Assembly: GCA_022705745.1 (NCBI GenBank)
Contig: JAKJDW010000009.1
Span: forward strand, 1-38,997
Reading direction: 5' to 3'
Origin: Patescibacteria group bacterium
Lineage (GTDB): Bacteria > Patescibacteriota > Gracilibacteria > Absconditabacterales > Absconditicoccaceae
Length of the DNA: 38,997 nt
Part shown: positions 1 to 38,997 of the stretch, piece by piece
How the letters are laid out: every line of letters starts with the position of its first letter
Numbering within the stretch: position 1 is the stretch's first letter
The notes under the pieces: generated by a model
What the model saw: only the letters and a program-made list of their open reading frames with translations
Databases searched by the model: none
What the model was told of the DNA's origin: nothing
Translations under genes and position numbers: made by a program

Positions 1-423
1 AAATGATGTGATAAATTCCAAGATATAGGAAAAGAAACTCAGGAACTAAAAGACTTTATGAAAACGGCTTGTGAGTTAGGTTTAATGTGATTATATGCTG
101 ATTGACAGACTCCTAAAGATAACTTTGATCCTAATGATATAGTGACTAGGGCGGAGTTTGGTACAGTACTTTCTAGATTATTATTTGGTGATATGTACAA
201 TATTCAAGAGGGAGATTTGAACTCTAAAAACACTCGGCATAAAGACCACTTGAATGCACTTAAATCACATTGAGTAATGACTCAAACAAGTTGAGATCGA
301 CCTAACTATGAAGAAAAAAGAGGATTGGTATTACTTATGATGATGAGAGCAGATAAATTTTGATTGTTTGCAGGGAAAGTACCCGCATTAATGTGAATTA
401 AATCACTATTTTCGGATAAATAA
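1..423 (+). CDS. SLH-domain-like surface protein, C-terminal part (partial)
   Basis: The frame is open from the first base to TAA at 421-423, with TGA read as Gly; the start lies outside the window. The visible 140 residues contain a segment close to the S-layer-homology consensus: NFDPNDIVTRAEFGTVLSRL, where the aromatic, the ITRAEF-type turn and the following helix match. A second, weaker helical repeat follows and the protein ends in a basic hydrophobic stretch. SLH-type proteins anchor surface proteins to the cell wall; here this is inferred from sequence resemblance only. The protein at 6512 is of the same general type. Confidence 0.6.
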
Positions 424-603
424 GAATAACAGGAGTTACCAGCAAAGACAGATTCCTTCCTCACAAAAAAATTAAGGTACAATATCTCAATTTTTAATTA
501 AATTTTCAATTGAAACTAAGATGAAAAAAGATAAACAATAATTACCGTATTTACATGGTAAATTAAAATTTTGTAATTAATTTATTTTTTTTAGAAAAAC
601 ACG

Positions 604-873
604 ATGTCAAAATCAACAAAATTCAAGAAAGTATTAGTAATTCTAGCTTTAGTAGGATTTCTTTTGTTTACTGCTTTATCAGCAGTTATGTATTTAGCAG
701 AACCTAAACCAGAAATACCAGTAGACTTAGCTATAGAAGAATGTGAAAATGCAGGATGAATTTGGTCAGAAGAAAATCAAGAATGTGAAGAACAAGCTGT
801 TGTAATAGATTCAGAACAAGAGTGCCAAGAACAATGAAAAACACGATATGCAGAAAATGGGGTGTGTATTTAA
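604..873 (+). CDS. small membrane-anchored Cys-containing protein
   Basis: An 89-aa product with a basic N-terminus and one strong hydrophobic segment (about residues 9-33), followed by a short acidic exported tail. The tail holds two similar Cys-bearing stretches: ECENAGGIWSEENQECE, then QECQEQGKTRYAENGVC. These could form two disulfide-closed loops outside the membrane. ATG is preceded by an A-rich leader without a Shine-Dalgarno sequence. I do not recognise the family. It ends at TAA just before a large hairpin (878-919) that could terminate its transcript. Confidence 0.6.
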
Positions 874-875
874 TG

Positions 876-1345
876 AGCTCGCCTTAGCTCCACCACATAG
901 TACTATGTGGCTAAGCGAGGTGAACTTTGTTCACGATAAAGTGATGAATGCTCACGGTGTTCGCGATAAAATGATAAAATGTTAAAATGACTTGTCCCGC
1001 TTAGCGGGATGAATGATGAATTGATGTAGGGGCGGTTATCAACCGCCTGTTATTACAGTAAAAAACATTCATGATGAAATAGTAAAACAAAAACAATGTA
1101 GCCCCGCAATTCTGCGGGGCTGGAAAGGGAAAGTTGTTGTGCTATATGCCCCGTAAGACTATGGGACACAGGAAGAATAAACCTCCCCAAGGAAAGGAAT
1201 TCTCTCCCATTTTCCTCCTTCTAAAGATGGAGGATAATAATTGTTGTCTCCCTTCTGTGAAGGGAGTTGGTCTCCCCCGCAGAATTGCGGGGGTAGAGGG
1301 ATTTATTTAGATCCTCCACTCCGTAGTACCGGAGTTAAAAAAGGA
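876..1345. repeat. intergenic array of GC-rich palindromes
   Basis: This non-coding stretch is a string of hairpins. At 878-919 an outer stem (CTCGC-CTTAG against CTAAGCGAG) encloses a perfect 18-nt palindrome at 893-910. Downstream are TCCCGC-tta-GCGGGA (about 993-1008), GGCGGTT-atc-AACCGCC (about 1027-1043), GCCCCGC-aattct-GCGGGGC (about 1102-1121), CCCCCGC-agaatt-GCGGGGG (about 1272-1291) and ACTCCG-tagtac-CGGAGT (about 1318-1335). Similar units recur near 3.8, 6.1-6.3, 16.4-16.6, 19.57, 21.17 and 25.0-25.6 kb. Also present is the phrase built on 'cgataaaatgataaa', shared with 3.77 kb and 6.1-6.2 kb. I see no gene. Confidence 0.75.
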
Positions 1346-1379
1346 TGATAGAATTAAAATTTTAGTCTTTTAAGTTAAT

Positions 1380-2336
1380 ATGATGAAATTAATAGTAGAT
1401 CCAGCTCAAAGATTTTCAAAGATGAGAGCTCATACCGCCACACATCTTTTGCATGCTGAACTTACAAAAATATTCCCAAACACAAAACAAGCATGATCTT
1501 TGGTAGATGATGATCTTTTGAGATTTGATTTTTATGCTGATAGATTACTTACAGTAGAAGAATTACAGACAATAGAAGAAAATATCAACATTTTGATTCA
1601 TCAATCATTGTCTGTTGTTTGCAAAGAAATGTCTTTGAAAGAAGCACAAGAACTTTGAGCAAAAGCATTTTTTGATGAAAAATATTGAGAAGTAGTTCGT
1701 GTTGTTCAAGTTTTGGCTTCCAATTTACTAGATGAAAATAATAAAAAGGATTTTGTTTCTATAGAACTTTGTGGAGGTACTCATGTTCAAAACACAAAAG
1801 ATGTTTGAGCATTTGTAATCGTAAATCAAGAAGCGGTCGCTAGTGGGATCAAGAGAATTACAGCATTTACAGGCCCAAAAGTCATGAAAAGATTACGAGA
1901 AACAAGAGATATTCTTTATCAGGTAGCAGAAAAGCTTTGAGTAAAAGCAGAAAATCAGATATTGGACAAACTAGAAAAAGAACTAAAAGAAAAAGAAGAA
2001 ATGAATTCTAAATTTGAGTCCATAAATACAAAATTAATTGTAGATACCTTAAGATCTAGTGAGTTTCCTTCTGATAAGGTGTTTGATAAAATAATAAATG
2101 TTTCCCAAAATGATGTTTTGAAAGATTTGGAATTCAAAAATATTATTTTCCAAGCAAAATGAGTTTTTGAAGATTCTATAATTCTTATACTCAATAATGA
2201 GTGATGATTTGCCTTAATAAATTCAAAAGAAAATAGTTCAGCAAAAGATATCGCTCAAAATTTATGACTCAAATGAGGATGAAATGAAAATATTGTTCAA
2301 TGAAAAGATCCAAAAGTTTTAGAATTGTTTCAGTAA
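1380..2336 (+). CDS. stand-alone alanyl-tRNA editing/DHHA1 protein (AlaX-like or AlaRS C-terminal half)
   Basis: A 318-aa protein matching the C-terminal half of alanyl-tRNA synthetase, without the catalytic or tRNA-binding domains. The editing domain starts near residue 15 with the zinc motif HTATH, continues with KQAGSLVDDDLLRFDF, and has the second zinc motif CGGTH near residue 138, then SGIKRITAFTG. A coiled-coil follows (about residues 180-220). The end has the DHHA1 signature GGGNENIVQGK. The family hydrolyses mischarged Ser- or Gly-tRNA-Ala in the cytoplasm. The frame is closed upstream, so this is a separate gene, not the tail of a longer one. It is followed after 1 nt by the hydrolase gene. 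Either a trans-editing AlaX-type factor or one half of a split AlaRS is possible. Confidence 0.8.
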
Positions 2337-2337
2337 T

Positions 2338-3006
2338 ATGGAGGAAACACTTAAGATTGTTGATTCAGAAAATATAGTTCATTGAAAATTAAATTCAAAA
2401 CAAAAATCAGAAAAATTAATTATATTTGTTCACTGACTTTGATGAAACATAAATGAACATATTTTTTTCAATTGATATAAGTTTTTTAATGATAAATGAT
2501 TTGATACTTTTAGAATTGATTTATATCGTGAAATAAATCTTACAAACAATACAATTGCAAATCAAATAAAAGACTTAGAACTTACTGTTAACTATTTCAA
2601 AGATAAGTATGATGAGATATATCTTATTTGACATAGCCTATGATGACCTACAATTCTACTGTCGGACCTTTCTCATATAAAAAAAATAGTGTTACGAGAT
2701 CCATGTTTAAATACAAAAATGTCTTTAAAAGATGAATTAAAATATTCAGATCACTATATTTACGTTTCTTGGTGAATGGATATTATAATATGAGATCAAA
2801 TGGAGCAAGAAATATTGTCAATTTGAGACCTTAATGAAAGGTTGAACAATAAAGTAAAATTAATATATGCTTCCAATAAAAAACTATTTGCTGAGCTAAG
2901 CAAAATGGATATAGAATATGATTTTGTTAAAGATTCAGATCACCCTTTTAGAAATGAGTGAAATTTGGAAGAACTTTTTGAAAAAACTTTTAATTATTTA
3001 CAATAA
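2338..3006 (+). CDS. alpha/beta hydrolase (RBBP9/YdeN-like size)
   Basis: A 222-aa cytoplasmic protein without a signal peptide. It has an oxyanion-type HGLGG loop near residue 33 and the nucleophile elbow GHSLGG (Ser near residue 100), and a C-terminal DHPF that can supply the catalytic His. Several of these glycines are TGA codons, so a standard-code reading destroys the gene. The substrate cannot be told from sequence. It starts 1 nt after the editing-protein stop and is followed after 2 nt by the ZIP-like gene, so the three are probably one transcript. Confidence 0.8.
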
Positions 3007-3008
3007 AA

Positions 3009-3743
3009 ATGACCCCTTTTTTATGAGCTTTAGTTTGAAATATTATTATATGATTATCTTTGGTTATTTTAATATTTATTTTGAGATTTTTCAAAAAACA
3101 ATTGGTAAAATATATAGATTATTTTGTTGCGATTACAGTTTGAGTTTTACTTTGAGTAGTGTTTCTATGATTCCTACCAGAAATAATAGAATCATGAATG
3201 CACTGACATGAAATCGGAATTTATGTTTTAGTATGACTTTTTGTATTTTATGTGTTAGAATTAGTCTTACACCATCATCACTGCAAAGACCTATCAAATA
3301 AAGACGAGCATCATCAAGAACACGAAAATCAAACTCTAATTTTTATTTGAACATTTTTGCATAATATTTTGCATTGAGTTATCTTGTTTTCAGCATTTGC
3401 GATTAGTACTGAGTTTGGAATTGCTACTACTATAGCTGTTTTGCTTCATAGTATACCTCAAAATACAGCAAATTATATTATGAATCACAAGAAAGAATCC
3501 TTTGTGATTATAGCAGCACTTGGAGGAATCATCGGAGCAATAATCCTATTCCCATTCAAAGAGTTTTTACTAACAAATAAATTTATTATAATTGCTATGA
3601 TGGCTTGAGCATTGTCATATTTAGCACTTACTGACATCTTACCAGAAGTGAAAAATAAATGATGACTCAAAATAAAATTATTTTATCTTTTATTTATGTT
3701 ATTAAGTCTGTTGTTTGTGCTTTTATTAAATCATGGTCACTAA
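3009..3743 (+). CDS. ZIP-family-like metal transporter
   Basis: A 244-aa polytopic membrane protein with about seven to eight hydrophobic segments. A His-rich cytoplasmic-type loop (LHHHHCKD, then DEHHQEHE) separates early and late helices, as in ZIP transporters. The late part carries HNILHG and LLHSIPQN, corresponding to the HNxxDG and HExPQE metal-site helices of ZIP proteins, but the Asp and Glu are replaced (HG, HS), and LTDILPE follows. ZIP proteins import Zn, Fe or Mn. The changed ligands may mean altered specificity. The start ATG lies 2 nt after the previous stop. The gene contains many TGA-Gly codons. Confidence 0.7.
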
Positions 3744-3764
3744 AAGGAGTTTACTTTGCTAGCG

Positions 3765-3960
3765 ATAAAATGATAAAATGACGAGGGGCGGGGATAGGTG
3801 GGGTTTGTCACCAACAACCCCCAACTACATTAGAGCAACTTCCCCGTAGGGGAAGAATGTCTTGCTTGTGGCTTGTGGTGATTTAAGAAATAAGTAGTAA
3901 ACAACTTATCAGCAAAGCAAAGGAGAACAGACCGTACTTCTATAAACATCCCCTTTAATA
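3765..3960. repeat. intergenic repeat cluster
   Basis: This stretch holds the phrase 'gcgataaaatgataaaatg' shared with 0.95 and 6.1 kb, the phrase 'ctacattagagcaact' that recurs at about 25.18 and 25.30 kb, and a TTCCCC-gta-GGGGAA hairpin near 3842-3857. I see no coding potential. Confidence 0.6.
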
Positions 3961-3989
3961 TAAATACTTTATAAACTTACCAATTCACT

Positions 3990-4799
3990 ATGAAAATAAC
4001 TTCACGAAATGTAAACTGAATCAGAGCGGTAATAAATAAATGATTTGATGAGCGATTCAAAAAAGACAATCCAGATATTTTATGTATTCAAGAACCAAAA
4101 GCATTTGAACATCAAATTCCAGCAGAATTGAAATTTATTACAAAAGATTACAATTATATTCGACATTCTGGGACAAAATCATGATATGCTGGTACAGCTA
4201 TTTTTTACAAAAAAGATTTAAAAGTAATTTCCACAAAAAATCATTTTTGAGAATTGGAACAATTTCATGAAGATGGTAGAGTAGTAGAGATGAAATTTCA
4301 CGGGAAAGATAATAAAGATTCCGTTTTCACTCTTTTGAATATTTATTTCCCCAATTGATGAACTAAGGCAGATGGTACGGAAATGCTAACCTACAAGCTA
4401 GAGTTTTATGAAAATTTTATTCAGTACATCAACAATCTTAGAGCAAATTGAGAAAATATAATTACGACATGAGATTTCAATATCTGTCACCATCCTATAG
4501 ATATAGCAAGACCAGAGGAAAATAAGGATTCTATATGATTCCTTCCTATAGAAAGAAAAAAGCTGGACAAACTACAAGCAAACTGATATGTGGATGTTTT
4601 TCGTCATTTTAATCCATATTTGAAAGATAAATATACTTGGCGATCTTATCGTGCATGAGCTAGACCAAGAAATGTTTGACGGAGATTGGATTATTTCCGA
4701 GTATCAGAAAATATTTTACCATTGATTAGTCATATTGATCATCAGGATCTTGTAATGTGATCTGATCATTGTCCAATTAGTTTGGAATTGGATATATAA
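3990..4799 (+). CDS. xthA: exodeoxyribonuclease III / AP endonuclease
   Basis: A 269-aa protein of normal length for ExoIII, the base-excision-repair enzyme that cuts DNA at abasic sites and degrades 3' ends. All family landmarks are present in order: N-terminal NVNGIRA, the metal-binding Glu in CIQEPKA (residue 35), NIYFPNG, the active-site TGDFN, RPRNVGRRLDYFRVS with the catalytic Asp, and the C-terminal SDHCPI His. Most glycines are TGA codons. It is a single gene converging on the M16 peptidase gene, whose stop is only 3 nt away. ATG has no Shine-Dalgarno sequence. Confidence 0.95.
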
Positions 4800-4802
4800 A
4801 TT

Positions 4803-6026
4803 TTACTCAATCCAGTACTGATATAAATTTTCTTTTTTGAACTTATTAGTAATTTCCAAAACATCTTCCAGTTTCATATTTCTGTATATTTCTAATATCT
4901 CATCTAAAGTTTTTATTTCTCAATACAAAAGGTACTGACTTCACATAAAATCTGCCATATTGTCGCTCGACTCTATTCACATTTGGACTTGTCAAATATT
5001 GTATCCAATTGCTTTTTCAAATTCTTCTTTACTTATATCTCATTTTGCTATACTTTCTAGTTCTTCATAGATTTTTTCCACACCAAAATCAAATCTTCCT
5101 TTTTCCAATCATGCTCTAATTATAAAAACTCAGCTATCTGAATCACTCATATGTCTAGCATTGATATAATAACAAAGTCATTGTTTTTCTCTTATATTTT
5201 GGAATAATCTAGATGACATGTTTCATCCAAGTATCGTAGACAAAACATTAGCAGCATATCTTTTTGTATCATGACCATCAAATCATTTAGCAGAAATTAT
5301 AAGGTGATTTTGTTCTGTTTTTTTGGAATAAAAATCTTTTTGTTTGCTTGGTAAAATATTTTTGAATTCAGGCTTTTCTATGCTACTTTTTTCAGGTAAG
5401 TTTTGAAAAGTATCAGCAATAATGTTTTCAAGTTTTTTCTGATTTTCAATTTTCCCAGCTATTACCAAAATTAAATTATCTTTGGTATAAAGACCATTTT
5501 TGTGCCTTATCAAATCTTCCCTAGTAAATTTTTTTATATTTTCTACTGGTCATAAAGTACTTCGTCCATAACTATTATCTCAGTAAAAAAAATTCTTCCA
5601 TTTGTCTATCACCAATATTGGAGGATTGTCTTCATACATCATGATCTCTTGGATTACCACTCATTTTTCTCTTTCCATTTCTGCTTGTGGAAATTGTGCA
5701 TTTAATATCATATCTCACAAAACATCAATAGATTTTTCTACGAATTCTGGAGCAGATTTTACATAATATCAAGCATACTCATCTCATGTATATGCATTAA
5801 ATCATCCTCCAAAACTATCTACAGCTTCCGCAACTTCTTTTGGAGTTTTGTATTTTTTTCATCATTTGAAAAACAAATGTTCCAAAAAATGACTTATCCC
5901 ATTAGTTTCTCTTGTTTCATATATACTACCAGCCTTAGCTAATATTTGAACTGTAGTAGAATTAGAATCTTTCATGGGTACAAACAGACACTCCAATCAT
6001 TTGATTTTTTTTATTTCGTATTTCAT
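4803..6026 (-). CDS. M16 family zinc peptidase
   Basis: A 407-aa protein of the insulinase/processing-peptidase family. The inverted zinc motif HxxEH is present as HFLEH near residue 49, and the downstream metal-ligand Glu fits the segment EREKGVVIQEI. The C-terminal half shows the usual second domain, with ILGGNMSSRLFQNIREKQGL (the R/Y substrate-anchoring region). There is no signal peptide, so it probably acts in the cytoplasm, degrading peptides. It converges on xthA with a 3-nt gap. ATG at 6024-6026 is chosen because it gives the normal family N-terminus. Confidence 0.92.
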
Positions 6027-6089
6027 AAGAAAGAATAATTAAAAATTAAATGTCTTATCATACTAACAAAATAATTTTGAAAATAAAGA

Positions 6090-6385
6090 TAATATACCAA
6101 GCTCGCTCCGCTCGCGATAAAATGATAAATGCTCACGGAGTTCGCGACAAAATGTTAAAATGATAAATGCTCGCCCCATTAAGCGGGGTGAACTTCGCTC
6201 ACGATAAAATGATAAAGTGATAAAAAACAAACATTCCTGGTTTTTTGGCAGGCGCGAATTCGAATTCGCGCCTACAAGCAATGGGGAAAAAGAGAGTTCT
6301 CGATTTTGCTTCGCAAGGTAAGAATGTTTTATTAACAACTTTTAACTTTATGAACTTTTAACTTTATTAACTTTTTTACTTAAAC
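6090..6385. repeat. intergenic repeats including a perfect 22-bp palindrome
   Basis: Three variants of a phrase 'cgataaaatgataaa' alternate with 'gctcacggagttcgcga'-type units, also found near 0.94 kb. CGCCCC-attaa-GCGGGG forms a hairpin near 6172-6187. At 6251-6272 there is a perfect 22-nt self-complementary sequence (GGCGCGAATTC and its reverse complement). At 6335-6378 short 'aacttttaacttta' units repeat, seen inverted at 12.22-12.27 kb. An apparent 91-codon reverse frame here is an artefact of these repeats. Confidence 0.65.
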
Positions 6386-6450
6386 GACCAGTCTTTATCT
6401 GACTAAATTCTGGACTATAATTAAGTGTTTTTAAAAATTGACAAATTGAC

Positions 6451-6478
6451 TTGACAAATCAAAAAAAAGATATATAAT
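6451..6478 (+). promoter_or_regulatory. consensus sigma70-type promoter
   Basis: TTGACA (6451-6456), a 16-nt spacer and TATAAT (6473-6478) match the housekeeping consensus exactly. The expected transcript start is near 6485, giving a leader of about 27 nt before the ATG at 6512. Confidence 0.8.
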
Positions 6479-6511
6479 TACAGCGTCCGTTTAAATTATA
6501 ATTTAAAATAA

Positions 6512-7882
6512 ATGGAAGGAAATAAAAACAAAAGAAAAATAAAACGACTGTGTTTCGCTTTAATTTGGGGAATGATTCACATGGTAAGTTTAGGTATAGC
6601 TGTAGAAGGTAATAAAACTTTTGCAGCAAATATGCCATTTATTACATTTCAGGAAACCCAAAAAGAAAATTCTACCAAAATCAAAGAATCAATATCAGAT
6701 GTTCTTTTTAAATTTGTAGACTTTATAAAAACAAAAGTATCGAAGAATAACCCTAAACACACATCTTCATCAAACATTACTATAGATAATAGTTATGTAG
6801 AGGAAAAATTTCTTCCCAAAGAATACTTTTTGGATGTTTTATATAATAAAGATAAATTTTACATAAATTTTTTAGCAAAAGAAAAAATTGTTTCCACAAG
6901 CCAAGAAAAGTTTTATCCAGATAACTTTATCCGCTTAAATGAATTGTTAAAAATTTTAGTGAACTCCTATCGTTACAAAATAGGATATAACCTAGATTCA
7001 AACATTGGTTTATCTAATAAAAACTATTTTGATAAACTTATGCCAAAATACTATAATACTGCATACGAAATGTGATTATTAAATTGATTGGAAAATATAG
7101 ATGATTATGAAAGATTTGTTTCTTATGATGACTTAAACCAAATCCTACAAAACTTCAAAAGACAATATCCAAAATTGATAAATTTATATTATCTGGATAT
7201 TGATCAATCGAACATTACTATCAAAAGAGGAGATATTTGTAGAATAGTATTCAAGACTTTAATGTTGGATAACGATAAAGATATAGATATAGCTTACCAA
7301 GATGTTTATTATCATACAAATTTTGATGCAATTCAAAATTTGGCATCTTTGTGAATTACTAATACTGAAAATTCTAGATTTTACCCAGATGATAATATAT
7401 CTCGTTGAGATTTTATAGTAATGTTTGTCAGGTCTTACTTAAAAAAGACGAACAAGACCTTGGAAGTATCAAAGATTGATTTTGATATAGAAGATTTGGA
7501 TTACAATTCAATTTACGCACCCTATGTTCTTTATGCAAAAGAACATGGTCTTGTAGACTACCTTTTGGAAATTGTTAGGGCTAAAAAATATATTAATCTT
7601 GAAAAGTTTATTACAAAACACGAAGCATATTATATAGTATCAAATATCGCTAATGTTAGTTTTGATTACGACATTTTGAAAGCAGATAAAGAATTTATTT
7701 CTAGATGAGAATCTGCACAACTTATGGTGGATGCTTTCGAGTTCTCTTCCAAATCATGAGCATCAAAAAATAATTTAGATAGAGATAACACTCCAAATAG
7801 TCAGTTAGAAAAATTTGTTATAAACATTAAATGACTAATAAAATCTCCAAAATCATCTTGGATTTTGGACCAAGCATCTTAA
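6512..7882 (+). CDS. secreted SLH-like surface protein
   Basis: A 456-aa protein with a basic N-terminus, a hydrophobic segment at about residues 13-32 and an Ala-rich cleavage-like site (TFAANM), so probably exported. The mature part has repeated helical units resembling SLH repeats: FYPDNFIRLNELLKILVNS, RFYPDDNISRGDFIVMFVRS, and a weaker third repeat ending ISRGESAQLMVDAF. Pro-Asp-x-x-x-x-R followed by a hydrophobic helix is the SLH pattern. It is probably attached to the envelope. The first third uses GGN for Gly and the rest uses TGA heavily. A consensus promoter lies just upstream. Same general class as the protein at 1-423. Confidence 0.65.
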
Positions 7883-8025
7883 AAACTTTATTATACTATT
7901 TTATACGATATTTCAACAACAAAATTTCCATCTTTTTTTGTTCAAATCTCCATTTTCATGAAATTTAAATCATCCCTAAAAGCTATTTTAAATTTTAAAT
8001 TATCCTTTGTTGATAAGTTTTTTAG

Positions 8026-8064
8026 AAAAAAAATAGCACCCGTTAAAACAACAAAGTGCTATTT
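8026..8064 (-). terminator. intrinsic terminator
   Basis: On the minus strand AAATAGCAC and GTGCTATTT (8056-8064 and 8031-8039 in window coordinates) form a 9-bp stem, followed by a run of T. It lies 10 nt beyond the stop of the gene at 8075-8719. On the plus strand the run after the stem is poor, so it serves mainly the minus gene. Confidence 0.75.
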
Positions 8065-8074
8065 CGTCTTTCGT

Positions 8075-8719
8075 CTATTTATTTATTAAATTTTGTATTT
8101 TTAGCTGCAGCCTATATACCAATGTAGGTATCATTATTAACCCAAATCCAACAATAAGCCCATAAATAATACCTAATCCTAGACAATAGACTAGAAAGCA
8201 CAGAGCTGTCAGAACAACCACATCTAGAGAAAGATAAATTTTTTCTTTTTTCTTTCTCCTTTTTAAATCTGAAACAGCCCTACTTATTGCATAAAATAAA
8301 GCAATAAGTATCGGTACCAAAATTCCTATACCATCCTCTTTTATTGAAGATCTCCGCGATGAGTACGGAGATAGCAATTCTTCATTGGTAAGATTTTTCC
8401 CATCGTACCTAATAGAGAGATCTTTATTTAGTCCCTCTACTGAGACACCGAAAAAAAAGGGATTTTCCCATTTAATTTTTCTTTCAAATGGTTTTTTCCC
8501 TATAAAAATCCTTTTCCCAGGATTTTGGCATGCTTCCCATTGTTGGGAAGTTGTTCCATAAATCTTACTCAAATCCTGCTGGATTTCTAGTAAGAATTTA
8601 GTAGCCACAATTGTTTCTACATAACCATCTCTATTTTCAATAAATAGAGTAGTTTGTCCAAATGTGCTACCAAGTCCTGCTAAAAGCAGAACTAAAATTG
8701 AATTTTTTATTTTTTTCAT
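8075..8719 (-). CDS. membrane protein of unknown function, free of TGA codons
   Basis: A 214-aa protein with an N-terminal signal-like segment (residues 6-22, ending GLGSTFGQ), an exported domain of about 110 residues, then three hydrophobic segments (about 130-147, 163-185 and 186-203), with a very basic loop RRKKKEK between the first and second. I do not recognise the family. Its 17 glycines are all GGN and none is TGA, unlike every neighbour. Stop TAG. It has its own terminator. This codon use may mean recent transfer from a standard-code donor or selection against TGA; it does not identify the function. Confidence 0.75.
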   Translation of the reverse strand: MKKIKNSILVLLLAGLGSTFGQTTLFIENRDGYVETIVATKFLLEIQQDLSKIYGTTSQQWEACQNPGKRIFIGKKPFERKIKWENPFFFGVSVEGLNKDLSIRYDGKNLTNEELLSPYSSRRSSIKEDGIGILVPILIALFYAISRAVSDLKRRKKKEKIYLSLDVVVLTALCFLVYCLGLGIIYGLIVGFGLIMIPTLVYRLQLKIQNLINK

Positions 8720-8899
8720 AATTTTTAATTTTATATTGTTTTTTGTTATGTTAATAACAATAACTATTTTGTTAACAAAGTCAATTGTAAAAAATATGGA
8801 TTGTATTTACTTAATTATATTTTTTTATACTTTTCTAGCCTATTATTAGATTTTTTTCATAAAAGTCAAACACCTCTTTTAAAAAAAGTACTCAAAAAT

Positions 8900-8928
8900 T
8901 TGACAATAAAACATTTTTCGGTTATACT
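8900..8928 (+). promoter_or_regulatory. sigma70-type promoter
   Basis: TTGACA (8900-8905), a 17-nt spacer and TATACT (8923-8928) lie upstream of the surface-protein gene at 8989. The AT-rich leader that follows contains a direct duplication of about 18 nt ('aatatatttattatatta', near 8940-8977). Confidence 0.7.
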
Positions 8929-8988
8929 TATAATATAAAAAATATATTTATTATATTAAAATATATTTATTATATTATAGTAAACAAA

Positions 8989-10749
8989 ATGACATGAATC
9001 AAACATCATCTAAATTTAACTTCTAGAAACATCTGACACCATTTCAAAAAACATCACAAAAAGTATGTTTTTGGACTAATTTCTGGTGCTTTGTTATATA
9101 AAACATTATCATTAATTTTAGCTAATGTTTTTTTAAACAATTTTGGTACACATCAATCTTTCGCAGATAATACGGAAATACCAACAAATCCAGAAGTGGA
9201 ATATGTTGAAGAAAATAATTCAAATGATAATTCTTCAGGTGAAAATTTATATTATCAAAATAATGAAGAAGAAAATAATTTATCAGGAGACTCTGGAACA
9301 GAAAATTCAACTCCAGAACAAGAAGACCCAGAGCCTACCAATGAAATAGACCCAGAAGTTTGTAATTTAGGGGATATAGAGTTATTGTCCCCTTTATCGT
9401 GAGATATTTTAAAATGAGAAATTGAGATTTCTTGGATCTATAAAAACAAAATTTGCGAGGATATACCGCTTATTATAAAACTCCGAGATGCGAATACTCA
9501 ATATATAAAAATTTGAGAAGCTAATGAATGAGAAACTTGATTAAATTTTGATAGTTCACTATTATATTCGTGATATTATAATATCACATGACTAAATTTA
9601 AGTGGTGAAGTAATTATAACTCACACTTGAGAATATACATGATTGAATACAAAATACTTTTCATGACATAAAATAGTGATATATTCCTCTGATATGGAAG
9701 TATTATGTGAATGAGAAAAATTTACAATAGATAATGAAGCACCAAGTTTATCTAATGTAGAAGTAAACACGGATACTATAAGTGGAAATTACATTTGATT
9801 AGGCAAAAAAGTATCAATATCTTTTGGTGCTAGTGAAGAATTATCATGAGTAAGTGTTACCATATTGTGAGTAAATGCAGATTTAGAAGAAAAAGAAAAC
9901 AATAATTATGAATACATAAGCTATCTGTCAGAACAACATACTTCTTGAAATATTATATATAATATTGAGTTTGGAGACCTAGCTGGTAATACATGATATC
10001 ATGAATGATATTCAAATATTATTTTTGATAAGGATTATCCAGAAGTAACAAAACTTGAGTTTAGTAAAACTTGAGATAATATAAAATTGATCTTAAATAC
10101 AGATAAAAGCACCAGTTTGGAATTTGTTTATGTGTTATCGTGAAATAATACTTGATATAGTATAAATTCGTCCTTTTGAACTTCTCACAATATGTTATTA
10201 GAAAATATAAGGACCTGATCTTATTATAATTACTCAGTGGCAATTAAAAGTCTGGCCAACAATGTTTTATATATTTGAGGATATTTTAGAATTAGCTGAG
10301 ATAATGTGTCGTATGACTTTCAAAATATTAGTTGATCAAATATGCTCGTGGGTGTTTGATTTATGCCTAAAACAATAAACTCTTGATCTGTGTTAGATAG
10401 TCTATTAATAGAAATAGATAAATTTAATTCATGTAAACAATGAATACCAAAATTTACTAACATAAATATTCCAATCGGATTATATCATACACAAATAAAA
10501 ATGCCAGAATTGGAGAAATCTTATGTAAAAAAACTAGTTAGTGCTTTTTCCATAGTGCTTTTTGAAAGAATTGAAGATGCATGACTAAATAAAGAAATTG
10601 TAGAAAAAATCACAGAAGAGTTTAATGATTTCCTTGTTATATTAAAATTAGTTCAGGATGATGATAACCAATGTGAACAAAGTTTATCAAATTACTATAT
10701 GTCAAGATTTAAAAATAATTTAATAAAGTATAATTTAGCAGATAAATAA
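8989..10749 (+). CDS. large secreted surface protein with acidic linker and Ig-like body
   Basis: A 586-aa protein. The N-terminus is long, basic and His-rich (GHHFKKHHKKYVFGL), then hydrophobic to about residue 50, then QSFADN, a likely cleavage site. A very acidic Asn/Glu/Ser/Pro linker follows (about residues 60-120). The body (about 130-480) is rich in beta-type sequence, with recurring blocks such as IDNEAPSLSNVEV and FDKDYPEVTKLEF, which resemble the starts of bacterial Ig-like or cadherin-like domains. The last 110 residues are helical and charged. It is probably an adhesin or other surface protein; no enzyme motif is seen. TGA is the main Gly codon. Promoter at 8900-8928. Confidence 0.6.
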
Positions 10750-10808
10750 CGGATATTGTCCACAAAAGCAGGATTTATAACAATTTTAGTATAATTTAAT
10801 TATTTAAT

Positions 10809-11723
10809 ATGAAAAAAACATTAACAATAGATAAAACAAAACGGATTTGTTGGCAGACTCCAGAACAAGACGATATTGAAAAATTATCAAAGCAATATAA
10901 TTTTCATGAGATGATAAAGGAAAACATGCTAGATATTAATGCTGAATCTAAATTTAGCACTATAGATGATAATTTTTTTATGGCATTAGCTTTTACAAAA
11001 TATTTAAAATCTAAATCCAAATATGTTTTTAATGAACTGGATATAGTTATTTGAAAAGATTATATTATTACCACTACATGATTGTTTTCAGAAAAACTTG
11101 ATATGGTATTCAATCAAATATCTCATGAATCAAAAGACATTAAAAACTCATACAAATCATCTCCATATTTTATTCTTTATAAAATTATTGATGTTTTTTA
11201 TGATAAAACACTTAATTCCCTAGATAAATCAGCAAAAAAACTTCTGAATATGGAGTTAAATATTTGAAAAAATGAACGAGATTTTGTAAACGAATTAATA
11301 AATGAGGATTTAAACAAAATTTTTGTAAAACATAATTTTATTTCGCAAGAAGATGTTATTGACGAATTAATAGAACATCTGGATATAATCGGTGAAAAAC
11401 GCCTTATTATATATTTTAATAACCTAAAACAAAAACTTACAAAAATTATTAGAACAATAGAGAGTTTAGAAGAAAAAAATGACTCTCTTATATCTGCATA
11501 TAACACATATTTATCAATAAAAAGCAATAAAAGTATTACAAGGCTAACACTTATTAATTCAACATTTTTACCTCTTACCATTCTTGTAGGAATGTTGGGG
11601 ATGTCAGAACGAACCATGATGACAGGTCAAACAAATCGGAAAATAGCTTATCCTTTATTTATTTTCTTGTGTTTAATTATAGCATATATTACATATATTA
11701 TACTTAAAAAAATATTTTCATAA
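10809..11723 (+). CDS. CorA-like divalent-cation transporter with altered GMN motif
   Basis: A 304-aa protein with the CorA plan: a cytoplasmic alpha/beta N-terminal domain, long charged helices (about residues 130-245) and two C-terminal membrane segments. The pore signature at the end of TM1, normally YGMN, reads LVGMLGMSE, so the Asn is Ser. The short periplasmic loop, normally acidic (MPEL), is ERTMMTGQTNRK. CorA proteins are pentameric Mg2+ or Co2+ channels; loss of GMN usually abolishes Mg2+ transport, so transport by this protein is uncertain. A TATAAT at 10790-10795 is a possible -10 element. The gene converges on tsaE, 8 nt away. Confidence 0.75.
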
Positions 11724-11731
11724 AATTTAAC

Positions 11732-12133
11732 TTATTGTTGATTTTCAATACGCACTATTCTTGTTTCTCATTTTTTTTCAATATTTACTACTGTATACTC
11801 GTAAATATCCAATAATTCAATAAATTTTGGTCGTTCTATTGTAATATAATCATATTGAGAAATTTGGTCATTTATTCATTTCTCCCAAACTTCATTTTCA
11901 TTTTCTAATCTGTACATATCTATATGTAGTAATTTGTTATCATATGAATTCAGATAAGTATAAGTGGGGCTTTGAACGCTATTTTCGTCTATCTCCAATC
12001 ATTTAGCAAAACCTTTTGTAAATAGAGTTTTACCAGCTCACAAATCTCATTTCAGTAAAATTGTTTTATGGTCTTTTGCCATCTTTTTTCATAATTCAAA
12101 CATCTCTTCTGGAGTATTTATTATCAATTCCAT
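11732..12133 (-). CDS. tsaE: tRNA threonylcarbamoyladenosine biosynthesis ATPase TsaE
   Basis: A 133-aa protein of normal TsaE length. The Walker A motif is GDLGAGKT, in which two of the glycines are TGA codons. SPTYTYLNSY, LHIDMYRL and the terminal ITIERP region (Walker B-like Glu) follow in family order. TsaE works with TsaB and TsaD to make the t6A base at position 37 of ANN-decoding tRNAs. It converges on the CorA-like gene. It is one of the clearest proofs of TGA = Gly in the window. Confidence 0.94.
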
Positions 12134-12444
12134 TTTTTTTAGTATAATTAAAAAAATAACTGTTTGCTTGAATAATATACTTTTTATTGCTTTTAATTCA
12201 ATAAAAGATAGATTTAAGTTTATAAAGTTAAAAAGTTAATCAAGTTAAAAGTTCATCAAGTTAGAGGTAAAATTCCTCCCTAATGGAAGAGGTTCTGGAT
12301 GTTTCCAACTAGTTTTCTTCTAATTCCTCCTAAGCTAAGAATTTCGTAGTAAAGCTTTTCCAAGAGAGTAAATTGCGAGAAAAGAACTTTTTAATTCGTA
12401 TAGTTTACAAAAACAAATAACTTTTATGAATAAAATCTTAAATA
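12134..12444. other. intergenic region with short AT repeats
   Basis: Between the divergent tsaE and exonuclease genes. At 12223-12270 the unit 'aagttaaaaagttaatcaagtta' and its variants repeat; this is the inverted form of the repeats at 6.34-6.38 kb. I see no gene or clear promoter. Confidence 0.5.
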
Positions 12445-13335
12445 ATGAAAAAATTGTACTTAATAGACGGATCATGATATTTATATAGAGCATATTATGC
12501 TTTTCCTGAAATGCCTGATCGTGATGGTCACAATATAAATGTAGTTTATGGATTTTTTCGTATGATTTTGAAATTATTTCACGATAAACCAGATTATTTT
12601 GTAATAGCACGAGATGATCCTACAAAAACACATAGACATGAAATTTATCCTGAATATAAAGCTAATAGAGTAAAAGCACCAGATGACTTCAAAGCACAAA
12701 TTCCGATTGTTCAAGAATTAGTAAACAAACTAAATATTCCCAATTTAATAATTCCTTGATATGAGGCTGATGATATTATTGCTTCAATAGTTAAAAAACA
12801 TAATGAAGATTCAGAAATTCTTTTTAATATTTTTTCTGCTGATAAAGACTTGAAACAATTACTAAATGATAATGTGATTTTTACAGATCCAAGCAAATGA
12901 ACACCGTACAAAACAAAGGATTTTATCCAAGAGTTTCTGTTTCAACCAGAAAATATTTTGGATTATTTGGCTTTAATTGGAGATAGTGCCGATAATATTA
13001 AATGAGTTCCTGGGATATGACCGAAGTGAGCTGGTACATTGATACAAAAGTATCAAAACATTGAAAATATATACCAACATATAGACGAAATAAGTGGTTG
13101 AATCAAAGAAAAATTACTAGATTGAAAAGAGGAGGCATTCAAGTCAAAAGACTTAATTTCTCTACTAAATGTCCCTGAGGTGAATACTATTGGTATAGAA
13201 GATTATAGATTTGATATAGATTTTAATAAATATAATGAAATTTTGGTAAAGGAGCAAAATTTTGTATCTATGGAAAAAGCAATTAAGGAGTTGAAAAATA
13301 AATTTCAAATGCCACAACAAACTAGTTTGTTCTAG
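12445..13335 (+). CDS. stand-alone 5'-3' exonuclease (PolA N-terminal type)
   Basis: A 296-aa protein covering the 5'-nuclease domain of DNA polymerase I with no polymerase domain. Metal-site and helical-arch landmarks in order: LIDGSGYLYRAYYA (Asp 8), HRHEIYPEYKANR, PGYEADDIIAS, SADKDLKQLL, then GDSADNIKGVPGIGPKGA, which is the helix-3-turn-helix DNA-binding loop. The usual FD motif of strand 3 reads ARDDPTKT. The family removes RNA primers and flaps. TAG is the stop. It is followed by the non-coding segment at 13336-13648. Confidence 0.93.
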
Positions 13336-13648
13336 TAAGTTGGAAAGTCTTTAAGTTTTCTAAAGCCTGCTTCGACATGGGATTTGAACCTCTTCATTGG
13401 AAATCTCTCTTTGCTTGAAATATACCAAGAGAGAATTTCACTTTGTTCAAAAAGGTAGATAATTTTTGTAAAAAAAATCTTTCAAAACACGGTTTTCTGA
13501 CTGGTTTACAGTTACCCATTTCTCTCAGACATAAAAATTCGTGCTTACCATGATTACTAGATATGGGTAGTATTTTACTTGACTGTATCAATGTGCAGGT
13601 GGAGATCTACCTCAACTGGTTGAAATAAAAAATGAGTATAAGATATAA
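13336..13648 (+). other. structured non-coding segment, possible RNA gene
   Basis: No coding frame of note lies between two real genes. Several stems are visible on the plus strand: CTTTA-agttttc-TAAAG just after 13350, a 12-bp stem with one bulge (13400-13411 with 13427-13439), AAAAC-acg-GTTTT and ACTGG-ttta-CAGT near 13490-13510, and TACCCAT with ATGGGTA near 13515 and 13563. The text 'GCTTCGACATGGGATTTG' near 13370 resembles the conserved 5' end of tmRNA. However, I find no matching T-arm or CCA end, so tmRNA is only a suggestion. Confidence 0.3.
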
Positions 13649-16168
13649 TTATCTTGTAATTCATTTTACATCCAAATGCTCCAAAAGTAGTTCTTCTAGG
13701 CATCTTCATAAATCTTGGGAATCCTTACATACAATTCCGAATCAGTTTTTATTTTCTTGTGGATCTGAGGATTTTTTCCCAAAAATAGGGACCATTGGCG
13801 CTCAATCTTTGGTGATTCAAATTCCGCAAACGATTACATTTTTTTCTCTGAGTCTTTTGATAGTGGCAATAGCATTAGGTTTAGCATTGTTAGAACTGTT
13901 AAACTCTCAATCTGAAAGAAGAAAAACAATTTCTTTATCTTTATCATTTTTTATGTTTTCAAGAAATGCCTCGTGTTGCTGTTTTGTTTGTCCGTCAAAA
14001 GGTTGAGATAATTGCTGTTCATAGAGTTCTAAGGCTTCATCTGCATTTGTGCTTGGTCAATCATCGTAATCAAGTCCTTCTCAAATTTTTATAACATCTT
14101 TGATAGTCATTTCAGTATTTCTTTTTTTTAGGATATCTACATCACTACCATTAAACATCATCACTTGGGTATTGATTTTTAGAGGTTCGCTGAGATTTTC
14201 GTTTTTTAGTTCTTCATTTAGCTGTTGCAAAGCATATATCATCAGCATGGTTGCATCTTTTTGATGTTGATTTTTGTTTTTTTGTCTCATACTCGATGAT
14301 CAGTCAGTGATGATCGTTAGATTAAATCCACCAGCGAGTTTTTTGGTTTTTTCTTTCCGAAACTCTTGTTTCATCATGATGGGATCGTGACTTCCAGATT
14401 TAATTTCTACGATTCCACTTACAAAACTATGAGGATCAAATTGTCCTCATTCCGAAAGTGGTTGTGGAGACTTTTCTTTTAGGCTTCTTTTTTTCCTTTG
14501 TTGAACGATTTTTGCAAAAATTTCTTTTGTGAGATAATCATAAATTGGACGCCCCTCTTTATCTTTCATTGATTTTAACTTTTCTTTGTATTGTTCTTCT
14601 TTTTTGATTTTTTCTTTGTATGTATCGAGAGTAGATTGATCCACATCATCTCATAAATCTCGTTCTTTTTTGATTTTTTCTTCCAAATTACGCTCTTCTG
14701 GGGATTTGTTTTTCTCCTTTTCGTATTTTTCAATCATATCTTCAATCATTTGTTGTAGTTGTTCGTTGTTTTGTTGCTGTTTTTCTTGTTGATTTTCGTC
14801 TTTTCATTTTTCCGCTTCCTTGGAAGAGTCTTGTTTCAATATTTCTTCTAATTGTTCATTGGTTGATTCTTGATTTTTTTCTTGGCTGTTTTGAGGTTTG
14901 AATTTCTCTGGATTGTCAAAAATACTCGGCAATGTCATTGGTTGAATATCTGGATTGTCTTTTATTGAATCTTGTTGCTGGTCAGAACCCTGTTCTTTAG
15001 AGTTTTGTTCTTGTTGATTAGAATTTTGCTCTTGTTGATCAGGGGTTTGCTGTTTTTGACTAGGATCTTGCTGTTGTTCACTGGAATTTTGTCATTCTTG
15101 ATTAGAATCTTGCTCTTGTTGATCAGGGGTTTGCTGTTTTTGACTAGGATCTTGCTGTTGTTCACTGGAATTTTGTCATTCTTGATTAGAATCTTGCTCT
15201 TGTTGATCAGGGGTTTGCTGTTTTTGACTAGGATCTTGCTGTTGTTCACTGGAATTTTGTCATTCTTGATTAGAATCTTGCTCTTGTTGATCAGGGGTTT
15301 GCTGTTCTTGACTAGGGTCTTGTCCTGTTTTATTAGAGTTTTGTTGTTTTGGATCAGGATCTTGTTTCTTTTGTGGGTTGGAATCCTGCTGTTGATCAGA
15401 CATTTTTTTCAGTTTTAGATAGTATTCTTCGTATAGCTCTACAATTGCGGGAAATTGTTCATCGTAGGTCAGATTTGGATCTTTTATTTTATCCAAAAGT
15501 CCTCAAGGAGCATTTACAAAATTCAGACAATTTTGGACTATACTGTCTACTTTGCAGGTCTCATCTTCAAGCATAGCTCATCTCAAACAAGTCCGAGCGA
15601 ATTGCTCATGCAAGGGTATTTTGGAAAAATTTCCACTTGGAATAGCGATATTTTGATAAATTTCTCTCCTGGAATTATCATATACAGGAGCTTGAATTTT
15701 GGTCGCATGGAAGTTTACATCAATATCTTCTAGTTGATTTTCAAATTCGTGAAATTCCATTCCGTATTTTTGTGTAATATGTTTATGAAATTCTTCCATT
15801 GAAAAGGTTTTGTTGTCATATTTGATTTTTTGAGTGCTTTTTTTGAGTTGATTGTGGTTGATGATATGATTGATCTTATGTAATACAAGTGCAGAAAGAT
15901 GGTTGATATCAAAGTGAAAATCTGATTTTATTCAGGTTTCTTTGAGTCTTTGTTCAGCGATCATCTGGTAAAGCTTTATTGCATATTCAGGATTAAAAAA
16001 AACTTTATTAACACCCGGAATCATTCGAGCGATTCATTCGTGTTTGGTATCGATTTGAAATTCTACTCAGGTTTGTTTGGTGATGATTGTCATATTTTCC
16101 ATAAAACGCTCAATAATTTCTTTGTTGTCGATTAATTCGGTTATTTCTGGTTTTTTTGGTTTGTTCAT
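13649..16168 (-). CDS. VWA-domain protein partner of a MoxR-like ATPase (CobT/DUF2201-like)
   Basis: An 839-aa cytoplasmic protein in three parts. Residues 1-260 are helical, with a degenerate zinc-peptidase-like motif HKINH (97-101, HExxH with Lys for Glu). Residues about 270-560 are a low-complexity Gln/Asp/Ser/Lys linker with four 28-residue tandem repeats. The C-terminus (about 610-839) is a von Willebrand A domain with an intact MIDAS DGSSSM at about 622-627 and VIVCGIGITKDGAPM near the end. VWA proteins of this type are substrate adaptors or effectors of MoxR/CobS-family AAA+ ATPases, and exactly such a gene lies divergently at 16852. Both have TTGCAA-type promoters. The target of the pair is unknown. 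Confidence 0.85.
15020..15335 (-). repeat. 84-bp in-frame tandem repeat (four units)
   Basis: Landmark positions 15041, 15125, 15209 and 15293 are exactly 84 bp apart. The units encode 28 residues each, starting QEGQNSSEQQQDPSQ, within the VWA protein linker. Units are nearly identical in DNA, so the array is young or homogenised and its copy number may vary. The reverse frames across it look open only because of the repetition. Confidence 0.9.
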
Positions 16169-16206
16169 GTTAGTTGTTTTTTAGTAAAAAATAATATTTA
16201 TACTTT

Positions 16207-16234
16207 ATTATAATTTTTTTTTGAAATTTTGCAA
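16207..16234 (-). promoter_or_regulatory. promoter of the VWA gene
   Basis: On the minus strand TTGCAA (16229-16234), a 16-nt spacer and TATAAT (16207-16212) precede the ATG at 16168 by about 39 nt. The same -35 hexamer is used for the divergent ATPase gene. A motif AGCCaaAATAATTTGCAA at 16255-16272 has a near copy at 16767-16784 overlapping the other promoter. Confidence 0.6.
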
Positions 16235-16299
16235 AAAATATGCGAGAAAAATTTAGCCAAAATAATTTGCAATTTTGTTTCTTTTCATTACAATTATAA

Positions 16300-16735
16300 T
16301 TGTATTACGACGAAAGAGATTCCGAAAAGTGTTTGGTGCTTTAGGACATCTCTTTTTTTTGTGATATAGGATCCAAAAATTAGTTTTGGAAAATTTACTG
16401 TTGATGGATTTCTCACATATGTTCGAAAAGACAACAAATAATGTGCCCCTTTATGAAAGGGGCTGTCCGAAGGACTGGGGATTTTTAAGTTTTTACTATA
16501 AAAAATCCTCCGCCCCGCAGAATTGCGGGACACCTCCTTTCAAAAAGGAGGACAAGATTCTTCACTTCGTTCGAAATGACAAGAAAATTCCCCCGCTTCC
16601 AGCATCCACCTTTTCAAAGGAGGAAAATATAATTGATGGATTTCTCGCTGTGTTTGAAATGACAAAGGATTGTCATTCTGAAGAGCTGAAGGCAACATGA
16701 GAATCCATTGTGTAGAAGGTTTGCAGAAAATGAAT
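16300..16735. repeat. intergenic repeat cluster between the VWA and ATPase genes
   Basis: It contains GCCCCTTT-atg-AAAGGGGC (about 16444-16462), CCGCCCCGCAGAATTGCGGG (about 16510-16529), phrases 'ttcacttcgttcgaaatgac' (about 16561-16580) and 'tttgaaatgacaaaggattgtcattctgaagag', typical of the dispersed repeats also found at 25 kb, and two near copies of 'atttctcacatat'. The apparent frames here are not genes. Confidence 0.65.
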
Positions 16736-16778
16736 TTCTCACATATATTTGAGAATGTAAAAAAATAGCCTCAAAAAT

Positions 16779-16807
16779 TTGCAAAAAAATCAGATTTCGT
16801 TTATAAT
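16779..16807 (+). promoter_or_regulatory. promoter of the MoxR-like ATPase gene
   Basis: TTGCAA (16779-16784), a 17-nt spacer and TATAAT (16802-16807), with the ATG 45 nt downstream. The hexamers equal those of the divergent VWA promoter, suggesting joint expression. Confidence 0.65.
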
Positions 16808-16851
16808 AGAGTAAAGTAAATTTTACTATTTTATTGTTTAACATATTATAA

Positions 16852-19542
16852 ATGAAAAAGACAACGCCAGTAAAAAAGAATTTACATAGCATTACGCATA
16901 ATGTTTCATCTGAGTACTCGGAAGAGAGACCTGATTTGGAAAAAGTGCGCAAGTTGCAAGTTTTTCGTAAAAGGTATGAAAAAATGAGTAATGATCAATT
17001 ACTAAATGCCTTGCTTGCATGAGATTTGTGATGAGAAACAAAAGAAGAAAACGAAGAAATAAAATCAGAATTGAGAGAACTTTTTTCAGATGAAAAGAAT
17101 ATTACTGAACTTAGAAAATTACTTCAAGAAAATAGTGAAGATGTGCAGAATTTGCTTCATGGATACAAAAAGCTGGCTGTTATCAAAAATAACGATAAAA
17201 AAATAGCAGAATTAGAATCCCAAAATCGTGAAATAAAACTCAATCTTTTTGCGAATGGAAAAACTTTGGAAACGGCAACAACAAGAACTCAGCAGAAATA
17301 TAACGAAAACAAAGCAAAGATTAAAAAATTACAGCGTGAAAATCAAAAACTTCTCAATACAAAAGAAATCGTGGCTGCATATGAATTGGATAAACTTGCT
17401 CAGTATTCAGTGCCATTGAGGAATAAAAAGCGTGTTTATACACCGAGTGTAAAGGAATATCAACAAAAAGTCAGTGATTTGATGCTGGATAGACAAAATG
17501 TTTTGCTTTCTGGACCCGTTGGGACATGAAAAACAAAGATGGCGAGAAAAACCTACCGTGAAATGCTGGATGCAAAATTTCAGGCAGGAACTATTTTTCA
17601 AGAAGATTACGAAACGATGAAAGCTAATCCGATTGTGAATGGAAATGAGGAATCCACACTTCGTGATATCAATTCCAAACCGTTACAACTTTCCAATAAG
17701 GCAGAAGACTGAAAATCAATTCAATATGGAACATGAATTTTAACTCGTTGTATGAAGAATGGATTGCCATTGATTATTGATGAAGCAAATCGTGTGCCAT
17801 CAAATTTTTTATCAGGATTAAAGTGTTATCTTTCTATGGAAAACTGAGATACCTATGAAGATACGATCACACAGGAAAGGCTTGAAGTACAATGACCATT
17901 ACAACTTATCCTGACTGCCAATGAGTGAAGTAGATATAGTCAAGATGTGAATCGTTTTCAGGATCAGATTACGAGAGAATTTACGAGAATACCTATTTTA
18001 TATTTTCCAAAAGAAGAGCTGTATGATGTTTTTAAGGCAAAACTTTATGAACCTCCGGGTTTTGCTTATGTAACAAAATATGATTTGACAGATAATTTGA
18101 AAAATCTTGTAGACGCGATAGATGAAGTCAATCAGCTGTATCTGAGTGGAAAAGAATATACAACGAGCTGAAATATTAGTGGAATGAGGATCAGATCCAC
18201 CGTAATTGATACACAAAGGGCATTGGAACTTGTCCAAAGATCAAAAATCTGAAGTAAAGAAACTTTTTGGCAGGAAATTAACGAAAATATTGTGAATTTT
18301 ATCAAATGAATAGAGCCAAATTGTGATGATGATCGTAAAATCCTCTGTTCAATTTTTCATGCAAAATGATTGCTGTGCAAAGAAAATATCCCTGAACTTC
18401 TCAAATGATCGGATAAACTCGAAAAATCAGATTTGGAATCACTTATCACGACTCCACAAAAATCAGTAGATAAAAATCACGGAGAGAGGATCACGATGCC
18501 ACGAATTTTTGCTACGACTCAACCCTACGCGAGATATAACGGGAAAACCTTTGATGAACTTGGTCGAGATAATGTTGAAACACAGATTCGTGCGGTGGCA
18601 AAAGATATTGTTGAATTAAATGTTTTCAACCCACTCAATGATGGTCAAATTTGTGAAATCTTGCAAGATTGTAGAAACAAGTCTGATTTGCAGAAAGTTC
18701 TATCAGAATTAGTCAAAAAAGCAGAATCTGAGTCAGATAAAATTACTGAAATTGTTGAAATCTTGGAATCAGCAGAAAAAATCAATTCATCACTTGTCCC
18801 AGCAGATTGGAGAGAGGGGGTAGAAAAGTTGAGAGTTCCAGAGAGTTATGAGAAAATCTCCACTTCTGGGTGGAGTGGTTCTGGGAGTATAGAGGAGAGG
18901 TTATCAGAAGTATTATCTGGTCTACCAAACGAAATCCAAAAGTTCCAACAAGCTCGAGAATCAACTATTGATTTAGATGAGGCGACCAAAAAAGAGATGA
19001 TTGCATTGAGAGATAAACTTCTCCAAGATGGGACGCTGACTTATCAAAATCATCCTGAATGATGAATTATCACCACCTTTAACGGACTTAGCTGAGTAGA
19101 AAATCCGAGATTCTATGATGCAACAAAGATCCTAAAACCAGCATTTGAAAAAGATGGTATTTTAGAAGAAAATGAATATACATTTTACTGACAAAAGCTT
19201 TCAATCCGAGCTAAATTAAAATGATTGAGATGAGATATAGACAAGTGGTCGGCAAAAAATACTGCTAATGCTATCAAAGAACAATGAACTAAATATTGAC
19301 TCAAAATGCACTCAGAAGAGGATATGAAAACATTGTTTGAAAAAATAAATACTAAAAACAGAAGTTGATGGAATGAAAATAAAAACATTGCATTTTGGTC
19401 CTTATGCACAGGATGTAAATGAAGGTATCGGCTTTCTAACTATTCTGGCTCGTCTCGTTCCTTTCTGGAATCCTATAGCGTCACTCGTTGTTCCCACCAG
19501 GACAGTGATGATGATGATTACTTCGCGGGGATTTTACTCTAA
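16852..19542 (+). CDS. MoxR/CobS-like AAA+ ATPase with C-terminal lectin-like tail
   Basis: An 896-aa protein. Residues 50-190 are charged and probably coiled-coil. The AAA+ core has Walker A GPVGTGKT (221-228, one Gly as TGA), Walker B PLIIDEANR (306-314), a sensor-1 region LILTANEGSRYSQDVNRF (about 350) and ITREFTR, typical of the MoxR/CobS/McrB group. A long helical region follows (450-830). The last 51 residues (846-896) start IAFWSLCTGCKGRYRLSNYS and end in an Asp run and YFAGILL. They resemble the C-type-lectin/FISUMP-like tails of variable proteins and differ in base composition from the rest (80 nt at 19424-19503 have only 15% A). It pairs with the divergent VWA gene, presumably to remodel a target protein. 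Confidence 0.85.
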
Positions 19543-19562
19543 ACTTTTTGTTCTCCCTTATC
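19387..19562 (+). repeat. duplicated 176-bp gene end, copy 1
   Basis: The last 51 codons plus stop of the ATPase gene and 20 bp beyond it. Copy 2 at 20972-21148 differs only by C/T at 19539 and one extra T in a T-run. Identity drops within about 15 bp upstream and immediately downstream. The two copies flank the AbiE operon in direct orientation. Confidence 0.95.
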
Positions 19563-19582
19563 CTCGCCCCGTAGGGGCGATT

Positions 19583-20248
19583 TTACTCCTCACAGAAATC
19601 AAGTTTCATTTTGATAATCCCTATCAGCTCAGATAGGAGTTTGTTTTTCATAAAAGTTTTTTGTTTCTCATCCAGTAACTCTCCCAATCCGTCCAGTATT
19701 TTATAATTTTTTGGTAATCATTCCAGCTTTTGCAGTATCTTTTGTAATAATGTTTTCAAACTTTGCCCTGTCCTTTCATAGACAATATCTTCATCAATAT
19801 CAAATAAGTTTGTGAAAAAGAAGTACACATCATAGATATCCCTGTTTGTAAATCTTTCAGATAATGCCACCAATTTGTTGGTAAATAAAGTCGCTTTGCT
19901 TTGTACTTTTATGTCTGTCCCATAAAAATCGACGATATCGTACTTGTTAGCTTTCCAGATTTTTCTACTAATATCTATTTTGATATTGGCCTCTTGATCT
20001 CCGTATGATAAAACCATTTTTGGTCAGATTTTTACTTTTCCATAGGGTTTCAAAAGCTCTGCAATTCAAGTATCAATACTCGTTTTTCAAAAAAAATCAA
20101 AATCCAAATCAGTAGAAAATCTATCTAGTCCATACAAAAAATAAGAAGCTGTTCATCACTTAAACGCTAATTGTGAGGCGTACTTACTAGTAAAAATGTC
20201 TTTGATGATTTTCATGAGTAAAACTCTGTGTTTGTCTCTATTAAGCAT
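19583..20248 (-). CDS. AbiEii-type nucleotidyltransferase toxin
   Basis: A 221-aa protein of the AbiEii/AbiGii family (DUF1814 nucleotidyltransferases). It has the signature LAFKGGTASYFLYGLDRFST then DLDFDFFG near residues 26-54, where GGT and the D-x-D pair bind the NTP and metal. The segment NKLVALSERFTNRDIYDVYF fits the family's conserved KLxALxxRxxxRDxYD block. Such toxins transfer nucleotides to tRNA or other targets and act in phage defence. The upstream antitoxin-like gene overlaps it by 8 nt. The unit lies between the two copies of the ATPase gene end. Confidence 0.88.
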
Positions 20249-20801
20249 TTTTGATTAATTTTTTAACTTGTAAAATAACTCTTTGATTGTATATTTGAGA
20301 AATATCTATTAATTTTTGCTTGTCTATTCATTCTAGATTGTCAAAATAATAATTTTGCGACAAATACAATCTATCGCAAATAGCTCTTTCTTTGCTAGCG
20401 ATCATATATCATCATTTATTTATCAATCAAATTGGATTGTACAAAATACTGTCTTTCAATTTCAAACATTTAAAAGTATATCAAAAAGCTTTCTTTTCAA
20501 TCGTATTATTGCTTGCTAAAAAAATAGTTTTCCCATAATCCTGAAAGATAATTCATTCTTTTTTCAAAACTGTCTCAAATGAGATGTAGCTTTGTGTCTT
20601 TATTTTTGATGCAAATTCAAAAATATCAAAATTTTTGAAAGCATAAATTCACTTATAAGGTCTGATAAGAATTCAAGCTTTGATTTGTCTATCCAAAAAA
20701 GATTTCAAAGTCTCTCTATTTTGAATTCAAAGAATAGACTGTAGGTTTTGATAGGTAAAGACTGTCTTTTTGGATTGCAGGAGCTTTCATATGTGACTCA
20801 T
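20241..20801 (-). CDS. AbiEi-type antitoxin / transcriptional regulator
   Basis: A 186-aa protein with an N-terminal winged-helix-like segment (TVFTYQNLQSILGIQNRETL, then LDRQIKAGILIRPYKGIYAF) and a C-terminal domain with the family block MIASKERAICDRLYL. AbiEi proteins neutralise AbiEii and repress their own promoter. It is the first gene of the operon, overlapping the toxin start by 8 nt, the usual AbiE order. A promoter at 20834-20861 precedes it. Confidence 0.82.
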
Positions 20802-20833
20802 TTTGTCTGTAGAATAGGTTTATAAACACCCCT

Positions 20834-20861
20834 ATTATAATGATATGTTTTGAAAAATCAA
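20834..20861 (-). promoter_or_regulatory. promoter of the AbiE operon
   Basis: On the minus strand TTGATT (20856-20861), a 16-nt spacer and TATAAT (20834-20839) precede the antitoxin ATG by about 33 nt. It lies inside the remnant frame that carries copy 2 of the duplicated gene end. Confidence 0.55.
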
Positions 20862-21127
20862 TGCGTTTTTTGAAAAAATACTGACTAAGGATTTATTTAA
20901 AAACTAGTGTGAAAACATCATTTGAAAAAATAAATACCCAAAGTGGAAACTCATGAGATGAAGATAAAAAGATTGCATTTTGGTCCTTATGCACAGGATG
21001 TAAATGAAGGTATCGGCTTTCTAACTATTCTGGCTCGTCTCGTTCCTTTCTGGAATCCTATAGCGTCACTCGTTGTTCCCACCAGGACAGTGATGATGAT
21101 GATTACTTCGCGGGGATTTTACTTTAA
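20840..21127 (+). pseudogene. second, truncated copy of the ATPase C-terminal domain
   Basis: With TGA as Gly the frame is open for 95 codons from ATG 20840 to TAA 21125-21127. Its first 40 residues align loosely with the ATPase segment just before the tail (KKYGLRIYLKTSVKTSFEKI against KYGLKMHSEEDMKTLFEKI); the last 51 residues are identical to the ATPase tail. It lacks the AAA+ core, so it is a remnant or a tail-only cassette. It starts inside the AbiE promoter region and there is no clear promoter of its own. Confidence 0.65.
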
Positions 21128-21148
21128 ACTTTTTTGTTCTCCCTTATC
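20972..21148 (+). repeat. duplicated 177-bp gene end, copy 2
   Basis: Direct repeat of 19387-19562 with one substitution and one T insertion, including the stop codon and about 20 bp after it. What follows (to 21190) is a GC-rich palindromic stretch of the dispersed type (GCGGGG-tttgcggggc). Confidence 0.95.
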
Positions 21149-21218
21149 TTTTCAGTATTGCGGGGTTTGCGGGGCAATATTTATAATCTCATCGCGAACG
21201 GAATTCAATTCCTAAGTC

Positions 21219-24200
21219 CTACCTCAGTTCAACTATAATCAATTGACTACCACCAGCCAAACTAGTTATCATAATACTATTGATCATTTCTTGATATTGT
21301 TGAATATTGTTTTGTTTTAATGTTGAATAAAGATTTATATATTGTACCAAAACAAATCTTTCATCTTGAGTTAGACTTGCTACCATAGCTGACACATTTT
21401 CTGGATTTGATAAAAACACATTCATAGCATTGATAATTTTTGTTTCATTTACTATTTTCCCATATACATCAGCTATATCTCATATTGCTTGCCCATTTGA
21501 AATCCTAGTATTAAATATTTGTGCAATTATATTTACCAAATCATCAGAATTTGCTAGAAATCTTGCCGCTATTAATTGGGCTCTAAGATATATCAATTCA
21601 TCTTTTGATCTTGCTCACACAAAGGAACTTAACTCTTCATCGCTCAAATTAAGTCCATATTTTGCTCATAGGTTGTTAGAATAAAATAGTTTTCCGTATC
21701 ATTCATCTACTAATTGAGTCAACATTAGTATAGAACCTTTTTCCATAATTTTTCCATTGATAGAATCAATTTTTGCAAAGAATCTGTGGAACAAGGACTC
21801 ATTTCCCTCTCACATAACTATTGTTGCTATGTTCGGATCTATTACTAAATACTTCAGGTTTTCAGATCTGAGTCTTTGATACATTTTACAAGTATTTTCA
21901 TCTGATCATTGTTCCCAAAACCAAGATAATCCACCATCAAATCTTATATTTTTTGGGTTATTCAAAAAGTATTGCAAATAGGTACCAGCAATCAAAACAC
22001 CATCTTTGTCGTCTCTGTCTTTTGTATACTCTATAAATTTATTGTACTGAGGAAATTGTAAATCAAATACATCTTTTTGTGAATATCATATTTTTATTTT
22101 TTCTTCTATTCTTAAATTATCCGTTATTTCCATCCCTTTACCCACACTTCCCTGGAACCATAAAAATGGTCAACTTGCTCATTGACTAGATATTCTGATT
22201 AGGTTAAAAAACATTTGAACCATCATCCAAAGTCCTAAAAATCCAAGGGTTAAAGTATACAGTAATCCATGATTTTCATCATTTTCACTATTTTTATTAT
22301 TTATTATCAAATCTTGGATAAACATACTAAGAACTAATATTGTCCACATTACTAAACCGATTCCATACCAAAGAATTCCTCATCCAATTACTCGCCAAAT
22401 GGCCCACCCAGTAGTAGTAGCAAAATTTAGAGCAAATAGTTTTTGATTTTTTCTTATAATAGAATAGATCAATCCGAATGCAGTAAAAACAAATATAAAC
22501 ATCCAAATAAATCCAATATCCGTATAATAACTACTTAAATTTTGTAATGATCGGTTGAATGTTATATTTCACGGAACAATGTATCTATATGGAACATATA
22601 TTTTTCACTTTTGCGTATAGATACTATGATTTTCATAATATTGTTTTAAATTTACTATATTTGTTCTCAAAGAACCCGAGTTTTCTTGGTATTCTTCCAA
22701 AGTTTTTATTATTAATTCTTCTGCTTGTGATCAAACTTTTATTTTTCCAGATTTTAAAATCTCTTCCAGTTTTTCTATATTACCAGCATTTATATAGTCT
22801 TTGTTTTTACATAAAAATCTAGCAGAGGAGTTTGCTCCATAACAAGTGTTGTTCTTTGGGTAAACGAGTCTTAATAGTCAGTAGGATAATGTCCTTTTAT
22901 CAGTAAATTCTTTCCAACCATATCATACATATCTACCGACATCCTCATTTCAAACAACAGCTTCTTTTTTTCATTCTTCCAGTTCTTCTTTTGTAAATTT
23001 TGTGTTTAAACATTGCTCCATAGATCATTCTTTGTTTATATTATCGCTTCTTAGTAATATTTCACGATCAGTTTCATTTTGTGATTCTAAGTTTTCGAAA
23101 CCATTTGTAGCCAATAATATTTTATTTTTTAATTCAATATTTTTATCTTCTTTACCATTGTTAGCTAAAAACAGTCCTTCTACGAAATTTTTTATTCAAG
23201 TATCTTTTGCTATAACTTGCTTGTACAATAATCGTGGTCATTTAAATATCAACAAACTTGCGAGCAAGGATATTCACCAAACAACTATATAAGAAAATAA
23301 TTTTTTTTTCGAAAATAATTCCTGTTTTGTGTTTTTTATAAATATTTGAATTAATCATATTAGAGTAATTATCGCTCAAATGATCACTATCCATTTTCAC
23401 ATAGCAACTCACATAAAATCAACTGCATTTACTGGTTGTAGTATTCACATCATACCCAAAGCTATTGTTCAAACTCAAATTCCAACTAGTGAATTTATCC
23501 ATAACACTAATAACAGTACCCCAAAAACTACAACATCTATAAATGCACTAGGTTTTGCCATACTTGCCAAAGCAAAGAACAATCCCGACATTACTAGATA
23601 TTTCAAAGATTCTTTGTTAAACAGTTTTTCAGTTTTATTTTCTGATATATAACGAATAAATATAAACCCAGAAAGTATTGCCAATATTGTTAAAGCCATT
23701 ACTCAAAGGTCTGTTTTATTGTCTACGAATACCAAGAATGCTCACATACCACTAGTCAGCCAAAGCAATAGAGCCATCCATCCGGTCCCCAAAGACAAAG
23801 ATTTATTCAACTGTGAGAGTTTTAATTTTCTTCCAAAATATTCTATAGCTTCATTTATCAATGCTAAACCAAAAAATAAAACAAAAGGTCCAGATAAAAA
23901 ATTCATACTAACAGCTACTGTATCTGGGGATAACCAGGATCAAGAAAATATTTTGCCAATACTAAACCAAAATGCTATAAATGAATGTCGCAAAAATGGC
24001 ATTGCACTAGCTGTTCATACATTACCCCAAATTATTCAAAAGTTTTCTGCTATTACTTTTGGTACATACAAGTATTCATGATTTGCATCCCAAGCAGTGG
24101 AATAAGGAATAAATGATAACTGAAATCAATAAAAGTAATATATGATAGAAAACATCATTAAAATTAACATAATCCATTGCCATCGATTTGTTCTCAAACT

Positions 24201-24821
24201 TTCTAGTTTAAATCCAGATAATAAATCGCCAACGATATCTTTATCCTGTTTTAATTCATTTCTCATAAGCCAAATCAATCAAGCTAATCCCAAGAATATT
24301 ATTCGAATTACTATTGGATGAAATAATCCAAATCACATTAAAACTTGGGTAAGTAATAGAATCACTCCCAACCCTAACCCAAAATTTAAAAATAATTCTT
24401 GAATTCTATTTTCTTTAAATTTTATTATTAATTTTGATATAAATCTTCCCAAGGCTAATGTTCACACTATAAAATATGCTCACAAAATAAACAACAATAG
24501 GTTGTTTATAATAAAAATTATAAATCCCGATCCCACAAAACCATCCTTAATTCATGTATGTAATAAGCCGAATACAATCAATCAAATGATCAAATAAATT
24601 ATAAATTTTTTTAGTGAAAATTTTTTGTTAAATATTAAGTATAAAATTGGAATTCAGGCGGATATAATCGAAGAAATAATCAATTTCCAATTTTCCCAAG
24701 ATGCAAACATAGTGTTGTAATAGGTGTGATTTGCCATAAATTCAGAGTAAATCTCTGCTCAAAACACCACCAAAACAAGTAAGATAATGACTAAAAAAAT
24801 TTTTTGAGTTAAATTTTTCAT
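21219..24821 (-). CDS. giant polytopic membrane protein, GT-C glycosyltransferase-like
   Basis: A 1200-aa protein with a hydrophobic first half (about a dozen membrane segments to residue about 560), a polar exported region (about 565-755), four or five further membrane segments (about 770-890) and a soluble C-terminal third. The loop after the mid-N-terminal segments reads AWDANHEYLYVPKVIAENFG, like the catalytic first-loop Asp/Glu region of GT39/GT83 polyprenyl-phosphate sugar transferases. The segment DRDDKDGVLIAGTYLQYF, then GGLSWFW, in the C-terminus is typical of large bacterial membrane glycosyltransferases. Function is inferred from topology only. Stop TAG; TGA-Gly is frequent. Confidence 0.65.
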
Positions 24822-24899
24822 AAATTTTTTATTAAATAATAAAACTATAACAGACAAACTTTTATAAATATTGTATAATATTTCAACACAAATTCAAAA

Positions 24900-25600
24900 T
24901 AAGCTAATAAAGCCCGCTCCACAATATTGAGAGGTTCATAAAGTTTGTAAAGTTATACACCCCCTTAATAAGGGGGGATGGGGGATTTTGTGATAAATGA
25001 GGGTTTTTTACTTAATCCCCTTACTAAGGGGGATCCCGCAATCCTGCCCCGCTGTTTAAGCGGGGCGAGTGGGGGAGAGCAACTCCCTTCTATGAAGGGA
25101 GACATTTTGTTGAAATTGGATTTCTCCGTGCGTTCACTTCGTTCACTTAGTCGAAATGACAAGCTGTATATAAATCCCTCTACATTAGAACAACTCCCTT
25201 TACGAAAGGGAGACAATAATTTTTGTCCTCCTTCTTTAGCCTCGCAATCCTGCCCCGCTGTTTAAGCGGGGCGAGCAGGGGTGGAGGATGTTAAATCCCT
25301 CTACATTAGAGCAACTCCCTTTGTCTTGATATGTCGGGACTCCACTTCGTTTCGCAAAAGGGAGACATTTTTTGTAAAGAGATTTCTCCGTGCGTTCACT
25401 TCGTTCACTTAGTCGAAATGACAGTCTGTGGCTCAAATCCCCCCTTTTTCCCTTGCTCCCCGATAGATCTCGAACAAAGTGAGATCCCGATATATCGGGT
25501 CACTTCGTTCGAAGGAGGACAACTCGCAACTTGTAACTTTTTAACTTTATGAACCCTGCAAGCGGGGCAAGCTTGCAACTTTATAAACTTTTATTTGCAG
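24900..25600. repeat. dense intergenic repeat block
   Basis: About 700 bp of reiterated units. The phrase 'tttctccgtgcgttcacttcgttcacttagtcgaaatgac' occurs at about 25121-25160 and 25382-25421. 'aatcctgccccgctgtttaagcggggcgag' occurs at about 25041-25070 and 25247-25276. 'ctacattagarcaactccctt' occurs at about 25180 and 25300 and also at 3.82 kb. There are stems CCCCTTA-ataag-GGGG, CTCCCTT-n-AAGGGAG (three times) and GATCTCGAACAAAGTGAGATC. Apparent 60-95-codon frames with SFRLSERSERTEKS-like sequence are products of these repeats. Confidence 0.75.
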
Positions 25601-25772
25601 TGAGTGGTAGGCAGGAAGCTCTTTATCCCTTCTTTTTATACAAAAACACAATATGTCATCAAAAATAATAAAAAAAACATAAAAAAACTTGAAATTAATG
25701 CCGATAAAGTTATAATTCATATGTCATAAAAGATTTGTTTTTGACAAAATTTTAGTAAAATATTTATCCAAA

Positions 25773-26003
25773 ATGAAATCAATATTCAACAATAGAATAT
25801 TTCGAGATATTACCAATGTTGACTACCAAAAACACAAGTCAGCAGTTATTTTTAGAGTTGTTAGATATTGAGATTTCCAAGATTTATTAAATTTAAAACA
25901 AATATATTCACAACAAGATATAAGGGATTTTACACAAAAAAGATCAAAAGAACTAGACCTATGAGAGCAAAAACTTTTATCTTTGTTGTATATGAATGCT
26001 TAA
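25773..26003 (+). CDS. small putative antitoxin of an AbiEii-type module
   Basis: A 76-aa, charged, soluble protein. Its stop overlaps the start of the nucleotidyltransferase toxin gene by 8 nt, the same arrangement as in the AbiE operon at 20.2 kb. The sequence (FRVVRYGDFQDLLNLKQIYS, then LGEQKLLSLLYMN) is helical and suggests a small partner protein. I do not recognise the family; the antitoxin role is inferred from position. A TTGACA at 25741 could be a -35 element. Confidence 0.6.
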
Positions 26004-26640
26004 ACTTGAAATTTTAGAAGCAAGGACCAAAACATTGTTCAATAAATTAGCAAAAGAATGATATGAGTTCCCTTTGGTATGAGGTACGGGCCTATCATTA
26101 CGAATATGACATAGAAAATCTATAGATTTAGATTTTGCTGTACCTAGATTTATTTCAAATAAAGACATAGAAGTTTTTAAAAAAGTTTCCAATAGGTTTG
26201 AAATAGTTTATCAAAGCAAAGAACAAATCAATATGTTTGTTGATTATGTAAAAGTAACCATATTTTCTTATTTTTATAAAAATCATTTTACTACCCAAAA
26301 ATATAAAAAGTTGAGAATTCGAGATCCAAAGGATATCGCAGTTTCCAAAGCTTTTACTATTGGTAGGAGAGAGGAGCTAAAAGATTATATTGATCTATAT
26401 TTTATCCTAAAAGAAAAAGTTCTTAGCTTGGATGAAATGATTAAATTAGCAAAAGAAAAATATCAATGAGAGTTTTCAGAAAAGCTGTTTTTGAAACAGT
26501 TACTTTTGATCAACGAAGTAGGGGAGTGTGAAATTAAGTATCTTAGGGATCCAGCCACTATTCCAGAAATAAATGATTTCTTCAAGAAATTAGTAAAGGA
26601 GAAGATGGAAGCTGATAAAAGTAAAAGTATTTCAGGTTAA
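25996..26640 (+). CDS. AbiEii/DUF1814-type nucleotidyltransferase toxin
   Basis: A 214-aa protein with the nucleotidyltransferase signature FPLVGGTGLSLRIGHRKSID then LDFAVP (residues about 25-50) and the C-terminal block IRDPKDIAVSKAFTIGRREE then LKDYIDLYF, like the KxxAxxxRxxxRDxxD block of AbiEii proteins. It is only distantly similar to the toxin at 19.6 kb, so these are two separate modules. It overlaps the small upstream gene by 8 nt. Its last 126 bp recur at 28457-28582, beyond the Fic gene. Confidence 0.8.
26515..26640 (+). repeat. duplicated 126-bp toxin 3' end, copy 1
   Basis: The last 41 codons and stop of the toxin gene. Copy 2 (28457-28582) has the same length, stays in frame and differs at about ten sites, mostly silent or conservative. 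The copies are in direct orientation on the two sides of the Fic region. Confidence 0.9.
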
Positions 26641-26814
26641 TGGTATTGTAGTAAAAAATCTATATTTTATATCAGTATATTAACAAAAATTGTATATTTA
26701 GTGATATGAAACACTAAAAATGAAAGGACTATTATACAAAAGTTCAAGAGTAGTGCTAAAGGCCCTATATTTTTACTGAATTTGGTGGATAATAATGAAA
26801 ATATTAAAAAAATC
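26641..26814 (+). other. AT-rich spacer with a short unassigned frame
   Basis: Between the toxin stop and the Fic 5' fragment. A frame from ATG 26720 reads MKGLLYKSSRVV and continues through one TGA into the duplicated segment to a TAG near 26880. Hydrophobic in the middle, no family recognised, and it may be a remnant. Confidence 0.25.
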
Positions 26815-26962
26815 TTGCTTTTTGGATGTAATTGGCTATAATTGGACATATAATTTATATCCAATCAATAAAAATTATGCATAGACTAACTAAAAGATTA
26901 GATTTTAATTTCAAGGATACAAATACTATTTTTCTCTTATTAGTGAGATTGATAAGTTAAAT
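26815..26962 (+). repeat. duplicate of the fic promoter and 5' end
   Basis: About 148 bp matching 27294-27442 with a few substitutions and one T lost in the T-run (5 against 6 T), covering the inverted repeat in front of fic and the first 28 codons. Confidence 0.9.
26877..26960 (+). pseudogene. truncated, frameshifted fic 5' fragment
   Basis: It starts MHRLTKRLDFNFKDTNTIF exactly like the intact fic gene, then the loss of one T shifts the frame to a TAA at 26958-26960. Sequence similarity to fic ends by about 26962. Confidence 0.85.
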
Positions 26963-27116
26963 TTATTATCGATTATATAATAAAGGATTTATTGAGTTTC
27001 CGCTAACCAGCGAGCTATATCAATGATTTCAATTCATCTATTTTGATAGGTGCTTTGTTTTGTTCTTGAAATAATTATCTTTGGATATCAATCCCTTATT
27101 TGGAGAAGTAGGTTTA

Positions 27117-27151
27117 TTTCCCAAAATCAATATTTTTTTCAATTTGGGAAA
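27117..27151. repeat. hairpin repeat TTTCCCAAA...TTTGGGAAA, copy 1
   Basis: Nine-base arms separated by an AT-rich loop. The whole 35-nt unit recurs at 27225-27260 with a 1-2 nt change in the loop. Confidence 0.7.
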
Positions 27152-27224
27152 TGGGAGTTTTAGGAGTAACCGACTGTTATTTTGTGTTTATGTAGAAAAA
27201 ACGAATCAAAAAACGATGCTTTTA

Positions 27225-27260
27225 TTTCCCAAAATCAATATTTTTTCTCAATTTGGGAAA
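27225..27260. repeat. hairpin repeat TTTCCCAAA...TTTGGGAAA, copy 2
   Basis: Second copy of the unit at 27117-27151, same orientation, lying 60 bp before the fic control region. The stretch 26963-27290 has no other feature I can support. Confidence 0.7.
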
Positions 27261-27319
27261 GTTTATTATTTCTATTTGAAAATATAAAAAAACTTGCTTT
27301 TTGGATGTAATTGGCTATA

Positions 27320-27344
27320 ATTGGATATATAATTTATATCCAAT
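27320..27344. promoter_or_regulatory. inverted-repeat operator candidate of fic
   Basis: Perfect 10-bp arms ATTGGATATA (27320-27329) and TATATCCAAT (27335-27344) with a 5-nt spacer, ending 11 nt before the fic ATG. Further TTGG-containing half-site-like words lie just upstream. The duplicate at 26.84 kb has the same element with one changed base. The winged-helix end of the Fic protein is a possible binder (inference). Confidence 0.5.
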
Positions 27345-27355
27345 CAATAAAAATT

Positions 27356-28417
27356 ATGCATAGACTAACTAAAAGATTAGATTTTAATTTCAAGGATACA
27401 AACACTATTTTTTCTCTTATTAGTGAGATTGATAAATTAAATACTATATTTAGCTTAGATACAAAACTTTCTCCACAAACTACAAAAAGATTAATGCAGT
27501 CTATTATTATTACTTCATCATGAGCATCCAATCGTATTGAATGAAATAGACTAACAAATGAAGAGATTGAAGCTCTTTATAAAAAGATAAATATAAAAAA
27601 TTTTAAGACAAGAGATCAGCAAAAAGTAGCATGATATGTTGAAGTACTGGAGATGATATTTGAATCATTTGAATGAATGAATTTTAATGAATGACTAATT
27701 TTGCAGTTGCATGAAATGATGCTAAAATATACTCCAGAAGCTACGAGGTATAGATGAGTTTGTAAGATTTGACCCAATAGAGTTGAAGCGAGAGATAAAG
27801 AATGAAAGTTTGTAAAAGTTATCTTTAATCCTACAGAGCCTGGGCTAACGCCAATTGAAATGCATGATTTACTTGAACGAACGCAAAAAAGTTTTGAAGA
27901 GAAAGAGCTTCATCCACTGCTGATTATATGAAATTTTTTATTTGAATTTCTTGCTATTCATCCATTCCAAGACTGAAATTGAAGGATAAGTAGGTTGCTT
28001 ACAAATTTACTACTACTACAACAATGATTCAACTTTATGTCTTATGTCTCTCATGAAAGTTTAGTAGAAAAAAGAAAAGTAGATTACTATATTTCTCTAT
28101 GAAAAGCACAACAAACACGGAAAACAGAAAAGGAAAATATTTTTTCACGAATGGAGTTTTTTTTACAGATATTAAAAGAACAAGCAAACCAAGCAATAAT
28201 GTTGGCAGATTGAAAGGATATCAGAATGTTTTTAACAGATAAACAACTTGTAGTCCGAGATCATATAAGCGAACATTATCCTTGTTCTCGTAAAGAAATT
28301 GTTGAAGCAACATGATTAGCAGAATGAACTGTAAAACAAATAATAAATAAGCTCATAGATATGAAAAAAATTATAAGGAGGTGAGAGTGAAGATGAGTAA
28401 GGTATGAAATTGTGTAA
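27356..28417 (+). CDS. Fic-family protein with N-terminal inhibitory motif and C-terminal winged helix
   Basis: A 353-aa Fic/DOC protein. The inhibitory helix motif is SSGASNRIEGN (about residues 52-62, S-x-x-x-E-G). The core has the active loop HPFQDGNGRISR near residue 202, intact in the catalytic His and the anion-binding GNGR, with three of its glycines or neighbours coded by TGA. The C-terminal helix-turn-helix reads RKEIVEATGLAEGTVKQIIN. The family AMP-ylates protein targets; the class II arrangement is self-inhibited. An inverted repeat lies just upstream. The gene lies between duplicated toxin ends and after a copy of its own 5' end. Confidence 0.93.
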
Positions 28418-28450
28418 TTAACTTAAGAAAAATGTAATTTTCAATAAATA

Positions 28451-28582
28451 ATGGAGGAAGTAGGGGAGTGTGAAATTAAGTACCTTAGGGATCCAGCTAC
28501 TATTTCAGAAATAGATGATTTCTTTAGAAAATTAGTAAAGGAGAAGATGGAAGCTGATAAAAGTAAGAGTATTTCAGCTTAA
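28451..28582 (+). pseudogene. orphan toxin 3' end (copy 2 of the 126-bp repeat)
   Basis: A 43-codon frame (ATG 28451, TAA 28580-28582) starting MEEVGECEIKYLRDPATI. It is the 3' end of the toxin gene at 25996 and has kept its frame although the rest of the gene is absent. It lacks the nucleotidyltransferase core. Confidence 0.75.
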
Positions 28583-28788
28583 ATAATTTTCGTTTTGTGC
28601 TAAACATTAATTTGGTTAAAAAGTTTTGCATTAAGACTTATATATTTAATACTTCATTATTTTAGATTTTTTTGACTTGCAAAAGGTTGGAATCTTTATA
28701 TCTTATAATTGTATAATTAGTTGTAAAATGATATAAAGCTTTAAGGGTTGAAAATTTGCTCTATCTTTATTTTTAGAAAATTAAAAAA
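28583..28788 (+). promoter_or_regulatory. upstream region of the glycan cluster
   Basis: About 200 AT-rich bases. TTGACT, then TTGCAA (around 28672-28685) and TATAAT-like words about 20-30 nt further on are compatible with one or more promoters for the long cluster, but spacing is not ideal for any single pair. Confidence 0.35.
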
Positions 28789-29556
28789 ATGAAAACAGTA
28801 ATCCTTGCATGATGACTCGGAACTCGTCTTGCCGAAGAAACTGTCATCAAACCAAAACCAATGGTAGAAATTTGATGAAAGCCTATTATTTGGCATATCA
28901 TGAAAATGTATTCATATTACGGTTTTAATGAATTTATAGTGTGTTTAGGTTACAAATGATATTATATCAAAGAACGATTTGCAAATTATTTTCTGCACAA
29001 TAGTGATGTAACAGTTTCTACTAAAGATAATTCTATAGAGGTCCATAATTCTCATTGTGAGGATCGAAAAATAACGTTAGTTGATACTTGAGATGCAACT
29101 ATGACAGGATGAAGGATCAAAAGAGTAAAAGATTATATTGATGGGGATGAATTTATGCTTACATATGGTGATTGAGTAAGTGATGTAGATATAAATAAAC
29201 TTCTTGAATTTCATAAATCACATGGGAAATTAGCTACACTAACAGCAATACAACCTGAATGAAAATTTGGGAGATTGGGTCTTGATTGAGATCAGATCAA
29301 TGAATTTGCAGAGAAAAAAGATAATGAAGATAGTTGGATAAATGGGTGATTTATGGTACTCAATAAAAAGGTTATTGATTATATAGCGGGTGATACTATG
29401 CCATTTGAAAAGGCTCCATTGGAAAATATTGCCAAAGATTGACAACTTATGGCATACAAACATACATGATTTTGGTTTGCCATGGATACATTACAAAACA
29501 AGAATACACTTGAAAGTTTATGGTCTACATGAAAGGCCCCTTGGAAAACATGGTAA
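28789..29556 (+). CDS. rfbF: glucose-1-phosphate cytidylyltransferase
   Basis: A 255-aa nucleotidyltransferase that makes CDP-glucose from CTP and glucose-1-phosphate. It has the nucleotide-binding loop LAGGLGTRLAEETVIKPKPM, in which both first glycines are TGA, then VEIGGKPIIWHIMK, LTYGDGVSDVD, and the C-terminal TGFWFAMDTLQNK. Length and motifs fit RfbF/DdhA. It is the first gene of a co-directional cluster with rfbG and rfbH. Confidence 0.93.
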
Positions 29557-29580
29557 TGTATTTATTTCTATTTGTTCATA

Positions 29581-30534
29581 ATGATCGCTAAAAATAAAAG
29601 AATTTTAATTACATGAGCTACAGGATTTATATGATCAAATATTGTCAGAAAATTGGTTTCTGAATGATTCAGTGATATTCATATTCTTTCCAGAGAAAAC
29701 TCTAATTATTTTCGTATTCAAGACATAATTTCAAATATACATATTCATAATGTTAATTTTTTGGATGAGTCACAACTTAATGTAGTAATAGGACAAATAA
29801 AACCCGAAATAATCTTCCATCTTGCGACTGCCTGAGCTGCTGTATGAAAAGATCCTATAACCATTCAACAACTTTTTGAATTTAATGTATTGGGTACAAT
29901 AAATTTATTAAATGCTTGTAAAAAATATGGTTTTGAATATTTCATAAATACATGAAGCTCTTCTGAATACGGACAAAAAGATTTGCCTATGAGTGAAAAC
30001 GATATATTGGAACCAAATAATGATTATTGAGTGACAAAGGCGACAGCAACACTTTATTGTAGTTATATAGGTAGAAAAGAGCAATTACCCGTATATACAT
30101 TCAGACTATTTTCACCTTACTGATATTATGAAGAAAAGAGAAGATTGGTTCCTACGTTACTTTTAAATTATGTTCAATGAATATCGCCTAATTTATCAAA
30201 TCCAAATTCGGTCAGAGATTATATTTTTATAGATGATGTGGTAAATTATTACCTTAATGTGGATAAAATAAATGGAGATTTTTGATGAATATACAATATT
30301 GCAAACGGCAAGCAGTATTCTATATGACAAGTTGTTGAACTAATAAAAAGAATATCTGATTCTGATAAAGAACCCATATATGGTTCTGTTTCTATAAAAC
30401 AGTTTGAACCTATGCACCGATTGGCTGATATGGGGAAAACTGCTTCCATTTTTTGATTACCTACAACCCCTATGAAAATATGATTACAGAAATCATTTGA
30501 ATGGTTCAAAAAAAATAAAGATTTATATTGATAA
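29581..30534 (+). CDS. NAD-dependent epimerase/dehydratase (extended SDR)
   Basis: A 317-aa extended short-chain dehydrogenase. It has the Rossmann motif TGATGFIGSN, the catalytic YGVTK, the upstream Ser region NTGSSSEYG, and the late SVRDYIFIDDV block. Within the rfbFGH context it is likely a C4 ketoreductase or epimerase finishing the CDP-dideoxysugar (as with RfbJ, RfbE or AscF-type enzymes), but the exact product cannot be told. The gene ends TGA-TAA, where TGA codes the last Gly. 24 nt after rfbF. Confidence 0.85.
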
Positions 30535-30543
30535 TATTTTTTA

Positions 30544-31305
30544 ATGAATTTATTACAAACATCAAAGAATATCCGTACCACAATATTAAAAATGATTTAT
30601 AAAAGTAAAAGTTCTCACATATGAAGTGCATTTTCTTTAGTAGACATCATGGCATTCATATATACAAAATACTTTCAAAAAGGTGATAAGGTTATTTTCA
30701 GTAAATGACATGCAGGTTCAGTATTATACGCGACATTAGCCGAAATAGGCAAAATAGATAAACAAGAACTCATAGATACCTATTGTCAGAATTGACAAAA
30801 ATTATGATGACATGTGACACTATGAACTATAGAATGAGTCGATGCAACTGCATGATCGCTAGGTCATGGGCTATCCATAGGTATAGGTATGGCACTATCA
30901 CTGCAACAACAAAAAATATTCGTAATTCTCTGAGATTGAGAAATAAATGAATGATCCATATGGGAATGATTTATGTTTGCTCCTCAAAAAAAATTAACTA
31001 ACCTTATCGTCATTATAGATAGAAATAAACAACAAGCAATGTGATCCACAAAAAATATTATAGGACTCGAAAATTTAAATATTTCTTTGAGTGCTTTAGG
31101 ATGGAATGTACAAACGATAAATTGACATGATTTTGATGAGATAGGGCAAGCTTTTAGTAATCTATCCAACAATAAACCAAATATTATTATAGCAGATACT
31201 ATCAAGTGAAAATGAGTCAATTTTATGGAAAATAATATAGATTTTCATTATAAAACACCTAATGAAGAACAGTACCAAAATGCTTTACAACAAATCAATA
31301 CATAG
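30544..31305 (+). CDS. transketolase N-terminal subunit (TPP-binding)
   Basis: A 253-aa protein equal to the first domain of transketolase. It contains SKGHA, GSLGHGLSIGIGMAL, and the TPP motif GDGEINEGSIWEGFMFA (GDG...N), followed by LIVIIDRNKQQAMG and TIKGKGVNFME. The second domain is the next gene, 2 nt away. Such split pairs occur in primary metabolism but also in sugar clusters, where they move a two-carbon unit to a keto-sugar. Stop TAG. Confidence 0.9.
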
Positions 31306-31307
31306 CC

Positions 31308-32228
31308 ATGAGAAATACAGTTATCAATTATCTCTACGAAGAAGCAAAAAAAGATAAAAATATCATGCTACTTATCTGAGATTTATGATATTGAGTGGTA
31401 GAAGAATTTCAAAAAAACATTCCTGATCAGTTTATCAATGTTGGGATAGCAGAACAGAATATGATAGGTATAGCTGCTGGTTTAGCTTTGACTTGAAAAA
31501 AAGTATTTTGTTATTCTATAGTTCCTTTTGTAACCATGCGTTGTTATGAACAGATAAGAGTAGATATATGTTCCCAAAATCTTGATGTTACGCTTATAGG
31601 AGTTTGATGATGATTTGCTTATGGATCTTTAGGGAATACCCATTATGGAATAGAAGATATAAATATTATGAAATGACTTCCAAATATGAAAATCCTTGCT
31701 CCTGCGGATAAACATGAAGCCAAACTTTGTGTAGAATATTTATTTGCACATAAATGACCTTGTTATATCAGACTCAATAGATGATGAGAACCAGATGTAT
31801 ATGAAAATTGACTTTCAGATATTTCTATTGAAAATGGTATAGAATTTAAAACAGGAAATAACATATCAATCTTATCAACAGGTAATATTCTATGAAATGT
31901 CATAAAAACTGCAGAAATACTTGAAAAACAATGAATACATACACAAGTGATTAGTATACCATGTATTAAGCCTATGAATACTGATGCTATAGTATTCCAT
32001 CTTAAAAACAAAAAATGAATATTCACCGTAGAAGAACATACTACCATATGATGATTATGAGATAGTATTGCTAGCATTATAGCTGAAAATGAAATTGTAT
32101 CGATTTTTAAAAAATTCGGAATATCTGACATATTTCCTTCTCTTGTAGGAAATCAAGAATATATGAGAGAACTGGTATGATTGGATCCAGAGACTTTAGC
32201 AAAAAATATTTTAATGGCGTTATCATAA
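31308..32228 (+). CDS. transketolase C-terminal subunit
   Basis: A 306-aa partner of the preceding gene covering the pyrimidine-binding and C-terminal domains: LIGDLGYGVVEEFQ, the catalytic Glu in [17 protein letters not shown], the Phe-like ring region [46 protein letters not shown], and the C-terminal [17 protein letters not shown]. Both subunits keep their key residues, so an active enzyme is expected. Only 2 nt separates the genes. Confidence 0.9.
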
Positions 32229-32234
32229 AAAGTT

Positions 32235-33278
32235 ATGAAAAATTTTTACAAATGAAAGATGATTTTACTTACAGGATCTACTGGTTTCAAATGAAGTCGA
32301 TTAGCTTTTTGGCTTCATAGTATGTGAGCTAAGGTTATTGGTTATTGATTAGAACCAAATACAAACCCTAATTTGTTTGGGGCATTAAAGTTAAAGGATA
32401 AAATAACTCAAATTATTTGAGATATTTCTGATTATGAAAATTTAGAAAAAGTTGTTGATCAATATCAACCAGAAATCATCTTTCATTTAGCAGCACAGCC
32501 TATTGTAAGGGAAAGTTATGATGATCCTGTATACACAATGCAAACTAATGTAATGTGAACAGTAAATATTATGGAGTTAATCAGAACTAAAGAGTATATT
32601 AAATGAGGAGTTATTGTTACGACAGATAAAGTGTATGAGAATAAGGAATGGTTACGACCATATAGAGAAAATGATAGGTTGGGATGATTTGATCCATATA
32701 GTAGTTCTAAAGCCATGGCTGAATTAGCAGTAGAAAGTTATAGAAAATCATTCTTACAGAAAATTGATAAAAAAATATGTGTGGTTAGATCAGGAAATGT
32801 AATTTGATGATGAGATTGGGCAAAAGATAGACTTATACCTGATATCATTAGATCCTTACAAAATAATGAAAATGTAGTTTTGAGAAATCCTGATGCTGTA
32901 AGACCTTGGCAGTATGTATTAGATGCTTTGCATTGATATTTAATTGCTTGAATGAAAATGTTTGAAGGGGATCAATATCAATGAGCTTATAATTTTTGAC
33001 CAGATATTACAGATACCTTAAAAGTTATAGATATAGTTAAACAATCTATAGAAATTTTACAAAAATGATGATATGAAGTTAGGCCAGAAACTAATCAATG
33101 AAAACATGAAGCTTGATTATTACTTTTAGATAATACAAAGTCTAAGACATTATTATGATGGTCCTCTAAATATAATGTTTATAATGCATTAATTAAAACA
33201 CTTAATTTTTACAAAGAATACTATGATTGAAAAAATATGGAAGAATATGCTATAAAAGAAATTGAAACATTTTTATAA
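32235..33278 (+). CDS. rfbG: CDP-glucose 4,6-dehydratase
   Basis: A 347-aa extended SDR. The N-terminus LTGSTGFKGSRLAFWLHSMG with GYGLEPNTNPNLF is specific to CDP-glucose dehydratases, then IFHLAAQPIVRESYDDP, VTTDKVY, the catalytic YSSSKAMAE, and RPWQYVLDAL. It makes CDP-4-keto-6-deoxyglucose from CDP-glucose, downstream of rfbF and upstream of rfbH in the pathway, as in gene order. Confidence 0.94.
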
Positions 33279-33302
33279 TTTTTATTTTAATTATTAATTA
33301 CT

Positions 33303-34595
33303 ATGGATATAATTAAATTAAAACAATTTATAGAAAATAGAAAAAAAGATTTTATTCCTTGAGAATCTCCAGTTCCTGTTTCTTGAAAAGTATTCGATGA
33401 AAAAGAGTTAAGTAATATGATAGAAGCTGTAATGGATTGTCATTGGACAGAATGAAGATGGAATGATATGTTTGAAAAAAAACTTGCTGAGTTTATTTGA
33501 ACAAAATTTATAATAACAACAAATTCTTGAAGTTCTGCTAATTTATTAGCGATGACAGCACTTACTGCAAAAGAACTTTGAGATAGACAGATGAAGAAAT
33601 GAGATGAAGTTATAACAGTAGCTGCAGGATTTCCTACTACTATAACACCTATTATTCAAAATGGTTTCGTACCAGTTTTTGTAGATGTAGACCTTGAAAC
33701 ATATAATATTAACATAGATCAACTTAAGCTTGCTTTATCGGATAAAACTAAAGCGATCTTTATAGCTCATACCTTATGAAATCCTTTTAATCTCTGAGAA
33801 ATAGTTAAGATATGCAAGGAACGCAATATTTGGCTTATAGAAGATAATTGCGATGCTTTAGGTAGTATGTATGAAGGAAAATATACTTGAAATTTTTGAG
33901 ATATCTGCACATTCTCTTTTTATCCCGCACATCATATAACAATGGGAGAAGGTTGAGCTTTAGGTACAAATAACCCAATCTTAGCCAAAGTTATAAGATC
34001 TTTCAGAGATTGGTGAAGAGATTGTTGGTGTAGGACAGGAGAAGATAACTCTTGTAGAAATAGATTTGGATGGCAGTTGGGTCAATTACCAAAGGGGTTT
34101 GATCATAAATATACCTATTCAAGACTTTGATATAATCTCAAAATAACTGATATTCAAGCCGCTCTTGGTGTGGCTCAACTTGAAAAGTTGGATAAATTTA
34201 TTGCTATTAGAAAAGATAATTTTGAGTATTTATATAATGAATTTATAAAACATGGATTAGATAAATATTTCATTTTACCAAAGTCTGTAGAATGAGCACA
34301 ACCTTGTCGATTTTGATTTTTGCTCAGCATAAAGGAATGAGTTTGATTCTCTAGAGAAAGTCTCCTAAAGTATTTAAACGATAAAAAAATTGGAACCAGA
34401 CTACTTTTTGCTTGAAATTATACTAAACAACCAGCTTTTCTTGATTATGTAAAAGAATATAGAATAATCGGTGATCTTAAAAATACGGATTATATCATGA
34501 ATAATACCTTTCGATTAGGGGTATATCAAGGATTAACAAAAAAACATCTAGATTATATGATTTTATATATTAAAGAATTTGTAAATGGAAAATAA
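33303..34595 (+). CDS. rfbH: CDP-4-keto-6-deoxyglucose 3-dehydrase (E1)
   Basis: A 430-aa PMP- and iron-sulfur-dependent enzyme that removes the C3 hydroxyl. The lysine of ordinary sugar aminotransferases is replaced by His in [16 protein letters not shown], the hallmark of this family. The four cluster cysteines keep the family spacing: Cys in EDNCDALGS, then 57 residues, Cys, 1, Cys, 7, Cys in [29 protein letters not shown] also matches. It needs an electron-donating reductase (E3, RfbI/DdhD), which is not in the window. Confidence 0.95.
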
Positions 34596-35559
34596 ACCAT
34601 TATTGAGTATATGTATTCCGATATGGAATAGGTGATATTGTCTTGGATTGGTTATTGAACATATTGTAAATCAACCTGAATTTCACTCTTGAAAAATAGA
34701 ACTAGTAATAAGTGATAATGCAAGTGATGATAACACAGAGAATATAGTAAAGTCCTACCAAGGCAAATATACAAACATAAGATATTTTAGAAATGAAACA
34801 AATATTTGAGCAATGCCAAATATATCTAAAGTGATTTCTATGGGAAAAGGAGAATATATTTGGCCACTATGAAGTGACGATCTAATACTTAATTGATGAT
34901 TTAAAGCAACACTTGCAATTATAGAGAAATATAATCCATCTTTAATAATTCACTCGACAAGTATAGAAAATAGATCATCCTTTTTAATGAACTATGAAAA
35001 AAATTATGATACAGACCATAAAGCATTAATATTCAATTGACAAAGAGAATATCTTAATTATCTTTGAGATTGGTATATTAATGATAAATCATGATTTATG
35101 GAAACATGATCACCCAACCTATCGTTCTTATCTATATTATGCATAAAAAGAAGTAATCTTGAAAAAGCAATATCAGAAATAAAATGAGAAAAATGAGAAA
35201 ATTTTTTAAAGAAATTTAATTTTATACATACCTTGCTAGCTCATTATAGTCAAAAAAAAGATAAAATTGTATTTATAACAGAACCATTTGTTGAGAGTGC
35301 TATCATGTCAGACACTAAATGAGCAAAAGAATCTTGATGGAAGCCATGATTTAATATAGCTAATGATATATGTTATCTTAATAATTATTTAGCTAAGAGA
35401 CACTCTACAAATAAAAACTTCAAAAAATTACGTAACAAGATAAATCTTTATTGGCAACTTGGTGCTCTATTAAATCGATGATTCATATATCATATACATA
35501 AATTATTCGAAAAAACTGGATTACTATCCAAAATACATAACTTAATAAAAAAAATATAA
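34585..35559 (+). CDS. family 2 glycosyltransferase
   Basis: A 324-aa GT-A enzyme with the N-terminal strand LLSICIPIWNRG, then VISDNASDDNTENIVKSY, NETNIGAMPNISK, and the metal-binding WPLGSDDLIL (DxD-like). It probably transfers a sugar from a nucleotide donor to a lipid-linked glycan at the inner membrane face. It overlaps rfbH by 11 nt, so the two are translationally linked. Confidence 0.88.
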
Positions 35560-35621
35560 AAAATAGTAATTATTAAAAATGTTATTGTATAAGTACACAT
35601 TTATCTATTATGATTTAACAC

Positions 35622-35801
35622 ATGAATATAAAAATAAGAATTAAAGCATTTATAGCAAAAATATTACAAAAAATATGATTCAACATGAATATATATTATA
35701 AAGCCACTATTAGAGTCACGGAATCTATGATACAATTTCAAAATAAGAAAACTATCAAATGAAACAAATTATTGGATGGAAACAATGTTATTATGTTATA
35801 A
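35622..35801 (+). CDS. small hypothetical protein
   Basis: A 59-aa basic frame (MNIKIRIKAFIAKILQKIGF and on) with two TGA-Gly codons. It overlaps the next gene by 43 nt if that gene starts at its first ATG. No family is recognised. It may be a real small gene or a remnant of a glycosyltransferase end. Confidence 0.35.
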
Positions 35802-36886
35802 ATAGTTTTTTACAAAAAATAAGCAACTATATGGGGAAAGGTGAAAAAATTCTATATATCAAAGCACAATGACTCGGAGATATAATTTCTTGAATACCAA
35901 AGCTTATCGCACTCAAAGAAAAGTGATATAAGGTATATCAAACATTTTATGATATGAGATATCGAGAAAAAGACTTAAGGAATTTATCAAAAACAGATAA
36001 GAGTAGGCTCAAAAAGCAACCAATGTATAGATGACGAAGAAACATATTAGAGATATTAAAGAAAAATTGATTAATATATGATATAATAGATATTCCATAT
36101 GGAGTTTTTCCATTGTTAATATTTATAATAAAAAATTTTAAAAAATTTAATAAGGCGGTTATTCCTATTAAAACAAGAATAAGTATGATATTATGAAAAT
36201 TATTGAGTAAAGAAATATCATATACTTTTGAAGATCCAAATGACACGAAAAAATACAAAAACATAATCCAAGGGGAATCTGAATGAAAAAAAGACGTATT
36301 ATATAAATACAAAAAGAAAATAGTATTTAATAGAAAAAAAATAAGTTTACCAAAAAAATATATAACAATATTCCCTAGTTTATGGGAAAGAAGTCCTCAA
36401 GACACTGAACGAATAAAAGTCATAGAATATATTATTAAAAAAAAATTAGAAATAGTGATAATATGATGAACAAGAGAACAGTGGTTCGTAGATAGTATGC
36501 AAAAACAAAAAAAAATAAAAATAACAAATTTAATTAATAAAACTAATTTTGAAGAACTAATTTATGTTTTAGAAAAGGCAAATATAAATATATGCTGCAA
36601 TGGTTGAATTATGCGATTAGCTAATTTACTAAACAAAAAAAATATAAATATTCATACAGTAAGTGCTTATCTAATGGAACCTCAAGTTGATAATAAATAT
36701 TCATACAATATTAGACCATATAAATATCAAACCTGTCAACCATGTGAAGCAGCAACATCACGATTCAATAATAAAAAAACTATAAAAAAATGTGTGTTTT
36801 ATAACACCAAAAGAGAATGAGAATGTAGATTAGCTATTAAAGCGGAACATATCACATCGCTAATAGAAAAAATTTTAAACCTATAA
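35759..36886 (+). CDS. GT9 / heptosyltransferase-like glycosyltransferase
   Basis: A protein of 375 aa from the first ATG; a second in-frame ATG at 35831 would give 351 aa and avoid the overlap with the small gene. The region KILYIKAQGLGDIISGIPKL is the GT9 N-terminal motif (GxGD). The C-terminal half contains IFPSLWERSPQDTERIK and VIIGGTREQWFV, then CCNGGIMRLANLL, as in the GT-B nucleotide-binding domain. The end is unusual: four cysteines in CQPCEA, KKCVFY and GECRL could bind a metal. It probably adds a sugar to the surface glycan. Confidence 0.7.
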
Positions 36887-36893
36887 AGAAAAC

Positions 36894-37955
36894 ATGAAGA
36901 TATATTTCGATAAAAAACTCATACAGTACGAATATATAAGTTTTTTAGCACCATTGCTATGACTTCCTGATTTCGAGATTTGGTGAGAAGATAAAAATCA
37001 AATAAAAGAACGAACTGAAAAAGGGAAAACAATAATATTTTCAACCACAAAAAAAGATTGTGATTATTTTGTTTATCCAAAATATTTTCTACTAGATCAC
37101 TGGAAAGAATTAAGTGAATATGCTCATGAGGCAAAAAAACACAAAAAGAAAGTTATTGTATTTTCTTATGGAGAAATTGATGATTACATAAATATCGATA
37201 ATAATATTATATGGTTCAAAAGATCAACAAAGAAAGAAAATCCCAATAATGAATACTGTTTACCACCATTTCCAGAAGATTTTTTGAAATACAATAACAA
37301 TAATATCCCATTGATACAAGAAACACCATCCAAAAAATATTCTATAGGATATGTATGATATGCCGATTATTATAATCTAAGATCACGGTTATATTATGTA
37401 GGGACTAGGATTGTTTGATTAATATGTAGAATAAAATGAACTAAAAAAATATTAATGAAAATTAAGAACGATAGAATTTACAGTAAATTAGTAAATGCGT
37501 GAATAGGTAATTATTTTAGAGGTAAAGTGATAAGAGTTATAAAAAAACAAAAAAAATATAAGTTCAATTTTATACAAAGAAAGCATGCACTTACCACAGA
37601 AACTAAAAATGAAATGAGAAAACAGTATATAGAGAATCTTATTGAATCTGATTTTGTTTTATTAATAAGATGATTCTGAAATTACTCTATCAGACAATAT
37701 GAAGCACTGAGTTTGGGGAAAATACCAATATACATAGATACATGAGCAAAATTTCCTTTTACTGAAGATATTCCTTATGATGATATATTTATCAAAGTAC
37801 CGATATGAGAAATAGAAAAAATTGAAATATATATTGAAAAATACATCAATAACCACAAGGGGGAATTGCAAAAAATACAAAAAAAAATAAGATTTCTTTA
37901 TGAAAATTTTTTCATAATGACGGCTTATTATAAGAAAATAATTTCTATGTTATAA
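36894..37955 (+). CDS. exostosin-like glycosyltransferase
   Basis: A 353-aa protein. The C-terminal part GFGNYSIRQYEALSLGKIP with IYIDTGAKFPF, then DIFIKVPIGEIEKIE matches the exostosin (GT47) nucleotide-sugar-binding domain (R-x-x-EAL-x-x-G-x-x-P). The N-terminal half is less conserved but has the ends of an EXT-like fold (IIFSTTKKDCDYFVYPKYF). It is probably a cytoplasmic or membrane-bound glycosyltransferase for the same glycan. Confidence 0.7.
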
Positions 37956-37994
37956 TAGTTATTAAATTACTTTATTTACTTAAATAGAGAAATC

Positions 37995-38300
37995 ATGAAA
38001 ATATTAAAACAAATCGTTATGTTCTTCTCAAATATATTAAAATATATGTTTTACCGTACTTATTATGTTTTTTGAGAATCTAATAAATATAAAAGGATAC
38101 ATATATCCAAAACAGCCATATTAAATAATGCTCTCTTAAATGTTAATTCATGAACGATAGTAATTAAGGAACATGTGTTTTTTTGACATAATGTATGTAT
38201 ATTAACATGAACACATAATTATAATAAGTTTTATGGGGAAAGAAAGAGTTTCCCTAAAGAGGGATGCGATATAATAATTGAAGGGTCTAGAACGGAATAG
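37995..38300 (+). CDS. hexapeptide acyltransferase, 3'-truncated
   Basis: A 101-aa product corresponding to the N-terminal half of left-handed beta-helix O-acetyltransferases: AILNNALLNVNSGTIVIKEH, VFFGHNVCILTGTHNYNKFY with the catalytic-type His, and RKSFPKEGCDIIIEGS. It then ends in RTE-TAG, where family members continue with the GxWIGxxxxIL coil turns. The break coincides with the start of an IS1595-type remnant (38301), so the gene was probably cut by insertion and is likely inactive. Confidence 0.8.
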
Positions 38301-38475
38301 CTAAAAATTTTTAACATATTCTTTTAAAATTTTCTTACATTTAGTATAAATATCTTCTTTACTTAATCAACAATTAAATCTAAATTCGCATTCTTTCAGG
38401 TGTAATGCGAACTTTTCTTTATTTACTCCGTTGAATTTAGCCAACCTTCTACTATAGGAAATATATTGAAAAATA
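38301..38475 (-). pseudogene. IS1595/ISXO2-type transposase C-terminal remnant
   Basis: The minus strand encodes SRRLAKFNGVNKEKFALHL then KECEFRFNCGLSKEDIY, ending at a TAG (38301-38303). This block is the C-terminal signature of IS1595-family transposases. The frame upstream is closed and the catalytic part is absent, so only the end of the element remains. It abuts the broken acyltransferase. Confidence 0.75.
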
Positions 38476-38494
38476 TATACTTATTGGTTATAAT
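38466..38494 (+). promoter_or_regulatory. promoter in front of the IS110 leader
   Basis: TTGAAA (38466-38471), a 17-nt spacer and TATAAT (38489-38494), with the expected transcript start near 38501, at the beginning of the foldable leader. The -35 may lie in the flanking remnant and the -10 in the element. Confidence 0.6.
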
Positions 38495-38499
38495 TTATA

Positions 38500-38683
38500 G
38501 GGAATATCAAGTGGAATAGAGGATTTAGCCCTTCTAAAGCTTTTAGCTTTTGTCAAAGTCTATCCCTATTCCACTCAATCTATTCAAGAATTTATAATAG
38601 GTTAAGCTTCGAGCTTTGATAACCAAGTAGACTATTCTGTAAATAGATTTTGACTTCCCTTTTTACTTTTTACCCACTTCATC
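38500..38683 (+). ncRNA. candidate bridge RNA of the IS110 element
   Basis: The leader folds well. AGTGGAATAG-a-GGAT (38510-38524) pairs with ATCCCTATTCCACT (38562-38575), a 14-bp stem with one bulged A. It encloses AAAGCT-ttt-AGCTTT (38536-38550). A second stem-loop GGTTA-AGCT-tcg-AGCT-ttga-TAACC lies at 38600-38624. IS110 elements carry a bridge RNA of about this size in the non-coding end next to the transposase gene. The promoter at 38466-38494 would start it at about 38501. Donor and target loops were not assigned. Confidence 0.5.
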
Positions 38684-38997
38684 ATGACACTAAAAGCATC
38701 ATTTAAATGAGTTAATCCTCAAAACATTAATGTTCTGGGATTGGATGTGGCAAAAGCTAAGATTGATATTTGTTTTCTCAGCTCTAACCACTCCTGATTT
38801 TATCAAATTGCTAACAATTCTCAAGCTATTTCTCAATTTTCACAAGAACTCAAAGCTTTAGGGTTGAATGCAACAATTCCTTTCATTTTAGAATCTACAG
38901 GAGGTTTTCATCTCCTCTTGGCAACATTACTTAAAAATGATGGTTGGAATGTTAAAGAGATTAATCCTATCATAACCCATCAGTACATCAAACACAC
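38684..38997 (+). CDS. IS110-family transposase, N-terminal part (partial)
   Basis: The first 104 residues are visible; the gene runs off the window. The DEDD (RuvC-like) domain shows the first Asp in NVLGLDVAKAKIDICFL (Asp 21) and the Glu in PFILESTGGFHLLLATLL (Glu 70), followed by GWNVKEINPIITHQYIK, as in IS110/IS1111 transposases. TGA-Gly occurs at codons 9 and 38, so the element is adapted to this host's code. The long leader holds a probable bridge RNA. Confidence 0.92.

What the first reader, a model, noticed from the sequence alone, without database searches (positions are those of the whole stretch)
19387..21148. AbiE toxin-antitoxin operon bracketed by near-identical 176/177-bp copies of the upstream gene's 3' end
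The end of the ATPase gene (51 codons, stop, 20 bp) is repeated in direct orientation on the far side of the AbiE operon with one substitution and one indel. Upstream flanks are similar only at protein level. The toxin module thus sits between duplicated gene ends, leaving the host gene intact. This looks like insertion by recombination at a gene end, or like a cassette exchanged through homologous tails, and is not a known transposon structure that I recognise.
Basis: partly seen in the sequence, partly recalled or inferred. Interest (0 to 1): 0.8.

Follow-up and report, generated by a model that had tools for sequence, protein, structure and literature searches.

The report
Toxin genes between duplicated gene ends
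A small toxin-antitoxin operon in an uncultured bacterium sits between two nearly identical copies of its neighbour gene's last stretch, and a few other toxin- or defence-like genes in the same genome are bracketed in a similar way, which suggests that such genes move by ordinary recombination between shared gene ends rather than by a transposon.

Summary
The last 51 codons, stop and about 20 bp of an AAA-ATPase gene (19387-19562) recur at 20972-21148 with one substitution and one indel, bracketing an intact-looking AbiEi/AbiEii operon. Upstream, the copies stay homologous for 96 bp more, at 67 of 96 bases.
The ATPase is not a conserved resident gene. In two relatives (G016, G025) the genes flanking the 13.3-21.2 kb block abut; VWA, ATPase and AbiE are absent there.
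The pattern recurs. In the half of this genome that I read, six local two-copy repeats, this one included, bracket a gene of at least 80 aa: AbiE, Fic, a SIR2 protein, a HicA-like toxin, a large helicase, one unknown. The HicA case has the same mosaic anatomy. Twenty evenly spaced stretches (400 kb) of three single-contig relatives have none.
Best reading: homologous recombination or gene conversion between gene tails, without a recombinase of its own. It is a variant of 'insertion with long target duplication', known for restriction-modification genes, and of recombinase-less circularizable segments. Excision and movement were not shown.

The parts
13649..16168 (-). 839-aa protein with a weak VWA-like match (E 0.068) and a 21-nt tandem repeat inside; left member of the imported block
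   Evidence: Pfam; repeats; absent between the flanking genes of G016 and G025
16852..19542 (+). 896-aa AAA_5-type ATPase whose 3' end is duplicated
   Evidence: Pfam AAA_5 23.8 bits over cut-off 22; distant partial matches in 11 other genomes of 353 searched (own included), none reaching the tail
19387..19562 (+). repeat copy R1: last 51 codons, stop and about 20 bp of the ATPase gene
   Evidence: G+C 43% against 29% for the window
19565..19584 (.). hairpin followed by a short T run between the convergent ATPase and AbiEii genes, terminator-like by eye
   Evidence: sequence printed; no terminator scan was run
19583..20248 (-). AbiEii nucleotidyltransferase toxin, motifs I-IV present
   Evidence: PF08843 1.5e-16, PADLOC AbiEii 2.6e-50, motif scan
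20241..20801 (-). AbiEi antitoxin, overlapping the AbiEii start by 8 bp
   Evidence: PADLOC AbiEi 2.4e-40; AbiEi_4 20.8 bits, below its cut-off 25
20810..20839 (.). 9-nt inverted repeat (89%) upstream of AbiEi, possible operator
   Evidence: one of 13 short inverted pairs; may be chance
20840..21127 (+). 95-aa ORF that reads through repeat copy R2; remnant of a second, diverged ATPase end
   Evidence: no convincing relative in 352 other class genomes
20876..20971 (+). diverged homologous stretch upstream of R2 (67 of 96 bases equal to 19291-19386)
20972..21148 (+). repeat copy R2
21219..24857 (-). conserved 1212-aa membrane protein, right flank of the block
   Evidence: matched in 29 of 49 genomes, own included; next to the exonuclease gene in G016 and G025
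12445..13335 (+). 5'-3' exonuclease (PolA N-domain type), left flank of the block
   Evidence: NCBIfam; synteny
25996..26640 (+). second AbiEii-family gene (with DUF6922 ORF 25773-26003 before it); its last 126 bp are duplicated
   Evidence: PF08843 1.6e-10; DUF6922
26515..26640 (+). gene-end repeat, first copy, ending exactly at the stop codon
26796..26962 (+). copy of the Fic gene's 5' end
   Evidence: blastn 96.4% to 27277-27442
27311..28417 (+). Fic-family gene (first ATG in frame 27356), cargo between the second AbiEii gene and the copy of its end
   Evidence: PF02661 7.8e-15, SoFic 4.5e-36
28457..28582 (+). gene-end repeat, second copy (93% to 26515-26640; 5 silent and 4 replacing differences)

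Best explanation
The AbiE operon is a recombinase-less cassette that came to lie between two alleles (or paralogues) of the same gene end. Shown: two direct copies of a gene end bracket the operon; the last 177 bp are 99% alike while the preceding 96 bp are 70% alike; no recombinase or terminal inverted repeat was found; the whole VWA-ATPase-AbiE block is missing from two relatives with the same flanks; a similar bracket recurs with other cargo, some of it toxin- or defence-like, and with unrelated repeat sequences. Inferred: incoming DNA that carried AbiE and a diverged ATPase end recombined with the resident ATPase end, by a RecA-type single crossover of a circle or by transformation with one homologous arm. 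This left the intact ATPase gene (R1), the cargo, and a truncated second end (R2), and the crossover or later gene conversion made the last 177 bp alike. The direct repeats then permit loss of the cassette by recombination and, in principle, its return in any genome that has the same tail. The AbiE pair itself would act as a type IV toxin-antitoxin, which favours its retention.
For: Tail 99% against upstream 70% with a sharp change of identity at 19387/20972; upstream parts aligned as proteins score 76 against a maximum of 38 in 500 shuffles. C12 repeats the anatomy: a HicA-like toxin between two antitoxin-like genes (weak ribbon-helix-helix-type matches) with near-identical ends (157 bp, 5 differences, reaching 43 bp past the stop) and upstream parts homologous as proteins (score 114, shuffle maximum 59). 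The copies of the second AbiEii end differ by 5 silent and 4 replacing changes (Fisher P 0.01), as if the second copy came from another functional allele. Nineteen repeats (18 of the 19 own pairs and one of G001) show no cross match at E 1e-3, which fits homology-driven and not site-specific recombination. A ComEC-family uptake gene is present in the own genome and in 28 of 31 genomes searched, own included. Survey counts.
Against: No relative shows the stages: the tail has no convincing match in 352 other class genomes, so donor, recipient and empty site with one tail are all unseen. At C6 and at the Fic locus the second copy has no homology upstream of the repeat, which fits a plain target duplication as well. 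Two of the six private cases are not gene 3' ends: the helicase repeat holds the 5' part of an HTH gene and the C11 292-aa case is intergenic at one side and a gene start at the other. AbiE genes elsewhere are mostly not bracketed: of 33 AbiE stretches read (one own; several cut short by contig ends), two have a bracketing pair of at least 60 bp and 80% (L057, L077). Circles and excision cannot be seen in an assembly.
Confidence: 0.5

Rival explanations
1. Insertion with long target duplication, as described for restriction-modification genes: AbiE inserted at the ATPase end and the insertion itself duplicated the target; the duplicate is decaying.
For: Direct repeats of about 100-200 bp around an addictive gene pair with no recombinase match the published pattern (PMC3874152 passages; PMC1643837 passages). 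The C6 SIR2 cassette fits: G001 has one CopG match, aligned with the own locus for 2878 bp up to the CopG end, and no SIR2 gene at that place; at one informative site the first copy has the G001 base.
Against: At AbiE the duplicate continues upstream for 96 bp at 70% identity beside 177 bp at 99%, and C12 does the same; a single target duplication would be equally old throughout.
Confidence: 0.25
2. Old tandem pair of ATPase genes with AbiE between them; the second copy was deleted down to its end, and gene conversion keeps the last 177 bp alike.
For: R2 lies in frame in an ORF, and its upstream part is diverged in a weakly coding-like way (pS 0.54, pN 0.26, P 0.07).
Against: No such pair was seen in 353 class genomes searched with the ATPase or the tail, own included, and similar brackets with five other cargos would need such a history each time.
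Confidence: 0.15
3. Assembly artefact: strain variants or a repeat collapsed and were joined wrongly in a fragmented draft genome of 66 contigs.
For: The draft is fragmented, and 400 kb of evenly spaced stretches of three single-contig relatives show no such pair.
Against: The eight private pairs run from 77 to 346 bp with 93-100% identity, not one fixed overlap length, and in one of them the differences are mostly silent. A Fic gene is bracketed by an 87-bp pair (90%) in G006, a single-contig genome.
Confidence: 0.06

Closest known systems
Insertion with long target duplication (restriction-modification genes, Helicobacter pylori; Nobusato 2000, Furuta 2010, as cited in PMC3874152 and PMC1643837)
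   Same: Addictive gene unit, no recombinase, direct repeats of the order of 100 bp made of target sequence
   Different: Cargo is AbiE, Fic, SIR2 or HicA-like, not restriction-modification; at AbiE and HicA the repeat continues upstream as a diverged homologue. The two original papers were not read (Furuta 2010 is not held; Nobusato 2000 not tried)
Unconventional circularizable structures (UCS; PMC7843796 passages)
   Same: No recombinase gene; long direct repeats that contain gene sequence flank the cargo
   Different: In that paper the UCS was shown by PCR of the circle and carries resistance genes inside a transposon; here no circle could be tested, and the repeats are shorter
Elements integrated at gene 3' ends (SCCmec, tRNA-end islands; recalled, no call)
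   Same: Host gene end restored, direct repeats left
   Different: Those carry a site-specific recombinase and one att sequence; here neither was found
AbiE type IV toxin-antitoxin (PMC3985639 passages)
   Same: Gene order, overlap, NTase motifs I-IV
   Different: Only in its bracketed setting

Membership tests
AbiE type IV toxin-antitoxin | AbiEii NTase motifs I-II (hG[G/S]...DhD), III (KLxAaxxR-like) and IV (+DxxD) | tested here: met
   KGGTASYFLYGLDRFSTDLDFD, KLVALSER, RDIYD; definitions from PMC3985639 passages. The residue before GG is Lys, not hydrophobic, and motif III has Leu where an aromatic is given
AbiE type IV toxin-antitoxin | AbiEi-family partner gene upstream in a bicistronic operon | tested here: met
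   8-bp overlap, PADLOC AbiEi 2.4e-40; Pfam AbiEi_4 and NCBIfam AbiEi below their cut-offs. Co-transcription not tested
AbiE type IV toxin-antitoxin | Operator inverted repeats upstream of abiEi | tested here: inconclusive
   9-nt imperfect inverted repeat 20810-20839 among 13 short ones
AbiE type IV toxin-antitoxin | Toxicity neutralised without contact | not testable with these tools
   needs expression
Insertion with long target duplication | Direct repeats of about 100 bp of target sequence around the insert | tested here: met
Insertion with long target duplication | Relative with one copy and no insert at the same site | tested here: not met
   for AbiE: G016 and G025 lack the ATPase too. 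For the C6 sister case met on the left flank only
Insertion with long target duplication | Repeat uniform along its length, as one event gives | tested here: not met
   99% then 70%; the uniformity criterion is my inference
Unconventional circularizable structure | No recombinase; long direct repeats flanking cargo | tested here: met
Unconventional circularizable structure | Circular form and restored single-repeat site detected | not testable with these tools
   needs PCR or reads
Transposon or insertion sequence | Transposase and terminal inverted repeats | tested here: not met
   only AbiEi and AbiEii as ORFs of at least 80 aa between the repeats; none of the five inverted pairs of 30 nt or more lies at the ends; shorter terminal repeats were not sought
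Site-specific integrative element at a gene end | Integrase in the element and a common att core | tested here: not met
   no integrase; 19 repeats compared, no cross match at E 1e-3; a core of a few bases would escape this test

The most novel reading that the evidence does not exclude
In this lineage toxin-antitoxin and defence genes move as 'tail cassettes': each carries as its only homology arm the end of the gene beside which it docks, recombines there without any recombinase, leaves the docking gene intact, and can leave again through the duplicated tail. Competent, defence-poor episymbionts would thus shuffle defence genes by homologous recombination at gene ends.
Probability: 0.25. Interest if true: 0.75.

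Novelty: new variant of a known kind. Interest (0 to 1): 0.5.

Why it matters
How small toxin and defence modules move when no mobile element carries them is an open question. A genome with several such modules, each between private duplicated sequences and two of them with mosaic tails, gives concrete junctions to test. It would extend a pattern described for restriction-modification genes in Helicobacter to toxin genes in an ultra-small, recoded lineage.

Tried and rejected
1. A diversity-generating or FISUMP-type C-terminal domain as source of the G+C-rich tail. PF09603 has no match in the own genome. It matches in 11 of 59 genomes searched, own included without a match, but the tail matches none of the 20 fetched FISUMP loci beyond noise, in DNA or six frames (best E 0.062); the two copies also do not differ at A positions. 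Rejected.

2. The tail as a mobile repeat: no third copy in the own genome, none in 98 relatives by DNA, none in phages (protein and DNA) or plasmids (DNA), no exact 38-base piece in viral contigs and no exact 27-base piece in genome contigs. Rejected.

3. An RNA element: no Rfam family at gathering score in 13000-29000.

4. AbiE always bracketed: no. One search gave 46 AbiEii places in 24 of 59 genomes; I read stretches for 33 places outside the window, several of them cut by contig ends. Two have a bracketing pair of at least 60 bp and 80% (L057 and L077); weaker pairs (L054, L060, L069) were not counted. The L077 repeats occur in several copies there.

5. Naming the lineage through genome contigs: no relative found.

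6. PADLOC gives no family for the ATPase, the VWA-like protein or the SIR2 protein.

7. Viral relatives of the ATPase: none confirmed.

Rows dropped before counts. In the survey, pairs inside one ORF were dropped: 3 own, 1 in G027, 2 in the AbiE stretches. 'Private' means just two matches in the own sequence read, about half of the genome; eight own pairs are private, six with an ORF of at least 80 aa between the copies. The other two are the Fic 5'-end pair and a 77-bp pair on C20 next to an IS1595-type transposase gene. The five other own pairs with cargo (C2 with DUF559, C9, C16, two on C11) are dispersed repeats and not counted as cassettes. This split was made after seeing the data. One own pair without cargo (L090 1-156/463-618) was left out of the comparison. 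In one search all AbiE stretches were read with code 25, also those of genomes that seem to use the standard code.
Full report
WHAT IS THERE. Under code 25 the ATPase ORF runs 16852-19542. Its last 51 codons, the stop and about 20 bp recur 1585 bp downstream with one silent substitution and one extra T. The own-genome search finds just these two copies. Between them lie an AbiEii gene (PF08843 1.5e-16; PADLOC 2.6e-50) and an AbiEi gene (PADLOC 2.4e-40) on the minus strand, overlapping by 8 bp. The four AbiEii motifs given in PMC3985639 (passages) are present with small departures, so the toxin looks intact. The repeat has 43% G+C in a window of 29%.

A MOSAIC REPEAT. The repeat is not uniform. 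The last 177 bp are 99% alike; the 96 bp before them agree at 67 positions and stay in frame. As proteins the upstream parts align with score 76 against a maximum of 38 in 500 shuffles. The alignment shows no clear similarity further upstream. The second copy is therefore the truncated end of a diverged ATPase allele or paralogue whose last part has been made like the first copy, or the reverse. The differences upstream are only weakly coding-like (pS 0.54, pN 0.26, P 0.07).

THE ATPASE IS NOT THE RESIDENT GENE. The membrane-protein gene to the right (21219-24857) has matches in 29 of 49 genomes, own included. I read its surroundings in ten relatives. In G016 and G025 the exonuclease gene that lies left of the block in the window abuts the membrane-protein gene, with 94 and 54 bp between the ORF ends; in G020 the order is the same with one small ORF between. 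In the stretches of the other seven, G001 included, the exonuclease gene has no match. The whole interval of about 7.9 kb (VWA-like gene, ATPase, AbiE, second tail) is therefore absent from two relatives with conserved flanks. The ATPase has distant partial matches in 11 other genomes of 353 searched, none reaching the tail, and the tail itself has no convincing match in 352 others (53 of 353 genomes have something at E 1 or better, own included, best other E 0.0046 per genome).

SIMILAR BRACKETS ELSEWHERE. In the same window the last 126 bp of a second AbiEii-family gene (25996-26640), ending at the stop, recur at 28457-28582 behind a Fic gene, and the Fic gene's 5' end recurs upstream. I then read 528 kb of this genome, window included, and listed direct repeats of at least 60 bp and 80%, 0.3-8 kb apart. 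There are 22 pairs, 19 not inside one ORF, 11 with an ORF of at least 80 aa between them. Six of the 11 are private two-copy repeats within the sequence read: AbiE; Fic; a SIR2-domain protein behind a CopG-antitoxin-like gene (C6, 196 bp, 3 differences); a HicA-like toxin (PF07927, 25.3 bits, just below its cut-off 27) between two antitoxin-like genes (C12); a 2034-aa helicase beside Cas12a and Cas1 (C11, 346 bp, 99%); and a 292-aa protein without a family (C11, 90 bp, 100%). In the first four the first copy is a gene 3' end. In the helicase case the repeat holds the 5' part of an HTH gene, and in the last it is intergenic on one side and a gene start on the other. For the helicase, PADLOC lists DpdF, PsyrT and GajB models, but NCBIfam prefers the RecQ family, so its defence role is uncertain. 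The CopG-like gene is just below its Pfam cut-off (27.8 of 28). The other five pairs with cargo are dispersed repeats. Whether toxin and defence genes are over-represented was not tested against the rest of the genome.

CONTROLS. The same scan found no pair outside a single ORF in 400 kb of evenly spaced stretches of three single-contig relatives, none in 199 kb of 12 stretches mostly around the membrane-protein gene, and none in 200 kb of E. coli K-12. It found 3 pairs in 295 kb of the same-genus genome G001 (which shares three stretches with the 199 kb set), 1 with cargo, and 12 in 387 kb around AbiE genes of other relatives, 11 with cargo, partly dispersed families. Two of those 12 lie in G006, one of the three single-contig genomes (L071). 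So such pairs are frequent in this genome and occur near AbiE genes elsewhere, but are not spread evenly over the family's genomes. Own contigs sampled first were mostly small; further stretches of the two long contigs gave 7 more pairs.

TWO INFORMATIVE SISTERS. At C12 the two antitoxin-like genes share their last 37 codons, the stop and 43 bp beyond it (5 differences in 157 bp), while their upstream parts are homologous as proteins (score 114, shuffle maximum 59) and much less alike as DNA. This is the anatomy of the given finding at another locus. At C6 the same-genus genome G001 aligns over 2878 bp (75.7%) up to the end of the CopG-like gene, has one match of that gene and no SIR2 gene there; beyond it the neighbours differ. 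This is an empty site on one flank.

HOW IT MOST LIKELY WORKS. Repeats without a common sequence (no cross match among 19), no recombinase, mosaic tails at two loci and an uptake gene (ComEC family) point to homologous recombination between gene ends, as a circle crossing over once or as transforming DNA with one homologous arm. In pneumococcus, transforming DNA that carries a repeat can give duplications, there of about 100 to 900 kb (PMC3784515 passages). Shown are the anatomy, the recurrence and the absence of the block in two relatives. Inferred are the donor, the crossover and any excision. Plain insertion with long target duplication explains C6 and the Fic case as well.

KNOWN RELATIVES OF THE IDEA. 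Restriction-modification genes insert with target duplications of the order of 100 bp (PMC3874152 passages; PMC1643837 passages). Recombinase-less segments between long direct repeats can excise as circles (PMC7843796 passages). My searches for toxin-antitoxin, AbiE or Fic genes with such repeats and for Absconditabacteria, Gracilibacteria or Patescibacteria with repeats or islands showed 20 of 67, 8 of 8, 20 of 44 and 20 of 182 papers, none of them by title or shown abstract on this pattern. Beyond these listings I saw passages of one (PMC12455944), so this is weak evidence of absence.

VERDICT.

Noticed in passing
window 14949-15410: A tandem repeat of period 21 nt runs over about 460 bp inside the VWA-like gene (13649-16168, minus), a 7-residue protein repeat.
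   Followed up: no
L191 7600-15265 (own contig C11): Type V-A CRISPR locus: Cas12a (PADLOC 3.6e-186), Cas1 (2.9e-104) and an array with 30 exact copies of an 18-nt repeat end, next to the helicase gene bracketed by 346-bp repeats.
   Followed up: partly
L203 12788-14017 (G001 contig C4): A KsgA/Erm-like rRNA dimethylase gene (PF00398 2.6e-31, below the cut-offs of all 16 NCBIfam models listed) lies between 145-bp direct repeats of 99% in the same-genus genome.
   Followed up: partly
L071 3606-5004 (G006, single-contig genome): A Fic gene is bracketed by 87-bp direct repeats (90%) upstream of a polysaccharide flippase-type gene.
   Followed up: partly
L078 17-4729 (G006): A 1570-aa ORF holds two 452-bp internal direct repeats that are 99% alike.
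   Followed up: no
window 25037-25430: Several G+C-rich short direct repeats, with inverted partners at 1221-1278, form an intergenic patch that looks like dispersed REP-like elements.
   Followed up: no
G001, G004, G015, G024, G032: Several FISUMP-like matches per genome, many with short reported open frames, suggest a multi-copy and perhaps decaying family; the own genome has none.
   Followed up: no
L099 734-2388 (own contig C20): A 77-bp direct repeat pair (100%) lies beside an IS1595-type transposase gene, so not every private pair is free of mobile-element genes.
   Followed up: no

What the first reader, a model, noticed from the sequence alone, without database searches (positions are those of the whole stretch)
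19387..19542. Adenine-depleted, lectin-like tail on the AAA+ ATPase: possible diversity-generating retroelement target
The tail FWSLCTGCKGRYRL... resembles C-type-lectin-like ends of variable proteins. Codons change abruptly: 80 nt at 19424-19503 contain 12 A (15%) in an A-rich genome, as expected where A positions of a template have been randomised. DGRs are established in CPR genomes. No reverse transcriptase or template repeat is in the window, and the two local copies do not differ at variable sites, so this is a hypothesis.
Basis: partly seen in the sequence, partly recalled or inferred. Interest (0 to 1): 0.75.

Follow-up and report, generated by a model that had tools for sequence, protein, structure and literature searches.

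The report
Orphan hypervariable tail on AAA+ ATPase
The end of this ATPase gene looks like the part of a protein that a mutation-making retroelement (a DGR) rewrites, and a sister bacterium carries a related ATPase with a complete DGR, but this genome has neither the enzyme nor the template, so it is most likely a left-over, frozen target rather than an active one.

Summary
In detail: 19424-19503 has 12 A in 80, and the last 39 codons of the code-25 AAA+ gene (16852-19542) are more A-poor (0.179) and NNY-rich (30/39) than any of 9283 coding windows in this contig. Seventeen A-biased DGR targets of the class show similar values (NNY 21-31, A 0.08-0.24). A homologous VWA + AAA+ pair in the same family (G012) sits in a complete DGR: its AAA+ tail is the VR, with TR, RT and Avd alongside, and 14 of 15 TR/VR mismatches at template A. 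In this genome there is no RVT_1 or G012-type RT, and a search for any template differing only at A finds only the two tail copies. Those copies are identical over 152 bp, flank an AbiE toxin-antitoxin module, and show no A-specific differences. The lectin fold was not shown; fold and profile tests were uninformative. Best reading: orphan, frozen target of a lost or unassembled DGR, of the known CPR AAA ATPase-CLec kind. DGR origin about 0.7; current activity unlikely.

The parts
16852..19542 (+). MoxR/dynein-type AAA+ ATPase gene, 896 aa, code 25
   Evidence: (AAA_5 E 4.9e-5); homologous to the G012 DGR target ATPase, E 9e-30
19387..19538 (+). Tail block of the AAA+ gene, exactly identical to 20972-21123
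19423..19539 (+). VR-like stretch: last 39 codons, 30 NNY, A 0.179
20876..21127 (+). Second, truncated copy of the AAA+ 3' end (last 83 codons); 72% identical upstream, exact from 20972 to 21123
19583..20248 (-). AbiEii toxin-like nucleotidyltransferase lying between the two copies
   Evidence: Pfam AbiEii 1.5e-16; PADLOC AbiEii 2.6e-50
20241..20801 (-). AbiEi antitoxin-like protein lying between the two copies
   Evidence: PADLOC AbiEi 2.4e-40
13649..16168 (-). VWA-type partner protein, divergent from the AAA+ gene, with repeated Q/E-rich linker
   Evidence: VWA_2 only E 0.068, but homologous to the G012 VWA protein, E 2.8e-29
19564..19580 (+). Perfect hairpin TCGCCCC(GTA)GGGGCGA just after the shared block; DGR-type target hairpin or terminator
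   Evidence: ambiguous, as 16 such hairpins occur in the window

Best explanation
The tail is the former variable region (VR) of a diversity-generating retroelement whose reverse transcriptase and template have been lost from this genome. The host protein is a MoxR-like AAA+ ATPase that works with the divergently encoded VWA protein. In the working system, as in the sister genome G012, error-prone reverse transcription of a template RNA at adenines, followed by retrohoming, would have rewritten the codons of the C-terminal ligand-binding end, and ligand binding would be passed to the ATPase/VWA machine. Here the sequence is frozen, and a second, truncated target end beyond the AbiE module was made identical to it by gene conversion or duplication. 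Shown: homology of the pair to a DGR-linked pair, VR-type codon signature, absence of RT and template from the assembly, identical second copy. Inferred: past writing by a DGR, ligand binding, lectin-like fold, gene conversion.
For: Codon signature extreme in the contig and inside the range of 17 A-biased class VRs; positions 1-2 near even, position 3 77% pyrimidine. Among 158 gene ends in family loci the same signature picks four: two proven VRs, the AAA+ homologue of G037, and one unverified ORF. Homologous VWA/AAA+ pair in G012 with VR, TR (14 of 15 mismatches at template A), RT and Avd. RT in 16 of 49 family genomes but none here; no template here. The shared block of about 176 columns running past the stop codon has the size and place of the G012 TR/VR repeat.
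Against: No RT, no template, so writing by a DGR is not demonstrated here. The two copies do not differ at A-type sites. A profile of class VR tails does not score the window tail above its shuffles, although several proven VRs also fail. No fold support. The tail has no recognisable sequence identity to the G012 tail.
Confidence: 0.6

Rival explanations
1. The DGR is complete and active, but its RT and template are in the unassembled part of the genome and the tail is rewritten in trans.
For: The assembly is 94% complete in 66 contigs; action in trans on remote targets is reported for another bacterium (PMC10907252).
Against: In the family the template lies within 0.5 kb of the VR and this contig continues about 18 kb beyond the tail without one. 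Two identical tails would be unlikely under ongoing mutagenesis.
Confidence: 0.12
2. The tail is not DGR-written: it is a piece of foreign, GC-richer sequence spliced on to the ATPase, with the AbiE module or by another recombination, and duplicated at both sides of that module.
For: The tail has 46% GC in a 30-35% GC neighbourhood; two copies flank an AbiE module; the tail is found nowhere else.
Against: Simple GC enrichment does not predict pyrimidine-restricted third positions with near-even positions 1-2. The paired genes are homologous to a proven DGR target locus with the VR at the same end.
Confidence: 0.22
3. Copy 2 (20972-21123) is the template and the tail is an unmutated copy of it.
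For: Copy 2 lies downstream on the same strand, as the TR does in G012; without the roughly 1.3 kb AbiE segment the distance would be about 0.3 kb.
Against: A template should be rich in AAY codons; copy 2 is as A-poor as the tail and has a single AAY codon in the last 39. It continues upstream as diverged coding sequence.
Confidence: 0.04

Closest known systems
[quoted passage not shown] 2017, as described in PMC10907252)
   Same: CPR-type host with code 25, AAA+ ATPase with an A-poor, NNY-rich C-terminal end
   Different: No RT, Avd or template in the assembled genome; lectin fold not shown
G012 locus (L037): VWA + AAA+ + VR/TR + RT + Avd, same family
   Same: Homologous VWA and AAA+ proteins (E about 1e-29); variable end at the same place; repeated block of about 176 bp running past the stop codon
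   Different: G012 has TR, RT and Avd and 14 of 15 mismatches at template A; genes are in one operon there and divergent here; about 30% identity in the ATPase, none recognisable in the tail
MoxR-vWA ternary conflict systems with DGRs (Kaur et al. 2020, PMC7159879; PMC10907252)
   Same: MoxR-like AAA+ paired with a VWA protein, and a DGR-type variable end in the system
   Different: There the variable domain is usually on the vWA partner; the third component was not looked for here

Membership tests
Diversity-generating retroelement (complete) | DGR reverse transcriptase in the genome | tested here: not met
   No RVT_1, no match to the G012 RT; assembly 94% complete
Diversity-generating retroelement (complete) | Template repeat with mismatches confined to template A | tested here: not met
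   Pattern allowing A at every position, 3 mismatches: only the two tail copies match; the copies show no A-specific differences
Diversity-generating retroelement (complete) | Population variation at VR codons | not testable with these tools
   No reads and no second strain carrying the tail
DGR target gene (orphan or former) | C-terminal A-poor, NNY-rich stretch | tested here: met
   30/39 NNY, A 0.179; most extreme of 9283 windows; within the range of 17 class VRs
DGR target gene (orphan or former) | C-type-lectin fold around the VR | tested here: inconclusive
   pLDDT 38 and 49; Pfam blind to proven targets of the group too; profile test underpowered
DGR target gene (orphan or former) | Homologue that is a proven DGR target | tested here: met
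   G012 AAA+ and VWA
MoxR-vWA ternary conflict system | MoxR AAA+ with adjacent VWA protein | tested here: met
   AAA_5 match; VWA homologous to G012 VWA
MoxR-vWA ternary conflict system | Third core component (VMAP, iSTAND, FtsH or beta-propeller) | not tested
   No dedicated profile was run on the neighbours

The most novel reading that the evidence does not exclude
A decayed DGR locus in which an AbiE toxin-antitoxin module took the place of the template/RT cassette, and two target ends were made identical by a last retrohoming or conversion event, leaving a fixed receptor end on the ATPase that is kept as a constant sensor.
Probability: 0.15. Interest if true: 0.5.

Novelty: new member of a known kind. 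Interest (0 to 1): 0.38.

Why it matters
It adds an apparent orphan (no RT, no template) to the CPR AAA ATPase group of DGR targets, shows that the VR codon signature can flag likely former DGR targets after the retroelement is gone, and documents in a sister genome a complete DGR whose target is a MoxR-type ATPase paired with a VWA protein, which bears on how such sensors are built and lost.

Tried and rejected
AlphaFold of residues 691-896 and 770-896: low confidence. Foldseek and VIA-align on the second model gave no meaningful match and no lectin row, which proves nothing. Pfam and NCBIfam on the tail: nothing, uninformative because proven targets also give nothing in Pfam. HMM of class VR tails: not above shuffles; leave-one-out shows limited power. 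Searches for the tail in phages, viral contigs, GTDB contigs and PDB: none. The one class hit (G516) lies inside another gene on the wrong reading and is chance. Synteny with the genus relative G025, to find an empty site: gene order not conserved. Copy 2 as template: rejected on adenine content. Template for the G037 ATPase tail near that genome's RTs: none found. The hairpin after the block: the same type follows two of four family VRs directly, but 16 such hairpins lie in the window and two genes converge there, so it is only a lead.

Full report
What is there. The window is one whole contig of a 1.06-Mb, 66-contig, 94%-complete genome. Its genes read through with code 25, TGA=Gly. The AAA+ ATPase gene is 16852-19542, 896 aa, with a dynein/MoxR-type AAA_5 match. 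A VWA-type protein is encoded divergently at 13649-16168.

The composition claim. Taken alone it is weak, since 468 of 38918 80-mers on the + strand have that few A. In coding frame it is strong: the last 39 codons have A 0.179 and 30 NNY codons, and none of 9283 same-length windows in 27 genes equals either value. Codon positions 1 and 2 are near even, and position 3 is 77% pyrimidine with 2 A in 39, against 40% A in the gene body. That is what rewriting of AAY template codons leaves behind (established knowledge of DGRs; the inference for this gene is mine).

Calibration. I fetched RT loci from the family and class and looked for repeat pairs whose mismatches fall on one copy's adenines. Pairs were selected for that bias, so the bias is not independent evidence, but it is extreme (for example 14/15, 30/31, 29/30). 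I then hand-picked 17 targets whose variable region ends at or near the stop codon. Their last 39 codons have NNY 21-31 (mean 26.5) and A 0.077-0.239 (mean 0.165). The window tail lies inside these ranges; the 26 other gene ends of the window do not (NNY at most 21, A at least 0.299) (that script stopped with an error after printing these values). Over 158 gene ends of family loci, NNY>=28 with A<=0.22 picks four: two proven targets, the AAA+ homologue of G037, and one unverified ORF.

The sister locus. Within the family (49 genomes) only G012 and G037 hold relatives of this ATPase at E 1e-10. In G012 the ATPase follows a VWA gene and ends in a variable region; 477 bp further on lies a 176-bp template with 14 of 15 mismatches at template A, then an RT (387 aa) and an Avd-like protein. 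Both genes of the pair are homologous to those in the window. G256, in another family, has a VWA/AAA+ pair without such a tail, so the pair does not need a DGR.

What is missing. There is no RVT_1 domain and no match to the G012 RT. As a direct test for a template I wrote the VR as a pattern in which every base may also be A (70 nt, up to 3 mismatches; chance expectation about 1e-7; the known pairs show at most 3 non-A mismatches per 70 nt). Only the two tail copies match in the whole assembly. By its defining parts this is therefore not a complete DGR in the assembled genome.

The second copy. 20876-21127 repeats the last 83 codons. Identity is 72% upstream and then exact for 152 bp, with homology running about 20 bp past the stop codon. 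Upstream mismatches are not biased to A (10 of 29 on copy 1, 7 of 29 on copy 2); the identical block has none. An AbiEii/AbiEi pair on the other strand fills the space between the copies. Size and position of the block resemble a TR/VR repeat, but its low A content argues against a template. Gene conversion or duplication between two target ends is the simplest reading; this step is inference.

Fold. Not established. Two AlphaFold runs gave pLDDT 38 and 49 and no usable structural match. Pfam is blind to proven targets of this group as well. A tail profile does not separate the window tail from shuffles, and misses several proven VRs too.

Place among known systems. [quoted passage not shown] PMC7159879 describes MoxR-vWA conflict systems with DGR-diversified domains, there mostly on the vWA partner. 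The window fits the first group as an orphan. What it works like (a sensor end on a MoxR/VWA machine) is inferred.

Verdict. Observation confirmed; interpretation partly supported: likely a former DGR target, not shown to be a current one. Interest moderate.

Noticed in passing
L037 (G012:C14:49000-60000), 3450-10931: Complete DGR with a VWA + AAA+ (MoxR-like) pair as target locus, VR at the ATPase C-terminus, TR, RT and Avd-like gene.
   Followed up: yes
L038 (G037:C21), 1819-6940: A second AAA+ homologue and a smaller paralogue with similar ends (GSRSGG, GSRFGG); the ATPase end is extremely A-poor (0.04) and NNY-rich, yet no template was found near that genome's RTs.
   Followed up: partly
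L045, L050, L059, L060: In four family DGRs the non-A mismatch near the 3' end is of one kind: VR has GGACT where TR has GCACT or GAACT, perhaps the IMH / IMH* difference.
   Followed up: no
window 995-1290, 3839, 6250, 16445-16550, 19564, 24960-25210: Many perfect GC-rich hairpins with 3-4 nt loops in an AT-rich contig, probably dispersed repeat elements.
   Followed up: partly
window 13649-16168 (-): VWA protein carries a repeated Q/E-rich linker; the VWA partners in G012 and G037 have similar low-complexity linkers.
   Followed up: no
window 25996-26640 (+): Another AbiEii-like nucleotidyltransferase judged by eye (GGTGLSLRIGHRKSIDLDF); not tested.
   Followed up: no
window 38684-38995 (+): Start of what looks by eye like an IS110-type transposase at the contig end; not tested.
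   Followed up: no
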